DNA from: Bacteroidales bacterium
GTDB lineage: Bacteria > Bacteroidota > Bacteroidia > Bacteroidales > UBA1715
Length of the DNA: 64,000 nucleotides
Reading direction: 5' to 3'
Assembly (NCBI GenBank): GCA_024409235.1
Contig: JAKSUA010000002.1
Location: 66,385 to 130,384, forward strand
The notes under the pieces were generated by a model. The model saw only the letters and a program-made list of their open reading frames with translations. It searched no databases and had not been told where the DNA came from. Positions 1 to 64,000 of this stretch are shown here, in pieces. Numbering within the stretch: the stretch's first letter is position 1; each line of letters starts with the position of its first letter. The position numbers and the translations under genes are program-made.

Positions 1-1929
1 TTTCGCATTGAACCATTCAACAGCCAATTTAGCATATTCAGGTTGCTCTATATCAGCAACTTCCCAACCTTTAACTAAGCGAAGTGCATTCCAAATCTTA
101 CTATTGAAATTACGACCTTGTTCACAAAGACTTTCGTCAAACAAGATGTCATTTCCTGCAGGAGCAGAAAGCATCATACCCATACGAACACCGTCAGCAC
201 CATACTTTTCAATAAGCATCAATGGATCTGGCGAGTTTCCAAGACTCTTACTCATCTTACGACCAATCTTATCACGAACAATACCAGTAAAATATACATT
301 ACGGAATGGCACGTCTTTCATATATTCTTCACCAGCCATAATCATTCTGGCAACCCAAAAGAAAATAATATCCGGACCAGTTACCAAGTCTGCTGTTGGA
401 TAATAATATTTGATTTCTTCGTTTCCTGGCGTGTTAATACCATCAAACAATGAAACTGGCCACAACCAAGACGAGAACCAAGTATCAAGAGCATCTTCGT
501 CACGAGACAATTGGTCTATTGTAATATTCTCATATCCAGCAATTTTCTTTGCTTCAACAAGTGCTTCTTCCGCAGTTAGAGCAACAACGAATTTTTCTTC
601 TTCGCCTTCTGCCGTTGGCAAGAAATACGCAGGAATTCTATGTCCCCACCACAATTGACGGCTAATACACCAATCTTGTATGTTTTCCAACCAGTTACGA
701 TATGTTGTTACATATTTTGTTGGGTAAAATTTGATTTTTCCTTCCAAAACTGGTGGCAATGCGATATCAGCAAAATGCTTCATTGACAAGAACCATTGTT
801 TACATAAACGAGGTTCTACTGCTGTATCAGCATTTCGTTCTGAATATCCCACTTTATTTTCGTAATCCTCAATTTTCTCTAACAAATCAGCGTTTTGCAA
901 ATCAATTGCAATTTGTTTGCGGACATCCATACGATCTTGTCCGACATACATTCCAGCTGCTTCAGAGATAGTTCCATCTGGATTGAAGATATCGATTGTT
1001 TCTAGATTATGAGTCTTTCCAAGTGCGTAGTCATTCACATCATGAGCAGGAGTAACTTTCAAGCAACCAGTACCAAATTCAATATCAACATAACGGTCTT
1101 CAATAACAGGAATTACACGGTTTACAAGTGGAACAATCACTTTATGTCCGCGTAACCATTGATTTTTAGGATCTTTTGGATTGATACACATTGCCGTATC
1201 ACCCATTATTGTTTCAGGACGAGTTGTCGCAACAACGGCATAATATCCTTTTGCATCCTTATGAAGAACTTCTCCTTCACAATTTGTAGGCACAACAGGA
1301 TTTGTATCAGCATCTGCTACATAATAGCGTAGATAATACAATTTACTCTTCTCGTCACGATAAATAACCTCTTCTGTTGAAAGCACCGTTTGTGCCTTTG
1401 GATCCCAGTTTACCATACGAAGACCGCGGTAAATAAGACCTTTGTTATACAAGTCAACAAACACCTTCATAACGCTTTCTGAACGAGGTTCGTCCATTGT
1501 GAAAGCTGTACGATCCCAATCGCAAGAAGCACCAAGTTTACGCAATTGTTTTAGAATGATACCTCCGTGTTCGTCAGTCCATTCCCAAGCATGTTTCAAG
1601 AACTCTTCACGAGTTAAGTCACGTTTCTTAATACCTTGAGCAGCCAACTTATTTACAACCTTTGCTTCAGTTGCAATTGACGCGTGGTCTGTTCCAGGAA
1701 CCCAGCAAGCATTCTTACCCATCATACGAGCACGACGCACCAATATATCTTGGATAGTATTATTCAACATGTGTCCCATGTGTAACACACCTGTTACATT
1801 TGGTGGAGGGATAACTATCGTGTAAGGAGCACGACTATCTGGTTTAGAACTGAAATATTTATTGTCCAGCCAATACTGGTACCACTTTGCTTCGACATCC
1901 GAAGGATTGTATTGAGAAGGTAAAGCCAT
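1..1929 (-). CDS. valS: Valine--tRNA ligase, partial (C-terminal part beyond window)
   Basis: Cytoplasmic class I aminoacyl-tRNA synthetase that charges tRNA-Val. The reading frame starts at ATG 1929 (protein begins [20 protein letters not shown]) and runs off the left edge, so about 643 codons of a family of roughly 870 residues are present. The class I HIGH motif is seen as HMGH just after PPPNVTGVL (about 1770-1810). The KMSKS motif is intact as KMSKSLGN (about 235-260). This spacing and the valine-type context identify ValS rather than IleS or LeuS. A TACCTTCG -7-like box lies 20 nt upstream of the start. The editing domain lies between the two motifs and shows no interruption. Confidence 0.96.
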
Positions 1930-1948
1930 AGCACTATAATTTTGTGTG

Positions 1949-1956
1949 CGAAGGTA
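1949..1956 (-). promoter_or_regulatory. Candidate -7 box for valS
   Basis: On the minus strand the sequence reads TACCTTCG, a variant of the Bacteroidota TAnnTTTG -7 element, 19 nt before the valS ATG. No clear -33 TTTG was found, so support is moderate. Confidence 0.4.
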
Positions 1957-2029
1957 TTAAATTTTTAAGTAAGAGATTATAATTGAGTCAGTAAATATTA
2001 TTGAAAACAATAACATTCTTTTATAGACA

Positions 2030-2061
2030 AAATAATAAAAAGAAAGGGACCAATTGGTCCC
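2030..2061 (-). terminator. Rho-independent terminator of the 2068-2568 lipoprotein gene
   Basis: A perfect 16-nt palindrome, GGGACCAATTGGTCCC (2046-2061), lies just past the stop codon. On the minus strand it is followed by a T-rich run. Confidence 0.8.
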
Positions 2062-2067
2062 TCACAT

Positions 2068-2568
2068 TTATCTTTCAACATTTACCTTTTCCGCTTTATC
2101 ATAAATAGTCACTTTAGTACGACCTCCATGCCCATCATCAACTTCTTTAAAACGTTTCTCATTATAAAACGAATAAAGTTTATCATATTCTTCTTTTGTA
2201 ATTTTTTCGTTCCAGGTTACAATCACTTCGTCAAAATTTACACTTTCCTGCCATGTAGCAGCAAGATTCAAACGTTGTCCTTTCATTATATAAGTTGCCT
2301 TCTCTGTATTACCCCAATAATTTTGTTTAAATTCCTGGTAATTTGAATAACTACCCAAAACAGATATAAAACAATTTTGTCCGTTATACGGAGTTGATGA
2401 CAACCAAGCATAATAAAAGTCACCTGCAGGGTCAAACACACTCATTGCACCAAGAGTATAACATTCACCAGTAAAATCTCCTTGAGTCTTAATCGTATAT
2501 AACTCCTCTTCTTTTTCACAACCTGCAAACAAAATAACTGCAGCAATTAAAAACAATAATTTTTTCAT
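2068..2568 (-). CDS. Putative lipoprotein of unknown function
   Basis: The 166-residue protein begins MKKLLFLIAAVILFAGCEKEEE. This is a short signal peptide ending in a lipobox (LFAGC), followed by acidic residues as is typical of Bacteroidota surface-exposed lipoproteins. I do not recognise the mature domain; it holds Trp- and Tyr-rich stretches and a charged C-terminus (KVTIYDKAEKVNVER). It appears monocistronic, with a TATATTTG -7 box 16 nt upstream and its own terminator downstream. The lipoprotein call is secure; the function is unknown. Confidence 0.85.
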   Translation of the reverse strand: MKKLLFLIAAVILFAGCEKEEELYTIKTQGDFTGECYTLGAMSVFDPAGDFYYAWLSSTPYNGQNCFISVLGSYSNYQEFKQNYWGNTEKATYIMKGQRLNLAATWQESVNFDEVIVTWNEKITKEEYDKLYSFYNEKRFKEVDDGHGGRTKVTIYDKAEKVNVER

Positions 2569-2583
2569 AGTTCTTATTTTTTA

Positions 2584-2591
2584 CAAATATA
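2584..2591 (-). promoter_or_regulatory. Candidate -7 box (TATATTTG) for the 2068-2568 lipoprotein
   Basis: The minus strand reads TATATTTG, a full match to TAnnTTTG, 15 nt before the ATG. No matching -33 element was found. Confidence 0.5.
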
Positions 2592-2602
2592 TTAATTCTA
2601 TT

Positions 2603-3139
2603 TTATTTCACCTTTGAATATATACAACCAAGATTCCTTCCTTCATGAAAATGATCCATTCCGCAACCTACAAGCCATTCTCCTTTTGGTATTTCTATTG
2701 GTATATTAGCCGTTTCCATCAGAGTACCTTCCCTTCGGCATAGAGCAATAATTGCAACTTTTGAGGCACCATTGTCATACATCCACCTCTGAATAAAATC
2801 CATCGTTTTACCTGAATCTATAATATCTTCGACAATTATTACTGAACGTCCATTTACTTCTTCTGGTTTTGGCATGGAAACCATTTCTATTTCCCCCTGT
2901 TTTGAGCCGGAATAACTTTCTATACGGACATATTCAATGTGCAACGGCAAATTCTCAAAATTTTGAAATAAACGCTGAGCAAACCAATTCGCTCCATTTG
3001 CCATAACAACAACCAACGCTCCTGAATTTTCATTTAACTCATTTTCAAGAACTTTAGAGGAATGCAAAACAGTTTCATCAACCAGTTCGGCACCAATTAA
3101 TTTGAAGAACTTTTCTCCGTGAATATTTAAATATTCCAT
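2603..3139 (-). CDS. hpt: Hypoxanthine phosphoribosyltransferase-like enzyme
   Basis: Purine salvage enzyme that transfers the ribose 5-phosphate of PRPP to hypoxanthine or guanine in the cytoplasm. The diagnostic PRPP-binding loop is present as VIIVEDIIDSGKTM, preceded by an HPRT-like region (RIESYSGSKQGE). The frame could start 28 codons earlier (3223), but that extension is hydrophobic and overlaps the downstream terminator of the neighbouring ammonium transporter. The ATG at 3139 (MEYLNIHGEKF) gives 178 residues, the usual family length, so I chose it. The gene stands alone between a lipoprotein and amtB. The exact purine specificity cannot be read from the sequence. Confidence 0.85.
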   Translation of the reverse strand: MEYLNIHGEKFFKLIGAELVDETVLHSSKVLENELNENSGALVVVMANGANWFAQRLFQNFENLPLHIEYVRIESYSGSKQGEIEMVSMPKPEEVNGRSVIIVEDIIDSGKTMDFIQRWMYDNGASKVAIIALCRREGTLMETANIPIEIPKGEWLVGCGMDHFHEGRNLGCIYSKVK

Positions 3140-3221
3140 ACTAGGAATTTTCAAAATTAACCTTGTAAATATAATACTTACGCAAAGTAATCTTTTCATG
3201 ATTTTACCGTAAGTTATTAAC

Positions 3222-3257
3222 AAAAAAATGCCGACGGAAAATCCATCGGCATTTTTT
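3222..3257. terminator. Terminator hairpin downstream of the ammonium transporter
   Basis: A-run, ATGCCGACGGA, AAA loop, TCCATCGGCAT, T-run: a stem of about 16 pairs with one mismatch, usable on either strand. It follows the ammonium transporter stop on the minus strand. A near-identical hairpin lies at 19527-19560. Confidence 0.85.
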
Positions 3258-3283
3258 CTGTTTGTATATTTAAGAAGTCTCGC

Positions 3284-4687
3284 CTACTTTTTTTCTGCAA
3301 CTTCAAGATTTGCCTCATCGTATTCTGCGATTTCGCGAAGTCTTCCATAATGTTCATCGTGTTGGCTACGGTCAAGACCGATTTCTTCACAATCAGCACC
3401 AACACGCATAGGAATCATTTTGTTTGTCAACCAATATAGTGCGTATGACATTCCAGCTGTGTAAACTACAACGATGATTAAGGCAATAATGTGGTTGAAG
3501 AAGAATTGGAAATGTGTAACACCTTCTTCAGCCAATCCTGGTTCGTATTTGTATACGAATATACCTGTTAAGATTGTACCAACAATACCACCAAGTCCGT
3601 GTGTTGGGAATACGTCCAAAGCATCGTCAACAGCAGTTTTCTTGTTTTTTATGTAACAAGCCATATTGCAAATCAATGTTGTCACGAATGCAATGAGAAC
3701 ACTTTCCGATGTACTAACCCATCCTGCCGAAGGAGTAATGGCAACCAAACCAACAACACCACCAACAGAAGCGCCCATTGCTGATGGTTTTCTACCAAGA
3801 ATGCCATCCAAGAACAACCAAGTCAACATTGCTGTTGCAGCCGCCGTGTTTGTGTTCAAGAATGCCTTTACTGCTACTTCGTTTGCAGCCAAACTAGATC
3901 CAGCGTTAAAACCGAACCAACCTAACCAAAGCATTGATGCACCAAGCACAACATACGGGATATTAGCAGGTTGAGATGCTTGGTTACGTCTTCTTCCTAA
4001 AAATAACGCACCTACAAGAGCAGCAACACCCGAAGATGCATGCACCACGATTCCACCAGCAAAGTCTTTTACATGCATTTGTGCGAACAATCCATCTGGA
4101 TGCCAAGTACAGTGAGCAAGTGGACAATAAATCAAAATGCAGAACAAAGCCATAAACACAAGATAGCCAGAGAAACGAACACGTTCAGCGAACGAACCCG
4201 TAATCAAAGAAGGAGTGATTATGGCAAATTTCATTTGAAATAATGCATATAATGCAAGAGGAATAGTTAAGCCTAATTTTGTAGAAAGTTCATCAGTTGC
4301 CTGACCACCTACATTATACATAAAGAAGTATGTTTTGGGACTACCAATAATTCCTGCAACATCGTCTCCAAATGCAAGACTGAACCCACAGAACACCCAA
4401 ATCACACTAATCAAGCCCATTGCAATAATACTTTGTAAAATGGTAGAAATGATATTTTTCTTACGAACCATACCACCATAAAACAAAGAAAGACCAGGAG
4501 TCATCATCAACACGAAGATTGTCGCAGTCAATAGCCAAGCGACATCGGCAAGATTGATGTTGTCACTCAATGTCCATATTTCCGTTTGACTTGGCACAAA
4601 GCAACCAATCACCGTGATTGCTAAAAGAATCGCCATAAAAATGTACCATCGTTTTTCCATACAATAATATTTTAGTTTGTTTAACAA
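3284..4687 (-). CDS. amtB: Ammonium transporter (Amt/MEP/Rh family)
   Basis: Polytopic inner-membrane channel for ammonium/ammonia uptake. The protein is 467 residues with about 11 hydrophobic segments after a hydrophobic N-terminal stretch. Family motifs are clear: MMTPGLSLFYGGMVRKKN near residues 60-75, the first pore histidine in GGIVVHASSG, and the second in DVFPTHGLGGIVG. No glnK/glnB PII gene lies next to it, unlike the common glnK-amtB pair. The start may be ATG 4687 or the internal ATG 4660 (MEKRWYIF); with a TATTTTTG -7 box at 4703-4710 the second gives a more ordinary leader. A terminator follows at 3222-3257. Confidence 0.95.
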   Translation of the reverse strand: MLNKLKYYCMEKRWYIFMAILLAITVIGCFVPSQTEIWTLSDNINLADVAWLLTATIFVLMMTPGLSLFYGGMVRKKNIISTILQSIIAMGLISVIWVFCGFSLAFGDDVAGIIGSPKTYFFMYNVGGQATDELSTKLGLTIPLALYALFQMKFAIITPSLITGSFAERVRFSGYLVFMALFCILIYCPLAHCTWHPDGLFAQMHVKDFAGGIVVHASSGVAALVGALFLGRRRNQASQPANIPYVVLGASMLWLGWFGFNAGSSLAANEVAVKAFLNTNTAAATAMLTWLFLDGILGRKPSAMGASVGGVVGLVAITPSAGWVSTSESVLIAFVTTLICNMACYIKNKKTAVDDALDVFPTHGLGGIVGTILTGIFVYKYEPGLAEEGVTHFQFFFNHIIALIIVVVYTAGMSYALYWLTNKMIPMRVGADCEEIGLDRSQHDEHYGRLREIAEYDEANLEVAEKK

Positions 4688-4702
4688 TTAATTTTTGCAT
4701 GA

Positions 4703-4710
4703 CAAAAATA
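4703..4710 (-). promoter_or_regulatory. amtB: Candidate -7 box (TATTTTTG) for amtB
   Basis: Full match to TAnnTTTG on the minus strand, 15 nt upstream of the first ATG of the ammonium transporter. The rest of the 185-nt gap (4688-4872) is AT-rich and shows nothing else I can name. Confidence 0.45.
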
Positions 4711-4872
4711 CAAAAGGATTAAACAAAACAACGATTAAACGTTAAATTTATTAAGACAAAAGTAAATTTTTAGAAAATTTCGTAACATAAATACGAGATT
4801 TCCGTATAAAATTTAAACAAAACAAAGTTTATAGCTTTTATTTTTTCTGTATTAACCACTAAAGTCTTTACT

Positions 4873-5814
4873 CTATGGCATATAATACTTTCCCTGATAA
4901 GAATTTCGGGCTTCAAATTCTTTTTCAATCTTTTGTAACACAACATCATAACGCGTCAATCCCCATGTATTTTCTTTAAGAAAACGTGGAGGAACTTCTC
5001 CTGCGAAACGTTCTATTACAAAATTAGGATTCAAACGTTCGGTTATATCTACAATAAAAGGCACATAGGTATCTATTGTAAACAAATGGAAATCAGACTT
5101 TTTCTCATAAAACTCTTTTTCCATTTTTGTATCACGTATTACCTGAAGCTGATGGAATTTAACCCCATTCATGGGAATAGAATTAATCAACTGCACAGCA
5201 GACAACCACATCTCAATTGTTTCTCCAGGCAATCCATACATAAAATGCCCTGCTGTATGAATCCCAAATTTTTTTGTCAATTCAAAAGCATCCACTGCCT
5301 GCTGAAATGTATGTCCACGGTTTATTCTTCGTAAAGTTTCATCAAAACATGACTCAACCCCGTATTCAATAGAAACGAACATTTTTTCCTGCAGACGTGC
5401 AAAATATTCCAATTTCCGTTCATCAATACAATCCGGACGAGTGCCAACAACAAGTCCTTGAATCAACGGATGTTCTATAGCCGGGCGATAAATTTCCTCC
5501 AACTGTTCCAACGATGCATACGTATTTGAGTATGCCTGGTAATAAGCAAGATAACCGTCTGCACGTCGATATCTGTTCTGATGAAACTCAATACCTTCCT
5601 CTAGCTGTTGTGTAACAGATTTACGGACATCACAATACGAAGGATTGAATGCATCATTCACACAATACGTACAACCTCCCACTCCAATACTTCCGTCACG
5701 ATTAGGACAAGTGAAACCCGCATTTAGCGTAAGTTTCTGCATTCTACCGCCAAAACGTTCCTGCAAAAAACGTTTATAAGAATTAAAACGCCTATTATCG
5801 CCCCAACTATACAT
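4873..5814 (-). CDS. TIGR01212-family (YhcC-type) radical SAM protein
   Basis: Predicted 4Fe-4S radical SAM enzyme of the YhcC/TIGR01212 family, whose reaction is not known to me. The 313-residue protein begins MYSWGDNRRFNSYKRFL. The cluster-binding cysteines are in FTCPNRDGSIGVGGCTYC, the family's unusual C-x12-C-x2-C spacing instead of CxxxCxxC. Further family features are YQAYSNTYA and VGTRPDCID, then GLPGE and VKFHQLQVI toward the C-terminal half. It follows the Nudix gene by 2 nt and is probably the third gene of a NifX-like/Nudix/radical SAM operon. Family assignment is firm; the substrate is unknown. Confidence 0.9.
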   Translation of the reverse strand: MYSWGDNRRFNSYKRFLQERFGGRMQKLTLNAGFTCPNRDGSIGVGGCTYCVNDAFNPSYCDVRKSVTQQLEEGIEFHQNRYRRADGYLAYYQAYSNTYASLEQLEEIYRPAIEHPLIQGLVVGTRPDCIDERKLEYFARLQEKMFVSIEYGVESCFDETLRRINRGHTFQQAVDAFELTKKFGIHTAGHFMYGLPGETIEMWLSAVQLINSIPMNGVKFHQLQVIRDTKMEKEFYEKKSDFHLFTIDTYVPFIVDITERLNPNFVIERFAGEVPPRFLKENTWGLTRYDVVLQKIEKEFEARNSYQGKYYMP

Positions 5815-5816
5815 TA

Positions 5817-6290
5817 TTATATATGTAATGAAACGCCGTCTTTTTCGGCAGATATTAATTTTTCTCCGTGATACACCAATTTTAATTCAAAAAAAGGCTC
5901 ATCTATATTGTTCACTAATTTTAGAAAAATTGCATCGCCTTCCCACATTGGTAACTCTGCCAACTTGTTTTTTTCTATCCAAACCAAATCACCTTCGTCA
6001 CATTCCTTTTGTGTGCCACACCATTCTAAGCATGAAAATAAATGCATTACCTCTCCTTCCAAATCGTCAAGATAGAATGTTACAATTCCACGATATTTCC
6101 ACTTGGTTACAGTGAAACCTGTTTCTTCCCATACTTCACGCAACATACATTGTTCCGGAGTCTCATTCAATTCAAATTTTCCTCCAACCCCAATCCATTT
6201 ATCGTGGTTTATGTCATTTTTCTTCTTAGTACGGTGCAACATTAAATACTGCCCGTCTTTTTCCAAATAACAAAGTGTAGTCTGTTTCAT
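5817..6290 (-). CDS. Nudix (MutT-like) hydrolase, probable 8-oxo-dGTP diphosphatase type
   Basis: Predicted nucleoside diphosphate-X hydrolase, possibly removing oxidised dNTPs. The Nudix box GX5EX7REUXEEXGU is intact: GGKFELNETPEQCMLREVWEETGF read across residues about 43-66. The longer frame starts at 6314, but the ATG at 6290 (MKQTTLCYLEKDG) overlaps the stop codon of the upstream gene as TAATG. This is a typical translational-coupling junction and gives the normal length of 157 residues, so I chose it. It sits between a NifX-like protein and a radical SAM protein. Whether 8-oxo-dGTP is the true substrate is inferred from family resemblance only. Confidence 0.88.
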   Translation of the reverse strand: MKQTTLCYLEKDGQYLMLHRTKKKNDINHDKWIGVGGKFELNETPEQCMLREVWEETGFTVTKWKYRGIVTFYLDDLEGEVMHLFSCLEWCGTQKECDEGDLVWIEKNKLAELPMWEGDAIFLKLVNNIDEPFFELKLVYHGEKLISAEKDGVSLHI

Positions 6291-6640
6291 TAGTGATGAC
6301 ACTCGTGTTTGCAAATTATCTGATTATCAACTAATTCGCCTTTTATAAAAGATTCAGCTACAGCATCAACAGAGCCAGAACAACCACGAATTACCTTGAT
6401 ATTGTTGTTTGCCAACACATTTACTGCTCCGTCACCCATATTACCGGCAAGCATTACGGAAACACCTTTTTCCGCAAGAATCGGAGCTATCCCCGATTTA
6501 CATCCGCATCCCTGAGGAGACGGCAATTCCGATTTAGAAACAATTTTATTTTCTGCATCAAATTCAAAGATTGTAAAATATGCACAATGACCAAAATGAC
6601 TGTCAACCTGCCCTTGTGCTGTAGGTACTGCTACTTTCAT
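6290..6640 (-). CDS. Dinitrogenase iron-molybdenum cofactor (NifX/NifB C-terminal) domain protein
   Basis: Small cytoplasmic protein (116 residues) of the Nitro_FeMo-Co fold, a family that binds iron-sulfur or iron-molybdenum cluster precursors. Seen motifs: N-terminal MKVAVPTAQGQVDSHFGHC, a GCGCKSG cysteine pair, and the Gly-rich NMGDGAVNVL region. The C-terminus ends in CKHECHH, a Cys/His cluster that could hold metal. No nif genes are in the window, so nitrogen fixation is not implied; many anaerobes carry stand-alone members. It is the first gene of a probable operon with the Nudix hydrolase (1-nt overlap) and the radical SAM protein. A TATCTTTG -7 box lies 15 nt upstream. Confidence 0.85.
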   Translation of the reverse strand: MKVAVPTAQGQVDSHFGHCAYFTIFEFDAENKIVSKSELPSPQGCGCKSGIAPILAEKGVSVMLAGNMGDGAVNVLANNNIKVIRGCSGSVDAVAESFIKGELVDNQIICKHECHH

Positions 6641-6654
6641 AACTATATTTTTTA

Positions 6655-6662
6655 CAAAGATA
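6655..6662 (-). promoter_or_regulatory. Candidate -7 box (TATCTTTG) for the NifX-like operon
   Basis: Full TAnnTTTG match on the minus strand, 14 nt ahead of the NifX-like ATG. This supports 6640 as the head of the three-gene unit. Confidence 0.5.
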
Positions 6663-6904
6663 AAATTTACCTGATTACAACAAAATCATATTATTCCCTT
6701 AATAACTGTTGTAAACTGTCTATAGAACAAAGTTCTAAATTATTATTATATACTCTTAAAGCGTACTCTGCCGCAGAATTGTTTTCAAATTTCTTTAAGA
6801 AATTATTTACCTTTTCATGAAATGCCTCAGAATATTTTTCCGTTGCCTGAATTCGTTTTGCTGCAATAAGTGTACATATTGTATCGAAAATAAATCGGAA
6901 CACT
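6663..6904. other. Intergenic stretch with a doubtful 76-codon frame
   Basis: This is most of the longest gene-poor gap in the window. On the minus strand an open frame (6691-6921) encodes a Lys/Glu-rich, helical-looking peptide (EKVNNFLKKFENNSAAEYAL). Its only ATG lies inside the T-run of the terminator at 6905-6956, so no ordinary transcript would start ahead of it. It could be the remnant of a lost gene or a small protein using a non-ATG start. I cannot support either. Confidence 0.25.
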
Positions 6905-6956
6905 AAAAAAAAAAAATGCAACTACTTGTTCTTTGAACCAATAGTTGCATTTTTTT
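6905..6956. terminator. Terminator downstream of the 1240-residue repeat protein
   Basis: A long A-run, AATGCAACTA...TAGTTGCATT stem with a loop of about 15-20 nt, then a T-run. It lies just beyond the stop of the minus-strand gene 6977-10699. Confidence 0.8.
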
Positions 6957-6976
6957 ACAGTAATATTATTTCCGAA

Positions 6977-9900
6977 TTATCGAATACAAATACTTACCAT
7001 TCTATTTTCAAGTCTCACAAAATAAATACCTGATTTCAAGTTTTTATTTAGAACTTTACGACCTTGTATATCTACCACATAGTCAGGAATAAGGCCATCT
7101 ACCATTACTTGTCGTTCAACAACAGAAATAACTGATTCATAATCTACATCCTCAATTCCGGTAATTTCTTCTTCAACCTTCTCTATCAATTTAAATTCAG
7201 CAAACACTTCGCAGTCATCAACTACAGTGATATACAACGTTGATAAATTTGACAAAAGCTTTCCGTTTTTAGTCCATCCAACAAATTCATATCCCATAGA
7301 AGGACTTGCAATCAGCTGAATTTCATCACCTTCGGTATATATTCCGGCACCAATAACCGAACCGAAAGTCTCATCGTTTATAAAAACTTTTACATCAACA
7401 GATTTTGCTTCAGGAACGAACAGAGCATGAATGTCCATATCATCAGACACAACAAATGTCAGCAATGTTGAAGTTTCAATTATTTCACCATTCGAAACCC
7501 AACCTCTGAAAACATATCCTTCAATAGAAGTTGCAACTAGCTGAACGGTTTCTCCAGCTTCATATTGTCCGTTACGCAAACCTGTGATTGTTCCTCCTGT
7601 TTGTACAGAAATAGTACAAAGTTTTCCTTTTTCTTTTATATCAACAATCAGATTTCTATCAGCATCCGCAACAAAAGTATATACTGCAGATGAACTTACT
7701 ATACTGCTGTCTTCGGCATTTCTCCACGCAACAAACTTATGTTCTTCATCGACCGTTACCGCTAATGTTATCGTTGAATTTTCATCAAAAATACCATTTT
7801 CCAATCCTCTAACTGTTCCGCCTTCAAAATCAGCGATAGAAACTGTATATATTTTTTGAAATTCTGCTACTAAGTCTCGTTTAGAGTCACATATAAAAGA
7901 ATATTCTTCCGAAGTGCTTACAACTTCACCATTTTCTAACCATTGCAAAAATCTATATCCTTGACTCGGAACAGCTTTTACAACAACAACATCCTCCTCA
8001 GTATATTTTTTACTTCCTTCTACCATTCCTTTTGATTCGTCAGCAGAAGAAACCTCTATATCAAACTTAACATACACACGTTCAAAATGAGCGAACAATT
8101 CTACATCATCGGCTAATTCGAATGTATATGACGCATTGGTTGAAAGAACATTACCGTCCTTGTCTGTCCATGAATCAAAAATATATTTTTCAGATGGCAT
8201 TGCATTTACCGTAACAGTTGTGTTTTCCTCATACAAGCCAGCTCCAGAAACTTCCCCACCTTCTTCAGCAGTTAGCGACACTGTACGGCCAACAAAATTT
8301 GCATTAAAATGAGCTATTAAATTTCTATTTTCTGAAGCCTCAAAACGTATTGTTGTTTCAGTTGAAACTACTTCATCATTTTCGGTCCAATTCACAAAAT
8401 CAAAACCATTGTTTGGTTCCACAGTTAAGGTTACTAACTCATTTTCATACCATTCCCCTACTCCTGTTACTGTTCCACCGACAACAGGATCCTTTTGTAC
8501 AGAAATAATATATTTAGGTATCTCCTCGTATATAGCAACAAGATTTACAGAAGAATCTACAACAAACTCATACGTCAGTTCCTTTGAAACAATCTCATTC
8601 AAAAGCATCCAATTTTTAAATATCCAACCTTGTTTTATAGAAGCGACAATTGTTGCAACCGCACCTGCATCATACACACCTGAACCTTGGATATTTACCG
8701 CAGGCGTTTCCGAAGAAACAGAAACAACGAATTGTTTTACAAAACGAGCTTCAAACATTCTATTTGCATTTGTTTCCAGTTGAATAGAAACACTCTCAGA
8801 AAACAACGTGTCTGCCTCAAACCATCCTGCAAAACGAAAACCTTCATCAGGCACAGCCAATAAACTGACAGTCTTTCCCGATTCATAAGTTCCTGCACCA
8901 GTTACATTTCCTCCTTCTGTTGCAACAACATCCAATGTAACGCGAGTTACAAAATTTGCTGTTAATGATTTATCAGAATTTGTTTTGAATGTGTATGTAC
9001 TAGCTTCACATACAACAGAATCCCCTTCTGTCCAATTCACAAACAGATATTTTTCAGAATCATTTGAAACAACCACCAAAGTAACTTCAACAGAATCTTT
9101 TTCTAATAAGAATGTGCCTGTTCCAGCAATTGCTCCCGCACCTTCTAAATTTACAACAGCAGAAATTTGCACAGCCTTTATAAAATGAGCTACCAAATTC
9201 TTATTGCCATCCATAACAAAAGAATACGAAGGATTTGTAGAAACTTCCTCATCATCTACAGTCCAGTTCAAAAACTTGTATCCTTCATCCGGAGTTGCAA
9301 CAACATTAACACCATCTCCATAGACATACATTCCACCTTCTGTGGAAACAGTTCCGCCTTCCTCTGCAGAAACTACTAGAACACATTGTTTTACAACAAT
9401 TACAGATAATGTATGAGATTTATCTATTTCAAAAGAATAAGATGGTTCCAAAGAAAATACAGACTCATTTTCCGACCAATAAGAAAATGTGTATTCATCT
9501 GACAAAACATTTGCAGAAATTGTAACATTCTTATTTCCTGCAACATAATACTTTCCTGCACCTGTTAAACTTACTATTTCTGAATCGTATGCATCGAAAG
9601 CAACCTGATAATATCGTTTTACAGTGATTTCCGAACTACTTGGTTCGGCTGTCATTGGATAGTTAGTAGAAACTACACGTACCTTATAGTTTCCATCACC
9701 GACAGAAGCTGGAATTTTACCTTCTACAACACCACTAGTATTTGTCGTTAAACGACCTAGTTCTATTGGATTATCGAAATTTCCATTTGCATCAGAAAGT
9801 TGAGCAATCACTTGATTTGCCTTCTTATTCAAATTACTTACACTCATAGAACCAGTCAACGTAAATGGCACTTGAATATCTATTGTTCCATTTGCATCGC

Positions 9901-10699
9901 CTTCATATTCAGTTTGAGCAAGCGTACCAGTTTTCAATGTTGGATTATAGATGAGAACAATATCGTCAACATATAATCTATCACTTTCATTACCTTCTGC
10001 AGGAGTTTTATTTGTTGACATCGTTACCAGAACATATTTTGGTTCAGTACAATTTCCTTTTGATAAAAAAGGAATAGACATTCGCTGCCAAACTAAATCA
10101 GAAGAAGACTCGGTAGTTCTCGTAAATTCATAATTTGCATCAGAATATTGTTGCGAAGCATCGCCATCCTTTCCACTACCATATAAAATAAAATCAGAAT
10201 CACCATGAACAGCACAATGAAATGCAGCCTGATTCGAAGCAGAAGAGCTATAAAAACAAAGCCATACGGTAATAGAATCCGGTGCTTCAGTTATTTTCGT
10301 ATTAAATTCTGCTTTTGAACGGTCTGTAAAAATATTGTTATCATCCGACTTTGCCGTTGTGCTTTTAGCATTCATACGGCCATTTGTCAAAGAACCATTA
10401 GCTATTACGCCAAAAACTTTTTTTGGATAAATTACAACACTAGATACTCCTGTAGATCCTGGACGCACTTTTTCACTCTTGTCAATATGATCCGTTGCAG
10501 CCAACTGGGTTAAAGTTGTTACATTTGCCGACATAAAAGAATGCCAACAATATGGTTCTTTTCCTTCCTTTTTATTCCCCTTATATGTTTTCCACTCAGA
10601 CTCAAAATCTGAATTTGGAACTTGCGTACCATAATCCTGAGAATAACAGAACGCTGTCACTAGATTTAAAATAATTAAAAGTGCTATGGATTTTCTCAT
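6977..10699 (-). CDS. Large T9SS-exported surface protein: PCMD-like N-domain, 11 InlB-type repeats, Por sorting tail
   Basis: The 1240-residue protein starts with a signal peptide (MRKSIALLIILNLVTAFCYSQ). Residues about 22-250 resemble the PCMD putative carbohydrate-metabolism domain (PNSDFES near the start, RLYVDDIVLIYNP at its end). Residues about 370-1150 hold eleven divergent repeats of about 70 residues. Each has a GxG..Y..G..V.L.A.P...Y.F..W motif followed by a VST..SY.F.VD...L.A.F motif, as in Listeria-Bacteroides/InlB B-type repeats. The last 70 residues (VDIQGRKVLNKNLKSGIYFVRL) form a type A T9SS sorting domain, which predicts outer-membrane passage and surface anchoring. An adhesion or glycan-binding role is plausible but not shown. 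It stands alone between two terminators or promoters. Confidence 0.88.
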   Translation of the reverse strand: MRKSIALLIILNLVTAFCYSQDYGTQVPNSDFESEWKTYKGNKKEGKEPYCWHSFMSANVTTLTQLAATDHIDKSEKVRPGSTGVSSVVIYPKKVFGVIANGSLTNGRMNAKSTTAKSDDNNIFTDRSKAEFNTKITEAPDSITVWLCFYSSSASNQAAFHCAVHGDSDFILYGSGKDGDASQQYSDANYEFTRTTESSSDLVWQRMSIPFLSKGNCTEPKYVLVTMSTNKTPAEGNESDRLYVDDIVLIYNPTLKTGTLAQTEYEGDANGTIDIQVPFTLTGSMSVSNLNKKANQVIAQLSDANGNFDNPIELGRLTTNTSGVVEGKIPASVGDGNYKVRVVSTNYPMTAEPSSSEITVKRYYQVAFDAYDSEIVSLTGAGKYYVAGNKNVTISANVLSDEYTFSYWSENESVFSLEPSYSFEIDKSHTLSVIVVKQCVLVVSAEEGGTVSTEGGMYVYGDGVNVVATPDEGYKFLNWTVDDEEVSTNPSYSFVMDGNKNLVAHFIKAVQISAVVNLEGAGAIAGTGTFLLEKDSVEVTLVVVSNDSEKYLFVNWTEGDSVVCEASTYTFKTNSDKSLTANFVTRVTLDVVATEGGNVTGAGTYESGKTVSLLAVPDEGFRFAGWFEADTLFSESVSIQLETNANRMFEARFVKQFVVSVSSETPAVNIQGSGVYDAGAVATIVASIKQGWIFKNWMLLNEIVSKELTYEFVVDSSVNLVAIYEEIPKYIISVQKDPVVGGTVTGVGEWYENELVTLTVEPNNGFDFVNWTENDEVVSTETTIRFEASENRNLIAHFNANFVGRTVSLTAEEGGEVSGAGLYEENTTVTVNAMPSEKYIFDSWTDKDGNVLSTNASYTFELADDVELFAHFERVYVKFDIEVSSADESKGMVEGSKKYTEEDVVVVKAVPSQGYRFLQWLENGEVVSTSEEYSFICDSKRDLVAEFQKIYTVSIADFEGGTVRGLENGIFDENSTITLAVTVDEEHKFVAWRNAEDSSIVSSSAVYTFVADADRNLIVDIKEKGKLCTISVQTGGTITGLRNGQYEAGETVQLVATSIEGYVFRGWVSNGEIIETSTLLTFVVSDDMDIHALFVPEAKSVDVKVFINDETFGSVIGAGIYTEGDEIQLIASPSMGYEFVGWTKNGKLLSNLSTLYITVVDDCEVFAEFKLIEKVEEEITGIEDVDYESVISVVERQVMVDGLIPDYVVDIQGRKVLNKNLKSGIYFVRLENRMVSICIR

Positions 10700-10724
10700 A
10701 TTCTTTCTATTTCTATTTTTGATG

Positions 10725-10732
10725 CAAAACTA
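10725..10732 (-). promoter_or_regulatory. Candidate -7 box (TAGTTTTG) for the repeat protein
   Basis: TAnnTTTG match on the minus strand, 25 nt upstream of the ATG at 10699. The remaining gap up to 10892 is AT-rich with no other recognisable element. Confidence 0.45.
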
Positions 10733-10892
10733 TAATTTTATCGTCAAATCACATAAAAAACTCTTCTGGCTTATATTTTTATATACATCCTCGAGATTCT
10801 CATCTATCAACGACATTATTTTATCTCTGCATAATTACACATAAAAACTTTAATAGTTAATAATATTTCACCCCAAACAGAGATTATTAATC

Positions 10893-11867
10893 TCACATTT
10901 GTGTTTCTCCCTTTTGTTTTTTCCGAAAATTATCCCACTCAACAAATAAATTTGCAAGAATAGTTCCCGAAATCGAATGCCATACGCATGAGACTGCAGA
11001 AGCAACAGCTGCCTCCGGTAAAGCGGCAAAATGCTTCGAAGCCAAATTTGTCGCAAGACCTGCATTCTGCATACCTACCTCAATAGCTATTGTTCTATTT
11101 TTTGCTTTTCCCATATTCAAACTCTTTCCTATTATGTAACCACATACATATCCCAACGAATTATGGAAAAATATTGCTATAAAAATCAACAAACCGGATG
11201 TAAAGAATTTATCTCCGTTAAAAGCAACAACGCCGCCTACTATGCAAGCCAGTCCAATTACAGAGATCCCAGGCATCACTTTTCGAAATTCACAAAAATT
11301 TTCTTTTTTCCCAAATACATAATTCAATGTAAAACCAATGGCAACCGGCATCAACGTTACAAACAAGATTGTTTTAAACATTCCTAAAGCATCTACATCT
11401 ATCGATTCACCTGCCAAAGCTAATACAAGCATAGGCGTCATTATCGGCGACATTAATGTTGTAACCGTTGTCATTCCGACAGAAAATGCGACATCTCCTT
11501 TACACAAAAAAGACATTATATTGGAAGACACACCACCCGGACAACATCCAACTAAAATTAATCCTATACCTATTGCTGGATCAAGGTGAAAAAATTTTGT
11601 CATTGCAAACGCAATCATCGGCATTAACGAATATTGAGCAACAACACCCACAACAATATCAAGAGGACGGGAAACTAATATTTTAAAATCATCTGTAGAT
11701 AAAGTCATCCCCATTGATAACATGATAACACCCAATACTAAAGACTGAATATCTCCACGAACCCAGAAGAAAATTTCTGGAAAAACAAATGTGACAATAG
11801 CTATTAGTATAATAAAAATAGATGTGTATGTCGATAAAAACTGACTAACACGTTGTAATGTTTTCAT
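10893..11867 (-). CDS. Bile acid:sodium symporter family (BASS) transporter
   Basis: Inner-membrane transporter of the BASS family, 324 residues with about nine hydrophobic segments. Recognisable parts are SLVLGVIMLSMGMTLSTDDF in the N-terminal half and the conserved GCCPGGVSSNIMSFLCKGD segment around residues 108-126. The latter contributes to the sodium and substrate sites. Bacterial members carry bile acids, pantoate or other organic anions, so the substrate here is open. Its start overlaps the end of the MATE gene by 23 nt, so the two are co-transcribed and probably translationally coupled. A hydrophilic C-terminus ends in RKKQKGETQM. Confidence 0.88.
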   Translation of the reverse strand: MKTLQRVSQFLSTYTSIFIILIAIVTFVFPEIFFWVRGDIQSLVLGVIMLSMGMTLSTDDFKILVSRPLDIVVGVVAQYSLMPMIAFAMTKFFHLDPAIGIGLILVGCCPGGVSSNIMSFLCKGDVAFSVGMTTVTTLMSPIMTPMLVLALAGESIDVDALGMFKTILFVTLMPVAIGFTLNYVFGKKENFCEFRKVMPGISVIGLACIVGGVVAFNGDKFFTSGLLIFIAIFFHNSLGYVCGYIIGKSLNMGKAKNRTIAIEVGMQNAGLATNLASKHFAALPEAAVASAVSCVWHSISGTILANLFVEWDNFRKKQKGETQM

Positions 11868-13245
11868 TTTTTGCAGGATATTTATAATGATAATATATCA
11901 GTAAACCAGCCGTTATCACTGTTGACAAAAAATCAGCAACCGGCATTGCATACCAAATTCCTTTCAAACAAAAAATACGAGGAAGTAGAATAACTAAAGG
12001 TATTAAGAATATCAGCTGCCGCGATGCAGATAAAAATATAGATGTTTTTGGCAAACCTATCGACTGAAAAAAGTTTGACACAACAATCTGAAACCCAACA
12101 AGAGGAAATAATAATACATAATACCTCATTCCCAAACGTATTAAATCAGAAAGTATTAAATCATGAGTAAAGCAGTACGCAATCTGCAATGGGAAGAACT
12201 CCATTATAAAAAATGCGACAACTGTTATAAATGTACCTACACATATCGTTATCCATAGAGCACTCATTACCCTATCCATCTGTTTTGCTCCAAAATTATA
12301 TCCAACAATCGGCTGCATTCCCTGCGACAATCCTAACACAATAACTGTTGCAAAATTCACCACAGTACTAATAACGCCATATGCACCAACTGCAAAATCA
12401 CCTCCATAATTCTTTAACTGCCAATTAAATACAGCAACAACCAAACATGTACATACATGAATAAAAAACGGTGATAACCCAATAGAAACAATATGTTTTG
12501 TAATATTCCATATTATCTCAAACTTAAAACCTATGAAATGTAAATGATGTTTTTTATTACAAAAATGAGCGAATACAAAAACCAATCCAGCAGATTGCCC
12601 AACGATAGTTGCAATTGCAGCAGATTCAATACTTATTTTTCTTAAAAACAATAAAATTACCAAACATAAAAGATTGACAAACATTGAAATCAAAACCGAA
12701 AACATTGCTTTTATAGGATACCCCGAAGCACGCATTATTGTGCTTAAACAAAAGAATATCTGAGTAATAGGATTACCAATAAGAATAATCCGCATAAAAG
12801 CTCTTGCATAAGGAAGCGTTGTTTGGCTCGCACCAAACAGATATAATATTTTATCAAGAAACAGTAAACCAAATATGGCTACAAAAATGCCCACTATTAT
12901 ATTTAATGAAATAGCATTGTCCAATGTTTTCTGCACATCGTTTCTTTTATTTTCCCCTAACCGAATCGAAATAATTGACGCTGCTCCGGTACTGATTAAA
13001 GTTCCTAATGCAGAACATATATTCATCAAAGGCAAAGTGATAGCTAAACCTGAAATAGCAATCGGACCAACAAATTGTCCTATATAAATCCTATCAACAA
13101 TGTTATATACAGAAGTGGCAACAGTTGCAATAATTGCAGGTAAAGAATATTGGAACAAGAGTAATCCAATACTCTTTTTACCCAAATCTTTATCAACGGA
13201 ACTTTCTATAATGATTTCTGCCAAAACATTCTTCTTTGTCGGCAA
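11845..13245 (-). CDS. MATE family efflux transporter
   Basis: Cation-coupled multidrug/toxic-compound exporter in the inner membrane, 466 residues with 12 predicted helices in two homologous halves. The opening LLLFQYSLPAIIATVATSVYN..DRIYIG and the GTLISTGAASIISIRLGENK segment are typical of the prokaryotic MATE group. There is no ATG near the N-terminus. The TTG at 13245 lies inside a TAAATTTG -7-like box (13243-13250), so translation more probably begins at the in-frame TTG at 13224 (seven codons in). The downstream BASS gene overlaps its end. The substrate is unknown. Confidence 0.9.
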   Translation of the reverse strand: MPTKKNVLAEIIIESSVDKDLGKKSIGLLLFQYSLPAIIATVATSVYNIVDRIYIGQFVGPIAISGLAITLPLMNICSALGTLISTGAASIISIRLGENKRNDVQKTLDNAISLNIIVGIFVAIFGLLFLDKILYLFGASQTTLPYARAFMRIILIGNPITQIFFCLSTIMRASGYPIKAMFSVLISMFVNLLCLVILLFLRKISIESAAIATIVGQSAGLVFVFAHFCNKKHHLHFIGFKFEIIWNITKHIVSIGLSPFFIHVCTCLVVAVFNWQLKNYGGDFAVGAYGVISTVVNFATVIVLGLSQGMQPIVGYNFGAKQMDRVMSALWITICVGTFITVVAFFIMEFFPLQIAYCFTHDLILSDLIRLGMRYYVLLFPLVGFQIVVSNFFQSIGLPKTSIFLSASRQLIFLIPLVILLPRIFCLKGIWYAMPVADFLSTVITAGLLIYYHYKYPAKNENITTC

Positions 13246-13284
13246 ATTTAGGAATTTATTTTACTGGAAAAACGTATTTTTTGA

Positions 13285-14205
13285 CTAATACATCAATAAT
13301 GGATACGAAACCTTAGGTTTCGGAGCTATTTGCATACCAGGCATTGGCAAATGATAGAAATTTAAATATTTGCACACATAGTATCCCCAGTTCTTTCTTT
13401 GAAATAATTTCGTAAGATTCAAATCAAAACCAACATATAATTCCTGGCAGATTTTTTTATCTGGATCCAATGTCTTTAGATTGTTGGCACTTGCTCCTAT
13501 GGCAAAATCAATACAATACGGGAATTTATTTTTTGGCTTGTTTTTACAGAAGATATTAGCCCAATCCACTGTCATCCAAAAATATTGACGGTCATAATCA
13601 TCTATGAAAGAATAAGCTTCTTCATGCTCGGTTGCCACTTTATATTTATAATATTCGGTTTCGTACGAATAATCTAAATCAAAACTCCACTTAAAATTTA
13701 TATTCTTAAAAAAAGGAACCTTTGCCTGCAGAACAGGATAAAACGCCCCTAACACATTCGCAAGCTCATCATAAATGCTAAATCCCCAATAAGGTGCATA
13801 GCCATCTTTTATTTCTATTACAGTTGCATTAAGCACAGATAAAGTTGCTCCGCCGAACAAAGCCCAATTTTCAGGAACATTGGCAACACGTAATATATCG
13901 GAAAAAGCATTTGAAACCATGAGCGAAGCGGTATAATGTCCTAATTTGTCAAGATTTTTTGCATAAATCAAATCTTTTCCATCATCGAAATGAAATCCAG
14001 TGCTTTTTTCATTCCACCAGGCATTATTCATATATACATATACACCAGCTAAAGCCAAAGGAGTTATAGAACCTACAGCAACAACTCCAGGAATATTTAT
14101 TTTATCATTAGATAAAGAATCACTCCCAACAGTTTCTTGAGAAAACAAGTTTAGGGAACGAATAATAACAAGAAATAATAGAAAGATGATTTTATTTTTC
14201 TGCAT
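13285..14205 (-). CDS. DUF2279-family protein with signal peptide
   Basis: The 306-residue protein has an N-terminal signal segment (MQKNKIIFLLFLVIIRSLNLFSQ). The centre carries the DUF2279/YfiM-like signature: KNLDKLGHYTASLMVSNAFSD followed by EIKDGYAPYWGFSIYDELANVLGA. Related proteins are envelope-associated and of unknown function. The C-terminal half, rich in Trp, Tyr and Phe, may form beta strands. It overlaps the end of the DUF3109 gene by 14 nt, so it belongs to the manA-DUF3109-DUF2279 run. The family call is good; the biochemical role is not known. Confidence 0.75.
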   Translation of the reverse strand: MQKNKIIFLLFLVIIRSLNLFSQETVGSDSLSNDKINIPGVVAVGSITPLALAGVYVYMNNAWWNEKSTGFHFDDGKDLIYAKNLDKLGHYTASLMVSNAFSDILRVANVPENWALFGGATLSVLNATVIEIKDGYAPYWGFSIYDELANVLGAFYPVLQAKVPFFKNINFKWSFDLDYSYETEYYKYKVATEHEEAYSFIDDYDRQYFWMTVDWANIFCKNKPKNKFPYCIDFAIGASANNLKTLDPDKKICQELYVGFDLNLTKLFQRKNWGYYVCKYLNFYHLPMPGMQIAPKPKVSYPLLMY

Positions 14206-14779
14206 TCTTTTTTTGCTCCTCCCACTGTTTTGCTATTTCACACAATTCATTATACCAATCCTCCCCATACTTGCGAATCAAAGGTTCTTTAAGAAACTGA
14301 TACACTTTCAAATGTTCTTTTTTCCCTTTACAGATTGCATCAGAACAAATTGTCCATTTATCGTAATTCAGAGCTTCAAAATCATGATACTGGTGACAAC
14401 GAATTGGATATAAATGACATGAAATTGGTTTCTGTACAGAAATTTTTCCGTCACGATACGCCTGTTCTATTCCACATAGCAACAAATCACCTTTATGCTC
14501 AACAAAGGCACATTCAGCATTATCCACCAACATAGTTACCTTTTCACCTTCATCGTCTAGATAATAAACCCCTTTTGACTTTAATACCTCCTGATTTTTT
14601 GAAGGCAAATAAGGCAGAATTTGCTCTAGATTATTTTCATAATCAGCAATTTCCTGATCAGTAATTGGAGCACCGGCATCACCTTCTATACAACAAACGC
14701 CATTACATTTTGTCAAATCACAACAAAATTCTTTTTCCAGTATATCAAGACTTACTATTTGATTTCCAATTTGAATCAT
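14192..14779 (-). CDS. DUF3109 family cysteine-rich protein
   Basis: The 195-residue protein matches the DUF3109 family by its ordered cysteines: EFCCDLTKCNGVCCIEGDAGAP near residues 17-38, AECAFVEH, LCGIEQAYRDG, and SCHLYPIRC in the second half. The pattern resembles the YkgJ-type zinc- or iron-sulfur-binding proteins (CxxxxCxxxCC...C...CxxxP), so metal binding is likely. No enzymatic role is established to my knowledge. It starts 3 nt after the manA stop and overlaps the DUF2279 gene, which makes it part of a co-transcribed run. Confidence 0.85.
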   Translation of the reverse strand: MIQIGNQIVSLDILEKEFCCDLTKCNGVCCIEGDAGAPITDQEIADYENNLEQILPYLPSKNQEVLKSKGVYYLDDEGEKVTMLVDNAECAFVEHKGDLLLCGIEQAYRDGKISVQKPISCHLYPIRCHQYHDFEALNYDKWTICSDAICKGKKEHLKVYQFLKEPLIRKYGEDWYNELCEIAKQWEEQKKNAEK

Positions 14780-14782
14780 TTC

Positions 14783-15760
14783 TTACCGTATATATACTTC
14801 CAACAGTTTTGTTTCCCCATTTGGGGTTAATTTTACTTCATGTAAAGCTGCAGGAATCAAAACCGTTTCACCTTTTACAATTTGTTCCTCGTAATCACCA
14901 CCAAAATCTATCGTTGCAGAACCTTCAAGACACATATAGATTACAAAGGAATCTATTGAATAATAGTCTTTTACAACTGGCATACTGAACTGAATCAAAT
15001 TTGTTGTAAAATAATCACAAGAAACAAGATCTGTCGTTGCATTTTCTTTAGGAAGATAATGTAATTTATAGTCATTATGTGCTTCATAATCAATAACATC
15101 CTCCGCAAGATCTATATGTAGTTCACGAGATTTTCCTCTATCATCAACACGATTCCAGTCAAAAATCCTATATGTGATATCCGATGTTTGCTGAATCTCA
15201 GCTATCAACAATCCTTTTCCTATTGCATGAACACGCCCTGCAGGTAAGAAAAAGACATCCCCCTTTCTAACCACTTCGGAATGCAACAAATTCTGAAAAG
15301 TTTGATTTTTTATATATTCACGAAATTCTTGTTTCGAAGAATTACTTTCAAAACCGACAATAATATTACCGCCTTTATCAGCATCCATTACATACCACAT
15401 CTCAGTTTTTCCATATGCTTTATGACGTTCTTTTGCAGTTATATCATCAGGATGAACCTGTACAGAAAGCACATCGTTAGAGTCTATAAATTTTATCAGT
15501 AAAGGGAACTCAACACCAAATTTTTCATATACTTTCTGTCCCACAATCTCATCCATATAAATTTCAATAAGCTCTTGAAGATTATTACCTTTAAGATAAC
15601 CATTTGAAACAACAGATATACTATCCTGAACTGCAGAAATTTCCCAACTTTCGCCACAAGAAGACGAGTTTCCGTCGTTTCGCCCCAATAATTCAGCAAA
15701 ACGATTACCTCCCCAAATCTTATCTTTATATATATGATTAAATTTTAACGGATAAAGCAT
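14783..15760 (-). CDS. manA: Class I mannose-6-phosphate isomerase
   Basis: Zinc enzyme interconverting fructose 6-phosphate and mannose 6-phosphate, which feeds GDP-mannose and GDP-fucose synthesis for surface glycans. The 325-residue length fits the short bacterial ManA group. Metal-binding and active-site segments are visible: SVQVHPDD, GKTEMWYVMDAD and PAGRVHAIGKG, with a C-terminal cupin region (GETVLIPAALHEV). It lies directly downstream of ribBA (16-nt gap) and upstream of the DUF3109 gene. The exopolysaccharide genes further upstream may use its product. Confidence 0.93.
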   Translation of the reverse strand: MLYPLKFNHIYKDKIWGGNRFAELLGRNDGNSSSCGESWEISAVQDSISVVSNGYLKGNNLQELIEIYMDEIVGQKVYEKFGVEFPLLIKFIDSNDVLSVQVHPDDITAKERHKAYGKTEMWYVMDADKGGNIIVGFESNSSKQEFREYIKNQTFQNLLHSEVVRKGDVFFLPAGRVHAIGKGLLIAEIQQTSDITYRIFDWNRVDDRGKSRELHIDLAEDVIDYEAHNDYKLHYLPKENATTDLVSCDYFTTNLIQFSMPVVKDYYSIDSFVIYMCLEGSATIDFGGDYEEQIVKGETVLIPAALHEVKLTPNGETKLLEVYIR

Positions 15761-15776
15761 ATTTCAGTATTTATAA

Positions 15777-17024
15777 TTAATTGTGTTGATTTCTTCCACA
15801 AAGATTAAGAACATGTCCCATCTTGTCCTTCTTTGTCTGCATATAATATTTATTATACTGATTTACAGGTATTTCTATAGAGACATTTTCTACAATTTGG
15901 AGTCCATAACCTTCCAAACCGGCACGTTTTTTAGGATTATTTGTCATCAAACGAATTTTCGACACACCTAATTCATGAAGAATTGTTGCACCTACGCCAT
16001 AATCACGTTCATCTGCAGCAAATCCTAACTGTAAATTAGCATCAACTGTGTCCAAACCTTCTTCTTGTAATTTGTAAGCGGCAATCTTATTCATCAAGCC
16101 TATGCCTCTTCCTTCCTGACTTAAGTAAACAATCACCCCTTTTCCTTCTTTATCAATAGTTTCCATTGCCTTATGTAATTGTTCACCACATTCACAACGC
16201 ATAGAACCAAAAATATCGCCAGTTGCACATGAAGAGTGCATTCTCACCAATATTGGTTCATCTTTATCCCAGGAACCTTTTATCAACGCTACATGTTCTA
16301 ATCCATTTGATTTTTGACGAAATGGAATCAAGCGGAAATGACCATATTTTGTTGGTAAATCAACTTCAACCCCTTTATCAACAATAGATTCTTGTTTTAA
16401 GCGATATGCTATTAAATCCTTTATTGAAACTATTTTCAAATCGAAATCAGTTGCAATTTCCAACAACTGAGGCAAACGTGCCATTGTTCCATCTGGATTA
16501 ATAATTTCAATTAAGGCCGCAGCTGGAGCAAAACCAGCCAAACGAGCTAAGTCAACTGCAGCTTCTGTATGGCCTGCACGACGCAATACGCCACGATTTC
16601 TTGCACGTAAAGGATGAATATGTCCAGGTCTTGCCAAATCAGAAGGTTTTGTATCAGGATTAGCCAATGCTTTTATCGTCATTGCTCTATCATACATAGA
16701 GACACCAGTTGTACAACCGCTTCCAATTAAATCAACCGTAACAGTAAATGGTGTTTCATGAAGAGATGTATTGGTAGCAACCTGCATTTCCAATTCCAAC
16801 TCGCGGCATCTATCTTCACTGATTGGAGCACACAACTCTCCCCGACCATTGCTAATCATAAAATTAACCTTTTCTGGCGTAATTTTTTCTGCAGCAATTA
16901 TAAAATCACCCTCATTTTCACGATCTTCATCATCAACAACAATCACAAAATTTCCTTTACGAAACTCCTCAATTGCTTCTTCTATTGTATCAAGTTTTGC
17001 CTTGATTTCTTTTTGTCCATTCAT
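15777..17024 (-). CDS. ribBA: Bifunctional DHBP synthase / GTP cyclohydrolase II (RibBA)
   Basis: Makes both riboflavin precursors: 3,4-dihydroxy-2-butanone 4-phosphate from ribulose 5-phosphate (N-terminal half) and the pyrimidine intermediate from GTP (C-terminal half). The RibB part shows [16 protein letters not shown] near residues 31-46 and [10 protein letters not shown]. The RibA part carries the zinc cysteines in [21 protein letters not shown] and the catalytic-region motif SQEGRGIGL. The 415-residue length is normal for the fusion. No FMN riboswitch is visible upstream; a TATTTTTG -7 box lies at 17063-17070. manA follows 16 nt after the stop. Confidence 0.97.
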
Positions 17025-17062
17025 TTCTATTTCAATTTACAATGCCGAAAAACACGACTTTG

Positions 17063-17070
17063 CAAAAATA
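17063..17070 (-). promoter_or_regulatory. ribBA: Candidate -7 box (TATTTTTG) for ribBA
   Basis: Full TAnnTTTG match on the minus strand, 38 nt ahead of the ribBA ATG, followed by a conventional leader. It separates ribBA from the glycosyltransferase genes upstream. Confidence 0.5.
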
Positions 17071-17114
17071 CAATTTGAAAACGATTAAATCTAAAAAATA
17101 AAATAAAATATCAA

Positions 17115-18299
17115 CTATTTTTGATTTACAACAACCTCGTTCATAGCCTTTTCTAAAACACTTGTTGTTGAATTCCAATCATATTTATTTTTCACGAATA
17201 AATTACCTTTTCTTGCCAATTGTGCAGCCATTTGACTATCATCCAGTAATTGTAAAATCGAATTCGCGAAATCTTCTGCAGATTCAGAAACTAGAACTTC
17301 AGTATTTTTTTCTGCCTGCAGCGAGCCATTTGCTAAAGGTGACGTTATACAAGGTAATTCCATGGCCATTGCTTCCAATAATTTGTTTTGCAAGCCAGTC
17401 CCGATTCGCATCGGAGCTATAAATATTTTTGATTTAGAATATATTTCACGCATATCGTCAACCCATCCGGTAACAATTATCTTTTCGCTTTTCAAAGCTT
17501 TTACCGACGGATCAGGTGTTGCCCCAGCTATACATAAAGAAGTTTCAGGTCTTTTAGCCCATACCAATGGCATAATTTCCAACGCCAGAAACTTCACTGC
17601 ATCTATATTTGGTGGATACGCCATGTTACCAGTGAAAACAACATCATAATTCTTTTCACTGGCTATTTTCTTATAATACTCAAAATCAACCCCGTTCGGT
17701 ATTATCAAAATATCATTTTTCTTACAATGATCTATCAATTGCCTATCAGAATCACTTATGATAGTTTTTATTGTAAACGAATCAAAAACTTCATGTTCAT
17801 ATCGCAACAACCTTTTATATTCCATTTTGAATATTTGTCTTTTTAAGAAAGATACTTTTTCCATCCTTCTCTTCATACCCATAGACAAAACATCCTGATA
17901 ATCAATTGTTTTCAAGACATCTTCTTTATGTAAATATGGAGCAACACGAACTAATTGTCCATAAAGCATATCCGGTTTTATCTGTTTTATTAGATTATGG
18001 ATTTTCTTATGAGCAGCACGATTATAAAAATAGCCACATTGTAAAGGCAAGCCTCTAAAAAAAGCAGCTCCCATATTCCATAGAACACTCCATTTAGATA
18101 TATCTATAAATTCTATCGATTTACAATACGGCATCAATCGGACTGCAGCCTCCTTTTTATCTACAGATTTATCATCATTTAATGCACATAAGAAAATTTC
18201 ATTGTTTTGGGCAAGACTTTTTATCTGATTGAAAGCTCTCAGTTTATCTCCCTTTTCCAATGGCCATGGAATTCTTGACAACAACACAAATATTCTCAT
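17115..18299 (-). CDS. Glycosyltransferase family 4 protein
   Basis: Cytoplasmic GT-B glycosyltransferase (394 residues), probably adding a sugar to a lipid-linked exopolysaccharide intermediate. The N-terminus (SRIPWPLEKGDKLRAFNQIKSL) resembles the group that includes exosortase-associated sugar transferases. The C-terminal nucleotide-sugar domain has IIPNGVDFEYY, VVFTGNMAYPPN and the GTGLQNKLLEAMAMELPCI signature with the conserved acidic residue. Its ATG overlaps the stop of the upstream glycosyltransferase by 4 nt. Donor and acceptor cannot be predicted from sequence alone. Confidence 0.9.
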   Translation of the reverse strand: MRIFVLLSRIPWPLEKGDKLRAFNQIKSLAQNNEIFLCALNDDKSVDKKEAAVRLMPYCKSIEFIDISKWSVLWNMGAAFFRGLPLQCGYFYNRAAHKKIHNLIKQIKPDMLYGQLVRVAPYLHKEDVLKTIDYQDVLSMGMKRRMEKVSFLKRQIFKMEYKRLLRYEHEVFDSFTIKTIISDSDRQLIDHCKKNDILIIPNGVDFEYYKKIASEKNYDVVFTGNMAYPPNIDAVKFLALEIMPLVWAKRPETSLCIAGATPDPSVKALKSEKIIVTGWVDDMREIYSKSKIFIAPMRIGTGLQNKLLEAMAMELPCITSPLANGSLQAEKNTEVLVSESAEDFANSILQLLDDSQMAAQLARKGNLFVKNKYDWNSTTSVLEKAMNEVVVNQK

Positions 18300-19510
18300 A
18301 TTTTCTTTATTTGATTTTGATAAAAATCCAACAATCCGCTCACAATCGATGTATTATCAAAATTTTCTTTAATAAAACTTTTCGCATTTTCCCCTATAGA
18401 ATGAACATCGATTTCTCCTGACATCAAAGATTTTATAGCAGAAATATATTCCTGTGAAGTATTGGCAATAAAAATATTTTTCCCGTTTTCTGCAGGAATT
18501 CCTTCTGCACCTATAGATGTAGATACAACCACATTTCCATTAGCCAAACCTTCAAGTATTTTTATCCTCATTCCTCCTCCTGCAAGTAATGGAACTATCA
18601 TAATTGTATGTTGCGACATAAATTCATATGCATCTGCGACTTCTCCAAGATATAGAACTCCATCAACTGCAATTGCATTTACAAACCAGGACGGAGCATT
18701 TCTTCCAGCCACATACAACTCCAAATCAGGATAAATTTCTCTTAATTGTTTCCAACAATTATCTAAAAACCAAATTATTCCTTGTTGATTAGGTGCCCAA
18801 TCCAATGCACCTAAATGAAACAAAGAAAGTTTTTCTTCCTTATTGGCAAAACTATCTTTTATACTTTTACTGGAAATTCCTGTTGGCGCCACACACTGTA
18901 GTTTCTTATTGCCTATTGCATTATATGTATCCCCGTCACGCTTCGTTATCGGAACTAAAAAATCATAAGTATTTAATTGAGACTTTTCATAGCTTTCTAC
19001 TCGCTTGGCAAGATTTTGCAAGTACATTTTTTTCAGGAAAAAAGTTGTTTCACCAGCCAAACGTTTCCATATTTCATATTCTACATTATGAGCTCTATAT
19101 GAAATTTTTGCACTTGAAACCTTTCTGATCATAGGGATATAGGAACACATATACAATCCCTCCAATTGCACGACATCAAAATCTTTTTCAAGCAATATTT
19201 TCTTCAATAACAAAGAAAATTCATCAACAATGAAACGAGTTGCAGTATAAGGAAGACTTGAAAAAAAGAGATTTTTAAAAGCATCCTTTACTGTTAATTT
19301 TGTATCAAGAAAAATACTTCTAAATTCAGCAATTTTCTTTATTGATTCAGGCAAAGCTGACACATCATAATAATGTTTTGAAGTATTAATCGCAGCAACA
19401 GTCACAGAATGACCTGCATCACTCATTCCTTTAATCATTGAGAATGTAGCTATTTGCCCTCCATCCTTAAGAGGATATGGAAATTTATTACAAACAATTA
19501 AGATATTCAT
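18296..19510 (-). CDS. Glycosyltransferase family 4 protein
   Basis: The 404-residue GT-B enzyme is similar in plan to its downstream neighbour. The N-terminal CNKFPYPLKDGGQIATFSMI motif is the acceptor-side beginning. The C-terminal donor-binding part has FHLGALDWAPNQQG, YVAGRNAP and PLLAGGGMRIKILEGLANG. The 4-nt overlap with 17115-18299 shows that the two are translated together and probably act on the same glycan. A terminator at 19527-19560 separates them from the unknown secreted protein upstream, so they may have their own promoter or depend on read-through. The sugar specificity is unknown. Confidence 0.9.
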   Translation of the reverse strand: MNILIVCNKFPYPLKDGGQIATFSMIKGMSDAGHSVTVAAINTSKHYYDVSALPESIKKIAEFRSIFLDTKLTVKDAFKNLFFSSLPYTATRFIVDEFSLLLKKILLEKDFDVVQLEGLYMCSYIPMIRKVSSAKISYRAHNVEYEIWKRLAGETTFFLKKMYLQNLAKRVESYEKSQLNTYDFLVPITKRDGDTYNAIGNKKLQCVAPTGISSKSIKDSFANKEEKLSLFHLGALDWAPNQQGIIWFLDNCWKQLREIYPDLELYVAGRNAPSWFVNAIAVDGVLYLGEVADAYEFMSQHTIMIVPLLAGGGMRIKILEGLANGNVVVSTSIGAEGIPAENGKNIFIANTSQEYISAIKSLMSGEIDVHSIGENAKSFIKENFDNTSIVSGLLDFYQNQIKKI

Positions 19511-19526
19511 CTACAATTAGATGTAA

Positions 19527-19560
19527 AAAAAACGCCGAAGGAAAATCCATCGGCGTTTTA
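19527..19560. terminator. Terminator downstream of the 19577-20449 gene
   Basis: AAAACGCCGAAGGA, AAA loop, TCCATCGGCGTTTT: a stem of about 14 pairs with one mismatch, flanked by A- and T-runs. It nearly duplicates the hairpin at 3222-3257. Confidence 0.85.
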
Positions 19561-19576
19561 TATAATTGATTTTTTA

Positions 19577-20449
19577 TTATCGAGCAAAACGTTTGTTAAA
19601 TTCTACAGAATTACGAGGATTGATTTCAACATAGAAACCTGTACTTTTTCTTTCTGGGAATTTATATACACCATAACCTTCAGGTGTTTGTCCTATCTTT
19701 TTGCCACGGAAATGTTTTGCATCCATTTCACGAACTTGAGAAACATAAAATTTCTGAATAATTTCAGAGCTTGTTTGGAAATTTTTGTCTGTAGAAACAA
19801 CGATTTTACAAGTAAATACAACTGGAGATGTTTCCTTTGTATATTCAGCTTTATAAATAGTAGCATTCTGTTTTTTCACAACATTATGTTTTTCTTGATA
19901 TGATGCAGATGCTGTATCCAAAATCAAACCACTATCAGTATTTCTTTCTGTTGGCATCAAATAATAACTTCCTTTTGTAAAAGTACTTTTCGCAAGAATT
20001 TCAGAAACTTCATCTTTCTTTTCTTCTTTACCCATAGTTATTTTCTGCCATTCATAATCCATATCTGTCAAAGTAGGTTCACTAGCTTTGTACTTCTGAT
20101 ATACTTTATAGTCACTATCGCTCAATTTTGCAACATCTGGAGTTAATGGAAGTTCTACACCATTTACTGTATAAGTTGACATCGACCAGTTTACATAAAC
20201 AGGAGCCTCAGTTTTATTTTCAACCTTTACTTGCATTTTTCCTAGACTAGACCAAAACAAATAGCTCACATCAGCGATGTCATTTTCTGCATGATATTGC
20301 TTATATTCATTTAAAGGCAAATTACTTTCAGAAGCAACATCATAAACTTGGACATAACCTCTAGCATTATTTACATCCTGAGCAATTGCATTAGTGTTTA
20401 CAAAAGCAACACATGCAACAGCTGATAAAATTCGCACAATTTTTTTCAT
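19577..20449 (-). CDS. Secreted protein of unknown function
   Basis: The 290-residue protein has a clear Sec signal peptide (MKKIVRILSAVACVAFVNTNAIAQ) and no lipobox. I do not recognise its family. Visible features: a region resembling a beta-sandwich (MQVKVENKTEAPVYVNWSMSTY), a Lys/Glu-rich central segment and a basic C-terminus (FPERKSTGFYVEINPRNSVEF). It lies inside the polysaccharide locus but has its own TATATTTG -7 box and terminator, so it is probably an independent unit. A periplasmic or outer-membrane location is inferred from the signal peptide only. Confidence 0.75.
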   Translation of the reverse strand: MKKIVRILSAVACVAFVNTNAIAQDVNNARGYVQVYDVASESNLPLNEYKQYHAENDIADVSYLFWSSLGKMQVKVENKTEAPVYVNWSMSTYTVNGVELPLTPDVAKLSDSDYKVYQKYKASEPTLTDMDYEWQKITMGKEEKKDEVSEILAKSTFTKGSYYLMPTERNTDSGLILDTASASYQEKHNVVKKQNATIYKAEYTKETSPVVFTCKIVVSTDKNFQTSSEIIQKFYVSQVREMDAKHFRGKKIGQTPEGYGVYKFPERKSTGFYVEINPRNSVEFNKRFAR

Positions 20450-20474
20450 ATTTTCAAACGTTTAGATATATGTA

Positions 20475-20482
20475 CAAATATA
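20475..20482 (-). promoter_or_regulatory. Candidate -7 box (TATATTTG) for the 19577-20449 gene
   Basis: Full TAnnTTTG match on the minus strand, 25 nt upstream of the ATG, in the 64-nt gap after ugd. Confidence 0.5.
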
Positions 20483-20513
20483 TATATTTTTTTGATTTAC
20501 CTAACAAGACAAG

Positions 20514-21827
20514 TTACTTTTCACCAATTCTTGTATAAACAAACCCTAAATTTTCCAATTCTTCTCGATTGTAGATATTTCTGCCATCAACAATTAAATT
20601 TCCTTTCATAACTTTTTGAACAACGTTCCATGAAGGCATTCTAAACTGACGCCACTCTGTCATTAAAGCAAGAGCATCAGCACCATCTGTTGCATCATAC
20701 ATATCTGAACAATATGTCACAACATCTCCTATCCGACGTTTACATTCATTCATTGCAACAGGATCAAACACACGTACCAAAGCTCCTTTTTCCAATAATT
20801 TTGAAATAACAATCAATGCAGGAGCCTCACGCATATCATCTGTTTCTGGTTTAAAAGCTAATCCTAAAATAGCTATTGTCTTGCCTTTTACATCGCCCAA
20901 TTTTTCAACAAGTTTATTGAAAACAATAGCTTTTTGCTGTTCATTAACCTGTTCCACTGCTTCTATCAACCTCATATGATATCCGGCTTCAATACCTGTA
21001 TGTACCAAAGCTTTTACATCCTTTGGAAAACAAGAGCCACCATACCCACATCCAGCGTATAGAAACTTCGCACCTATTCGAGTATCAGTACCTATTCCCC
21101 TACGAACACTGTCAACATTTGCTCCTACACGTTCACATAAATTTGCAATGTCATTCATAAAAGAAATACGAGTGGCCAACATAGCATTTGCCGCATATTT
21201 AGTCATTTCTGCAGAAGGAATATCCATAAAAATCACACGGAAATTTTGAATCAAAAAAGGATGATACAATTTTGCCATCACTTCCTCTGCTTTTTTTGAT
21301 TCTGTTCCAACAACAACTCTATCTGGACTCATAAAATCCTTTATAGCTGCACCTTCTTTTAAAAATTCCGGATTTGAAGCTACATCAAATGGAATATCAA
21401 CACCTCTATTATTTAATTCTTCTTGAATAACAGCCTTGACTTTCTTTGCAGTTCCAACGGGTACTGTACTTTTGGTTACCAAAATGGTATATTTCTTTAT
21501 ATGTTGACCAAACTGACGAGCAACTGCAAGAACATATTTTAAATCAGCACTACCGTCTTCATCAGGAGGTGTTCCGACCGCAGAAAAAACGACATCAACA
21601 TCATCTAAAACATCAGTTAAGTTTGTCGTGAAATTTAAACGTCCATAAGCCACATTACGTTTTACTAATTCCTCCAGTCCAGGTTCATATATCGGCATCT
21701 CACCATTTTTCAGCCTATTGATTTTTTTTTCATCAACATCTACACAAGTAACATGAGAACCCATTTCGGCAAAACAAGTTCCCGAAACTAAACCAACATA
21801 TCCAGTTCCAACAATTGCTATATTCAT
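20514..21827 (-). CDS. ugd: UDP-glucose 6-dehydrogenase
   Basis: NAD-dependent oxidation of UDP-glucose to UDP-glucuronate, a donor for acidic surface polysaccharide. The 437-residue protein has the N-terminal Rossmann motif GTGYVGLVSGTCFAEMG and the family's central NPEFLKEGAA. The catalytic cysteine is in CGYGGSCFPKDVKAL, and the C-terminal domain has LGLAFKPETDDMREAPA. It follows the tyrosine-kinase gene by 5 nt, so it is in the same transcript as the export machinery. Wzc-type kinases often phosphorylate Ugd in other bacteria; whether that applies here is inference. UDP-N-acetylmannosamine dehydrogenase is less likely given the length and motifs. Confidence 0.93.
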   Translation of the reverse strand: MNIAIVGTGYVGLVSGTCFAEMGSHVTCVDVDEKKINRLKNGEMPIYEPGLEELVKRNVAYGRLNFTTNLTDVLDDVDVVFSAVGTPPDEDGSADLKYVLAVARQFGQHIKKYTILVTKSTVPVGTAKKVKAVIQEELNNRGVDIPFDVASNPEFLKEGAAIKDFMSPDRVVVGTESKKAEEVMAKLYHPFLIQNFRVIFMDIPSAEMTKYAANAMLATRISFMNDIANLCERVGANVDSVRRGIGTDTRIGAKFLYAGCGYGGSCFPKDVKALVHTGIEAGYHMRLIEAVEQVNEQQKAIVFNKLVEKLGDVKGKTIAILGLAFKPETDDMREAPALIVISKLLEKGALVRVFDPVAMNECKRRIGDVVTYCSDMYDATDGADALALMTEWRQFRMPSWNVVQKVMKGNLIVDGRNIYNREELENLGFVYTRIGEK

Positions 21828-21832
21828 AATAA

Positions 21833-24235
21833 TTAAGCATTATCTTTTTCACTATAATAATGGTAGTGACCATAATAGTAACCATAATGATATCCATATC
21901 TATACCCATATTTACCATTATTTTCTTGAGAACCATTTAGTATTAATGCCATATTTTTAAATCGACGGCCAACATACATTTTTTCCAAATCTTCCAACAA
22001 ACTTCGTTCCATCAATCCTACACGAACAACAAACAAAGAACGATCAACAAAATTTTCAATTATCTGAGTATCTGCCACAATATCAATTGGAGGACAGTCC
22101 ATAATAATATAATCATATTCATTTCTTATCTCTGCCATAAATTGAGCAAACAAATCACTTCCTATTAACTCCGTTGGATTTGGAGGATTTACACCTGCAG
22201 GAATTATATCAAGATTTTCAAAATCAGGATATTTTACAATAACATCATGCCAATCAGAAAATTGTTGGCCTAAATAATTACTCAGTCCTTGTTTGGGAGT
22301 GTCGACATATTTAGAAAGTGTAGCATGACGTAAATCACCATCAACAACAAGAACACGCTTCCCTTTTATTGCAAAACTTATCGCCATATTCATAGACAAG
22401 AATGTCTTACCACTCCCTTGATTATAAGAGGTCAGTAATAATACTTTCGAGTTATCATTTTTCATCATAAACTCCATATTCGTACGAAGCACACGAAATG
22501 CTTCATTGATAGAGTTTCGTTTATCTCTCTGGACTACAACAACAGCTTCATCATTCTGTTTCTTAAAACGTTTCTTTTTCGCAAACAACGGTATCTCACC
22601 GGCAAATGGTAAAGTAAGTTTTTCAACATCTTTTCTTCCACGTACAACAGTATTCAAATTCTCTTTTAAGAACAAAATTACAACTGGTATCATTAATCCT
22701 ATAACAAAAGCAACCAATAAAATATTTCTTTTATTTGGTGCTGATGGAGTTGAGCCTCCCATTGCAGGGGTTATTATACGTGTATTATATGCAGTAAACG
22801 CTTGAGACAACTCATTTTCTTCGCGTTTTTGCAGCAAAAACAAATACAGAGTTTCTTTTATTTTCTGTTGACGTTCAACTGACATCAAATATTTTGCCTG
22901 ATCTGGATTGGCTGCCATCTGAGCATTAGTTTCTCTTTCCTGTTGTTGTATAGTCTTTATCTTAGCATTTAAGGAAATCAACTGGTTATCTATTGAATTT
23001 AAAATAGCTGAAGCCATTGCCTCCAACACATGGTCCATATCAACAACCAATGGATTTGATGTACTACTATTAGAAACTATATTATTTCTTTGTAGTAATT
23101 TCTCATTATATTCTCCTATTTGTTTCTCTATACTAACATTTGTTATCCCTGTATTTGCCGGCAGTAATTGATTTTTGTTCGAAGCACTTGTTAAATAATT
23201 ACGTACATATCGAATCATGTACTGCTGTGTCTGTAAATCTTGCAACATCTTTGACGTTTCTGTACTTTGTTGCATATATAATTTTGAAGCAGCATTCACA
23301 TCTGACACAAGATGTTCGCTCTTATATGAAGAGATATCATTATCTACAGACCCAAGTTCTTCTTCGATAATCTTCAAACGATCGTCAATAAACATTGACG
23401 TACTAATTGTTATCTTATTCTTATCATCTACCCAACTTTCATTATACACTAATATCAATGTATTCAAAATATCTTCAGCACGTTGTGTTGAAACATCTTT
23501 ACATGTCAATCTTAATATATCTGCTTTTGATTCCACTTGACTCACAGATACTTTCCCAGAAAACATTGTTGAAGCTGCACGCACCCCTTTCTTTACAACG
23601 TAAAGAGTTGAAATTACAGGTCCGACATAACAGTCTAATTTTGATACTGTTACAGCACCAAGTGGCGTTTTTATTGGTTGATCAAAAATTCCCTTATAAC
23701 TTACTTTTTGATTTTCTTCAACACCTAATCCAACAACTTCCGATATATCAATATTATCTCCTTTTACCTTTACGGTAAATGAAGCAGATTGATTTTCATC
23801 CAAACCTGCAATAGAAACTACATACGGCAAAGTTGTTCCATATAAAAGTATTTTATGGAACTTACCATCCGTAAAATACTGCATATCTAAATGAAGCCGT
23901 TTTACTACTTCCATCATCAGTTTCGGAGACTGCATGATAATAAGTTCATTTTCCACCTTAGACTTCATTATTCCCATGCCCATATCTTCAACAGCATTTT
24001 GGAAACTTTTCTCTACAGATTTTGATTTAGTTTCTTCTTTTATCAAGAGTTCTGCAGTTCTGGTATATACATTAGGAGTCCGCAACAAATAAGCAAAACC
24101 TATAGCCATTGTAATAACAACAGATACGACAAACCAGTACCAACGAGACAAACATAAAGAAAGAAAATCCTTTATTTGGATAAAATCATCATTCTGATTT
24201 TGCTGCCTTATAATATTTTGAGCACTATTTTCCAT
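21833..24235 (-). CDS. Polysaccharide co-polymerase / BY-kinase (Wzc-like)
   Basis: Inner-membrane protein of 800 residues that controls polymerisation and export of exopolysaccharide and autophosphorylates on tyrosine. It has a Wzz-type N-terminus with a membrane helix near residues 32-50, a long coiled-coil periplasmic region and a second membrane helix near 508-525. A cytoplasmic kinase follows, with Walker A (YNQGSGKT), A' (VLVVDGDLRHATLSKY) and B (YIIMDCPPIDIVADT) motifs. The C-terminal tail has eleven tyrosines within 19 residues, alternating with Gly, His and Arg, as the autophosphorylation cluster. It lies 7 nt after the Wza-like gene and 5 nt before ugd. Confidence 0.93.
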   Translation of the reverse strand: MENSAQNIIRQQNQNDDFIQIKDFLSLCLSRWYWFVVSVVITMAIGFAYLLRTPNVYTRTAELLIKEETKSKSVEKSFQNAVEDMGMGIMKSKVENELIIMQSPKLMMEVVKRLHLDMQYFTDGKFHKILLYGTTLPYVVSIAGLDENQSASFTVKVKGDNIDISEVVGLGVEENQKVSYKGIFDQPIKTPLGAVTVSKLDCYVGPVISTLYVVKKGVRAASTMFSGKVSVSQVESKADILRLTCKDVSTQRAEDILNTLILVYNESWVDDKNKITISTSMFIDDRLKIIEEELGSVDNDISSYKSEHLVSDVNAASKLYMQQSTETSKMLQDLQTQQYMIRYVRNYLTSASNKNQLLPANTGITNVSIEKQIGEYNEKLLQRNNIVSNSSTSNPLVVDMDHVLEAMASAILNSIDNQLISLNAKIKTIQQQERETNAQMAANPDQAKYLMSVERQQKIKETLYLFLLQKREENELSQAFTAYNTRIITPAMGGSTPSAPNKRNILLVAFVIGLMIPVVILFLKENLNTVVRGRKDVEKLTLPFAGEIPLFAKKKRFKKQNDEAVVVVQRDKRNSINEAFRVLRTNMEFMMKNDNSKVLLLTSYNQGSGKTFLSMNMAISFAIKGKRVLVVDGDLRHATLSKYVDTPKQGLSNYLGQQFSDWHDVIVKYPDFENLDIIPAGVNPPNPTELIGSDLFAQFMAEIRNEYDYIIMDCPPIDIVADTQIIENFVDRSLFVVRVGLMERSLLEDLEKMYVGRRFKNMALILNGSQENNGKYGYRYGYHYGYYYGHYHYYSEKDNA

Positions 24236-24242
24236 TTACAAA

Positions 24243-25046
24243 TTACAAATAATTAATACAGAATATCGCAACTGTTGTTAAAACAGAAACCATTGATGTC
24301 CAAAACGAAGCTGAACGTACATTATTACCATTTACTGTAGCCTGACGGGTTCTCATTGCATTTGGTTCCACATAAACCACATCGTTCTGTTGTAAATAGT
24401 ACACAGGTGAATCAAAAACCTCCGATGCAGAGCAAAGATTTATCGTGTATGTTTTCTGCTTTCCATTCTCATTTCTTATCACACGAACATTATCACGTTT
24501 TCCGTAAATACTCATGTCTCCCGCCATACTTAAAGCCTCTAAAATCGTTATCTTGTCTTGAACAATATTATAACGTCCAGGCTTTGAGACTTCGCCTAAA
24601 ATCGAAACTTGTAGATTCATGTATTCCACCGTAACAACAGGATCTTTCACCAAATTCTCTGATATCAATTTATTTTTTACAAACGAGGCAACTTCCATTC
24701 TTGTCATACCTGCAATATGCAATTGTCCAACAACTGGAAAATCAATATTTCCAGAGCTATCAATCGTATAGCCAGAAACACCATTGGTATTATTACTGTT
24801 TAACGAGGTTGTTGTCTGCCCCAACCTATTAGTCACATACGGAAGATTAAACAAATTAGTAAGCTGTATATCCTTACTGTTAACTAATATCGAAATTTTA
24901 TCTTCAGGCTGTAATCGTATTGGTGAATGATTGACAGAAGCTGCTATAGAAGCATTTTTTGTATCCTGAAAATACAGCATTTTTTTTGTCGTTGAACACG
25001 ATGCAAAAAACAATATAACAATTATAAAAAATATATTTTTTCTCAT
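24243..25046 (-). CDS. Polysaccharide export outer-membrane lipoprotein (Wza-like)
   Basis: Forms the outer-membrane/periplasmic part of the export channel together with the kinase encoded next. The start is taken at ATG 25046 (MRKNIFFIIVILFFASC), one nt after the upstream stop. The frame also permits an ATG at 25058. The lipobox FFASC gives a lipidated Cys17. The poly-export domain is visible (RLQPEDKISILVNSKD), followed by SLBB-type segments (GNIDFPVVGQLHIAGMTRMEV and VSILGEVSKPGRYNI). A C-terminal hydrophobic segment (SVLTTVAIFCINYL) could cross the outer membrane as the Wza helix does. At about 267 residues it is shorter than E. coli Wza, as usual for Bacteroidota. Confidence 0.9.
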   Translation of the reverse strand: MRKNIFFIIVILFFASCSTTKKMLYFQDTKNASIAASVNHSPIRLQPEDKISILVNSKDIQLTNLFNLPYVTNRLGQTTTSLNSNNTNGVSGYTIDSSGNIDFPVVGQLHIAGMTRMEVASFVKNKLISENLVKDPVVTVEYMNLQVSILGEVSKPGRYNIVQDKITILEALSMAGDMSIYGKRDNVRVIRNENGKQKTYTINLCSASEVFDSPVYYLQQNDVVYVEPNAMRTRQATVNGNNVRSASFWTSMVSVLTTVAIFCINYL

Positions 25047-25047
25047 T

Positions 25048-26169
25048 TTATTCTGCACAGATATTTAAAAGACTCCTTTTTCTTCTTCCTATCCCATTCA
25101 GACAAACGTTTAAAAGGATGTAAAAAAGAACACATATTAATAGAACGAAAGTTACGTTCAAATATTTTGACAATAATACCGAACTAATTGTACAAAAAAG
25201 TGATAGCAATAAAATTGTCACTAGAATTTTTCCTTGAGACAAACCTATTGCAAGCAATTTATGATGAATATGCGTTTTGTCTGGCAAGAAAGGATTTTTC
25301 TTATGAGCAATTCTATTTCCAAAAACCCTAATAACATCTAGACAAGGAATCATCAATGGAGCAAAAGCAACCACCAATGGATTATATTCTGAATTTCTAA
25401 GACTAGACATCGGCGAACATAATTTTATACTAAGAAAACATATTAAAATACCTATAGTTAAAGAACCCGTATCTCCCATAAATATTTTCTTCCCTTTCTC
25501 CGCCTCTCCAAATACATTAAAATAAAAAAACGGGACCAAAGTCCCCAAAGCAGCAACCGAAATTACCGAATATACGAAATTTTTCTCGCCATAAAATACA
25601 ATAGAATAGTAAAGCAACGCCAAGCCACACAACCCCGAAGCCAAACCATCTATTCCATCTATTAAATTTATGGCATTTATAATAAAAATTACTACCAAAA
25701 TTGTCAACGGAATTCCAAGCCATACAGGTATAGTCTCTATTCCTAAAAAGCCATCGAATTGCATAATCCACAATCCCGAAAGAACCAGCATCACCCCACA
25801 CAACATTTGAACAAAAAACTTCGTTCCATAACGAACACCTATCAAATCATCACACATTCCTACAAGATAAAGCGTTATAGAAGAGCTTGCAAGCAGAGAA
25901 ACCTCCGTCAAATAAGGATAAAAACGCATTAATACGCCAATTTTCTCACTCCAAGCAGTCACCCCAATTAACAACGTCAAAGAAAACATTACAACCGGAC
26001 AAAAAGCAATGCCTCCCAAACGCGGAATAGGATGAGTATGAATCTTCCTCTCATCCGGAACATCAAATAGTCTTTTTCTAAAAGCTATCAGCTGTATTTT
26101 TGATATCACAACAGCTGTAACACAAACATTTAGCAAAAAGACGCAAGCATTTATAAAAACCCAAGACAT
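25048..26169 (-). CDS. Undecaprenyl-phosphate sugar-1-phosphate transferase (MraY/WecA family)
   Basis: Inner-membrane enzyme (373 residues, about 10-11 helices) that likely starts glycan synthesis by moving a sugar-1-phosphate, usually GlcNAc-1-P, from UDP to undecaprenyl phosphate. Family motifs: IPRLGGIAFCPV, VGMCDDLIGVRYGTKF, the catalytic-region NLIDGIDGLASGL, FMGDTGSLTIG and the His-rich DKTHIHHKLL. It heads the minus-strand export operon (transferase, Wza-like, Wzc-like, ugd). The divergent intergenic region holds a perfect 24-nt dyad (26238-26261). The exact sugar is not predictable. Confidence 0.92.
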   Translation of the reverse strand: MSWVFINACVFLLNVCVTAVVISKIQLIAFRKRLFDVPDERKIHTHPIPRLGGIAFCPVVMFSLTLLIGVTAWSEKIGVLMRFYPYLTEVSLLASSSITLYLVGMCDDLIGVRYGTKFFVQMLCGVMLVLSGLWIMQFDGFLGIETIPVWLGIPLTILVVIFIINAINLIDGIDGLASGLCGLALLYYSIVFYGEKNFVYSVISVAALGTLVPFFYFNVFGEAEKGKKIFMGDTGSLTIGILICFLSIKLCSPMSSLRNSEYNPLVVAFAPLMIPCLDVIRVFGNRIAHKKNPFLPDKTHIHHKLLAIGLSQGKILVTILLLSLFCTISSVLLSKYLNVTFVLLICVLFYILLNVCLNGIGRRKRSLLNICAE

Positions 26170-26237
26170 ACTCTTATCTATAACAAATGCAAAATAACAA
26201 AAAAAATGCCAACGTCCAAAAAGATTAACACGAATTT

Positions 26238-26261
26238 ACATGTTTTATTTACAAAACATGT
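26238..26261. repeat. Perfect inverted repeat in a divergent promoter region
   Basis: ACATGTTTT, six-nt spacer, AAAACATGT: 9-bp perfect arms placed between the polysaccharide operon and the divergent activase gene, without a following T-run on either side. It looks more like an operator than a terminator. Its regulator is unknown. Confidence 0.5.
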
Positions 26262-26290
26262 TTTAAGTCAATCTTTGTGAAACAAATTAT

Positions 26291-26298
26291 TACTTTTG
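26291..26298 (+). promoter_or_regulatory. Candidate -7 box (TACTTTTG) for the activase gene
   Basis: Full TAnnTTTG match 18 nt before the GTG start at 26317. It covers a TTG at 26296 that would otherwise look like an upstream start codon. Confidence 0.55.
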
Positions 26299-26316
26299 CA
26301 ACAAAATTTTATAAAA

Positions 26317-29300
26317 GTGAGCATACATTTAGGAATAGACATTGGTTCTACAACCGCAAAAGCTGTTGTTACCCAATATGGTAAAATAATCTACTCATCG
26401 TATCAACGACATAACACACGTATAAAAGAAAGCATTCTTGCAATTTTAAACCAGATTAAGGATAACTTTCCAAACGAGAAAAAAGTAAAAATTTGTTTGA
26501 CTGGAAGTGCCGCCATGGGTATTTCTGAACAGCAAAAACTTCCTTTTGTTCAAGAAGTTATTGCAGCATCTGAAGTTATTCAGAAAAACTTCAAAAACGT
26601 AAAGACCTTAGTTGACATTGGAGGTGAAGATGCAAAAATCATTTTTTATGAAGAAGGAAAGTCTCCGGACATAAGAATGAATGGAAGTTGTGCCGGCGGA
26701 ACTGGTGCATTTATTGACCAAATTGCAACATTATTGAACATTGAGACCCAAGAACTTAACTCACTAGCAGAACAATCAACCCAAACATACACAATTGCCT
26801 CACGATGTGGAGTTTTCGCCAAAACTGACGTACAAAATCTTATAGCACGTAAAGTTCCTGTTACAGATATTGCAGCATCTTGTTTTCATGCAGTTTCTTT
26901 ACAGGTTATTAATGCTCTTTCACGGGGCATTGACATAAAACCAAACATTCTTTTCATTGGAGGTCCCCTAACCTATATTCCTGCATTACAAAACATTATG
27001 CGGAAATTAATAAATTGCAATGAGGAAGAAGCTTTTGCACCCGAGAACAGTCAACTATTTCCAGCCTGGGGAAGTGCAATAGTTGCAGAGAACCAAGATG
27101 TTGAGTTTGACATAAATGACGTTTATAAAAAGATTGAGAATTCTAATAATATAGTAACAAAGAACCGCTTGCAATCATTATTTAATAGCGAAGAAGAATT
27201 ACAAGAGTGGTTAAAAAACAGAAAAATTGTTGCTATTCCAGAAAGCAAAGAAAAAGAAAATCTAGAATCTATTGACGTTTTCCTTGGTATTGACAGTGGA
27301 TCAACCACGACAAAGGTTGTTTTGCTAGATAAAAACGGCAATTTGATTGCATCTAACTATGACACAAACAAAGGAAATCCAATTCTTGCCGTAAACACTG
27401 GATTAGAAGCGTGTTGCAAAGAATTACACTGTAATTCAATAAATATCATACGTTCTGCAGTAACTGGATATGGAGAAGATTTAATCAGAGCTGCATTCAA
27501 TATGGATGAAGGCATTGTTGAAACCATAGCTCACACAACTGCCGCTCAAAAAATTGAGCCAAATGTATCTTTTATTCTTGACATTGGAGGTCAAGATATG
27601 AAGGCCATTTTCATAAGAAACGGCCAAATCCAAAATGTTGAAATTAATGAAGCTTGTTCTTCAGGATGTGGTTCATTCATTCAGAACTTTGCCCAAACAC
27701 TAAATCATACAGCAGAATCGTTTGGAAAACTTGCATGTTATGCTCCTAACCCATGTGATTTAGGTTCGCGATGTACTGTATTCATGAACTCACAAGTAAA
27801 ACAAGCTCTTCGTGAAGGTGCTGAAACATCTGAGATAGCTGCAGGACTTGCCTACTCTGTTATAAAGAATGCTTTATTTAAGGTGTTACAAATAAAAAAT
27901 ATGGATGTACTTGGCGACAAAATACTCGTACAAGGAGGTACATTCAAAAATCCATCGATTTTCCGTGCAATGGAAAAGCTTACCGGAAAAAATATTTGTA
28001 GCTCCAACAAACCTGAACTAATGGGAGCTCTCGGAGCTGCTTATTACGCACAAACTTGTTTCAACAACAAACCATCCGAATCAACATTTATTGGTTACGA
28101 AAACCGACAGAATGCACTTTCTTACGAAACAAAACAAATAAATTGCCGAGGATGTGCAAATAATTGTAACGTAACAAAATTTACTTTTGCCAACAATGCA
28201 ATTCACTATTCCGGAAATAAGTGCGAGAAAATCTTCACCTCAAAAGGTAAACAAACAGAACGAGGAGAAAATCTATACGACTTCAAATACGATTTGCTGT
28301 TCAACCGTGACACAAACGCATTAAATGACATAAAAGGTATAAAAATCGGAATTCCAAGAATTCTTGGAATGTATGCGAACTTCCCTTTCTGGAATACATT
28401 GTTCACTCATTCTGGATTAGATGTTATCCTGTCTGACGAATCAACCACAAAAATATTTGAGAAAGGCCAAGGAACAATCATGGCAGACAATATCTGCTTT
28501 CCTGCAAAACTTGCACATGGTCACATATTAAATCTAGTAGATAAAGACGTTGATAGAATCTTCTACCCTCTTACCATTTACGAGGAAGACGAATTTAAAG
28601 AATCAAAAAACAGTTACAATTGTCCTGTAGTTTCAAGTTATTCCGAAGTTTTGGACAGTGCAATTCCAAAAGAAAAACGAAAAAACATTCCACTTGATAA
28701 ACCTATAATAACATTCAGAGATGAGAAGTTATTAAAAAAGAACTGTTGGGATTACATGAAACAATTTAACGTAAAGAAAAAAATCTTCGATGCCGCATTC
28801 GACGAAGCTTTACGTGAACAAAAACGTTACAGAGAACAATATAAAAAGAAAGGGTTTAGAATTCTTGAACGTGCAAAACAAGAAGGAAGACCTATCGTTA
28901 TGTTGGCTGCACGTCCTTACCATACAGACCAACTTGTACATCAAAAAACATCACAGATTCTCTCGGAACTTGGTGCTAGTATTGTTACCGAAGAAATTGT
29001 TACCAATATAAAAGGTTTATCACTTACCGACTATCTTCACGTTGCACAATGGAATTATCCAAACAGAATTATGCGTGCGGCACAGTGGGTTATCAACAAT
29101 GATGATTATGATATTCATTTTGTTCAGATGAACTCTTTTGGTTGCGGACCAGACAGTTTCTTATCTGATGAAATTAAAGAATACTTTGAACAAGCAAAGA
29201 AATCCTACACATTTATACGAGTTGACGAAATAAACAGCACTGGCTCAATGCGTTTAAGACTTCGTTCCCTTATTGAAACAATTCAATTAGGTGCAGGAAG

Positions 29301-30585
29301 TAAAGGCATTGGAGGAGACAAAATCATCAAAAAAACTCCACCATTCTTAGAAAGTGACAAAAAACGGCATATTATAGCGCCTTTTTTCACAAAATTTCAT
29401 TCTCCACTCATTGAATCGATTTTTGGATATCTTGGCTATGATATGGAAACGTTGCCAGTTTCCGACAAAGAATCGGTTAATATTGGACTTTCATATACAA
29501 ACAATGAGATTTGTTTTCCTGCAACATTAGTAATCGGAGACATCCTAAAAGCATTAAAATCAGGAAAATACGATTTAGACAACACCGCAGTTATTATGAC
29601 GCAAACAGGAGGACAGTGTCGTGCATCCAACTATCTGGCTCTTATTCGTAAAGCAATTCTTAACTGTGGAATAACCAACGTTCCAGTAATTTCATTTGCC
29701 ACAGGAGGTTCTCAAACCAACGAACAACCAGGTTTTGAAGTTGCATGGACTAAAGTTGTAAAATTAATTATTGCATGTGCTTTGTTCGGCGATATTCTTT
29801 CACGTATGCACTATGCCACAATTGTAAGAGAAAAAGAAAACGGAGGAACTGAAAAACTTACAAAAAGTTATCTTGACAATGCATCAGAATTAGCGCGACG
29901 AAATGATCATGTCGGCATTTTAAGATTATTATCTAATGCTGTTAAAGATTACAACAATATGGCTTTAGATAATTGCCCTCGTCCACAGGTTGGAATTGTA
30001 GGTGAAATCTATCTTAAATATAACCCATATGCAAACATGCATATCGCCGATTGGTTAGTTTCTAACGGAATTGAGCCTCGTTTCCCTGATTTAATGGACT
30101 TCTTTACTCAAGAATTCATCAATCTTAAAGTGAATACAAAGCATAACCTGCGAACAACCAGTATTGGAACAAAAATTTTTGCAGATTATCTGCAATTACG
30201 ATATGACAGATTTGAGAAGAAAGTAGAAAGAATTGCATCTAAATTCAAATACTACCGCCCAAAACATAATATACGTAAAGAAGCTGAAAACGCTGAACAA
30301 GTATTAAGTTTGGTAAATCAATTTGGTGAAGGCTGGTTGATTCCTGCTGAAATTGTCAGTTTTTCACAAGAAGGAATAAACAATGTTGTCAGCGTGCAGC
30401 CTTTTGGATGTATTGCCAACCACATAATTTCAAAAGGTATTGAAAAACGAATCAAAACCTTATATCCTAAAACAAGCTTATTATTTCTTGACTTCGACGG
30501 AGGAACGAGTGAAGTAAACATTCAAAACCGACTTCATTTCCTTGCTCAAAATGCGAAAAACGAATTTCAAGAACAAAATTCATAA
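26317..30585 (+). CDS. 2-hydroxyacyl-CoA dehydratase activase-type protein (double BadF/BadG ATPase plus DUF2229/HgdB-like region)
   Basis: Very large cytoplasmic iron-sulfur ATPase (1422 residues from GTG 26317). It has two tandem ASKHA-type activase domains. The first opens GIDIGSTTAKAVV and has cluster cysteines in NGSCAGGTGAF and SRCGVFAKTDV. The second opens GIDSGSTTTKVVLL and has cysteines in NEACSSGCGSF and SRCTVFMNSQV. A CRGCANNC cysteine motif follows (about 28141-28165), then a C-terminal half resembling DUF2229 and HgdB-type dehydratase subunits. Known activases pump an electron into a dehydratase using ATP; the substrate of this fused form is not established. The GTG start is chosen because the earlier TTG is inside the -7 box. 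It is monocistronic with a perfect terminator. Confidence 0.88.
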   Translation: MSIHLGIDIGSTTAKAVVTQYGKIIYSSYQRHNTRIKESILAILNQIKDNFPNEKKVKICLTGSAAMGISEQQKLPFVQEVIAASEVIQKNFKNVKTLVDIGGEDAKIIFYEEGKSPDIRMNGSCAGGTGAFIDQIATLLNIETQELNSLAEQSTQTYTIASRCGVFAKTDVQNLIARKVPVTDIAASCFHAVSLQVINALSRGIDIKPNILFIGGPLTYIPALQNIMRKLINCNEEEAFAPENSQLFPAWGSAIVAENQDVEFDINDVYKKIENSNNIVTKNRLQSLFNSEEELQEWLKNRKIVAIPESKEKENLESIDVFLGIDSGSTTTKVVLLDKNGNLIASNYDTNKGNPILAVNTGLEACCKELHCNSINIIRSAVTGYGEDLIRAAFNMDEGIVETIAHTTAAQKIEPNVSFILDIGGQDMKAIFIRNGQIQNVEINEACSSGCGSFIQNFAQTLNHTAESFGKLACYAPNPCDLGSRCTVFMNSQVKQALREGAETSEIAAGLAYSVIKNALFKVLQIKNMDVLGDKILVQGGTFKNPSIFRAMEKLTGKNICSSNKPELMGALGAAYYAQTCFNNKPSESTFIGYENRQNALSYETKQINCRGCANNCNVTKFTFANNAIHYSGNKCEKIFTSKGKQTERGENLYDFKYDLLFNRDTNALNDIKGIKIGIPRILGMYANFPFWNTLFTHSGLDVILSDESTTKIFEKGQGTIMADNICFPAKLAHGHILNLVDKDVDRIFYPLTIYEEDEFKESKNSYNCPVVSSYSEVLDSAIPKEKRKNIPLDKPIITFRDEKLLKKNCWDYMKQFNVKKKIFDAAFDEALREQKRYREQYKKKGFRILERAKQEGRPIVMLAARPYHTDQLVHQKTSQILSELGASIVTEEIVTNIKGLSLTDYLHVAQWNYPNRIMRAAQWVINNDDYDIHFVQMNSFGCGPDSFLSDEIKEYFEQAKKSYTFIRVDEINSTGSMRLRLRSLIETIQLGAGSKGIGGDKIIKKTPPFLESDKKRHIIAPFFTKFHSPLIESIFGYLGYDMETLPVSDKESVNIGLSYTNNEICFPATLVIGDILKALKSGKYDLDNTAVIMTQTGGQCRASNYLALIRKAILNCGITNVPVISFATGGSQTNEQPGFEVAWTKVVKLIIACALFGDILSRMHYATIVREKENGGTEKLTKSYLDNASELARRNDHVGILRLLSNAVKDYNNMALDNCPRPQVGIVGEIYLKYNPYANMHIADWLVSNGIEPRFPDLMDFFTQEFINLKVNTKHNLRTTSIGTKIFADYLQLRYDRFEKKVERIASKFKYYRPKHNIRKEAENAEQVLSLVNQFGEGWLIPAEIVSFSQEGINNVVSVQPFGCIANHIISKGIEKRIKTLYPKTSLLFLDFDGGTSEVNIQNRLHFLAQNAKNEFQEQNS

Positions 30586-30621
30586 AAAAAAGATGTTGCA
30601 AAATTGCAACATCTTTTTTTT
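30584..30621. terminator. Perfect bidirectional terminator after the activase gene
   Basis: A-run plus GATGTTGCAA, AA loop, TTGCAACATC plus T-run, with no mismatches. It serves the plus-strand activase gene and would equally serve a minus-strand gene ending at 30622, where a relic of a prfA 3' end lies. Confidence 0.92.
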
Positions 30622-30664
30622 CTAAATCTCTCCTGCTTTCAATCGTTCTGCGTTTTCTGCAATC
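30622..30664 (-). pseudogene. prfA: Relic of a prfA 3' end (last 13 codons and stop)
   Basis: On the minus strand this encodes [14 protein letters not shown] followed by a stop, matching the end of the intact PrfA encoded at 34041 ([15 protein letters not shown]). Over 39 nt (30622-30660 against 34041-34079), 33 positions agree, and all six differences fall at third codon positions. The frame closes with a TGA a short way upstream, so only a gene end remains. It sits directly before the terminator at 30584-30621, as a real gene end would. I infer that this is the displaced original 3' end of prfA, left by insertion of the arsenic gene cluster. Confidence 0.75.
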
Positions 30665-30782
30665 AATAAAAAACTATAAAGAAACACCAAGTTACAGTAA
30701 TGACATCATCTGCAATGTAAACAACGACATCACCATTGAAAGCTTTGTTGCAATTTGCCACACTATTAGTTTTATATGGTAA

Positions 30783-31751
30783 TTACAGAACAATATTATA
30801 GAAGAATCCAAGAAGTATTATAAACAATGCTATTATTCCAAAAAATAGGCAAATCAGCCGAATAGACATCACTTTTTTCAACAACGTTGCTTCTGGTAGC
30901 GAAAGACCAACAACAGCCATCATGAAAGCAAGAGCAGTTCCTATGCTTACACCTTTGGCAACAAAAACCTCAACAACGGGAACTATCCCTGCTGCATTTG
31001 CATACATTGGAACAGCACAAATTACAGCCAATGGAACAGCATACCATGTATCAGAAGACAAATAAGTTTCAAAGAATCCTTCGGGAACATAACCGTGCAT
31101 ACACGCCCCTATGCCAATACCTATAATCACATAAACAATAACACCCTTTACTATATTCCACGAATCACGAACAATAAATGGCATTCGTTGCATAAACGAC
31201 AGCTTCTCATGTTCCCATTGTGCGTTTTCACCAATAGATTGCTTTTGTATTTCCAATACCCATGGAGACAACAAACGTTCTAGTTTTAATTTACCTAGTA
31301 TATAACCTCCAAACATACCGAGCAAAACGCCACTTATTATATAAACCAATGTTACATTTAGTCCAAATACACCTAAAAACATTGCAACAGCAACTTCGTT
31401 AACCAATGGAGATGTTATTAAAAACGAAAAAGTTACACCTAAAGGTATACCACCTTTCACAAATCCTATAAAAAGTGGAATGGAAGAACATGAGCAAAAA
31501 GGCGTTATAGCCCCAAACAACGAAGCTAACAGATATTGCGTTCCATACAGTTTCTTGTTTGTAAGAAAATTACGAAGACGTTCTATCGGAAAATATGCAT
31601 TCACAAATCCCATAACTATACTGATAACAAAAAGTAACAGTAAAATTTTAAGTGAATCATATACAAAAAAACTTAAAGCTTCTCCTATACGAGAATATAA
31701 CTCTATTCCAACGACATCATACACGAGCCAATTTGCAAAATTTTCTAACAT
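30783..31751 (-). CDS. arsP: Permease of the ArsP/DUF318 family (putative organoarsenical efflux)
   Basis: Inner-membrane permease (322 residues, about 8-10 helices) of the family that includes ArsP, an exporter of trivalent organoarsenicals in Campylobacter. The diagnostic cysteine motif lies in FGAITPFCSCSSIPLFIGFVKG near residues 80-100, followed by the family segment TSPLVNEVAVAMFLGVFG. It is the last gene of the arsenic operon, 7 nt after arsC. The arsenical role is inferred from the family and from the arsR-arsE-arsF-arsG-arsC neighbours; some relatives have other or unknown substrates. Confidence 0.82.
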   Translation of the reverse strand: MLENFANWLVYDVVGIELYSRIGEALSFFVYDSLKILLLLFVISIVMGFVNAYFPIERLRNFLTNKKLYGTQYLLASLFGAITPFCSCSSIPLFIGFVKGGIPLGVTFSFLITSPLVNEVAVAMFLGVFGLNVTLVYIISGVLLGMFGGYILGKLKLERLLSPWVLEIQKQSIGENAQWEHEKLSFMQRMPFIVRDSWNIVKGVIVYVIIGIGIGACMHGYVPEGFFETYLSSDTWYAVPLAVICAVPMYANAAGIVPVVEVFVAKGVSIGTALAFMMAVVGLSLPEATLLKKVMSIRLICLFFGIIALFIILLGFFYNIVL

Positions 31752-31758
31752 ATCATTT

Positions 31759-32184
31759 CTATAAAAAAAACTGTAATTCTTTCTTATACCAATCTGTTAT
31801 ATCCGTAATGATTCTATCTCGAACACTGCGGAATTGTTGAATCTGTTCTTCTGTTGTACCAACAAAAGCATCAGGATCTTCAAAACCTATATGTAATTGC
31901 TGTTTTACCTTACCTCTAAAAATCGGACAAGATTCTTTTGCTGAACCACAAACAGTCAAAACATAATCCCATGATTGATCGAGATATTGATTCACCGATT
32001 TTGGATAATGAGACGATATATCTATACCTATCTCTTTCATAACTGATATTGCAAGCGGATGAACTGCTTCCGCCGGTTTTACACCTGCAGAACAAACTTC
32101 AAATAAAGGATTCAAATGTTTCAAAACACCCTGCACCATTTGACTTCGACAACGGTTTCCCGTACATAAAACTAAAATTCTCAT
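31759..32184 (-). CDS. arsC: Arsenate reductase, low-molecular-weight phosphatase type
   Basis: Cytoplasmic enzyme (141 residues) reducing arsenate to arsenite with thioredoxin as reductant. The phosphatase-like P-loop CTGNRCR (C-x5-R) is at residues 7-13. The two redox cysteines are in VCGSAKESCP, the C-x6-C spacing of the S. aureus pI258 group, and the general acid is in DPDAF. All catalytic residues of the family are therefore present. It overlaps arsG by 4 nt and precedes the permease by 7 nt in the arsenic operon. Confidence 0.92.
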   Translation of the reverse strand: MRILVLCTGNRCRSQMVQGVLKHLNPLFEVCSAGVKPAEAVHPLAISVMKEIGIDISSHYPKSVNQYLDQSWDYVLTVCGSAKESCPIFRGKVKQQLHIGFEDPDAFVGTTEEQIQQFRSVRDRIITDITDWYKKELQFFL

Positions 32185-32888
32185 ACTATCAACATTATGG
32201 TATAATACAATCCAACTATCATAAAAATTAGCGAAACTACAGAATTAAGCCATTTCTGAAATTTCTGTACATTTCCAACCCAAGAAGAAAGATTTGTCAC
32301 ACAAAAAGCTAAAATCCATGCAACAATTAAAACTGGAAGTGCAGTAGCTATTGCAAAAAATATCGGCAAGAAATATCCTGTTTCAGTTCCTACCGACAAT
32401 GGGATCAACATGCCGAAATAAAACATCGCACTTGTAGGACAAAATGCCATTGCAAAAAAGAACCCCAGCAAAAAAGAGCCTGCAACTCCATGAAAACGGC
32501 TATCCACAACATTTCCTGAAAAGCCAAACTTAGGTAAATGCAACAAATGCCCAAACAACATAAACAATCCAATGAGAATAAGTATAGGACCTATAACATA
32601 TTCACCGATAACATGTATTGCATTTTGTAGACCAAAAATTTCTCCTCCTTTTTTTAGAACATAAATGAGCAAAACACCTAAACAAGTATAGGCAACAATT
32701 CTTCCCAAACAATAACATATTCCTTTATTAAATACAGCATTTTTATCTACATCCTTACAAATAAAACTAACAGCCGTTATGTTTGTAAACAAAGGACATG
32801 GACTAATTGCCGTAAGCAACCCTAACACGATTGCCGTCAACACAGGAACTGTACTACTATATAAAAGTGTATGTAAATATTCTATCAT
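32181..32888 (-). CDS. arsG: ArsG-type aromatic arsenical efflux permease (DsbD/TauE-like membrane protein)
   Basis: Inner-membrane protein (235 residues, about six to seven helices) related to the DsbD/CcdA transmembrane domain. Signature parts are GLLTAISPCPLFTNITAVSFICKDV near the N-terminus and GFFFAMAFCPTSAMFYFGMLIPL in the middle, each with a Cys-Pro pair typical of this fold. Position between an ArsF-like thioredoxin protein and ArsC matches the arsEFG unit described in Shewanella for nitro-phenylarsenate reduction and efflux of aminobenzylarsenicals. It overlaps arsF and arsC by 4 nt each. The substrate is inferred from context. Confidence 0.8.
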   Translation of the reverse strand: MIEYLHTLLYSSTVPVLTAIVLGLLTAISPCPLFTNITAVSFICKDVDKNAVFNKGICYCLGRIVAYTCLGVLLIYVLKKGGEIFGLQNAIHVIGEYVIGPILILIGLFMLFGHLLHLPKFGFSGNVVDSRFHGVAGSFLLGFFFAMAFCPTSAMFYFGMLIPLSVGTETGYFLPIFFAIATALPVLIVAWILAFCVTNLSSWVGNVQKFQKWLNSVVSLIFMIVGLYYTIMLIV

Positions 32889-33262
32889 TGCTGTATAGAC
32901 TCAATCTCAAGTTTTAACAATCTCTTAAACTCTTCGGGTTGACTTTTAGCATAACGAAACGCCAACTGTGTAATATCCTTACGAACATCACCATTTATTA
33001 TAAACAATGTAGACCAGGCAACCTTATATTCTTGTGCAATGCTATTTCCTTCTTCTGTAGAAAAATCAATAGCTTCAAAACGAACATGTCCCTTCGTCTG
33101 CTTATCAGCACCTATTTCTTGTACAGCTTCTTTTGCATACTTTTCTATGCTCAAACAAGTTACACATCTTTGTTTACCATGAAAATAAACAACATCAACA
33201 TTTTGACCGTATCCTAAAAGATACAAACACAAAAAACTTAACAAAGACAATAGTTTCTTCAT
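32885..33262 (-). CDS. arsF: ArsF-type exported thioredoxin-like protein
   Basis: The 125-residue protein has a Sec signal peptide (MKKLLSLLSFLCLYLLGYGQ), then a thioredoxin-like fold with the redox pair CVTC in YFHGKQRCVTCLSIEKYA. The C-terminal VAWSTLFIINGD segment is in the place of the fold's cis-proline strand. ArsF proteins are proposed with ArsE to reduce nitro groups of aromatic arsenicals. The location of this one would be periplasmic. It follows arsE by 6 nt and overlaps arsG by 4 nt. Family naming rests on gene order and motif and remains a prediction. Confidence 0.8.
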   Translation of the reverse strand: MKKLLSLLSFLCLYLLGYGQNVDVVYFHGKQRCVTCLSIEKYAKEAVQEIGADKQTKGHVRFEAIDFSTEEGNSIAQEYKVAWSTLFIINGDVRKDITQLAFRYAKSQPEEFKRLLKLEIESIQQ

Positions 33263-33268
33263 ATTCTT

Positions 33269-33499
33269 TTACTTTAATAGTTCAACCAATTCTTTTTCTG
33301 TTTTAACCCCACGAGCAACAACTTGTTCATCTACAACAAGAGCAGGAAGCGACATAACATTATACCGCATAACCTCTTCTATATCAGTAACACGAGCAAC
33401 TGACATATCCAAAGATTGTTCACTTACTACTTTTTCCACCAAATCTGCAAATTTGCTATTACAAGCACATCCGCTAATCAATACTTTTACTTTTTTCAT
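33269..33499 (-). CDS. arsE: ArsE-type small thioredoxin-fold protein
   Basis: Small cytoplasmic protein of 76 residues with a thioredoxin/glutaredoxin-like fold (redox-active disulfide type). It begins KVLISGCACNSKFADLVEKV, giving a CxC pair instead of CxxC, and has the cis-proline segment VMSLPALVVDEQVV. It is the first gene after arsR, separated by 84 nt that contain a third copy of the operator repeat. Its partners are ArsF and ArsG in the same operon. A generic thioredoxin role in recycling ArsC is an alternative. Confidence 0.8.
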   Translation of the reverse strand: MKKVKVLISGCACNSKFADLVEKVVSEQSLDMSVARVTDIEEVMRYNVMSLPALVVDEQVVARGVKTEKELVELLK

Positions 33500-33519
33500 A
33501 ATATATATTCATTTGTTAG

Positions 33520-33541
33520 TAATTCGTAAAACAACGAACAA
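33520..33541. promoter_or_regulatory. Operator-like repeat O3 between arsR and arsE
   Basis: AATTCG, eight-nt spacer TAAAACAA, CGAACAA: the same TTCG-N8-CGAA geometry as the two sites upstream of arsR. It lies in the 84-nt gap between arsR and arsE and could tune expression of the distal genes. Confidence 0.6.
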
Positions 33542-33583
33542 TAAAACTAAATAAAAACCCTCAAAAACAAGGGTTCTTAAAAA

Positions 33584-33913
33584 TCATTCACAACAAGAGT
33601 CTTTCTTATCACATAAATTCAAGGCAAAGAAATCAGAAAACAGCTGTTTCGCATATTCCCAATTTTCACGATTTATACAATACTTAACTTTTGGAGCTTC
33701 TATTTCACCTTGAATAAGTCCTGCTTCTTTTAAAGCAGACAAATGCTGACTTACCGTTGCTTTAGCTATAGGTAGCTCTTCGTGAATGTCACCAAAATAA
33801 CAAGTTTCTTGACTCGCCAAAAATTTCATAATAGCTATACGTGCAGGATGTCCTAACGCTTTCGCCATACGAGCCAATGTTTCTGTTTTTATGCAATAAT
33901 TCTTTTCAGCCAT
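33584..33913 (-). CDS. arsR: ArsR/SmtB family metalloid-responsive repressor
   Basis: Winged-helix DNA-binding repressor (109 residues) that leaves the operator when it binds arsenite. The helix-turn-helix is in [22 protein letters not shown] near residues 47-68, followed by the wing ([17 protein letters not shown]). Candidate metalloid cysteines are Cys7, Cys37 (ETCYFGDI), Cys80 and a C-terminal cluster, CDKKDSCCE. The CVCDLC sequence of plasmid ArsR is absent, so the sensing site must be a different arrangement. It heads the arsenic operon, and two operator-like repeats lie upstream, one on the -7 box. Confidence 0.92.
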
Positions 33914-33926
33914 ACCATTTTATTTT

Positions 33927-33948
33927 CTGTTCGCAAACATACGAACAG
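33927..33948. promoter_or_regulatory. Operator-like repeat O1 overlapping the arsR -7 box
   Basis: CTGTTCG, eight-nt spacer, CGAACAG: perfect 7-bp arms. The spacer read on the minus strand is TATGTTTG, exactly the -7 element. A repressor bound here would block the promoter. Confidence 0.75.
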
Positions 33949-33964
33949 TTTTCACAAAAACAAA
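33934..33964 (-). promoter_or_regulatory. arsR: arsR promoter (-33 TTTG, 19-nt spacer, -7 TATGTTTG)
   Basis: On the minus strand TTTG (33961-33964) is followed after 19 nt by TATGTTTG (33934-33941). This is a full match to the Bacteroidota consensus in both boxes and in spacing. The ATG at 33913 follows after a short leader. Confidence 0.75.
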
Positions 33965-33977
33965 ATTTTTTGTAACA

Positions 33978-33999
33978 TTATTCGCAAAACAACGAACAA
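33978..33999. promoter_or_regulatory. Operator-like repeat O2 upstream of the arsR -33 box
   Basis: TTATTCG, eight-nt spacer CAAAACAA, CGAACAA: arms match with one mismatch and keep the TTCG-N8-CGAA spacing. It lies about 14 nt upstream of the -33 box and about 50 nt from O1, roughly five helical turns. Confidence 0.6.
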
Positions 34000-34007
34000 T
34001 ATTACAA

Positions 34008-34034
34008 TAAAAAAAGACCAGCAAACGCCAGTCT
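34008..34034 (-). terminator. Terminator of prfA
   Basis: The minus-strand RNA reads AGACTGGC, GTTT loop, GCTGGTCT, then a T-run. All eight stem positions pair if G-U pairs are allowed. It lies directly after the prfA stop. Confidence 0.7.
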
Positions 34035-34040
34035 CTTCTA

Positions 34041-35132
34041 TTAAATTTCGCCTGCTTTCAATCGTTCAGCATTTTCAGCTACAATCAAGCCATCTATAAT
34101 TTCCTGGATATCGCCACCGACGATTGCTTGCAAATTATACAATGTTAAATTGATACGGTGATCAGTAACACGACCTTGTGGATAGTTATATGTTCTAATT
34201 TTAGCCGAACGGTCACCTGTCGAAACCATTGTTTTACGTTTCGATGCTATATTGTCCAAATATTTTTGGTACTCCATATTGTAAATACGTGTACGCAATT
34301 CTATCATGGCCTTAGCTTTATTTTTCAACTGTGATTTTTCGTCCTGACATTGAACTGTGATACCTGTTGGAATGTGAACCAAACGAATTGCCGAATACGT
34401 AGTATTGACACTCTGTCCACCGTGACCCGACGCACAGAAAATATCAGTACGAATATCCGTTTCCTTCAAATCAATATCGAATTCTTCTGCTTCTGGCAAA
34501 ACAGCAACAGTTGCTGCCGAAGTATGTACACGACCTTGCGTTTCTGTTGCAGGAACACGTTGTACACGATGTACACCTGATTCATATTTCAATGTACCAT
34601 ACACGTTGTCGCCACTCACTTCAAACACAATTTCTTTGTAACCGCCAGCAGTTCCTTCGTTAAAAGAAGTTACTTGAACCTTCCAACCTTTTGATTCGCA
34701 ATATTTTGTATACATACGGAACAAGTCTCCTGCGAAAATTGCAGCCTCGTCACCACCTGTACCACCACGAATTTCAACAATGGCATTTTTGCCATCTTCT
34801 GGATCGGCAGGAATAAGCAACAAACGAATCTCCTCCTCCATCTTTTCGATTTTCGGTTCCGTAGCATCGAGTTCCATCTTTGCCATATCACGCATTTCCT
34901 CGTCATTTTCGTTTTCCAAAATCGACTTTGCTTCTTGCACATTCGCCAACAAATTCTTGTATTCCTTACGTGCATTCATAAGCAATTCCAACTCGTGATA
35001 TTCCTTGTTCAACTTAACGAAACGCTTCATATCTGCAATAACTGCAGGGTCCGTTATCATTGTAGAAATTTCTTCGAATTTGAACTGTAAACCGTCAAGT
35101 CTTTCTAATAGAGATTGTTCTGCCATTTTCAT
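34041..35132 (-). CDS. prfA: Peptide chain release factor 1
   Basis: Ends translation at UAA and UAG codons. The 363-residue length is normal. The peptidyl-tRNA hydrolysis motif GGQ is present in [19 protein letters not shown], and [22 protein letters not shown] is seen in the centre. The class motif for stop recognition (PAT-type) appears as [19 protein letters not shown]. The start may be Met1 or Met3 (MKMAEQ). A TACTTTTG -7 box lies 12 nt upstream. The last 13 codons are repeated as a relic at 30622-30664, on the far side of the arsenic operon, which suggests that this gene's 3' end was the insertion point of an island. Confidence 0.97.
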
Positions 35133-35144
35133 CTGTATTTGTCT

Positions 35145-35152
35145 GCAAAAGT
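35145..35152 (-). promoter_or_regulatory. prfA: Candidate -7 box (TACTTTTG) for prfA
   Basis: Full TAnnTTTG match on the minus strand, 12 nt from the first ATG. The rest of the gap to 35300 shows no other feature. Confidence 0.5.
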
Positions 35153-35301
35153 ACTAATTAATTACCAAAAATACTATTAGAAAATCGGTAAATCATAGAC
35201 GAAAGACAATCTTAAACATCATTATCAACTTTTTACACTGCACATCTTGTTTTTTATTTAAAATTTACGACAAGGTTTCCTAAATATTCAATTTTATTTT
35301 T

Positions 35302-35309
35302 TATCTTCG
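35302..35309 (+). promoter_or_regulatory. Candidate -7 box (TATCTTCG) for the GH5 gene
   Basis: Variant of TAnnTTTG, the same TATCTTCG form as upstream of the phosphofructokinase gene, 29 nt before the ATG. Confidence 0.4.
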
Positions 35310-35338
35310 TAGAGTGTAAATTTAAATAGAATAAATAA

Positions 35339-36460
35339 ATGAGAACATTTAAAACATCTTTACTTTCCCTTATCGGAATTTCTTTTCTAGCTACTTGTGG
35401 AGGTTGTTCTTCTAAAAATGAAGATGCAACACAAGAGTTCAAACTTGGAACTGGAGTAAACGTCAGCCACTGGCTTTCTCAATCAGAAAGAAGAGGCGAA
35501 GAACGAGCAAATCAAATCACTAAAAAAGATTTCGACAAAATCGCATCATTAGGTTTCGACCACGTACGTCTTCCTATTGATGAAGAACAAATGTATGACA
35601 AAGAGTTAAACCGTCACGAAGAAGCATTTGCTTTGTTAAAAAATGCAATTGACTGGACATTGGAAAACAACATGAATATCATTGTTGATTTGCACATAAT
35701 CCGTTCATTCCATTTTAACAACGAAAACGAAGGAGGAAATACTTTATTTGAAAAACCAGGTGAACAACAACGTTTAATAGATATTTGGAAAGACTTACAA
35801 AAATTCTTAAAAGACTATCCTACTGACAGATTAGCTTACGAATTATTAAACGAAGCAATTGCACCAACACACGATGCTCTAAACGATTTAGAAGCACGAC
35901 TAATTGCTGCAATCCGCGAAACAGAACCTAACCGTTATATTGTCATCGGATCTAACTGGCAACAGTCACCTGAAACAATACAATATTTAAATCCACCAGC
36001 AAACGATAAAAAATTAATCGTTGCATTCCATTATTACAATCCATTATTAATCACACATTACAAAGCACCTTGGACTCCATTAAAAGATTTTGAAGGTAAA
36101 GTTGCATATCCTGGTCAATTGCTTGCAGACACAACAATCTTCAGCCAATTATCCGAAGAGCAAATTACATACCTTAAAAAATTAGATGGTAATTGGGATA
36201 AACAATTTATCTACAATCAAATCAAACCAGCAATTGACAAGGCAAAAGAATTCGGATTGCAAGCATATTGCGGTGAGTTTGGAGTTTACCCTCCTTTCAT
36301 TGACAAAGAAACACGCTTACAATGGTACAAAGATATTTGCGAGATTTTCAGAGAAAACAATATCGCTAACGCACACTGGTGCTACAAAGGCGACTTCCCT
36401 ATTGTAAATGAAGATTTAAGCGAAAACGACTTACCAAAAGTTTTAGTAAACAAACAATAA
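35339..36460 (+). CDS. Glycoside hydrolase family 5 lipoprotein (cellulase-type)
   Basis: Secreted beta-glucan or mannan hydrolase (373 residues), anchored as a lipoprotein: the signal peptide ends LATCGGC with the lipid Cys about residue 23. The GH5 catalytic barrel shows GTGVNVSHWLSQ near the start and VDLHIIRSFHF. The acid/base glutamate is in AYELLNEA, AFHYYNPLLITH follows, and the nucleophile glutamate is in YCGEFGVYPP. A C-terminal aromatic (NAHWCYKGDF) is also conserved. Typical members cut beta-1,4-glucan; exact specificity cannot be read. It stands alone between its -7 box and the terminator at 36480-36512. Confidence 0.9.
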   Translation: MRTFKTSLLSLIGISFLATCGGCSSKNEDATQEFKLGTGVNVSHWLSQSERRGEERANQITKKDFDKIASLGFDHVRLPIDEEQMYDKELNRHEEAFALLKNAIDWTLENNMNIIVDLHIIRSFHFNNENEGGNTLFEKPGEQQRLIDIWKDLQKFLKDYPTDRLAYELLNEAIAPTHDALNDLEARLIAAIRETEPNRYIVIGSNWQQSPETIQYLNPPANDKKLIVAFHYYNPLLITHYKAPWTPLKDFEGKVAYPGQLLADTTIFSQLSEEQITYLKKLDGNWDKQFIYNQIKPAIDKAKEFGLQAYCGEFGVYPPFIDKETRLQWYKDICEIFRENNIANAHWCYKGDFPIVNEDLSENDLPKVLVNKQ

Positions 36461-36479
36461 CAAATTCTATAAATAAAAT

Positions 36480-36512
36480 GACGGCTGCCAAGATTTTGAC
36501 AGCCGTTTTTAT
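36480..36512 (+). terminator. Terminator of the GH5 gene
   Basis: ACGGCTG ... CAGCCGT stem with an internal mismatch, extended by CAA/TTG pairs, then a T-run. The loop side carries the TTTG used as the -33 element of the next gene. Confidence 0.75.
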
Positions 36513-36525
36513 TTTACTACATTTG
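36495..36525 (+). promoter_or_regulatory. Chromate transporter promoter (-33 TTTG, 19-nt spacer, -7 TACATTTG)
   Basis: TTTG at 36495-36498, 19 nt, TACATTTG at 36518-36525: a complete consensus match. The -33 box lies inside the upstream terminator hairpin, and the -7 box ends only 7 nt before the ATG. Confidence 0.7.
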
Positions 36526-36532
36526 CAATGTC

Positions 36533-37084
36533 ATGGTACGTTTAACAGAACTTTTCCGTATCTTCTTTCAGATTGGAGCGTTCACATTAGGTGGAGGCTA
36601 CGCAATGCTTGCAATGGTTGAAATGCAGATTGTCACCAAAAAGAAATACATAGAAAAAGACGAATTCTGGGATTTAATATCATTAGTACAAACTCTCCCC
36701 GGCGTATTTGCCATTAACACTGCACTATATGTTGGCCACAAACTTCGAGGTACAAAAGGGGCAATTATAGCAGCTCTTGGCGCAAGTTTGCCATCATTTA
36801 TTGCTATACTATTAATCGCCTTATTCTTTAAAAATTTTAAAGAAAATGTATTTGTAGAAAAAATTTTCAAAGGAATCAGACCTTGCGTTATCGCCATGAT
36901 TTTCGTCCCCGCAGTTCGTTTAATAAAAAATTTCGGGAAAAATTGGAAAATCCTATGGATTCCTTTCGTTGCCGCATTCATTATATGGTGGTTTAAAATC
37001 TCACCTATATTAATAATTGCCGTCGCATGTGCATGTACACTTATTTTTGAAGCATATTCATACCACGTATTGAAAAAATCATGA
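36533..37084 (+). CDS. Chromate transporter, N-terminal-type half (ChrA family)
   Basis: Inner-membrane protein of 183 residues, one of two half-size ChrA proteins that work as a pair. The family signature FFQIGAFTLGGGYAMLAMVE is at residues 11-30, followed by LVQTLPGVFAINTALYVGHKLRG and about six hydrophobic segments. The name comes from chromate efflux, but many anaerobe members have unknown anion substrates. It overlaps the second half by 4 nt (ATGA), so the two are translated together. The ATG follows its promoter so closely that the mRNA may have no leader. Confidence 0.9.
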   Translation: MVRLTELFRIFFQIGAFTLGGGYAMLAMVEMQIVTKKKYIEKDEFWDLISLVQTLPGVFAINTALYVGHKLRGTKGAIIAALGASLPSFIAILLIALFFKNFKENVFVEKIFKGIRPCVIAMIFVPAVRLIKNFGKNWKILWIPFVAAFIIWWFKISPILIIAVACACTLIFEAYSYHVLKKS

Positions 37085-37620
37085 CAGCACTTCAACTCAT
37101 ATTTGTATTTTTTAAAATTGGATTAGTCGGTTTTGGTGGAGGATACGCCATGCTTTCTATGATTCAATTCGATTGTGTTGAACGTTTTTCATGGCTTACC
37201 ATCCAAGAATTCTCAGACATCATTGCAATATCACAAATGACTCCAGGCCCAATCTCCATCAATACTGCAACATACGTAGGATACACTGTTTTAGGTTTTT
37301 GGGGTGCAGTTACTGCAACCCTATCTCTATGTATGCCTTCAATAATCCTTATGTTTTTCGTTATTCATTTCCTCATGAAAAACAAAGACAACCATTATGT
37401 AAAAACCATCCTTCAAACCTTACGCCCCATTCTAGCCGGATTAATTTTGGCTGCGGCTTTATTACTTATTAATAAAGATACATTTTTTGACTTTGGTTTT
37501 AACAATAGCAACATTAGCTTAATTATCTTTATTTTATCCTTCGTTGTTTTATATTTTTTCAAAGTAAATCCAATGTGGGTATTAGGATTTTCAGGAATAT
37601 TGGGTGTCATATTATTTTAA
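37081..37620 (+). CDS. Chromate transporter, second half (ChrA family)
   Basis: The 179-residue partner of the preceding protein has the same plan: FFKIGLVGFGGGYAMLSMIQ near residues 9-28, then AISQMTPGPISINTATYVGYTVLGFWG and five to six hydrophobic segments. In longer ChrA proteins these two halves are one polypeptide. The start codon overlaps the stop of the first half. The likely quaternary structure is a heterodimer with opposite orientations in the membrane, which is inference from the family. It is the last gene of the pair. Confidence 0.9.
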   Translation: MTALQLIFVFFKIGLVGFGGGYAMLSMIQFDCVERFSWLTIQEFSDIIAISQMTPGPISINTATYVGYTVLGFWGAVTATLSLCMPSIILMFFVIHFLMKNKDNHYVKTILQTLRPILAGLILAAALLLINKDTFFDFGFNNSNISLIIFILSFVVLYFFKVNPMWVLGFSGILGVILF

Positions 37621-37725
37621 AATATGATTTATTTCACAATATAAATCTATCTCAAACAAGCCTCATTTTTTATCAACCATCGTGTAAAAAAGAAATTTTG
37701 TTCTTTTTTGATTCAACAATTTTAT

Positions 37726-37733
37726 TACTTTTG
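37726..37733 (+). promoter_or_regulatory. Candidate -7 box (TACTTTTG) for the carboxylase operon
   Basis: Full TAnnTTTG match 49 nt before the ATG at 37783. TTTG sequences occur upstream but with 15-nt rather than 19-nt spacing. Confidence 0.5.
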
Positions 37734-37782
37734 CTTTAAAATGAATACTATTTAAAAGAATAAAACTATCTTATAAACATAT

Positions 37783-39342
37783 ATGAATAATCAGGAAAAA
37801 TTAGAAAGACTGCTTGAAATGCGGGAAACAGCGGAGAATGGTGGCGGTCAAAAAGCGATAGATGCTCAACATGCAAAAGGGAAATATACAGCCCGCGAAC
37901 GTATTGCAATGTTATTGGATGAAGGTAGTTTCGAGGAAGTAGATATGTTTGTAACACATCGTTGTACAGACTTCGGAATGGAGAAAAAGATGTTCTATGG
38001 AGACGGTGTTGTAGTTGGAAGTGGAACAATTGACGGACGTTTAGTTTTTGTCTATGCTCAAGATTTCACTGTAATCGCAGGTACACTTTCAGAAACAATG
38101 TCTCAAAAAATCTGTAAAGTAATGGATTTGGCCATGAAATTAGGAGCTCCAATCATTGGAATTAATGATTCCGGAGGTGCTCGTATTCAGGAAGGTGCTT
38201 GTGCATTAGCAGGTTTCGGTGAAATTTTTGAAAGAAACGTTCTTGCTTCAGGTGTAGTACCTCAAATTTCGTTAATTTACGGACTTTGTGCTGGTGGTGC
38301 AGTTTACTCTCCTGCCCTAACAGATTTCATTTTAATGACAGAACAAAACAGTTGTATGTACATTACAGGTCCTAAGGTTGTAAAAACAGTTACAGGAGAA
38401 GATGTTACAGATCAACAACTTGGTGGTGCATTAGTACATTCAACAAAATCTGGTGTTTGCCATTTTACAGCAAAAACAGAAGACGAAGGAATGGAAATCG
38501 TACGTAAGTTGATATCTTACATTCCACAAAACAATATGGAAGATGTTCCTGTTGTTGAAACAAATGATGCAGTTGACAGAATTGATGAAATTCTTGACAC
38601 ATTGGTTCCTGATGATCCAAACAAACCATACGACATGAAAGACATCATCCAAACATTGGTTGATGATAAAGAATTCTTTGAAATTCAAAAAGATTTTGCT
38701 AAAAATATTATCGTTGGTTTCGCTCGTTTCAATGGAAAATCAACTGGTATCATAGCAAATCAGCCAAACTTCATGGCCGGAGTTTTGGATTGCAATGCTG
38801 CAAGAAAAGCTGGTAGATTTGTACGTTTCTGTGATGCATTCAATATTCCTATTCTTTCATTAGTTGACGTTCCTGGATTCTTATGTGGTACAGGTCAAGA
38901 ATATGCGGGAATTATTGACCATGGAGCAAAATTATTATTTGCTTATGGAGAAGCAACAGTACCAAAAGTAACTATAACAATTAGAAAATCTTACGGTGGT
39001 GCACATATCGTAATGAGTTGTAAACAATTGCGTGGAGACATTAACTATGCTTGGCCAAATGCAGAAATTGCAGTAATGGGTGCAGCTGGAGCAATTGGAA
39101 TTCTTCAAGGAAAAGCGATGAAAGCTATTGAAAACGACGAAGAACGTAAGAAATTTAAAGAAGAAAAGATTGCCGAATATGAAACCAAATTTGCCAGCCC
39201 TTACCAAGCTGCAGAAAGAGGTTATATTGACGATGTAATTCTACCTCATTCAACTCGTTTCAAAATAATTCGTGCATTTGAAATGTTACAAACAAAACGT
39301 TTGCAGAATCCACCTAAGAAACATGCCAACATGCCTTTATAA
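37783..39342 (+). CDS. mmdA: Acyl-CoA carboxylase / methylmalonyl-CoA decarboxylase carboxyltransferase subunit
   Basis: Cytoplasmic carboxyltransferase (519 residues) that moves CO2 between biotin and an acyl-CoA, most likely the propionyl/methylmalonyl-CoA step of propionate fermentation. The crotonase-like halves are seen with GARIQEGACALAGFGEIF and GGAVYSPALTDF in the first. The second has QPNFMAGVLDCNAARKAGRFVRFCDAFNIP and KSYGGAHIVMSCKQL. The operon continues with a 64-residue small subunit and a biotin carrier. No biotin carboxylase or membrane decarboxylase subunit is next to it, so direction and partner enzyme are uncertain. The symbol is by similarity. Confidence 0.9.
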   Translation: MNNQEKLERLLEMRETAENGGGQKAIDAQHAKGKYTARERIAMLLDEGSFEEVDMFVTHRCTDFGMEKKMFYGDGVVVGSGTIDGRLVFVYAQDFTVIAGTLSETMSQKICKVMDLAMKLGAPIIGINDSGGARIQEGACALAGFGEIFERNVLASGVVPQISLIYGLCAGGAVYSPALTDFILMTEQNSCMYITGPKVVKTVTGEDVTDQQLGGALVHSTKSGVCHFTAKTEDEGMEIVRKLISYIPQNNMEDVPVVETNDAVDRIDEILDTLVPDDPNKPYDMKDIIQTLVDDKEFFEIQKDFAKNIIVGFARFNGKSTGIIANQPNFMAGVLDCNAARKAGRFVRFCDAFNIPILSLVDVPGFLCGTGQEYAGIIDHGAKLLFAYGEATVPKVTITIRKSYGGAHIVMSCKQLRGDINYAWPNAEIAVMGAAGAIGILQGKAMKAIENDEERKKFKEEKIAEYETKFASPYQAAERGYIDDVILPHSTRFKIIRAFEMLQTKRLQNPPKKHANMPL

Positions 39343-39343
39343 T

Positions 39344-39538
39344 ATGGAAAAAGAAAATCAAAACATAACAATTCGTTCAATCAGTGGTGATGCTTCTGAA
39401 GAAGAATTCACAGCTATTGCTGCCGCAATAAATCTCTATTTCAGAGGCGGGTACGAAGAGCATAAATTAACAATAAAACATTCGTCTTCGTCAGCATGGA
39501 ATTCTAAGATTTTTGGCATCAACAAATTAAACAAATAA
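39344..39538 (+). CDS. Small subunit of the carboxylase/decarboxylase complex (MmdE / OadG C-terminal-like)
   Basis: The 64-residue protein starts at ATG 39344, one nt after the mmdA stop; a longer frame inside mmdA is rejected. The region EEEFTAIAAAINLYF followed by a basic, Trp-containing end (SSSSAWNSKIFGINKLNK) resembles the C-terminal segment of the gamma/delta chains and the epsilon chain of sodium-pumping decarboxylases. Those segments bind the carboxyltransferase. No transmembrane helix is present, so it would be a soluble assembly factor. The biotin carrier begins 3 nt after its stop, which supports a shared complex. Similarity is short, so confidence is moderate. Confidence 0.72.
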   Translation: MEKENQNITIRSISGDASEEEFTAIAAAINLYFRGGYEEHKLTIKHSSSSAWNSKIFGINKLNK

Positions 39539-39540
39539 AA

Positions 39541-40191
39541 ATGAAAAAATTTAAATTTAACATACAAGGTAATCCATACGAAGTTTCTATCAACCAAGTA
39601 CAAAATGGTGTTGTTAACGTTGATGTAAACGGAAAAAACTTCTCGGTAGAAATTGAAAAAGAAAAACCTGTTGTTGCAGTACCAACTCCTGCTCCACAAC
39701 CTCAATTGGTAGAAAGCAAACCTGCAGCAGCAAAACCAGCTGCTCCAAAAGAAGGACAACCACTGACAACAATGAAAGTTTATGTCGCATCTGGACAAAC
39801 AGTAAAAGAAGGTGATAAACTTTTCACAATGGAATCCAACGGAAGAGAATGTGACATTACTGCCGACAAAGACGGTGTTATTGGTAAAATAAATGTAATT
39901 GTAGGACAACATGTTACAGCTGAAGGAGAAATAATTGAATTGAAAGACTGTGGTCAGGCAACAGGTAATTTCTCAACAGAAAATGCAATACCTTCTCCAC
40001 TTCCAGGAACAATTGTACAAATAATTTTACCAGAAGGTTCTGCCGTAAAAGCAGGAGACGTTGTTCTTACAATGGACTCTATGAAAATGGTAAACAATGT
40101 ACTTGCAGACAAATCTGGAACTATTACACACATGATAGTAAAAGAACGCCAAGCTGTTTTGGAAGGTGATCCTTTGTTCATAATCGAGTAA
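39541..40191 (+). CDS. Biotin carboxyl carrier protein with a second, degenerate biotinyl-like domain
   Basis: Carries CO2 on a biotinyl-lysine between partner active sites. The 216-residue protein has an N-terminal segment of about 45 residues, a Pro/Ala-rich linker (about 47-70), a biotinyl/lipoyl-like fold at about 74-137, and the functional domain at about 150-216. In the C-terminal domain the biotinylation motif is MDSMKM with Lys182, a variant of the usual EAMKM. In the middle domain the equivalent hairpin reads MESNGRE with no lysine, so it cannot be modified. Typical single-domain carriers here have 140-150 residues. It follows the small subunit by 2 nt. Confidence 0.88.
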   Translation: MKKFKFNIQGNPYEVSINQVQNGVVNVDVNGKNFSVEIEKEKPVVAVPTPAPQPQLVESKPAAAKPAAPKEGQPLTTMKVYVASGQTVKEGDKLFTMESNGRECDITADKDGVIGKINVIVGQHVTAEGEIIELKDCGQATGNFSTENAIPSPLPGTIVQIILPEGSAVKAGDVVLTMDSMKMVNNVLADKSGTITHMIVKERQAVLEGDPLFIIE

Positions 40192-40217
40192 TAATCCTTG
40201 ACTATACAATTAAAATC

Positions 40218-41018
40218 TTGATTAATTTTAAAACATATTACCTTTTCTTATTCGGACTTTTATTAAGTACGCTAATATCATGTACTCCCGATGAAAATGA
40301 GAAGTTAATTGTTACACGTCAAGATTCAACCTCATACGGCTTAGGAGTAGCCTTTGCAAAGAAAATTCCACAAAACCTAAAAGATAATAATATTGAAAAT
40401 ATTGATTTTGAATATTTTTTACAAGGTATTGTAGATTATTTTGACAAGGATGTAAATGTAAAACTTACAGACGAAGAGGTTAATACGATCTTACAAAAAG
40501 TCATAGGAAAACAGGTTAAAGAAAAACAGGAAAAGTTCGTTAAAAATAATGAGCCAAACATTTCGGTAGGACAAACATTTCTTGAAAAAAATAAACAAAA
40601 CAAAGAAGTTGTTGAAATTTCCAATGGTTTGCAATATAAAATCATTGATATTGGCTGGGGAAAATTATCCCCTATCCTTACCGATACAATTCTCATTACA
40701 TTCAAAGTTTACAACACTAAATTTGAGTTATTGTATGACAGCAAATCGAAAGCTGATTTAACGAAAATTTATTTAGGTTCTGCTATTCCTGCTTTGCAAC
40801 AAGTATTACCTAAAGTAAAAACAGGTGGTAGTGTACGAATTTACACTTCACATGAATTTGCTTATGGCTCAACCGTTTACGAACAAGATAAGGTAAAACC
40901 ATACGAAACATTGATATTTGACGTAACTGTAAATAAAATTAAATTGAATTCAGCAAGATTGGCAGAATTTAACAAATTAGTTGAGCAGGAACAAAATCAA
41001 AAAAACACTAATAATTAG
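40218..41018 (+). CDS. FKBP-type peptidyl-prolyl isomerase-like lipoprotein
   Basis: The 266-residue envelope protein has a signal peptide ending in a lipobox (LLLSTLISC). A helical N-terminal region, as in FkpA/Mip dimerisation domains, is followed by an FKBP fold (ISNGLQYKIIDIGWG, then AIPALQQVLPKV and EFAYGSTVYE). The start is TTG 40218, since no ATG precedes the signal sequence in frame; this is an unusual start. Several FKBP pocket residues differ from the consensus (YD for FD, no Trp in the pocket segment), so isomerase activity may be weak. A second FKBP lipoprotein follows 4 nt later. Confidence 0.8.
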   Translation: MINFKTYYLFLFGLLLSTLISCTPDENEKLIVTRQDSTSYGLGVAFAKKIPQNLKDNNIENIDFEYFLQGIVDYFDKDVNVKLTDEEVNTILQKVIGKQVKEKQEKFVKNNEPNISVGQTFLEKNKQNKEVVEISNGLQYKIIDIGWGKLSPILTDTILITFKVYNTKFELLYDSKSKADLTKIYLGSAIPALQQVLPKVKTGGSVRIYTSHEFAYGSTVYEQDKVKPYETLIFDVTVNKIKLNSARLAEFNKLVEQEQNQKNTNN

Positions 41019-41022
41019 AACT

Positions 41023-41775
41023 ATGAAATCATTTCTTAAAACAGCCGGAATAATATGTCTTTCGGCAAGTTTATTTTCTTGTAACAATAAAGACAATGTT
41101 GAATTAAAGAATCTACAAGACAGTGCAAGTTACTGTTTAGGATTTCAAACTGCAGCAATGTGGATTCAACGCGGTGCAGACTCTATAAATGCAGATGCAT
41201 TCAATGCTGGATTCAAAGCATTTAATATTGACGAGCAGAATTTTCCATTGGAATTAGATCAAGAACAATATGCAGATTTAATGCAACGTTATGCTTCAAA
41301 TATAGAAGAACGCCAATTACAAAAAATGAAAGCTGAATTTGCTCCAAATATTGAAGAAGGAGAAAAATTCCTTGCCAAAAATAAAGAAAGAGCTGGCGTC
41401 ATCACTACTGCAAGCGGTCTGCAATACGAAATAATAACAGAGGGAAAAGGTGCAAAACCAAGCCTTTTCGATACAGTCAAAGTTAACTATAACGGAACAT
41501 TTATTGACGGAACTGTATTCGACAGCACAAACGGTAATGAACCATTAAAACTTCCATTAATTCCTGGAGCATTAATCCAAGGATGGATAGAAGCATTACC
41601 ACTTTTTGCAGAAGGAACAAAAGCAAAATTGTACATACCTTATGATTTAGCTTATGGAGAATATGGAAATCAAGGAGTTCAACCATATTCAACATTGATA
41701 TTTGATATTGAATTGGTAAAAGTCATTAAAGGAAAAGCTCCTGAACAAACACAGAGATTTCCTCAATTTGAATAA
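41023..41775 (+). CDS. FKBP-type peptidyl-prolyl cis-trans isomerase lipoprotein
   Basis: Envelope protein-folding helper (250 residues) with lipobox SLFSC after ATG 41023; an upstream TTG in frame lies within the previous gene and is rejected. The N-terminal half is helical (about 30-125). The C-terminal FKBP domain is well conserved: SGLQYEIITEGKGAKPS, VNYNGTFIDGTVFDS, LIPGALIQGWIEALPLF, AYGEYGNQGVQPYSTLIFDIEL. Pocket residues Tyr, Phe-Asp, Trp and the AYG loop are all present, so this copy looks active. It is the last gene before the terminator at 41798-41835. Confidence 0.9.
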   Translation: MKSFLKTAGIICLSASLFSCNNKDNVELKNLQDSASYCLGFQTAAMWIQRGADSINADAFNAGFKAFNIDEQNFPLELDQEQYADLMQRYASNIEERQLQKMKAEFAPNIEEGEKFLAKNKERAGVITTASGLQYEIITEGKGAKPSLFDTVKVNYNGTFIDGTVFDSTNGNEPLKLPLIPGALIQGWIEALPLFAEGTKAKLYIPYDLAYGEYGNQGVQPYSTLIFDIELVKVIKGKAPEQTQRFPQFE

Positions 41776-41797
41776 CTAAACCTAAACTAAAAAACAT

Positions 41798-41835
41798 AAG
41801 TTCGTATGCCATCATGACATACGAACTTTTTATAT
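41798..41835 (+). terminator. Terminator between the FKBP genes and rfbA
   Basis: AAGTTCGTATG, nine-nt loop, CATACGAACTT: 11 perfect pairs, followed by a T-rich run. The tail TATATTTT (41831-41838) also resembles a -7 box for rfbA, 10 nt before its ATG. Confidence 0.88.
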
Positions 41836-41847
41836 TTTTATACAGAC

Positions 41848-42726
41848 ATGAAAGGTATTATACTTGCCGGAGGTTCAGGAACAAGATTGTATCCAATCAC
41901 TAAGAGTATTTCAAAACAATTAGTTCCAATATATAACAAACCAATGATTTATTATCCCCTATCAGTTCTAATGTTGGCTGGTATTCGTGATATTCTAATC
42001 ATTACCACTCCTGAAGATCAAACCATGTTTGTAAAATTGTTAGGAAATGGTAAACAATGGGGCATTAATTTACAATATGCAATACAACCCTCTCCAGACG
42101 GACTTGCACAAGCATTTTTAATAGGAGAACAGTTTATTAATAATGATTCTTGTTGTTTAATTCTAGGTGACAATATTTTCTTTGGACATAATTTTAGCCA
42201 GATTCTATCCCAAACTTCAAACTTACAACAGGGAGCAACTGTTTTCGGATATTACGTAAACGACCCTGAACGTTACGGAGTTGTTGAATTTGACAAAAAC
42301 AACAAAGTAATTTCTTTAGAAGAAAAGCCTAAAAATCCTAAATCAAACTATGCAGTTACAGGGCTGTATTTCTATGATAATACCGTTGTGGAAAAAGCGA
42401 AAAAGCTAAAACCATCGCAAAGAGGAGAATTAGAAATAACCGATTTAAATAAACTTTACCTTGAAGAAGATAAATTGGAAGTAAAACTGCTTGGTCGTGG
42501 AACAGCATGGCTTGACACAGGAACGCATGACAGTTTGTTGGAAGCCTCAAATTACGTCGCCGCAATAGAAAACCGCCAAGGATTAATGGTAGCCTGTTTG
42601 GAGGAAATTGCTTTTTCTAAAAATTATATAAGCAAAGAACAATTATTAGAATTAGCAGAACCTCTCAAGAAAAATGAATATGGACAATATTTGATAAAGA
42701 TTGCCAACCACAAAATTATAGGATAA
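41848..42726 (+). CDS. rfbA: Glucose-1-phosphate thymidylyltransferase
   Basis: First step of dTDP-L-rhamnose synthesis: glucose 1-phosphate plus dTTP to dTDP-glucose. The 292-residue length is typical. The nucleotide-binding signature [19 protein letters not shown] and the downstream [17 protein letters not shown] are intact. LGDNIFFG, the catalytic aspartate region, and [19 protein letters not shown] are also present. Its stop overlaps the rfbC start by one nt (TAATG). The gene order is rfbA-rfbC-rfbD with no rfbB here; the 4,6-dehydratase must lie elsewhere. Confidence 0.97.
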
Positions 42727-43280
42727 TGAAAGCTATAAAAACCAATATTGACGGTGTTTTTGTAATTGAACCTAAAGTTTTCAAAGATCAGAGAGGTTAC
42801 TTTTTTGAAAGTTATAATAAACTTTCATTAGAAGAATACGGCATTGATTATAATTTTGTGCAAGATAATCAGTCTAAATCTTCATACGGAGTAATTCGAG
42901 GACTCCACTTTCAACGACCACCTCATGCACAGACAAAACTGCTTCGCGTAGTTCAAGGTAAAATAATTGATGTTGCTGTCGATATTCGTAAAGGGTCACC
43001 TACCTACGGCAAACACGTTGCAGTAGAGTTAAGTGAAGAAAATTGTAAACAATTACTAATTCCATCAGGATTTGCCCATGGTTTTTCTGTTTTAAGCGAA
43101 ACGGCAATTGTACAATACAAATGTACAGACTATTATCATCCTGAAACAGAAGGAGGAATCTTATTCAACGACAAAAATTTGGACATAAAATGGAATATTC
43201 CTTCAGACAAAGCAATTTTATCTGAGAAAGACTTAAAACATCCATCTTTCACAGAATTTAATTCACCTTTTTCTATCTAA
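42726..43280 (+). CDS. rfbC: dTDP-4-dehydrorhamnose 3,5-epimerase
   Basis: Epimerises dTDP-4-keto-6-deoxyglucose at C3 and C5. The 184-residue cupin has the family's GVIRGLHFQRPPHAQTKLLRV, with the catalytic His in LHFQ. The second key segment is LLIPSGFAHGFSVLSETAIVQYKC, followed by YYHPETEGGILFND. Catalytic residues appear complete. It is translationally coupled to rfbA by a one-nt overlap and followed by rfbD after 2 nt. Confidence 0.96.
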   Translation: MKAIKTNIDGVFVIEPKVFKDQRGYFFESYNKLSLEEYGIDYNFVQDNQSKSSYGVIRGLHFQRPPHAQTKLLRVVQGKIIDVAVDIRKGSPTYGKHVAVELSEENCKQLLIPSGFAHGFSVLSETAIVQYKCTDYYHPETEGGILFNDKNLDIKWNIPSDKAILSEKDLKHPSFTEFNSPFSI

Positions 43281-43282
43281 CT

Positions 43283-44155
43283 ATGACAAAGATTCTTGTA
43301 ACAGGTAGTAACGGACAACTTGGTAATGAAATACGAACGTTAGTTTCGGAATTTCCTTTTCAATTCACATTCACTGACGTTGCAGAATTAGATATAACAA
43401 ACATTGATGCTATAGAGAATTTATTCAAAAAACAGGCATTCGATTTTGTTATAAATTGTGCCGCCTATACAAACGTAAACAAAGCTGAATCTGAGGAAGA
43501 TATTGCATTACAAATCAATGCCATAGCGCCCAAAAATCTCGCAAGAATATGTAATAAATACAACGCAAAATTTATTCACATATCAACTGATTATGTATTT
43601 GACGGAAAGAAATTCCAACCATATATAGAAACAGATGCAGTTTGTCCACAATCTGCTTATGGAAGGACAAAACTAAAAGGAGAAGAATTTGCTTTTTCAG
43701 AAAATTCAAATACCATTGTCATAAGAACAGCATGGCTGTATTCATCTTTCGGAAATAATTTTGTCAAAACAATGATGAAATTAGGAAAAGAAAAAGATGA
43801 ACTAAACGTTGTTTTTGATCAAATCGGAACACCTACATATGCATCAGACTTGGCAACAGCGATACTCTCCATCATTCAAAAAGTTGAAAATAAAAATAGT
43901 AATTTTTTTTCAGGAATCTATCATTTTTCAAATGAGGGAGTTTGTTCATGGTATGATTTTACTAAAGAAATACATCAATTAGCAAAGGTACAATGCAAGG
44001 TAAATCCAATTGAGACAAAAGATTTTCCAAGTCCTGCACAACGCCCTTTCTACAGTGTATTGAATAAACAAAAAATCAAAGATACATTTCATATAGATAT
44101 TCCTTATTGGAAAGATAGCCTAGCTGTATGTATCAATAAATTACAACAACAATGA
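43283..44155 (+). CDS. rfbD: dTDP-4-dehydrorhamnose reductase
   Basis: NAD(P)H-dependent last step to dTDP-L-rhamnose. The 290-residue short-chain dehydrogenase has the cofactor motif ILVTGSNGQLGNEI at residues 4-17 and the family segment NCAAYTNVNKAES. The STDYVFDG and SAYGRTKLKGE regions carry the catalytic Tyr-x3-Lys as YGRTK. The stop overlaps the next lipoprotein gene by 4 nt, so transcription probably continues into the two following small genes. Confidence 0.95.
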   Translation: MTKILVTGSNGQLGNEIRTLVSEFPFQFTFTDVAELDITNIDAIENLFKKQAFDFVINCAAYTNVNKAESEEDIALQINAIAPKNLARICNKYNAKFIHISTDYVFDGKKFQPYIETDAVCPQSAYGRTKLKGEEFAFSENSNTIVIRTAWLYSSFGNNFVKTMMKLGKEKDELNVVFDQIGTPTYASDLATAILSIIQKVENKNSNFFSGIYHFSNEGVCSWYDFTKEIHQLAKVQCKVNPIETKDFPSPAQRPFYSVLNKQKIKDTFHIDIPYWKDSLAVCINKLQQQ

Positions 44156-44508
44156 GACGGCACATATTATTTATCTTCAGCATATTACTAATTTCTTGTT
44201 CGAAAGAAATAAAAGATGGGCCATACATCTATTTCTCTAATAAACAAGAAATTGCCGACACCATATCTCCTACTGACACTATAAATTTCGCAATCACTGC
44301 AATTGGAAATAGTTATAAAGTCAACAGAGTACAATTATTTATTAATAAATCTGAATATTTTGACACATCATTTTCTGCAATAGATTCAATCACAATCAAT
44401 TGGAAAATGAATTTTATAGGAAAACTGAACACTCAAAATATTCTCATTCAAGCCACAGACGAGAACGAATTGATTTCCTCTCAAACAATGAAAATTTACG
44501 TAAAATGA
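44152..44508 (+). CDS. Small lipoprotein of unknown function
   Basis: The 118-residue protein has a signal peptide and lipobox (FSILLISC, Cys about 17), then a predicted all-beta domain with Ig-like features (alternating hydrophobic strands, FAITAIGNSYKVNRVQLFIN, IQATDENELISSQTM). I do not recognise the family. Its ATG overlaps the rfbD stop by 4 nt, and its own stop overlaps the next FKBP lipoprotein by 4 nt, which suggests an envelope role linked to that partner. Its coding status is supported by the two coupled junctions and the lipobox. Confidence 0.75.
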   Translation: MRRHILFIFSILLISCSKEIKDGPYIYFSNKQEIADTISPTDTINFAITAIGNSYKVNRVQLFINKSEYFDTSFSAIDSITINWKMNFIGKLNTQNILIQATDENELISSQTMKIYVK

Positions 44509-45047
44509 GACGATTGATTCCATACATATCACTCCTTCTTTGTATATTTCTTTCCGGATGTCATCAAGAAAAGAAAAAAATTATAACTGCAGAAGATATT
44601 CGAAAATATGAAGAACGAAATATTGAAATAAACAAAGAAATAGTAAAACTAAAACAGGATACAATAAAACAATATATTTCTGATAACAATTTAGAAATGG
44701 ACAGAACTGGCAGCGGACTATGGTATCACATTTATCACAACTGCTCCGATACTATGTCCATTCAAAAAGGAGACATTGTAAGAATTGCATATTCAGTCCG
44801 TTTATTAAACAATAAATTGTGTTATTCCTCTGATTCTACAGGTTTTAAAGAATTTAAAGTTGGACAAGGCGGAGTTGAATCTGGACTTGAAGAAGCAATT
44901 CTTTTAATGCATCAGGGCGACAGTGCCGATTTAATAATTCCTCCACATTTAGCACATGGATTAATCGGAGATCAAAACAAAATTCCAACTCTTGCTATTC
45001 TTCACTATTCTGTTGAAATAAAATATCTTTTTAAAGCAAAGAAATAA
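44505..45047 (+). CDS. FKBP-type lipoprotein, GldI-like
   Basis: The 180-residue lipoprotein starts at ATG 44505 (MRRLIPYISLLLCIFLSGC), overlapping the previous stop by 4 nt; a longer upstream frame is rejected. After a helical segment the FKBP fold is visible (GSGLWYHIYHN, GDIVRIAYSVRLL, VESGLEEAILLMHQGDSADLIIPPHLAHG). It resembles the gliding-motility-associated GldI isomerases of Bacteroidota, which fits the T9SS proteins in this window. Pocket residues are partly lost (no Trp in VESGLEEAI, AHG for AYG), so it may act as a chaperone more than as an isomerase. Confidence 0.8.
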   Translation: MRRLIPYISLLLCIFLSGCHQEKKKIITAEDIRKYEERNIEINKEIVKLKQDTIKQYISDNNLEMDRTGSGLWYHIYHNCSDTMSIQKGDIVRIAYSVRLLNNKLCYSSDSTGFKEFKVGQGGVESGLEEAILLMHQGDSADLIIPPHLAHGLIGDQNKIPTLAILHYSVEIKYLFKAKK

Positions 45048-45049
45048 CC

Positions 45050-45057
45050 TATATTTG
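45050..45057 (+). promoter_or_regulatory. clpX: Candidate -7 box (TATATTTG) for clpX
   Basis: Full TAnnTTTG match, 19 nt before the clpX ATG and directly after the GldI-like stop. It suggests that clpX starts its own transcript. Confidence 0.55.
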
Positions 45058-45076
45058 CAACATATAAAAAAACACT

Positions 45077-46291
45077 ATGAAGAAAAACAAATGTTCCTTT
45101 TGCGGACGCGATGAAAGCCAAGTTTCTATTTTACTTAATGGTTTAACCGGATTTATTTGTAATGACTGCATTAATCAGGCTAATATCGTTTTAAAAGAAA
45201 TTCAGCCAAAGCAGAAAACTGCACATAAAGACTTTTCTAAAGTAAAACCTATTGACATAAAAAAACATCTTGACGAGTACGTAATCGGCCAAGAAGATGC
45301 GAAAAAATCATTAGCAGTTGCTGTTTATAATCATTACAAGAGAATCTCCCAAACTAATAACAATGATGTTGACATAGAAAAATCAAACATCATTATGGTT
45401 GGAGAAACTGGAACAGGTAAAACACTTTTAGCTAAAACTATAGCAAAATTTCTTGATGTTCCATTTGCAATAGTTGATGCCACCGTTTTAACCGAAGCAG
45501 GATATGTTGGAGAAGACATTGAAAGTCTGTTAGTTAGACTACTGCAAGCTACAGACTATGACGTAGAGAAAGCTGAACAAGGAATAGTATTTATTGATGA
45601 AATTGATAAAATTGCAAGAAAAGGCGACAATCCATCAATAACACGTGATGTTTCAGGAGAAGGTGTTCAACAAGGTCTTTTAAAACTTCTTGAAGGTTCT
45701 GTTGTTAATGTTCCCCCACAAGGAGGTCGTAAACATCCTGAACAAAAAATGATTGCAATTAATACAAAGAATATCCTTTTTATTTGCGGAGGAGCATTTG
45801 AAGGCATACAAAAAATGATTGCCCGTCGCCTAAATACTCACACTGTAGGATATGGTGTAAAAGAAAAAAACAAGGAAATTAACAAGAATAATTTCTTACA
45901 ATACATTACACCTCAGGATCTTAGAACATTCGGACTTATTCCAGAAATTATTGGTAGATTACCGGTTCTAACACACTTGAATCCATTAGACAGAGACGCC
46001 CTTCGTAACATTCTAACAAAACCAAAGAACGCGCTTATCAAACAATATATTGAATTATTCAGATTAGATGGAATTGAACTTACGTTCACCGACGACTGTT
46101 ACGATTATATTGTTGACAAAGCTATTGAATATAAACTTGGAGCACGAGGTCTTCGTTCTATCTGCGAAGCTATTATGCTTGATGTTATGTTTGAATATCC
46201 TTCAAAAAAAATAAAAGCACTTTCTATTGATAAAAAATTTGCAGAAACGCATTTCTCAAAAACAGAATTGAATCACATTTTAAATGCATAG
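45077..46291 (+). CDS. clpX: ATP-dependent Clp protease ATP-binding subunit ClpX
   Basis: Hexameric AAA+ unfoldase that feeds proteins to ClpP. The 404-residue protein has the N-terminal zinc finger CSFC...CNDC at residues 6-31, Walker A (GETGTGKT), Walker B ([11 protein letters not shown]), the pore segment GYVGEDIE and sensor/arginine regions ([13 protein letters not shown]). No clpP is next to it in this window, unlike the common clpP-clpX order. It is followed after 4 nt by an M42 peptidase. Family assignment is certain from the zinc finger and the AAA motifs. Confidence 0.97.
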
Positions 46292-46295
46292 CACC

Positions 46296-47327
46296 ATGAA
46301 CTTCAAACTAGTAAAAAAACTGAGCGAAACAGCCGGACCATCAGGATTTGAACATAGAATCAGAGAAGTTATTTCAAATGAAATATCTTCATACGTTGAC
46401 TCTATAAAAACAGACAACATGGGCAATCTCATTGCCTTTAAAAAAGGTAAATCAGATAAAAAATTCATGATTGCCGCCCACATGGATGAAATCGGTTTTA
46501 TTGTTACTCATATTGACGACAAAGGTTTCCTAAAATTCACAACATTAGGTGGTTTTGATCCTAAAACATTAACTGCACAACGCGTTATTGTTCATGGTAA
46601 AAAAGATGTTATTGGTGTAATGGGTGCAAAACCTATACACGTTATGACACCTGAAGAACGAGAAAAGAAAATCACGATAAAAGATTTCTTTATAGATTTA
46701 GGTATGGAGAAAAGCGATGTCGAAAAAATAGTAGAAATTGGCACCCCTATCTCCAGAGAAAGAGAATGCATTGAAATGGGAAACTGCATTAATGGAAAAT
46801 CTCTTGACAATAGAATTGCAGTTTTTATTTTAATTGAAACAATAAAGAATCTAAAAAACAAAGAACTTCCTTTTGATACCTATTTCACTTTCACCGTTCA
46901 GGAAGAAGTTGGCTTACGCGGTGCACAAGTTGCAGCATTGAACATACAACCTGATGTAGCAATAGCTCTTGACACAACCATAGCCTACGATGTTCCAGGT
47001 AGTTCACCACAGGAACAAATAACAATACTTGGAGCTGGTCCTGGAATAAAAATCATGGATTCATCTGTAATCTGTAATACCAACCTTGTTGCTTTCATGA
47101 AAAATATTGCCACAAAAAATAAAATACCTTTCCAGGCAGAAATTATGCAAGGCGGAGGAACAGACACTGGTATGCTCCAAAAAATGGTTGCTGGAGGTGC
47201 AATTGCCGGAGCTGTTTCCATTCCAACACGCCATTTACACCAGGTAATAGAATCAGTTCATAAAGATGATGTAGAAAACAGCATAAAATTATTGACATTA
47301 ATTTCTAATTCTATAGATAAATTATAA
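46296..47327 (+). CDS. M42 family metallopeptidase (glutamyl/leucyl aminopeptidase type)
   Basis: Cytoplasmic dimetal aminopeptidase (343 residues from ATG 46296, just after the clpX stop; an ATG at 46284 would overlap clpX). Metal ligands and catalytic residues are visible. MIAAHMDEIGF gives the first His, GKSLDNRIA the bridging Asp, and TVQEEVGLRG the catalytic and ligand glutamates. ALDTTIAYDVPG gives an Asp, and SIPTRHLHQVIE the last His. The TET-forming family trims peptides released by proteases such as ClpXP; this link is inference from the gene order. A 42-codon gene overlaps the stop as TAATG. Confidence 0.92.
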   Translation: MNFKLVKKLSETAGPSGFEHRIREVISNEISSYVDSIKTDNMGNLIAFKKGKSDKKFMIAAHMDEIGFIVTHIDDKGFLKFTTLGGFDPKTLTAQRVIVHGKKDVIGVMGAKPIHVMTPEEREKKITIKDFFIDLGMEKSDVEKIVEIGTPISRERECIEMGNCINGKSLDNRIAVFILIETIKNLKNKELPFDTYFTFTVQEEVGLRGAQVAALNIQPDVAIALDTTIAYDVPGSSPQEQITILGAGPGIKIMDSSVICNTNLVAFMKNIATKNKIPFQAEIMQGGGTDTGMLQKMVAGGAIAGAVSIPTRHLHQVIESVHKDDVENSIKLLTLISNSIDKL

Positions 47328-47455
47328 TGGCAGACAATTATCTTGAAAAGAAATACGAGGAATATCTAAAAAAAAAGGCAGAATACGAGAAAAAGAAAAA
47401 ATTAGGAATTCTTAATACAACTAAGCTTAAAGAACCTTCAAAAAAGACTGTATAA
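47327..47455 (+). CDS. Small conserved-looking Lys/Tyr-rich protein (42 residues)
   Basis: An ATG at 47327 overlaps the M42 peptidase stop (TAATG) and opens a 42-codon frame, beginning MADNYLEKKYEEYLKKKAEY and ending before a terminator. It is highly charged, rich in Lys, Glu and Tyr, and likely a single helix. I recall similar tiny YLEKK-type proteins in other bacteria but cannot name a function. Coupling to the upstream stop and the terminator only a few bases past its end support a real gene. Confidence 0.6.
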   Translation: MADNYLEKKYEEYLKKKAEYEKKKKLGILNTTKLKEPSKKTV

Positions 47456-47470
47456 AAGCAGTCTTTTTTT
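47441..47470. terminator. Bidirectional terminator between convergent genes
   Basis: AAAAAGACTG, eight-nt loop, CAGTCTTTTT: ten perfect pairs. It ends the clpX-side operon on the plus strand and the T9SS cargo gene on the minus strand. Confidence 0.88.
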
Positions 47471-50057
47471 ATTTTTTTCCATCACTAAATTTATGTACGA
47501 ATCCTGACAATTCACGTTTATGAATTTCACAGTCTGACCAATATTCATACACATCACACACATAATAGAAAACACCATCGGTTAAAGTTTTCTCTGTTTT
47601 ATAATGATGTCCATTCCAATTTAATTCCGGATTTTCTGTTGCAAAAACAAGCTGTCCCCAAGCATCATACATTTTCATGTCAACTTTTTGTACAAAACGG
47701 TTCAATGTGGGATGAAATAAATCGTTTTCCCCATCCCCATTCGGAGTAAATACATTCGGCAATGAATATTGAGGACAATTATAAAGACATGTATCATATT
47801 CTCTAAGTCCTATATTTCCCGCAGAGTCTTCTGCTGCAACATAATAGCATCCAGCCATATTGCTTACAGAATCTATAAAATCATGCACATACGAAGTGGC
47901 ACTTCCAGAAACAGAACTTAATATTCGCCATTCCATATTCGAACAATCTTTAAAATACACATTCACATTTTTTATTTCATCATCGTCATCGATTTTCCAC
48001 GTAATTGTTCTAGATAAATTCTCACAATCTTGAGACACTTTAAAGTTCATAGACTTTGGAGGAATCGTATCTGCAGGAATTGCATAAATCATCTGAGAAT
48101 TATTATAAACCCTTTGAGGTAACAATTTATAATCAAAATAGCCGCTTGTAGTTACATAATAACAATATTCTTTCTGATTCTCAAGACCATTATCCCAGAA
48201 TTCGCCATTAACAAATATTCCTAAAGAATCAAAAACATCGGAGTTTTTTCTATAGACATAAACAGTATCATTTTCCCAACCGACATTTGTTGTCAAAAGC
48301 AATCTGATTTTATGATTATAAGATTCATAATCCAATCTAGGAGAAGACGACACAGGGTTCACTCCTATCAGAATAGGCGTTCCCGACGCTAACGAATAAA
48401 ATTCCACCCGATACGAATATGCCGAGTCATACGTATTTAAGTTCTTATCTATATATGTTGTATCCTGAATACCATCTATTTCCGCTATTTTCTTAATATA
48501 TTCTCCATAAAGTCCAGAAGATTGATATAACCAATATTGATATGGTTCAGGAAATTTTATAGAATCAAACTCACGTGAAATAGACCAGGCAACAAAAATC
48601 TCCCCTTCTTTCTCATGCGTTTTTTGCACACTCACATTTGTTATTACAGGAGCACTCGGAATAAGTTGTGTGCAAACTTCTTGCGAAATATAACTAGAAT
48701 AATTTCCTGAAAACACCGAACAAAGACGGTAACAATACGTAAAACCAGGAGTCAAACCTAATCCATTGTTATTATCAAAATATGTTTTTTGTGAGGCAGC
48801 AACCGTTGCTATTTTTTCGTAAGAGTCATCCAATGCATCTGGCAAACCAAACTCACAATATTCAGGAACGTAATCTATTGATTTTTTTGACCGATAAATA
48901 TCATATGATTGAATCTGGCTGGCACAAACAGAATCTTTCCATTGCAAATACACAGAAACAGATTGTGCGTCAGCGCTTAGTTCAACAGGAGGATGACCAA
49001 TGACTTTTATATTCACATATTTCATATCTGCCAAAGCTACCTTGTCATCATCAACAGCTTTAAAAAGAACCATATAGGACTGTTCTCTTATCTCATCACA
49101 AGTTGGAATCCAAGTAAATTCCGACACTATTTTTCCAGGCTCATTCGAAACTACAGAAAAATCCGCTTTTGAGCCTACCTCAAAAGGTCCACCCGACGCC
49201 GTTAAAGTTATATTATTACTATCCGCATCTACAGCTATAACTTGAAAACGAACAGTATCACCAACACGTACACAAACATCCGATAATGTTTCAATTTTTG
49301 GAACAGTATTATCTGCATCATATACTTCAATCTGCATATCACGGACAATTTCACTGATTTTCGTACCTTTTCTCCACTCCTCTATTACCATAGCCACATT
49401 ATAACTACCAAGCACAACAGGTGCGTCCCACACCAAATCACCAGAAACAGCATCAACATAAAAGTCTTTACTCGTCATCGGATATGAATAACCACTAATA
49501 AAATCGCCATTTTCTCCAGAACAAGTTGTCAATCGATATGCAAGACTATCACCATCTGCATCATAAGCTGCAGGATTATGAATAAACCTAACTCCTATTG
49601 CCGCATTATCTACAGGAGGATTAGTCAAAACCGGTGTTGTATTTCCTCCTAAAATAGCATCAATTCTAAGTGTTGTCGAAATAGAAAACGGAACATTTAC
49701 CGACTCTACAATATTAATAACTCCTTCATTTCTATTAGGATCTTCCATGGAAATCACATACGTACCAGGACCGGAAAAAGAATGAGTTGTTTTATACGTA
49801 TTCAAAGTAAAATTATCCGGCAGAAATTCCTCTGAAATACGTGGAATATTACTAACTGAACCATCACCCCAGTTCATTGTCAGTTCGTCCCGTGACTTAT
49901 TTGCAGCACTTGGAGTATAGGTGTATGTGATTACCGTAAATTCATAAATATAACCTGAAGTTTGCTTATATGTTATCTCACCTGCCCTATTGTGAGTTGC
50001 AAATAAGGTTACAGAAAAGAAGAAAAACAATATTATGCAAACCGCAAATCTTTTCAA
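47469..50057 (-). CDS. T9SS type B cargo protein with gliding-motility C-terminal domain
   Basis: Large secreted protein (862 residues) with a signal peptide (MKRFAVCIILFFFFSVTLFA). The N-terminal half has PKD/Ig-like features (FSGPGTYVISMEDP, AYDADGDSLAYRLTT, IAVDADSNNITLTASGG). The middle has fibronectin-like parts (YDIYRSKKSID, YSYRVEFYSLASG). The last 100 residues are the CHU_C/type B sorting domain: LPNVFTPNGDGENDLFHP and MKMYDAWGQLVF. This domain predicts T9SS export. The gene begins 3 nt after the stop of the putative restriction enzyme gene. An adhesin or motility role is plausible but unproven. Confidence 0.88.
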   Translation of the reverse strand: MKRFAVCIILFFFFSVTLFATHNRAGEITYKQTSGYIYEFTVITYTYTPSAANKSRDELTMNWGDGSVSNIPRISEEFLPDNFTLNTYKTTHSFSGPGTYVISMEDPNRNEGVINIVESVNVPFSISTTLRIDAILGGNTTPVLTNPPVDNAAIGVRFIHNPAAYDADGDSLAYRLTTCSGENGDFISGYSYPMTSKDFYVDAVSGDLVWDAPVVLGSYNVAMVIEEWRKGTKISEIVRDMQIEVYDADNTVPKIETLSDVCVRVGDTVRFQVIAVDADSNNITLTASGGPFEVGSKADFSVVSNEPGKIVSEFTWIPTCDEIREQSYMVLFKAVDDDKVALADMKYVNIKVIGHPPVELSADAQSVSVYLQWKDSVCASQIQSYDIYRSKKSIDYVPEYCEFGLPDALDDSYEKIATVAASQKTYFDNNNGLGLTPGFTYCYRLCSVFSGNYSSYISQEVCTQLIPSAPVITNVSVQKTHEKEGEIFVAWSISREFDSIKFPEPYQYWLYQSSGLYGEYIKKIAEIDGIQDTTYIDKNLNTYDSAYSYRVEFYSLASGTPILIGVNPVSSSPRLDYESYNHKIRLLLTTNVGWENDTVYVYRKNSDVFDSLGIFVNGEFWDNGLENQKEYCYYVTTSGYFDYKLLPQRVYNNSQMIYAIPADTIPPKSMNFKVSQDCENLSRTITWKIDDDDEIKNVNVYFKDCSNMEWRILSSVSGSATSYVHDFIDSVSNMAGCYYVAAEDSAGNIGLREYDTCLYNCPQYSLPNVFTPNGDGENDLFHPTLNRFVQKVDMKMYDAWGQLVFATENPELNWNGHHYKTEKTLTDGVFYYVCDVYEYWSDCEIHKRELSGFVHKFSDGKK

Positions 50058-50060
50058 TGT

Positions 50061-50663
50061 TTATTTTTTTACAAGAAACCCTTCTACAACTTCTATTTTT
50101 TGAGATTCTTGAAAGGTTATTTCCCTTAACTTAACTATCAAATCATCAATATCATTTGTATTACAATCAATAATTTTATCCAGACCAATAATACTTCCAT
50201 CATTCACTTTATTTTTTACATTATTTGCTTCTTCGCTAGACAAAGTCAACAAATAACATTGTGCCCTACGATGAACATATTTCAAAGCAATTGCTTCTAA
50301 ATCAGCCTGTTTATACCGTTCTCGTAAACTTGTTTTTAATGACAAACTAACAGGTGTTGATTTTGAATACAATATAGTATCAAATTCTATATTAGGAACA
50401 AACGCAACTTTTGCTTGAGAATAGAAAGGTAAAATATTTTCTCTATACAATAATGTATATATAATTAATTCGAAGATTTTTCCATTTAAGTTATTATTTT
50501 TTTTTGAATTTTGTTGATATGCAGCCCAACATATTGACACATACTCTTTAGGCGTTGAATAACATACATCTAAAAAAGTTTTTGATTCAAATAACGATTC
50601 AAAAATAACAACTGTTTGAGCATCTTCATTACCAACAATATTTAATTCTTTCAACTTTCCCAT
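50061..50663 (-). CDS. Probable type II restriction endonuclease (companion of the adjacent methyltransferase)
   Basis: The 200-residue cytoplasmic protein has no signal peptide. It begins 2 nt after a DNA cytosine methyltransferase stop, the place expected for its restriction partner. I do not recognise the exact family. A possible PD-(D/E)xK-type core is visible: an acidic residue in PNIEFDTILYSKS followed by a strand ending SLSLKTSLRERYKQADLEA, where Lys lies in an SLK context. The gene is more AT-rich than its neighbours by eye. The endonuclease call is inference from context plus this weak motif; an unrelated accessory protein is possible. Confidence 0.55.
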   Translation of the reverse strand: MGKLKELNIVGNEDAQTVVIFESLFESKTFLDVCYSTPKEYVSICWAAYQQNSKKNNNLNGKIFELIIYTLLYRENILPFYSQAKVAFVPNIEFDTILYSKSTPVSLSLKTSLRERYKQADLEAIALKYVHRRAQCYLLTLSSEEANNVKNKVNDGSIIGLDKIIDCNTNDIDDLIVKLREITFQESQKIEVVEGFLVKK

Positions 50664-50665
50664 TC

Positions 50666-51904
50666 TTATACATTTTTTATTAATCTTTGTAACAATTGTT
50701 TTCCTGTTGCTTGTATAGCAGGAACGGCAACAGAATTACCAAATTGTTTATATGCAGAGGCATCTGCCACTGTTATTAAAAATTCATCAGGAAACCCTTG
50801 TAAACGGGCCCACTCCCGAGGTGTCATTTTTCGCCAACCATCCTTATTAATTTCACCCTTTATTCTTGTTGTAGGAGTATAATCCGTAAGTCTATTATCT
50901 ATAACAATATTCCTTTCGCGTCCCATACCTCCAACAACTATTGCATTTGCAACTCCATCATCTGGAATAATTTCATATCCAAAACCATGCCCTTTACTTT
51001 CGTGCCTTTTTTTATGTGCGATTAAGGTGTTTTGATATGTGGTGGAAAGATAGTACTTCGAAGGAACCTCATTTTCTTCCCTTATATCAATAAATCGTTT
51101 AGTAGTATCCGTAGGTAAAGGATACGAAAATTCAGTAATATTCAAATCTTTACGAAAACCTATAAAATAAATTCTTTCTCGATGTTGCGGAACTCCGAAA
51201 TTCATTGCGTTTACAATCTGAGGTTCTGGAACAAAATAATTTAATTCATTTCGTAAAACACTCAATATAGTTTTTAAAGTTCTTCCTTTATCATGAATCA
51301 TCAGACCTTTTACATTCTCCAAAAAAAATGCTTTTGGACGTTTTCGTTTAATAATTTCCGCGACATCAAAAAAAAGCGTGCCTCGAGTTTCCTCAAAACC
51401 TAAACGTTTTCCCGCTAATGAAAATGCCTGACATGGGAAACCTGCACACAAAACATCAAAACCATCTGGAATACATGCTTTTGTTTCCTCCTTTGTTATA
51501 TCGCCAAAAGGAACTTCTCCAAAATTCGCAAAATAAGTTTTCTTCGCTTGTTCATCCCATTCTGAAGAAAATACACATCTTCCACCAAGATTTTGCATTG
51601 CAATTCTAAAACCTCCTATACCAGCAAACAAATCTATAAACGTAAATTTCGGTTGATCTGGTTCGGGAAATGGAATGTCAAAAAAATCTTTAAACATATA
51701 AAGTTGCTGTGGAACCGTTGATTCAGCAACTCTATTGTCTTTTCGAGAAGATGTATTTTCTAATATTTCTTCAACTTCTGATGCGTAGGGCAACTTCACC
51801 GAATTATGTAAATGAGCATAATGTGATAACTTTGCCATTTGAAAGCCATCCAACTTCGACAACACCTCTTGCAATTTAGTACCTTTTGAATCCATTATTT
51901 TCAT
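50666..51904 (-). CDS. DNA (cytosine-5)-methyltransferase
   Basis: Transfers methyl from S-adenosylmethionine to C5 of cytosine in a specific DNA site. Motifs are in the normal order: I (FIDLFAGIGGFR, about residue 86), IV with the catalytic Cys (GFPCQAFSLAGKRLG), VI (FLENVKGL), VIII (PQHRERIYFIGF), target-recognition region, IX/X (MTPREWARLQGF ... YKQFGNSVAVP). An N-terminal extension of about 85 residues precedes motif I. The start may be Met1 or Met4. A TATTTTTG -7 box lies upstream. With 50061-50663 it forms a likely type II restriction-modification unit. The recognition site cannot be predicted here. Confidence 0.95.
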   Translation of the reverse strand: MKIMDSKGTKLQEVLSKLDGFQMAKLSHYAHLHNSVKLPYASEVEEILENTSSRKDNRVAESTVPQQLYMFKDFFDIPFPEPDQPKFTFIDLFAGIGGFRIAMQNLGGRCVFSSEWDEQAKKTYFANFGEVPFGDITKEETKACIPDGFDVLCAGFPCQAFSLAGKRLGFEETRGTLFFDVAEIIKRKRPKAFFLENVKGLMIHDKGRTLKTILSVLRNELNYFVPEPQIVNAMNFGVPQHRERIYFIGFRKDLNITEFSYPLPTDTTKRFIDIREENEVPSKYYLSTTYQNTLIAHKKRHESKGHGFGYEIIPDDGVANAIVVGGMGRERNIVIDNRLTDYTPTTRIKGEINKDGWRKMTPREWARLQGFPDEFLITVADASAYKQFGNSVAVPAIQATGKQLLQRLIKNV

Positions 51905-51915
51905 GTTTGCAAAGA

Positions 51916-51923
51916 CAAAAATA
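51916..51923 (-). promoter_or_regulatory. Candidate -7 box (TATTTTTG) for the methyltransferase
   Basis: Full TAnnTTTG match on the minus strand, 11 nt before the first ATG. Confidence 0.45.
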
Positions 51924-51974
51924 CATTTTATCTTTTAGTATGTGTTCACAAAGAACTTTTAAATCACTTTTTTC

Positions 51975-52787
51975 TCATTCCTCTTCTGAAGTTGGAATTT
52001 CAAAAGAAAAGACTTTTGAACCTTCTTTTAAATTCGGGAATATCCATTTATCATTCTCAATCTGATATGAAACAGCCCTTGCATTGTCACAATACGCACG
52101 AACATAAACGGTTTCACCTTCATTAAATCCCGACTCTATTAGTTTGTCTATCGATTTATAAACAACAGTTTTATGTTCTTTGTTTTTTGAGCCGGAAGAG
52201 ATGCCCGATACATAAGCATAAACATAATCTTCAGGAGAAACCGATTCCGATTTGCCAAAGAAATACCATGTAGATAAACTATACGAAGAATAATTTGCAG
52301 TAAAATAAAGTGTCCTGTAAATAGACAGTACATCATCTTTTAAAACTACCGAATCAATAACAACACTACCCTGGACAGGTTTTGCCAGATAAACATTTTC
52401 TACAGTATCAGCACGGGAAGTATCATAATGATGAGAATAAACCGTATTCTTGCAATATCCTGTTTTTGAAAACTCTAAAAAATACCAACCGCCAAGCGGA
52501 CGATATAATTCCCACCAACCATTTTTATCTGTCGTCACATTATACGTTGTGTCCAATAATTTCAAAGGATTCTCCTCCAAAGTATCTATACAACGAACTT
52601 TTACACACACATCCGAATTGTCAGCTTCGCGTTCACCTAGTTCATTATACAACAATGCCCTTCCCCATATTCCACGAGTCGTATCTGCATCCTCGATAAA
52701 AGATTTTTTTCCACATGAGGAAAGCATTGAAGATGCTATCATAACAAATAAAGAAAAGCAAATAAGTGTAATACGAATCTTTTGCAT
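51975..52787 (-). CDS. Putative lipoprotein with a carboxypeptidase-regulatory-like fold
   Basis: The 270-residue protein has a signal peptide ending in the lipobox SMLSSC (Cys about 25). The N-terminal part is rich in beta strands and resembles transthyretin-like/carboxypeptidase-regulatory domains (VTTDKNGWWELYRPLGGWYFLEFSKTGY). The layout, including GIWGRALLYNELG near the N-terminus, recalls lipoproteins found with radical SAM maturases in Bacteroidales, but no maturase is adjacent here. A TATTTTTG -7 box is upstream. It is probably surface exposed; the function is unknown. Confidence 0.75.
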   Translation of the reverse strand: MQKIRITLICFSLFVMIASSMLSSCGKKSFIEDADTTRGIWGRALLYNELGEREADNSDVCVKVRCIDTLEENPLKLLDTTYNVTTDKNGWWELYRPLGGWYFLEFSKTGYCKNTVYSHHYDTSRADTVENVYLAKPVQGSVVIDSVVLKDDVLSIYRTLYFTANYSSYSLSTWYFFGKSESVSPEDYVYAYVSGISSGSKNKEHKTVVYKSIDKLIESGFNEGETVYVRAYCDNARAVSYQIENDKWIFPNLKEGSKVFSFEIPTSEEE

Positions 52788-52805
52788 ATGTTTATTTTAA
52801 TTCTT

Positions 52806-52813
52806 CAAAAATA
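52806..52813 (-). promoter_or_regulatory. Candidate -7 box (TATTTTTG) for the 51975-52787 lipoprotein
   Basis: Full TAnnTTTG match on the minus strand, 18 nt before the ATG. Confidence 0.45.
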
Positions 52814-52902
52814 CATTTTAAATATTGACAACGAAAAACTTTTCATAAAATTATTCTTTTTAATAAAGCCAATAAATATTCCTACATTCAAATTTATTTT
52901 CC

Positions 52903-52910
52903 TATCTTCG
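52903..52910 (+). promoter_or_regulatory. Candidate -7 box (TATCTTCG) for the phosphofructokinase gene
   Basis: Same TATCTTCG variant as at 35302, 41 nt upstream of the ATG, in a strongly AT-rich leader. Confidence 0.45.
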
Positions 52911-52951
52911 CAACCATCAAATTATAGTAATTATTAAAATTAATTAAGTAT

Positions 52952-54568
52952 ATGGCTATTAGTGCATTACAAAAAGCAAGAGCTGCTTACCAACCAAAAT
53001 TGCCAAAAGCATTCAAAGGTGGTGTTGCTCTAAAAGAAGGTAAAGCAACTCAATCTGTTGCAGACCAAGAAGAAATCAAGAAATTGTTCCCTAACACTTA
53101 CGGAATGCCAGTTGTAACTTTTGAAGAAGCTGCTTCAAAATTGTCTATGAACGAATTCAATGTTGGTGTTATTCTTTCAGGTGGTCAAGCTCCTGGTGGA
53201 CACAATGTAATTTCTGGTTTGTTCGATGGTATTAAATCTTTGAACAAAAACGCTAAATTATATGGTTTCTTAGGTGGACCTAGCGGATTGATCGACCATA
53301 AATATATTGAATTAACTTCTGAAATTATTGACGCTTACCGTAACACAGGTGGTTTCGACATCATCGGTTCTGGTCGTACAAAATTGGAAGAAACTTCTCA
53401 ATTTGACAGCGGAATAGAAATCTGCAACAAACTTGGCATTAAAGCATTAGTTATCATCGGTGGTGACGATTCTAACACAAACGCTTGCGTTTTGGCTGAA
53501 TACTATTTGCAAAAAAATACTGGTATCCAAGTAATTGGTTGTCCAAAAACTATCGACGGTGACTTAAAGAACGATCAAATCGAAACTTCTTTCGGTTTTG
53601 ATACTGCTTGTAAAGTTTACTCAGAAGTTATCGGTAACATTATGCGTGATGCTAACTCAGCAAAAAAATACTGGCACTTCATCAAATTGATGGGTCGTTC
53701 TGCTTCTCACATCGCTCTTGAATGTGGTTTGCAAACTCAACCAAACATTTGTATCGTTTCAGAAGAAGTTGAAGCAAAGAAAATGACTTTGGCTCAAATC
53801 GTTGGTAACATCGCTGACACAGTTGCTGCTCGCGCTGCTGCTGGTAACAACTTCGGTGTTGTTCTTATCCCAGAAGGTTTGATCGAATTCATTCCAGAAA
53901 TGAAAGTTCTTATCAAAGAATTGAACGACTTGTTGGCTGAAACTAACGGTGACGTTGCTGCTGCTGTTAAGAAACTTTCAGCTAACTCAGCTTCTGTTTA
54001 CGCTTCTCTTCCAGATTTCGTACAAAAACAATTAACTCTTGAACGCGACCCTCACGGAAACGTACAAGTTTCTTTGATTGAAACTGAAAAACTTCTTATC
54101 GAAATGGTAAGAACAGAATTGGCTAAGAGAAAAGCTGCCGGTTCATACACTGGTAAATTCTCTGGTCTTGGTCACTTCTTCGGTTACGAAGGTCGTTGCG
54201 CAGCTCCATCTAACTTCGATGCAGACTACTGCTATTCATTAGGTTACAATGCAGCTAACTTGATTGCTTCTGGCAAATCTGGTTACATGTCATTGATTAA
54301 GAACACAACTAAACCTGCTGATCAATGGATTGCAGCTGGTGTTCCTATCACAATGATGATGAACATGGAAAAACGTCACGGTGCAATGAAACCAGTTATC
54401 CGCAAAGCATTAGTTGAATTGGAAGGTGCTCCTTTCAAAGCTCTTGCTGCTAACCGCGAAACTTGGGCAAAAGAAACTTGCTATGTATATCCAGGTCCAA
54501 TCCAATACTTCGGTCCTTCTGAAGTTTGCGATTTGCCAACAAAAACATTGGCTTTGGAACAAGAATAA
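52952..54568 (+). CDS. pfp: Diphosphate--fructose-6-phosphate 1-phosphotransferase
   Basis: PPi-dependent phosphofructokinase, a reversible glycolytic enzyme (538 residues, the long bacterial/plant type). Motifs: [13 protein letters not shown] at the phosphoryl-donor site, [17 protein letters not shown] where Asp in place of Gly favours PPi over ATP, and the catalytic [22 protein letters not shown]. Codon use stands out from the neighbours (strong preference for GGT, GCT, AAC, TTC and ATC), which suggests very high expression. It has its own promoter-like box and a perfect terminator at 54589-54621, so it is monocistronic. Confidence 0.96.
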
Positions 54569-54588
54569 TCAACTAAGATTATTTTATC

Positions 54589-54621
54589 AAAAAGGATTGA
54601 CAATATTGTCAATCCTTTTTT
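54589..54621 (+). terminator. Terminator of the phosphofructokinase gene
   Basis: AAAAAGGATTGACAAT followed by its exact complement and a T-run: a near-perfect hairpin with a minimal loop. Confidence 0.92.
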
Positions 54622-54665
54622 GTTTTATTGCTAACTAATATTATTGAATATTGCACTTTAATTTG

Positions 54666-54673
54666 TATTTTTG
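54666..54673 (+). promoter_or_regulatory. nadC: Candidate -7 box (TATTTTTG) for nadC
   Basis: Full TAnnTTTG match 20 nt before the ATG at 54694. An ATTG about 20 nt further upstream may serve as a weak -33. Confidence 0.5.
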
Positions 54674-54693
54674 ACAATCTTAAAAATACAACT

Positions 54694-55536
54694 ATGATAG
54701 ACAGTCCACTTATTGATGCAACTATTGACATCGCTTTCAAAGAAGATATTGGCGACGGAGATCACACAACATTATCTTGTATTCCTCATGATTTAGAAGG
54801 TCGCGCCCGTTTATTAGTTAAGCAAGATGGTATTCTTTGTGGTGTTGAATTAGCAAAGAAAATATTTGCAAAATTCGACCCAAGCTTAAAAGTGACTCAA
54901 TATCTGCATGATGGCGACAAAATAAAAAAAGGTGACATTGCATTTACTGTTGAAGGAAAAACAATCTCTATCTTACAAACCGAACGACTTGTTTTGAACT
55001 TTATGCAACGTTTAAGTGGTATTGCTACTCAAACTGCAGAATATGTAAAACTACTTGATGGCACAAATACAAAAATCCTTGACACCCGAAAAACAACACC
55101 TGGACTTCGTTTATTAGAAAAATATGCAGTAAAAGTCGGTGGAGGTGAAAACCACCGTATTGGATTGTACGATATGATTTTAATTAAAGATAATCATATT
55201 GACTATGCCGGTGGCGTTACTGCAGCTATCACAAAAACGAAAGAATATTTAAAAGAAAAAGGAAAAGACCTTAAAATAGAGGTTGAAGCACGCACACTAG
55301 AAGAAATAAAAGAAATTCTTACATTTGATGTTGAACGTATTTTGATAGACAACTTCACTCCTGAAGAAACTAAAGTTGCTGTTGCACTTATCAACGGAAA
55401 ATGTAAAACAGAATCTTCCGGCGGAATCACGAAAGAATCAATACGAGCATATGCAGAAGCTGGAGTTGACTATATTTCTGTTGGAGCTTTAACACATCAT
55501 ATCAGCAGTTTGGATTTAAGTCTCAAAGCATATTAA
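54694..55536 (+). CDS. nadC: Nicotinate-nucleotide diphosphorylase (carboxylating)
   Basis: Quinolinate phosphoribosyltransferase of NAD synthesis: quinolinate plus PRPP to nicotinate mononucleotide, CO2 and PPi. The 280-residue protein starts at ATG 54694 (MIDSPLIDATIDIAFKEDIG); a longer frame begins before the -7 box and is rejected. Motifs: EDIGDGDHTT, LNFMQRLSGIAT, the quinolinate/PRPP-binding LDTRKTTPGLRLLEKYAVKVGGGENHRIGL, and IEVEARTLEE. nadA and nadB are not in the window. The next gene begins 2 nt after the stop, so nadC heads a four-gene run. Confidence 0.96.
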   Translation: MIDSPLIDATIDIAFKEDIGDGDHTTLSCIPHDLEGRARLLVKQDGILCGVELAKKIFAKFDPSLKVTQYLHDGDKIKKGDIAFTVEGKTISILQTERLVLNFMQRLSGIATQTAEYVKLLDGTNTKILDTRKTTPGLRLLEKYAVKVGGGENHRIGLYDMILIKDNHIDYAGGVTAAITKTKEYLKEKGKDLKIEVEARTLEEIKEILTFDVERILIDNFTPEETKVAVALINGKCKTESSGGITKESIRAYAEAGVDYISVGALTHHISSLDLSLKAY

Positions 55537-55538
55537 TA

Positions 55539-57194
55539 ATGTGCCTTAGACTTTTGTTCAAGAAGATATTTATATTCTTTTTATTCACGAGCATAGTTTC
55601 GCGTGTATTTTCACAAGAAACTACTCCACCCGACAAACCAAAACTAGTTGTTTTAGTTATTGTCGAGCAGATGCGTTATGAATATTTAGAGAGATTCAGC
55701 TCCCATTTTTCCAGCGGAGGATTTAAGAAGCTGATGTATTCTGGATCCCACTGCGTTGACGCTCATGTAAATTTTTCTTATGGACAAAGTGCCACAGGAT
55801 ATGCTTCTATTGTAACGGGAACGACACCATCAAACCATGGAATCATTGGAAATTCCTGGTATAATAGAAAAACAAAGACACGTATAAACAGCGTTTTAGA
55901 CGATGATTATCCAAGCACTGGAAATGACACCCATGACGAATATCAAGTTTCGGCAAAAAATCTGATTGCAACAACTTTCGGAGATGAATTAGCAACACAA
56001 AGTTTCGGTAAATCACGTTCCTTTTCCATCAGCCTTGACCAACAAGCAGCTGTTCTTTGTGCCGGGCATAAATCCAATGGCGTTTTTTGGTTGGACGAAT
56101 ATACTGGAAATTGGATGAGTGGAACTTATTATAATAATGTACTTCCCACATGGTTGCACAAATTCAACGACAAAGGACTTGCAAACGTATATATAAATCG
56201 TACCTGGAACACATTTTTACCAATTACAAAATACAAAGAATCTACAAGAGACGATGCAAAATATGAAATAGGCATACGAAACCAAATAGTTTTTCCTTAT
56301 TATCTTCCAAAGATTAAAGACAATTACAAACCATATAAAATTTTAAAAACAACACCTTACGGAAACACTTATACCAAAGATTTAGCAATAGAATTAATTG
56401 AGAAAGAACAACTTGGAAAAACATCTAATTTAGATTTTCTTACAATAGCATTCACAGCAACAGAAGAAATTGGAAATAAATTCGGATGTTTATCAAAAGA
56501 AATTGAAGACACATATATACGATTAGATTTTGAATTAATGTTTTTTCTAAATTATCTGGAAACGCACATTGGAAAAGACAATTTTCTACTTATACTTACC
56601 TCAAACCACGGGATGTCGATTTCACCAAAGTGTGAATCTCAGAAAACAATGAAATTAGGCATCTTCAAACCAGTTGAAACCATGTATCTTCTAGACAAAC
56701 ATCTTGATGTTACTTTCGGCGAAGACAATTGGATTGAGCATTATCAAGACATGCAGATATATTTGAATCTGAAAACTCTAAAAAACAGAAATCTTACCAT
56801 TGCAGAAGTTGAAGATGATTGTTGTGAATTTCTAACACAACTTTCCGGAGTACAATCTGCCATAGGATCGGTATGGCTTGCTAACCATAACTTTTGTTCA
56901 AACGACACCTATAGAATGGTGGATAATTCCTACAATATAGAGCGTTCCGCCAATATATTCCTTACCTTAAAACCAGGTTGGGGCGAACAGACTGTTGAAT
57001 CTGTAGGTTCACACCTTTCACCATATAATTACGACACACACGTTCCTCTTATCTGGTATGGTTGGAAAATGAAGTCAAAAATCATTCATCAACCAATAGA
57101 AATTACCGATATTATCGTAAGTTTGTGCGAAATTACAAAGACAACAAGACCAAACATGGCAACCGGTAAAGTTATTGATGCATTATTAAAATGA
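55539..57194 (+). CDS. Alkaline phosphatase superfamily protein (PafA-like), probable pseudoenzyme
   Basis: The 551-residue protein has a signal peptide (about residues 1-25) and the fold of the periplasmic PafA phosphatases (LVVLVIVEQMRYEYLERF, SIVTGTTPSNHGIIGN, YDTHVPLIWYG). Compared with the PafA active site as I recall it, most catalytic residues are changed. The first metal Asp is Glu43 (VEQM for VDQM), and the TxPGH nucleophile loop is shortened to SATGYAS. The Lys-x-Arg pair is Asp167-Gln-Gln169, D-x3-H is Glu309/Asn313, and the Asp of DHG is Asn356. Asn105, His357 and His501 remain. It is therefore unlikely to hydrolyse phosphate esters normally. It is coupled to nadC (2-nt gap) and to the next gene (4-nt overlap). 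Confidence 0.8.
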   Translation: MCLRLLFKKIFIFFLFTSIVSRVFSQETTPPDKPKLVVLVIVEQMRYEYLERFSSHFSSGGFKKLMYSGSHCVDAHVNFSYGQSATGYASIVTGTTPSNHGIIGNSWYNRKTKTRINSVLDDDYPSTGNDTHDEYQVSAKNLIATTFGDELATQSFGKSRSFSISLDQQAAVLCAGHKSNGVFWLDEYTGNWMSGTYYNNVLPTWLHKFNDKGLANVYINRTWNTFLPITKYKESTRDDAKYEIGIRNQIVFPYYLPKIKDNYKPYKILKTTPYGNTYTKDLAIELIEKEQLGKTSNLDFLTIAFTATEEIGNKFGCLSKEIEDTYIRLDFELMFFLNYLETHIGKDNFLLILTSNHGMSISPKCESQKTMKLGIFKPVETMYLLDKHLDVTFGEDNWIEHYQDMQIYLNLKTLKNRNLTIAEVEDDCCEFLTQLSGVQSAIGSVWLANHNFCSNDTYRMVDNSYNIERSANIFLTLKPGWGEQTVESVGSHLSPYNYDTHVPLIWYGWKMKSKIIHQPIEITDIIVSLCEITKTTRPNMATGKVIDALLK

Positions 57195-57913
57195 AAAGAA
57201 AGTTTTTAGTCATATTATTTTCATTCTTATTCATTTTTGCCTCTGGCCAAAATAAGAAAATCTATTTTACCGATCCAGGAGAGCTTATTTTCCAATTTAC
57301 TCAAACAAACATTGAAGATAACACTGCGGAAAATGGAGTCCGCACCTCCTATTTTACAAATGTTCCTTATTACATGAACATCAACTGTAGCAATCACTTT
57401 GGGTTCATGCCGGGAATATCAATCAAAAACATCGGAATAAAAACAAAAAACGAAAGAATTGACAGCATTACATATGATAGAATAAAACGCAGGGTTTTTA
57501 CAAGCGGACTTTCTATGGCTGTAAAATGTGGTTTTTTCGACAAAGGTATATGGGCATTTGCTGGTGCGGGAATTGACTGGGCATTTCATTACCGCCAGAA
57601 ATTGTTTGAAACATCAGGAAGAAAAAACGTCATAAAAAATGGAGAATGGATGAGTAACGCAACTCCAACATACATTCCATCTTTATTTTTCGGTATTCAG
57701 ACACCACTTTCATTTAATATAAAAGCAACCTATTATTTCAACGATTTTCTTAATAAAAATTACAAAGGTTCATTAGGTGATTTCAGTAAATTCACACAAT
57801 CTCAGTTATTTACAATATCATTTTCAGTAATTTTAAAAGAAATGCCAGACAAATATTCGTCTGAAATTCAACTTGAGCAACCCTCAAAAAGAGAAAAGAC
57901 CATAGAATTATGA
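57191..57913 (+). CDS. Probable outer-membrane beta-barrel protein of unknown function
   Basis: The 240-residue protein begins with a Sec signal peptide (MKRKFLVILFSFLFIFASGQ) and continues with alternating hydrophobic strands ending in aromatic residues (SGLSMAVKCGFF, IWAFAGAGIDWAFHY, SLFFGIQTPLSFNIKATYYF, LFTISFSVIL). This pattern fits a small outer-membrane barrel. I do not recognise the family. It overlaps both the phosphatase-like gene and the methyltransferase gene by 4 nt, so the three are translated together. The last 20 residues are charged and lie after the final strand, which is unusual for a barrel that normally ends in Phe. Confidence 0.65.
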   Translation: MKRKFLVILFSFLFIFASGQNKKIYFTDPGELIFQFTQTNIEDNTAENGVRTSYFTNVPYYMNINCSNHFGFMPGISIKNIGIKTKNERIDSITYDRIKRRVFTSGLSMAVKCGFFDKGIWAFAGAGIDWAFHYRQKLFETSGRKNVIKNGEWMSNATPTYIPSLFFGIQTPLSFNIKATYYFNDFLNKNYKGSLGDFSKFTQSQLFTISFSVILKEMPDKYSSEIQLEQPSKREKTIEL

Positions 57914-58644
57914 AGCAAATAAAATTACTATTATACAGATTATTAGGCTTAAAAAACTATCTACGTTTGATTAGTAGAATTTACATTATTCTCATTGAAT
58001 GTGGATTTGGCAAAAAAAAATATCCAGAAATACATTATTTAAAAACTATAATAAAGCCGGATTTTCATTGCATTGATATAGGAGCTAACTTAGGATATTT
58101 TTCCTATTTTATGAGCAAATACGCCGGTAAATCAGGAAAAGTATATTCAGTGGAACCTATCCCACTTTTTGGAGAAATTTTTAAGAGAAATGTAGCGAAA
58201 AATAATACTCCCAACATCACTCTTCTGCCTTACGCACTTGGAGCCGAAGAAAAAAATGTAAAAATGGGAATGCCTTTAGTTGACAAAGCCGTACATCACG
58301 GAATGACAAAAGTGATAGAGACAGAAGGTAAATACGAAAAGACATTTGATGTTGCAATGAAAATCCCCGATAATCTATTTACAAGTTTAGAAAAAATTGA
58401 CTTTCTTAAAATTGATGTTGAAGGCTATGAACATATAGTCCTATCTAACATGAAAAATTTCCTAAAAAGAGACTTGCCAATTATAGAAGCCGAACTCGGA
58501 GGAACAGCAAACCGAAAAGAAAGTATATCTATTTTAACTGATTTAGGATATAAAATTTTCATTCTAAAAAACAACAAACTTTGTGAAACCAATTCAACAG
58601 AATGTTTGTCTTATACAGAAGATTTGTATTTTATAGCAAGATAA
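57910..58644 (+). CDS. FkbM family methyltransferase
   Basis: SAM-dependent methyltransferase (244 residues) of the FkbM family, often acting on sugars or other small hydroxyl compounds. The SAM-binding motif is HCIDIGANLGYFSYFMSKYAG near residues 53-73, followed by the acidic strand YSVEP. The family's C-terminal part is FLKIDVEGYEHIVL. It is the last gene of the nadC run and overlaps the preceding barrel gene by 4 nt. A link to glycan modification at the cell surface is possible given the exopolysaccharide genes in the window, but the substrate is unknown. Confidence 0.88.
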   Translation: MKQIKLLLYRLLGLKNYLRLISRIYIILIECGFGKKKYPEIHYLKTIIKPDFHCIDIGANLGYFSYFMSKYAGKSGKVYSVEPIPLFGEIFKRNVAKNNTPNITLLPYALGAEEKNVKMGMPLVDKAVHHGMTKVIETEGKYEKTFDVAMKIPDNLFTSLEKIDFLKIDVEGYEHIVLSNMKNFLKRDLPIIEAELGGTANRKESISILTDLGYKIFILKNNKLCETNSTECLSYTEDLYFIAR

Positions 58645-58666
58645 ATTCTAATTAAATGTCATTTTT

Positions 58667-58697
58667 TTTGCAATTCAAAAAAAAACATTTACTTTTA
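58667..58697 (+). promoter_or_regulatory. Promoter (-33 TTTG, 19-nt spacer, -7 TACTTTTA)
   Basis: TTTG at 58667-58670, 19 nt, TACTTTTA at 58690-58697. Spacing is ideal and the -7 box has one mismatch. It serves the gene starting at 58726. Confidence 0.6.
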
Positions 58698-58725
58698 TCA
58701 TGCGAAATTTTATATGCGGTAGTAC

Positions 58726-59433
58726 ATGGCAAAGAAAAAGGGATCTAAAGACAGAAGCTACGAGTTGAAAAAACTTAAGGCTGAGTGTGTTGCAGAAGAA
58801 AACAGTCGTTACATTAAATCTCAAAACAAAAGAAAACTTGGTAGCGGCGAAGCTCCTGCGGGAAACACTGGACTTAAAGCTACGAAAAGCGAAGTTTTCA
58901 TTTTTCTTGTAGGACAAGAAGAATCAACGAAAAACATTCAAGAACAATTCAAAACAACGAGAAGCTACAAAAAAACGAAATCTTTTACTGACGCTGAATC
59001 GGCAAAGAATTTCTTGGATGTCACAAAATTCCCTAAAAACTCAATCATCACAATGATTCTTGTTGCACCTGATTTCGCAAAAGAAGAAGATATCCAAAGC
59101 GAACTTGATGTAATTGCTAAGATTAAGGAAGAAGACCCTAGTTTGGACGTAATTCTTCTTTCTGCATCATCAATTTATACAAGCGTAGCTGATTTTACTG
59201 TTCAAAAAGCAAGCGACGCATTTGGAAAGATTGTTACAAATATCACATGGGCAATCCGCGAACAAGATCGTATCCGTCGCCAAGTTGAATCAAAACAATT
59301 TATCAAAATCGCAATTATCGTATTCTTTGTATTCTTTATCTTAATTTTCGCAATAGATTTCATAACAGGAATGATGGATACTTCCCCAAATCCTTCGGGA
59401 ATTTTCAACATTCTTCCTATTCCTCACGAATAA
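58726..59433 (+). CDS. Membrane-tethered protein with a receiver-like domain lacking the phosphorylation site
   Basis: The 235-residue protein has three parts: a basic N-terminal segment (1-50, MAKKKGSKDRSYELKK...), a domain at about 56-180 with the alternating strand/helix order of response-regulator receivers, and one transmembrane helix at about 193-216 with a short tail. In the receiver-like part, strand 1 reads EVFIFLVG without the usual acidic pair. The position of the phospho-aspartate has Ala114 (MILVAPDF), while the Ser of strand 4 (ILLSASS) and a Lys (VQKAS) remain. It could be a phosphorylation-independent interaction module. No partner gene is adjacent. The function is unknown and the homology is by eye. 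Confidence 0.6.
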   Translation: MAKKKGSKDRSYELKKLKAECVAEENSRYIKSQNKRKLGSGEAPAGNTGLKATKSEVFIFLVGQEESTKNIQEQFKTTRSYKKTKSFTDAESAKNFLDVTKFPKNSIITMILVAPDFAKEEDIQSELDVIAKIKEEDPSLDVILLSASSIYTSVADFTVQKASDAFGKIVTNITWAIREQDRIRRQVESKQFIKIAIIVFFVFFILIFAIDFITGMMDTSPNPSGIFNILPIPHE

Positions 59434-59454
59434 AACACAATACAATTTGTATAT

Positions 59455-59487
59455 AAAAAAGCAGTTGGTAATCCAACTGCTTTTTTT
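59455..59487 (+). terminator. Terminator of the 58726-59433 gene
   Basis: A-run, GCAGTTGG, TAAT loop, CCAACTGC, T-run: perfect stem. Confidence 0.92.
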
Positions 59488-59571
59488 GTTTTCGTATTAA
59501 TTTCCTCTCAAACACTATCTCATTTTTATATAATGAAAAAAGAGTAAATATATAAATTTTCATTCAAAGTA

Positions 59572-59601
59572 CTTGCTTTATTCAAAAAAAAATTATCTTT
59601 G
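59572..59601 (+). promoter_or_regulatory. Candidate promoter (CTTG / TATCTTTG) for the lysozyme-fold gene
   Basis: TATCTTTG at 59594-59601 is a full -7 match. CTTG at 59572-59575 is a near -33 match with 18-nt spacing. The ATG at 59624 follows by 22 nt. Confidence 0.55.
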
Positions 59602-59623
59602 CCTCGTTTTTAATAGAAGATAT

Positions 59624-60259
59624 ATGCACAAAAAGTTCAGTATCAACGAAGTAAGAACTCTCTCCTCTACCATTTTAATCGTTCTTTTACTATGTTGTCC
59701 TATCGCAGTCTCTGACAGAGAATACGAATTAAGCGAAACGGAAGAATCCATTGAAATCGAATTGGATTACATTAATTATCAAGATTTATTTAAAAGAATT
59801 GCACACATTGAATCAAGACATAATTATAATGTTGCAAACAAATCAAAAACCGTAGGTAAATATCAAGCAGGAAAAGCATCCTTACTTGAATTTGGATATA
59901 CTGAAGAACAAGTTCAAGCTATCTACGACTCTTTTGACACGGTATATACATCAAAGGGGCACCCACGCTACCATTTCGATATAAACACCTTTCCACCTGA
60001 AGACCAGGAAAGATTCATCAGATGGTATATGCACAAAATGGAAAAAGTATATTTAAAAGAAGCCATTGAAAAATATGTTGGAACAACTATAAACAATGTT
60101 TATATTACCAGAGCAGGTATTCTTAACGCTTCAATGTTAGGATTCAACAATGTAATAAAATTCTTAGAATCAAACGGAGAAATAAATTACACTCCTAAAA
60201 AAGGATATTCTGTTCAAAATAGATTGGCACAATTCGAACGTACTGAAATTATTTCGTAA
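59624..60259 (+). CDS. Lysozyme-like (transglycosylase-type) envelope protein
   Basis: The 211-residue protein starts at ATG 59624 (MHKKFSINEV) with an N-terminal membrane anchor or signal helix at about 13-30. The following region resembles lysozyme-fold peptidoglycan hydrolases. A candidate catalytic Glu lies in FKRIAHIESRHNYNVANKS, and the GKYQAGKASLLEFGY stretch parallels the GxYQ...ALxxxGY segment of this fold. The C-terminal part is helical (FIRWYMHKMEKVYLKEAIEKYVG). A role in remodelling peptidoglycan is therefore plausible. The similarity is moderate, and activity is not established. An earlier frame start at 59573 precedes the -7 box and is rejected. Confidence 0.68.
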   Translation: MHKKFSINEVRTLSSTILIVLLLCCPIAVSDREYELSETEESIEIELDYINYQDLFKRIAHIESRHNYNVANKSKTVGKYQAGKASLLEFGYTEEQVQAIYDSFDTVYTSKGHPRYHFDINTFPPEDQERFIRWYMHKMEKVYLKEAIEKYVGTTINNVYITRAGILNASMLGFNNVIKFLESNGEINYTPKKGYSVQNRLAQFERTEIIS

Positions 60260-60288
60260 ATTCGCATAGGATTCGAAATAATATAATC

Positions 60289-61482
60289 ATGTACTCTACT
60301 CTTAAATCAGAATTCGAGAAAGAACTAAACAGTGTTCTTTCATTTTGGTCAACAAAAGCAATAGACAAAGAAAGCGGTCAATTCCTAGGAGAAATGGACC
60401 ACTATGGTACTCCTTCGCCGGAAGCGAACAAAGGAATCATTATGTATTCCCGCATCATGTGGACATTCGCTGCCGCATGCCGTTTTTACAAGAATGACGG
60501 CTACAAAAAATACGCAGATTTAGCAAAATCGTTCATAGAAGAACATTTTCTAGACAAGAAAAACGGCGGTGTATATTGGGAAACTGATTGCAATGGAACA
60601 GTTGTTGTCAACAAGAAACAAGTGTATGCCGAAGCATTTACCATATACGCATACGCTGAATATGCTCTTGCTTTCAACGACAAGCAAGCATTGGATATGG
60701 CAATGGACATTTTCAACAAATTGGAATCTATTTGCTATGACAAGAAAAACGGCGGCTACTTTGAAGCGTTCTCCGAAACATGGGAAAAACTTGATGATGT
60801 TCGTTTAAGCGTAAAAGATTTGAACGAACCGAAAGGTATGAACACCAATCTCCATGTTTTGGAAGCATACACAACATTGTACGAGGCGACAAAAAATCCA
60901 AAAGTTGGCGAAGCACTCAAAAAAGAAATAGAAATCTACATGAACAAAATCGTTAACGATAAAAATCATGTAACCATTTTCTTTTCTGAAGATTGGAAAC
61001 CAAAAACAACAGAATTTTCATACGGACACGACATTGAATCTACTTGGTTGATTTGGGAAGCTGCGGAAATGCTTGGCGACAAACAGTTGCTTGAAACAAT
61101 TCGTCCACAAATTCTCGCTATGGTTGACACATTCATAGCCGAAGGTTTTGACAAAGAAACAAAATCAACCCTTTACGAGATTTTCCCAGAAAAAGGTACA
61201 ATAGATAGAGACCGCCATTGGTGGGTACAAATTGAAGCCGTTGAAGGACTTGCAAATGCATATGATATGACTGGCAAGGAAGAATATCGTACTCTTGCTC
61301 TACAACAATGGGAATATATTCGCGAAAAACTTATTGACCGAGTTCATGGCGAATGGTACTGGCGCATTGACGACGAAGGTTTTCCTGTTGATAGCGAACC
61401 GAAAATGGGGATGTGGAAATGTCCTTACCACAACGGTCGCGGCTTAATGCACATGATTAAAGAAATGGAAAAATGGCAATAA
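60289..61482 (+). CDS. AGE family epimerase, probable cellobiose 2-epimerase
   Basis: Cytoplasmic (alpha/alpha)6-barrel isomerase (397 residues) that interconverts glucose and mannose at the reducing end of beta-1,4-linked disaccharides. Conserved parts: RIMWTFAAACRFY, NLHVLEAYTTLYEAT, the catalytic His region SYGHDIESTWLIWEAA, RHWWVQIEAVEGLANAYD and the C-terminal KCPYHNGRGLMHMI with the second catalytic His. These fit cellobiose 2-epimerase better than N-acylglucosamine 2-epimerase. In Bacteroidota this enzyme works in mannan or cellulose degradation, which agrees with the GH5 lipoprotein in the same window, although the two are 24 kb apart. Confidence 0.87.
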   Translation: MYSTLKSEFEKELNSVLSFWSTKAIDKESGQFLGEMDHYGTPSPEANKGIIMYSRIMWTFAAACRFYKNDGYKKYADLAKSFIEEHFLDKKNGGVYWETDCNGTVVVNKKQVYAEAFTIYAYAEYALAFNDKQALDMAMDIFNKLESICYDKKNGGYFEAFSETWEKLDDVRLSVKDLNEPKGMNTNLHVLEAYTTLYEATKNPKVGEALKKEIEIYMNKIVNDKNHVTIFFSEDWKPKTTEFSYGHDIESTWLIWEAAEMLGDKQLLETIRPQILAMVDTFIAEGFDKETKSTLYEIFPEKGTIDRDRHWWVQIEAVEGLANAYDMTGKEEYRTLALQQWEYIREKLIDRVHGEWYWRIDDEGFPVDSEPKMGMWKCPYHNGRGLMHMIKEMEKWQ

Positions 61483-61516
61483 TGTAAGTGCGGGACTCTA
61501 CTCCGCCCTACTAATA

Positions 61517-62851
61517 ATGAAAACGAAGAAAATCATATCCATTTTAATTACCTTATTGATTTACAATCTTGCTTTCTCGCAAATTTTATACGATCAATAT
61601 GCAAACTCTTCGTATGCAAAAATCAAATCATTCAAAATGGTTCCCGTTGTCGAAGAAAGGAAAGGTTATATTTTGCACTATGGTCCAGAAAATGGCGATT
61701 CTCTAGCAAATCCTGTATTTCCATTATTAGGGAATTGCGGTTTGATGGTTGATTTTGATATTTTAGAAGAATCTACACGAGATTTACGCTATGAAGTTAT
61801 TCATTGCGACAGAAATTGGAAAGAAGATGAACTTCTTGAAGGTGAATACGTTACCATTAAAGAAGATTTAGTATTAGATGGCGACCGAGCCGAAAGTTCT
61901 TTTAGCACAACTGTCCCATATATTCACTATAGTTTTATGTTTCCTTTTTCTGATATAACTCTTCATGTATCAGGAAATTACATTCTTAAAATCTATGAAT
62001 TAACCGACGACGACAAAATCGTGCCACTTATACAGAAACGATTTGTTGTATATGAACAATTAGTTGAAATCCAAGGAGAAGTAAAGCGACCAAATGTTGT
62101 GCAATACATTGACTCACATCAACAAATAGAAGCAAAAATTATTCCTCACGGATTTGACTTGTCGTCTTTCGACAAAGATTTATTTGTTGTGTACAGACAA
62201 AACGGACGCTGGGACAAAACAATTAGTGGCATACAGCCAAGCCATATATCTGGTGATGGAAGTCTTATCTTCAATAATAATAGAAATGCACTTTTCGAAG
62301 CTGGTAACGAATTTCGTCAATTTGTATTCAGAAACTTAAGAATAGCTACTTTCCCTATCGATTACATAACCAAAGAAAACGGATTATTCACCGTGTATCT
62401 CCATCCCGACGACGATTGGCACGCAGCCTATACATCAACAACAGACTTAAACGGAAAATTCATAATACAAGAAGAAATAAGTCCACAATCATCTGATTAT
62501 ACCGCAGATTACGCAACAGTAAAATTCACATTGCCATATCACAAAACAATGGATGACACGCTTAATCTATATGTCTGCGGAGAGTTCAACGACTGGAAAA
62601 TGAATGAAGAAAATAAGATGACATACAACATTGAAAAACAACAATATGAGGCGTCTATTCTATTAAAGCAAGGCTGTTACAGTTACACTTATATTAGAGC
62701 ATCAAACAACTTCAAAACAATTGATTTTTCGTCTATTGATGGCAATTTTTACCAAACAGAAAACGAATACGAAATATTCGTGTATTACTACGACTATAGC
62801 ATTGGATACGACCGCTGTATTGGCTACAAAAGAATTTATACAAATTTTTAA
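61517..62851 (+). CDS. Type IX secretion plug protein (DUF5103)
   Basis: Envelope protein of 444 residues with signal peptide (MKTKKIISILITLLIYNLAFSQ). The family is called the T9SS plug because a member closes the lateral opening of the SprA translocon. Visible family features: IKSFKMVPVVEERKGYILHYG near the N-terminus, GLMVDFDILEESTRDLRYEVIHCDRNWKEDELLEGEYV, and the later PYIHYSFMFPFSDITLHVSGNYILKIYEL. The C-terminal part has an immunoglobulin/CBM-like strand pattern (YVCGEFNDWKMNEENKM). Its presence fits the two T9SS cargo proteins in the window. It stands 35 nt after the epimerase gene. Confidence 0.85.
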   Translation: MKTKKIISILITLLIYNLAFSQILYDQYANSSYAKIKSFKMVPVVEERKGYILHYGPENGDSLANPVFPLLGNCGLMVDFDILEESTRDLRYEVIHCDRNWKEDELLEGEYVTIKEDLVLDGDRAESSFSTTVPYIHYSFMFPFSDITLHVSGNYILKIYELTDDDKIVPLIQKRFVVYEQLVEIQGEVKRPNVVQYIDSHQQIEAKIIPHGFDLSSFDKDLFVVYRQNGRWDKTISGIQPSHISGDGSLIFNNNRNALFEAGNEFRQFVFRNLRIATFPIDYITKENGLFTVYLHPDDDWHAAYTSTTDLNGKFIIQEEISPQSSDYTADYATVKFTLPYHKTMDDTLNLYVCGEFNDWKMNEENKMTYNIEKQQYEASILLKQGCYSYTYIRASNNFKTIDFSSIDGNFYQTENEYEIFVYYYDYSIGYDRCIGYKRIYTNF

Positions 62852-62895
62852 AGAAATAGATTTTAATAAGAATCCTAATTATTACATAATTTAAA

Positions 62896-62903
62896 TACAT
62901 TTG
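62896..62903 (+). promoter_or_regulatory. Candidate -7 box (TACATTTG) for the LEA14-like lipoprotein
   Basis: Full TAnnTTTG match, 18 nt before the ATG at 62922. It covers a TTG at 62901 that could be mistaken for an upstream start. Confidence 0.5.
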
Positions 62904-62921
62904 TTCATAACATTTCCTACA

Positions 62922-63494
62922 ATGAAACTTAAAAGAATAATCATTTTACTTGCAGCAAGTTGTCTTAGTTTTATGTCATGTAATATCAATCATGCAAAAA
63001 ACATAAAAGACTGTTCTTTCCGTTTAAATTCAATCTCAGAATTATGGGTTAACAACATTTCTTTTGACGGCAAGAAAAGTCTCATGGATTTTACGCCAAA
63101 TGAAGTTGCTTCCATTTCCAAAGGTTTAATGACTGATATGCCGATTATTTTTACTGCAAACATAACTATCGACAACCCAAATAATCAAAAAGCAGAATTA
63201 AGCGCCCTTGAATGGATTTTACTAATAAAAGATGTTGAAGTTGCAAACGGAACCATTAACGAAAAAATAAAAATTGGAGCTAATCAAAGTATTAGCCTTC
63301 CTATTGATGTGGAAACAAATACAAGTGTGTTAAAGAAATTCTCTCTTGCAGAAATAAAATCCATTATTTTTAATATAAGTTCATCAAAAGGACTTCCGCA
63401 AAACTCAACATTAAAAGTAAAACCAGCTATTAAGTTTGGCAGCACATTAATAAAATCACCTAATTATTTCACTATTAACGTTTCAGACAAATAA
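62922..63494 (+). CDS. LEA type 2 (LEA14/WHy-like) lipoprotein
   Basis: The 190-residue lipoprotein has the lipobox SFMSC (Cys about 20) after ATG 62922. The mature part has the beta-sandwich of the LEA_2 family: IIFTANITIDNPNNQKAELSALEWILLIKDVEVANGTINEKIKIGANQSISLPIDVETN. It shows the characteristic N-P-N motif after the first strand and a glycine/asparagine turn before the second. Bacterial members are thought to sit in the envelope and protect or bind lipids and proteins; no specific function is known here. It is followed 1 nt later by a secreted protein that runs off the window. Confidence 0.82.
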   Translation: MKLKRIIILLAASCLSFMSCNINHAKNIKDCSFRLNSISELWVNNISFDGKKSLMDFTPNEVASISKGLMTDMPIIFTANITIDNPNNQKAELSALEWILLIKDVEVANGTINEKIKIGANQSISLPIDVETNTSVLKKFSLAEIKSIIFNISSSKGLPQNSTLKVKPAIKFGSTLIKSPNYFTINVSDK

Positions 63495-63495
63495 A

Positions 63496-64000
63496 ATGGG
63501 TTTAAAAACAATCAGAAATATTGTTTGCTTCTTCCTGATATTCTCAAGTTCTCTTTATGCCCAAACTTCTAAATTTGAAAGAATTGAACTTGTAGAAGAT
63601 GAAATCAAATATTATGGTTGTGTACCATTCGGTGACAAGGGATTGCTGTTAAAAACGTTTGATTCAAAAAAACAAAACAACCACCGAGCAAACACCTTCA
63701 CCTACATAAAATATGATACAAGTTTTAAGGCACTTTCCTTTACAGATGTTTCCATACCTGCTAAAAAATCTGCTTATATAGATTATACTACAAAAGATAA
63801 ACACTACAATTTTGCATATCAAACCTCAGGAACATACTCTGTTTCTATCATAGATATCAACAATTTAAAGAGTCAGAATATTCAAGGAAAATTTCCTAAA
63901 AACACTATTATCAACACTATCCGAGCAACTGGAGATTTCATTTACTTTCTTGGCTACACAAAGGATCTTCCTATCCTACTTGCTCAGAATATTACAACTG
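63496..64000 (+). CDS. Secreted protein of unknown function, partial (C-terminal part beyond window)
   Basis: ATG 63496 opens a frame that continues to the right edge (168 codons seen). The protein has a Sec signal peptide (MGLKTIRNIVCFFLIFSSSLYAQ), followed by an apparently beta-rich region with repeated short blocks (GDKGLLLKTFDS, DTSFKALSFTDV, SGTYSVSIIDINN). These suggest a beta-propeller or similar fold. I do not recognise the family. It starts 1 nt after the LEA14-like lipoprotein stop, so the two probably share a transcript. Confidence 0.75.
   Translation, partial: MGLKTIRNIVCFFLIFSSSLYAQTSKFERIELVEDEIKYYGCVPFGDKGLLLKTFDSKKQNNHRANTFTYIKYDTSFKALSFTDVSIPAKKSAYIDYTTKDKHYNFAYQTSGTYSVSIIDINNLKSQNIQGKFPKNTIINTIRATGDFIYFLGYTKDLPILLAQNITT

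What the first reader, a model, noticed from the sequence alone, without database searches (positions are those of the whole stretch)
55539..57194. PafA-like phosphatase that has lost most of its active site
The fold, signal peptide and several landmarks are kept, yet the first metal Asp is Glu43, the nucleophile loop TxPGH is shortened, and K-x-R is Asp-Gln-Gln (167-169). D-x3-H is Glu309/Asn313, and Asp of DHG is Asn356. Substitution is spread over all catalytic segments while the frame is intact, which suggests a conserved non-catalytic role such as binding a phosphorylated ligand or scaffolding. It is coupled to an outer-membrane-type protein and an FkbM methyltransferase.
Basis: partly seen in the sequence, partly recalled or inferred. 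Interest (0 to 1): 0.7.

Follow-up and report, generated by a model that had tools for sequence, protein, structure and literature searches.

The report
Widespread dead phosphatase in Bacteroidales
The gene encodes an exported protein with the complete fold of the bacterial phosphatase PafA but a ruined active site, and the same kind of dead enzyme is kept across most sampled Bacteroidales that carry it, which suggests it does an unknown non-enzymatic job in the cell envelope.

Summary
ORF 55539-57194 is an intact, exported 551-aa PafA homologue (AlphaFold pLDDT 92; Z 61.6 to PafA). Seven of ten catalytic residues are changed: D38E, T79S, K162D, R164Q, D305E, H309N, D352N. N100, H353 and H486 remain. 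The nucleophile loop is not shortened; its Thr has become Ser84.

This is not a local oddity. In the window's order 163 of 178 sequences examined keep at most 5 of 10 catalytic residues, in at least 63 families. Outside the order, 125 of 125 are intact. The loss is targeted: catalytic columns are retained at 0.23, other invariant columns at 0.82. Selection persists (dN/dS about 0.05). Constraint has moved to an alpha/beta segment (376-440) that is the most variable part of true PafA. Six intact members already carry that segment.

In gut-type relatives the gene sits in an operon lnb - pseudo-PafA - secA (30 of 48 loci). The family co-occurs with lnb even when unlinked. I read it as a non-catalytic envelope factor acting through the segment; the partner is inferred, not shown. 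The number of independent losses is unresolved: one shared loss is not rejected.

The parts
55539..57194 (+). pseudo-PafA: exported 551-aa PafA-fold protein with degenerate active site (E43 S84 N105 D167 Q169 E309 N313 N356 H357 H492)
55539..55613 (+). N-terminal signal-type segment, predicted cut after VFS (residues 1-25)
   Evidence: sequence read directly; predicted helix 2-28; the cleavage site is my reading, not a program result
56664..56858 (+). derived alpha/beta segment, residues 376-440 (motif LLxxYLxAxYGxGxWVxxYxxxQIYLNxxLI in the family), the region of gained constraint
   Evidence: secondary structure
54691..55536 (+). nadC, quinolinate phosphoribosyltransferase, 2 nt upstream; upstream partner in all four genera of the family
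57191..57913 (+). 240-aa outer-membrane-type protein (signal peptide, no Pfam hit), ATGA overlap with pseudo-PafA; homologues in g1, g2, g3, not g4
57910..58644 (+). FkbM-family methyltransferase, ATGA overlap; neighbour seen only in genus g1

Best explanation
The protein is a pseudophosphatase: an exported, fully folded paralogue of the alkaline phosphatase PafA that no longer hydrolyses phosphate esters, kept for a non-catalytic role in the cell envelope. Shown here: fold, export-type N-terminus, loss of metal, nucleophile and phosphate-contact residues across the family, purifying selection, and a shift of constraint from the active site to an alpha/beta segment (residues 376-440). Inferred: this segment is a docking surface for a protein partner in envelope-protein biogenesis. 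The best candidate pathway is lipoprotein maturation/export, because the most derived members are encoded between lnb (lipoprotein N-acyltransferase) and secA. The six members with both the segment and an intact site suggest that the second function arose first and made catalysis dispensable.
For: Ten-residue check and alignments: 163/178 in-order sequences keep at most 5/10 catalytic residues; outside the order 49/49 and 76/76 are intact. Targeted loss: retention 0.23 vs 0.82, p 5e-6. dN/dS about 0.05 in the two least saturated congeneric pairs. The gene is present in all 12 near-complete same-family genomes. Fold kept: pLDDT 92.3 and Z 61.6 to PafA; also in the most derived clade. NCBIfam PafA cut-off 650: intact clade-B members 694-721, degenerate members 319-615, window 509. 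Segment 376-440: pairwise identity 0.22 vs 0.48 elsewhere in PafA, 0.41 vs 0.41 in clade B, 0.44 vs 0.33 in clade C; hallmark residues present in all six intact clade-B members. Operon lnb - pseudo-PafA - secA in 30 of 48 loci (Lnb by Pfam). Lnb found in 23/41 families with unlinked degenerate copies vs 6/50 families without the gene, p 1e-5.
Against: No activity, metal content, localisation or partner was measured. Within the genus the pocket residues are 95% conserved against 75% overall, so some pocket function (a residual metal or ligand site) is not excluded. In the window's own genome lnb and secA lie on other contigs and the neighbour is nadC, so the pathway link is borrowed from relatives. 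About half of the families with unlinked copies show no Lnb by this model. Families are not phylogenetically independent, so the Fisher p is optimistic.
Confidence: 0.72

Rival explanations
1. A hydrolase with altered chemistry: Ser84 as nucleophile and one remaining metal held by E43, H357, H492 and neighbours, acting on a different (for example sulfate, phosphonate or diester) substrate.
For: S or T at position 84 and E43, H357, H492 are constant in the genus; pocket 95% conserved there vs 75% overall. T79S by itself leaves a hydroxyl nucleophile in PafA numbering (5TOO carries T79S).
Against: In sister genera of the same family the nucleophile becomes Asn or Pro and D305/H309 become Q/Y or A/H. 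Across the family all ten positions drift and K162, R164, D305, H309 sit near background frequency.
Confidence: 0.12
2. A pseudo-active site that binds a phosphorylated or anionic ligand (sensor or carrier) without hydrolysis.
For: Pocket conservation inside the genus; N105, H357, H492 kept.
Against: The phosphate contacts K162 and R164 are lost family-wide, usually replaced by acidic or neutral residues (D/N/E and E/Q/Y), which makes phosphate binding less likely. Conservation gained lies elsewhere.
Confidence: 0.13
3. A gene on the way to loss: a relaxed former PafA with no function.
For: Active-site decay is extensive and patterns differ between lineages.
Against: Intact frames, dN/dS about 0.05, presence in 12/12 near-complete family genomes, high conservation of 48 non-catalytic columns and a newly conserved segment.
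Confidence: 0.03

Closest known systems
PafA alkaline phosphatase (Elizabethkingia meningoseptica, PDB 5TJ3; NCBIfam NF042991)
   Same: Full-length fold (Z 61.6), 33% identity, exported, same domain order
   Different: Seven of ten catalytic residues changed; 509 bits, under the 650-bit cut-off; derived conserved segment 376-440
PhoK/SPAP alkaline phosphatase (3Q3Q, 5XWI)
   Same: Same superfamily fold, Z 44
   Different: 22% identity; an active two-metal enzyme
ENPP nucleotide pyrophosphatases/phosphodiesterases
   Same: Core alkaline phosphatase superfamily fold, Z about 30; Pfam PF01663
   Different: Active Thr nucleophile and six metal ligands; no export-operon context of this kind
PorX C-terminal alkaline-phosphatase-superfamily (PglZ) domain of the type IX secretion regulator (paper PMC11320123, seen by abstract only)
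   Same: A Bacteroidota protein with an alkaline phosphatase superfamily domain linked to secretion
   Different: Cytoplasmic response regulator, different subfamily; no sequence relation tested here

Membership tests
PafA alkaline phosphatase (NCBIfam NF042991 equivalog) | Score at or above the curated 650-bit cut-off | tested here: not met
   509.1 bits; degenerate relatives 319-615, intact relatives 694-721
PafA alkaline phosphatase | Six metal ligands D38, D305, H309, D352, H353, H486 | tested here: not met
   E, E, N, N, H, H in the window
PafA alkaline phosphatase | Nucleophile T79 and phosphate contacts N100, K162, R164 | tested here: not met
   S84, N105, D167, Q169
PafA alkaline phosphatase | Full alkaline phosphatase superfamily fold with PafA inserts | tested here: met
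   Foldseek TM 0.88/0.93 and VIA-align Z 61.6 to 5TJ3
PafA alkaline phosphatase | Phosphomonoesterase activity and two zinc ions | not testable with these tools
   Needs purified protein
Pseudoenzyme | Catalytic residues lost across orthologues while fold and frame are under purifying selection | tested here: met
Pseudoenzyme | A demonstrated non-catalytic function | not testable with these tools
   Only inferred from constraint shift and gene context

The most novel reading that the evidence does not exclude
An order-wide pseudophosphatase of Bacteroidales is an unrecognised factor of lipoprotein maturation or Sec export, working with Lnb at the periplasmic face through a docking segment that evolved in a still-active PafA paralogue before catalysis was lost.
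Probability: 0.27. Interest if true: 0.82.

Novelty: new variant of a known kind. Interest (0 to 1): 0.64.

Why it matters
Profile annotation places these genes with alkaline phosphatase PafA, and surveys of phosphorus cycling count pafA genes. One published PafA phylogeny removed every sequence with a changed key residue (PMC8812569), so such homologues would have been filtered out there. If the family is what it seems, pafA-like counts from gut and anaerobic Bacteroidales that are made by similarity alone describe a protein that does not release phosphate. The operon with lnb and secA in Bacteroides-type genomes makes the function directly testable in laboratory strains. The clade also offers a rare series, with intact members that already have the new conserved segment, for studying how an enzyme becomes a non-enzyme.

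Tried and rejected
(1) Type IX secretion link: in some loci the gene lies by GldD/GldE or by a T9SS-cargo peptidase, but SprA is present in 371 of 393 genomes and the gene also occurs in SprA-negative genomes, so T9SS is neither required nor informative. (2) Many independent losses: the free tree nests intact members among degenerate ones, but the AU test does not reject a single degenerate clade (p 0.55), and the residues K162, R164, D305, H309 in degenerate members are near background frequency, so the count of losses is left open. (3) One large quick alignment gave unstable residue calls; I discarded its degenerate calls and used L-INS-i, which agreed with the earlier alignment in every sequence. 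(4) Homology of the window's 240-aa membrane-type protein to the barrel-type protein downstream in other loci: hhalign 60%, not claimed. (5) An active paralogue in the same genome: none found. (6) A distant copy in 40 genomes without a hit: profile search found only marginal hits of at most 20 bits. (7) Literature searches for a described PafA pseudoenzyme returned nothing relevant; the Lnb discovery paper is not held.

Full report
What is there. The ORF at 55539-57194 (+) is intact, 551 aa, with an export-type N-terminus. Pfam gives Phosphodiest (PF01663). NCBIfam gives PafA at 509 bits, under its 650-bit cut-off. phmmer aligns residues 26-547 to PafA 5TJ3 at 1.1e-91. An AlphaFold2 model from 42 window and locus sequences has pLDDT 92.3 and pTM 0.89 and superposes on 5TJ3 with Z 61.6, 2.1 A, 515 residues.

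Active site. From my general knowledge, not tested here, T79S by itself is tolerated by PafA; 5TOO is a T79S/N100A/K162A/R164A variant. The real damage is therefore the loss of K162, R164, H309 and D352 together with D-to-E changes at two further ligands.

How local is it? Twelve of twelve near-complete genomes of the same family have the gene. All full-length copies are degenerate, with the exact pattern kept in most of the genus and drifting between genera: ESNDQENNHH, ESNEQQNNHH, ENNQYQYNHH, EPNTEAHTSH. In an order-wide sample 238 of 393 genomes have a homologue. I read residues in 178 distinct in-order sequences by L-INS-i alignment (158, 20 more): 163 keep at most 5 of 10, one keeps 9, 14 are intact. 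Degenerate copies occur in at least 63 families. Outside the order all 49 sequences examined in the class and all 76 flavobacterial loci are intact. In these samples the decay is confined to this order (Bacteroidales, from the record titles of the nearest named relatives).

Family structure. Trees separate PafA proper (with 5TJ3, Flavobacteriia and a few in-order second copies) from an in-order paralogue group (SH-aLRT 99). That group contains clade B (window type), clade C (gut type) and six intact members (L119, L121, L123, L130, L138, L140). G076 carries a degenerate clade-B copy and an intact PafA; G015, G099, G222, G268 and G366 carry clade C plus an intact PafA. No fetched genome had both B and C. 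Profiles of B and C align end to end at E 3e-121. The number of catalytic losses is not settled (AU p 0.55 for one degenerate clade).

Selection. Synonymous sites are saturated for most pairs; the two closest congeneric pairs give dN/dS about 0.05 (simple Nei-Gojobori counts, the script stopped on a duplicate pair after these values were printed). Among the 58 columns at least 95% conserved in intact sequences, the 10 catalytic ones are retained at 0.23 in clade B and the other 48 at 0.82 (p 5e-6); in clade C 0.13 and 0.63. The columns that lost most conservation are the active site and its second shell: H309, H486, H83, R164, D305, T79, H353, N100, K162. The columns that gained most fall largely in residues 376-434: F376, L384, Y388, W398, Y402, Q425, F431, Q434. 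These are present in clades B and C and in all six intact clade-B members, not as a rule in PafA. In PafA this segment is poorly conserved (0.22 against 0.48 elsewhere); in clade C it is better conserved than the rest (0.44 against 0.33). This reversal is the strongest hint of where the present function lies. That the segment is exposed, and that it binds a protein, is inference.

Gene context. In the window nadC, pseudo-PafA, a 240-aa outer-membrane-type protein and an FkbM methyltransferase are packed with a 2-nt gap and two ATGA overlaps. nadC is upstream in all four genera of the family; the membrane-type protein follows in three; FkbM was seen next to it only in the window's genus. In clade C the order is lnb, pseudo-PafA, secA in 30 of 48 loci, flanks permitting; lnb was identified by its Pfam domains PF13387 and PF25221, and secA by reading its sequence. 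Lnb is the lipoprotein N-acyltransferase of Bacteroides (Armbruster et al. 2024, cited in PMC13103446). With one genome per family, Lnb was found in 6 of 50 families without the gene, in 45 of 67 with it, and in 23 of 41 with unlinked degenerate copies (the counts were added up by me from the two tables). The families are related to each other, so the p value is only a guide. In the window's own genome lnb and secA are elsewhere.

Reading. The most economical account is a pseudoenzyme retained for contacts made by the derived segment in envelope-protein biogenesis. A residual or altered hydrolase, or a ligand-binding pocket, remains possible for the window's genus because the pocket is well kept there (95% against 75%). 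Non-function is contradicted by selection and retention.

Known or new. The closest known protein is PafA, of which this is a paralogue that fails three tested defining features. I found no description of a pseudo-PafA family in the papers that could be searched. One PafA survey states that sequences with changed key residues were removed (PMC8812569). Absence from this library is not proof of novelty.

Noticed in passing
L249-L267 and others (e.g. L259:4141-7050 and beyond): Operon lnb - pseudo-PafA - secA in Bacteroides-type genomes: an exported protein encoded just upstream of secA, a placement reminiscent of secM-secA in E. coli.
   Followed up: partly
L118-L217, upstream of the gene: In many clade-B loci a YchF GTPase gene and an M14 carboxypeptidase with a T9SS sorting domain lie directly upstream, and a convergent GGGP synthase - phosphopantetheinyl transferase - GldD - GldE - ssb cluster lies downstream.
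   Followed up: partly
L183, L188, L193, L206, L214 and others, downstream of the gene: In about ten clade-B loci pseudo-PafA is followed by an S8 subtilase and a barrel-type protein of about 250 aa without Pfam match.
   Followed up: partly
61517-62851 and 47469-50057: A type IX secretion plug protein and a large protein with a CHU_C type IX sorting domain lie in the same window.
   Followed up: no
50061-51904, minus strand: A C-5 cytosine DNA methylase next to a 200-aa protein with no Pfam match, possibly a restriction-modification pair.
   Followed up: no
58726-59433: A 235-aa protein with no Pfam or NCBIfam match and a C-terminal hydrophobic segment, downstream of FkbM.
   Followed up: no

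Follow-up and report, generated by a model that had tools for sequence, protein, structure and literature searches.

The gene at positions 58726 to 59433 of the window, the 64,000-nt stretch of a Bacteroidales genome analysed here (G000; 2.62 Mb in 66 contigs), encodes a protein of 235 residues that descends from receivers and is almost certainly a pseudo-receiver. The phospho-acceptor Asp has been lost in the genus to which the genome belongs, and the gene is under purifying selection rather than decaying. Pseudo-receivers are already known; what is new here is that the window gene belongs, as one of several branches, to an htpG-linked family of tail-anchored receivers. On balance, we favour an origin of this putatively tail-anchored pseudo-receiver from a phosphorylatable ancestor, followed by a change to a phosphorylation-independent, partner-binding scaffold at the membrane.

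The gene was delimited from its open reading frame and from orthologues in the genus and family. A stop codon sits one codon 5' of the ATG at 58726, so M1 is the sole ATG start. From N- to C-terminus, the product consists of a basic helix, a CheY-like domain (about residues 57-183), a single predicted C-terminal transmembrane helix and a tail of 22 residues. The features are as follows.

58726..59433, forward strand: whole gene, encoding the predicted tail-anchored pseudo-receiver of 235 aa.
58744..58839, forward strand: conserved basic N-terminal helix, residues 7-38; helical in the model and invariant at 20 of 32 positions in seven genus members.
58894..59274, forward strand: receiver-like (beta-alpha) domain without helix 4, residues 57-183, from alignments, models and structure comparison.
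58912..58917, forward strand: Gly63-Gln64, standing where L008-L010 have the acidic pair Asp-Asp; from alignments.
59062..59064, forward strand: Val113 at the place of the phospho-acceptor Asp by gap-free reading; alignments give a gap or Ile, Phe or Thr.
59161..59163, forward strand: Ser146, the switch Ser/Thr, retained, from alignments.
59164..59196, forward strand: beta-4/beta-5 region, shortened and lacking helix 4, residues 147-157, from sequences and models.
59206..59208, forward strand: Lys161 at the conserved Lys position, from alignments.
59275..59307, forward strand: basic juxtamembrane segment, residues 184-194; 8 of 11 positions invariant in the genus.
59308..59364, forward strand: predicted transmembrane helix, residues 195-213, which in the models extends helix 5 without a break; from hydropathy and models.
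59365..59430, forward strand: conserved tail without Lys or Arg, residues 214-235, predicted to be periplasmic; mean pairwise identity 0.74.
59455..59486, forward strand: intrinsic-terminator-like hairpin directly 3' of the gene, with 14 pairs and a T run (1 observed against 0.3 expected from shuffles).

The window protein is recognised as a receiver solely through relatives that bridge the gap. Searched directly, it matched no receiver model in Pfam, no model in NCBIfam and, by sequence, no receiver in the PDB; its weak matches to MPK1_gelsolin_C, Sigma_reg_N, Orf78 and photosystem II I are below the cut-off or cover the membrane helix only, and were rejected. The orthologues L008-L010, from sister genera of the same family, are 40-42% identical to the window protein, and the two that were scanned match Pfam Response_reg (PF00072) at 1.3e-13 (L009) and 4.6e-13 (L008). 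Among relatives searched against NCBIfam, L016 and L009 match generic receiver models, far below the cut-offs. In addition, the window protein scores 38.9 bits with a profile built from 18 tail-anchored receivers of other families, the window genus being left out.

Two AlphaFold2 models of low to middling confidence, each computed from a three-row alignment, have mean pLDDT values of 54.5 for the whole protein and 70.4 for the trimmed model (residues 55-215). Both show the order beta1-alpha1-beta2-alpha2-beta3-alpha3-beta4-beta5-alpha5, in which helix 4 is absent and helix 5 runs into the membrane helix. In the VIA comparison, the best Z among the matches listed was 12.4 for the whole model (118 residues, rmsd 2.8) and 10.8 for the trimmed one. 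The best 50 matches are receiver-containing proteins by title and mostly cover residues 54-183, or 1-135 of the trimmed model; the 3H5I fusion and a flagellar C-ring protein among the matches are presumably receivers as well. Foldseek alone gave weak results (best E 8.4e-4 and 8.6e-3), with a few sugar isomerases and other proteins in its lists. The receiver-like fold put forward in the sequence-only reading, which had named structure prediction as the check, was borne out by these CheY-like models and by the Pfam matches of the orthologues.

In a gap-free reading that starts where helix 1 ends (QEQFK) and stops where beta-3 ends, the acceptor Asp of L009 falls on Val113. By the same reading, the position is Val in five, Ile in one and Thr in one of the seven genus members; the multiple alignments give a gap there, or Ile, Phe or Thr in the genus, and never an acidic residue. 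Thus none of the seven members has an acidic residue at the site. The first reading had placed the acceptor at Ala114: it was right that the position is not acidic, and no alignment puts an Asp there, but the aligned residue is Val113. It was also right about the pair, which is Gly63/Gln64. Both switch residues that it described as retained are present, Ser146 as Ser or Thr in 7/7 members and Lys161 as Lys in 5/7, although two orthologues have Arg instead. It had overlooked the shortened beta4-beta5 stretch, in which the Ser-to-Lys span is 7 residues shorter than in L009, and the absence of helix 4 from both models. Where a functional phosphorylatable receiver has an acidic pair and an acceptor Asp, this protein has G63/Q64 and V113; it is a receiver by sequence, through its relatives, without phosphotransfer residues, as pseudo-receivers are.

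The C-terminal transmembrane helix claimed from the sequence is supported as a prediction, since the best 19-residue hydropathy mean, starting at residue 195, is 3.19, and seven Lys/Arg residues in positions 163-194 precede the helix with none in the tail behind it. From hydropathy and charge, the protein is very likely tail-anchored. C-terminal anchoring may be unusual in general, as the first reading had it, but it is the common form within this receiver family.

Selection on the gene was estimated from pairs of orthologues. The dN/dS ratio is 0.036 for the closest pair (G002-G003) and 0.078 for G005-G006; it is 0.060 for G000-G002, at a dS of 2.58 that is near saturation, and dS is saturated for G000-G003. 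Elsewhere in the family, the ratio is 0.082 for an Asp-bearing pair (G008-G011) and 0.181 for a pair that retains Asp without the acidic pair (G012-G013). No stop codons occur in the seven genus orthologues. A map of mean pairwise identity, which covers only the seven Asp-less genus members, shows that the old site is variable (acid site 0.37, beta3-alpha3 loop 0.36), as are alpha2 (0.36), alpha3 (0.38) and beta5 (0.35). The juxtamembrane segment is the most conserved element (0.88), followed by helix 5 (0.79), the N-helix (0.77), beta2 (0.75), the tail (0.74), beta1 (0.71), the membrane helix (0.69) and helix 1 (0.56). That the old site is free while the flanking elements are held is the main evidence for a scaffold over a switch or a relic, and we consider a phosphorylation-independent scaffold probable.

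The idea that a two-component system was lost and that the protein is its decaying relic is hardly credible. The genus is indeed poor in kinases, and helix 4 and all acidic residues of the site are gone; however, dN/dS lies between 0.036 and 0.078 in the three pairs with usable dS, the seven orthologues are free of stops, the flanking elements are conserved, and the gene has been retained away from htpG. It is also highly unlikely that the protein still works as a switch, by modification of Asp116, Ser146 or through a different chemistry, or by binding a small ligand. Ser or Thr at the switch position in 7/7 members, Lys in 5/7 and Asp at position 116 in 4/7 would suit such a switch, and passages of PMC7010744 describe a pseudo-receiver under ligand control, that of ShkA with c-di-GMP. 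Against it, the remaining 3/7 have Gly, Gln or Glu at residue 116, both pair positions are non-acidic, and conservation in the old pocket is among the lowest in the protein.

Orthologues are present in 7/7 genomes of the genus (g1) and in 13/14 genomes of the taxonomic family (f1), with 53-77% identity to the window protein in congeners and 34-42% in six of the seven other family genomes. In G010, the sole tail-anchored receiver found is a second paralogue and the contig ends just beyond it, so that truncation may be enough to explain the missing orthologue. A search of genome contigs turned up just the two nearest titled relatives, both of them Bacteroidales MAGs and one from water-buffalo rumen. 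The family forms a graded series. Members of g2/g3 (G007, G008, G011) have an ordinary site (VDDNE and MDYFLED) together with an N-terminal extension; in g4 (G009, G012, G013) the pair is lost (VIANE/VIADA) and the Asp is retained (IIDHFFE, VIDNFTE); in g1 (G000-G006) both pair and Asp are lost and the helix-4 region is shortened. The C-terminal hydrophobic helix is retained in g1, g2, g3 and g4 alike. In the G007 orthologue (L008; L024:7516-8754, minus strand), the extension before the receiver is Pro/Glu/Lys-rich and about 200 residues long.

The number of HisKA domains per genome is 13-27 in g2/g3, 4-5 in g4 and 2-4 in g1, and that of PF00072 matches is 25-40, 9 and 9-11, respectively, with G010 counted under g2; three HisKA proteins were found in the window genome. 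Kinase loss as a cause of Asp loss fits f1 but fails for family f97, where a rough, unscored first look gave 88-120 receiver-profile candidates in each of four genomes with the Asp-less form. This count suggests many receivers, and kinase loss was therefore rejected as a general cause.

In g2/g3, a second, degenerate tail-anchored receiver lies directly before the ordinary one, and its acidic pair is lost in 3/3 cases. G010 also has such a second receiver, at its contig end. The three are located as follows.

L024:8868-9467, minus strand: second tail-anchored receiver, Glu at the acceptor position.
L025:6755-7297, minus strand: second tail-anchored receiver, Asp at the acceptor position.
L026:5158-5700, minus strand: second tail-anchored receiver, Asp at the acceptor position.

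This pairing of degenerate and ordinary receivers (L024, L025, L026) would suit a decoy or inhibitor, which would act at the membrane, either by docking on a histidine kinase or by pairing with a true receiver, and so block or tune phosphotransfer. PMC12632262 discusses such binding competitors, and helix 5 is conserved in the genus. However, searches of the window genome gave no ordinary tail-anchored receiver alongside the Asp-less one, few kinases are left (2-4 HisKA per genome in the genus as against 13-27 in g2/g3), and helix 1 is just moderately conserved (0.56). We regard a decoy as quite unlikely.

For the wider family, profile surveys were run on 393 genomes of the order and chosen neighbourhoods were read. 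A selection from the profile hits and from a walk along htpG loci provided 95 receiver candidates from 80 stretches, the window included. Of these, 85 were used for the tree; nine without a membrane helix and one partial candidate were dropped, and L030, which is without a membrane helix, was kept. Matches at 1e-25 were present in nine of 296 genomes sampled from the phylum, and only that of L095 has a membrane tail (Asp present), the other eight being without one. As sampled at this cut-off, which misses degenerate forms including the window gene, the tail-anchored receiver family is found mostly in one Bacteroidota order.

Linkage to htpG is a property of the family. At 42 sampled loci from 15 families, the receiver gene precedes htpG (Hsp90) in the same orientation, with a gap of 24-477 nt at 41 of them and of 1191 nt, with one ORF between, at L127. 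Past htpG, the neighbour common to most families occurs in just 6/35 loci. In f1, htpG adjoins the receiver at 6/13 loci (three in g2/g3 and 3/7 in g1), and the gap in the congeners is 24 nt in G006, 25 nt in G005 and 49 nt in G001. A further 79 genomes of the order were read upstream of htpG, a sample biased against the receiver because it was mostly chosen after the profile hits and in which at least four cases could not be judged; a receiver was present in only 4, so HtpG does not generally need one. Meanwhile, a separate clade of 20 tail-anchored receivers, with loci including L255, L256, L258-L267, L132, L138-L140 and L143, is beside htpG in 0/20 cases among the fetched stretches; it has the Asp in 20/20, and its genes are sometimes in tandem. 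One genome, G109, has a second HSP90 gene (C10:12662-14050, forward strand; part in L145) with a Pfam E of 2e-118, and its htpG beside the receiver, on C3, has a weaker Pfam match of 7e-50.

The acceptor Asp is missing in 29/85 rows of the tree, from families f1, f24, f38, f81, f82, f97, f112 and f115; these comprise 23/45 htpG-linked rows and 6/40 unlinked ones. Four f81 rows (L208, L249-L251), which represent htpG-linked, tail-anchored receivers, are uncertain, since their beta-3 ends in IIND with the Asp one residue on; if they are taken as Asp-bearing, the counts become 25/85 overall and 19/45 for linked rows. The replacement residue is Val, Ile or Thr in the window genus, Gly or Ser in f24, Ser in f97 and Gly in f82. 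Asp-less, htpG-adjacent receivers with Ser or Gly are those at L131, L133, L135 and L136 (f97), L124, L129, L134, L137 and L141 (f24), and L142 and L209 (f82).

Plain parsimony requires three changes at the acceptor Asp on the 85-row tree. With no regain and the root on the never-linked clade, there are four losses, or three if f81 is Asp-bearing. The four are those in the window genus, in a tandem paralogue of G007, in f81, and in a 17-row group from six families that may represent one or several events. The loss in the window genus is well supported as an event of its own. The 13 f1 orthologues form a clade (100/100) that contains the Asp-bearing g2, g3 and g4 as well as the Asp-less g1, and a single clade of all Asp-less rows, with labels that wrongly included L025_6755 and L026_5158 (Asp present), was rejected (p-AU 8e-5). 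When the window genus was set aside, a single clade of the other 22 Asp-less rows, f81 included, was not rejected (p-AU 0.242); given this value and the long branches, the relation between htpG linkage and Asp loss is no statistical result.

The window gene itself starts 81 nt 3' of an FkbM-type methyltransferase gene and is followed by the terminator-like hairpin. As had been stated, there is no kinase nearby, none being found among seven neighbouring window proteins scanned with Pfam. Three genes downstream, at 61517-62851 on the forward strand, a type 9 secretion plug-protein domain (PF17116) is encoded. The gene is not beside htpG: it is on contig C12 and htpG on C64, where no recognisable receiver lies upstream of htpG. 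Nor was htpG seen beside the orthologue in G002, G003 and G004. Therefore, the tie of the window gene to htpG is by descent only. We infer that the gene moved away from htpG and has still been kept, which argues for a job of its own.

A further reading takes the htpG neighbourhood as history and the protein as a scaffold for another envelope process, for example with 'c23', a secreted-looking protein of about 290 aa. Two 'c23' members scanned against Pfam and NCBIfam gave no match, and one copy is present in 19/21 genomes tested. It is often encoded upstream of the receiver or of htpG, as in the following examples.

L032:7270-8148, forward strand: 'c23'.
L031:11670-12521, minus strand: 'c23'.

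'c23' lies directly upstream of the receiver at 21/41 linked loci from 8 families, is present in 13/14 f1 genomes, and adjoins htpG without a receiver in L151, L152, L180, L181 and L196; moreover, the gene is off htpG in 4/7 genus members and yet kept. However, no 'c23' was seen beside the receiver gene in any fetched f1 stretch, where htpG adjoins it at 6/13 loci, and the receiver-htpG pair spans 15 families as against 8 for the pair of 'c23' and receiver. We consider this reading unlikely.

Under the scaffold model that we favour, the ancestral protein would have been a normal receiver, open to phosphorylation and ending in a C-terminal membrane tail, with its gene upstream of htpG. The window genus has since lost the acceptor Asp, the metal-binding pair and also helix 4, which in receivers usually forms part of the output face. 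What has been retained is a rod made of helix 5, the basic juxtamembrane segment, the predicted membrane helix and the short tail, as well as the basic N-helix. The protein would lie on the cytoplasmic side of the inner membrane, with the tail beyond it, and partners may be bound through the N-helix and the surface of helix 5 and the juxtamembrane segment, with the receiver body as a spacer, giving a constitutive dock. The best candidate for a partner, tentatively and from gene neighbourhood by descent, may be HtpG-related, either HtpG itself or a membrane client of it. More speculatively still, the protein could be a membrane recruiter of bacterial Hsp90: the receiver might once have tied HtpG to two-component signals, the input then being dropped and the dock kept in several lineages.

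Like the pseudo-receivers or aspartate-less receivers (PsR, ALR) described in parts of PMC12632262 and PMC4395418, the window protein shares receiver descent, is without the pair and the Asp, and is kept by selection; it differs in standing alone with no output domain, in its predicted C-terminal membrane tail, in the loss of helix 4 and in escaping the Pfam receiver model. It would act as other pseudo-receivers that work by protein contacts do in passages of the former review. The text of that review, searched for the words 'transmembrane' and 'chaperone', gave neither of them, and passages of a paper on bacterial Hsp90 (PMC11687934) have nothing on receivers. In the open-licence PMC literature, we found nothing on htpG-linked, membrane-anchored or C-terminal-transmembrane receivers. 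Single-domain response regulators of the CheY and Spo0F type likewise consist of one receiver without an output domain, and 54 Asp-bearing relatives of the window protein have Asp at the second pair position in 51 cases, Ser/Thr in 54 and Lys in 53; in contrast to CheY and Spo0F, the family has a membrane tail, a basic linker and, in many relatives, an htpG neighbour, and the window protein has no acceptor Asp. In the RssB and PorX type, a long helix follows helix 5, as in the window model, and leads to a soluble output domain, whereas that of the window protein enters the membrane in the model. RssB (3eq2) aligns over the whole trimmed model (Z 10.3, rmsd 3.7). With HtpG co-chaperones, the family has only the gene neighbourhood in common, and no sequence relation to any of them.

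A 2025 review (PMC12632262) calls it a mystery how bacterial pseudo-receivers are switched on and off, and leaves it unsettled whether functional convergent evolution has taken place. Within one taxonomic family, we have a natural series with the same tail, from the Asp-bearing g2/g3 through the half-way g4 to the Asp-less g1, and further Asp losses in the order are mostly at the htpG locus. With this series, what is left when phosphorylation goes becomes directly testable. The series also points to a possible Hsp90 adaptor. If the recruitment of Hsp90 were true, it would be a bacterial Hsp90 adaptor made from a signalling domain, and the losses would represent parallel evolution of pseudo-receivers inside one family of related genes.
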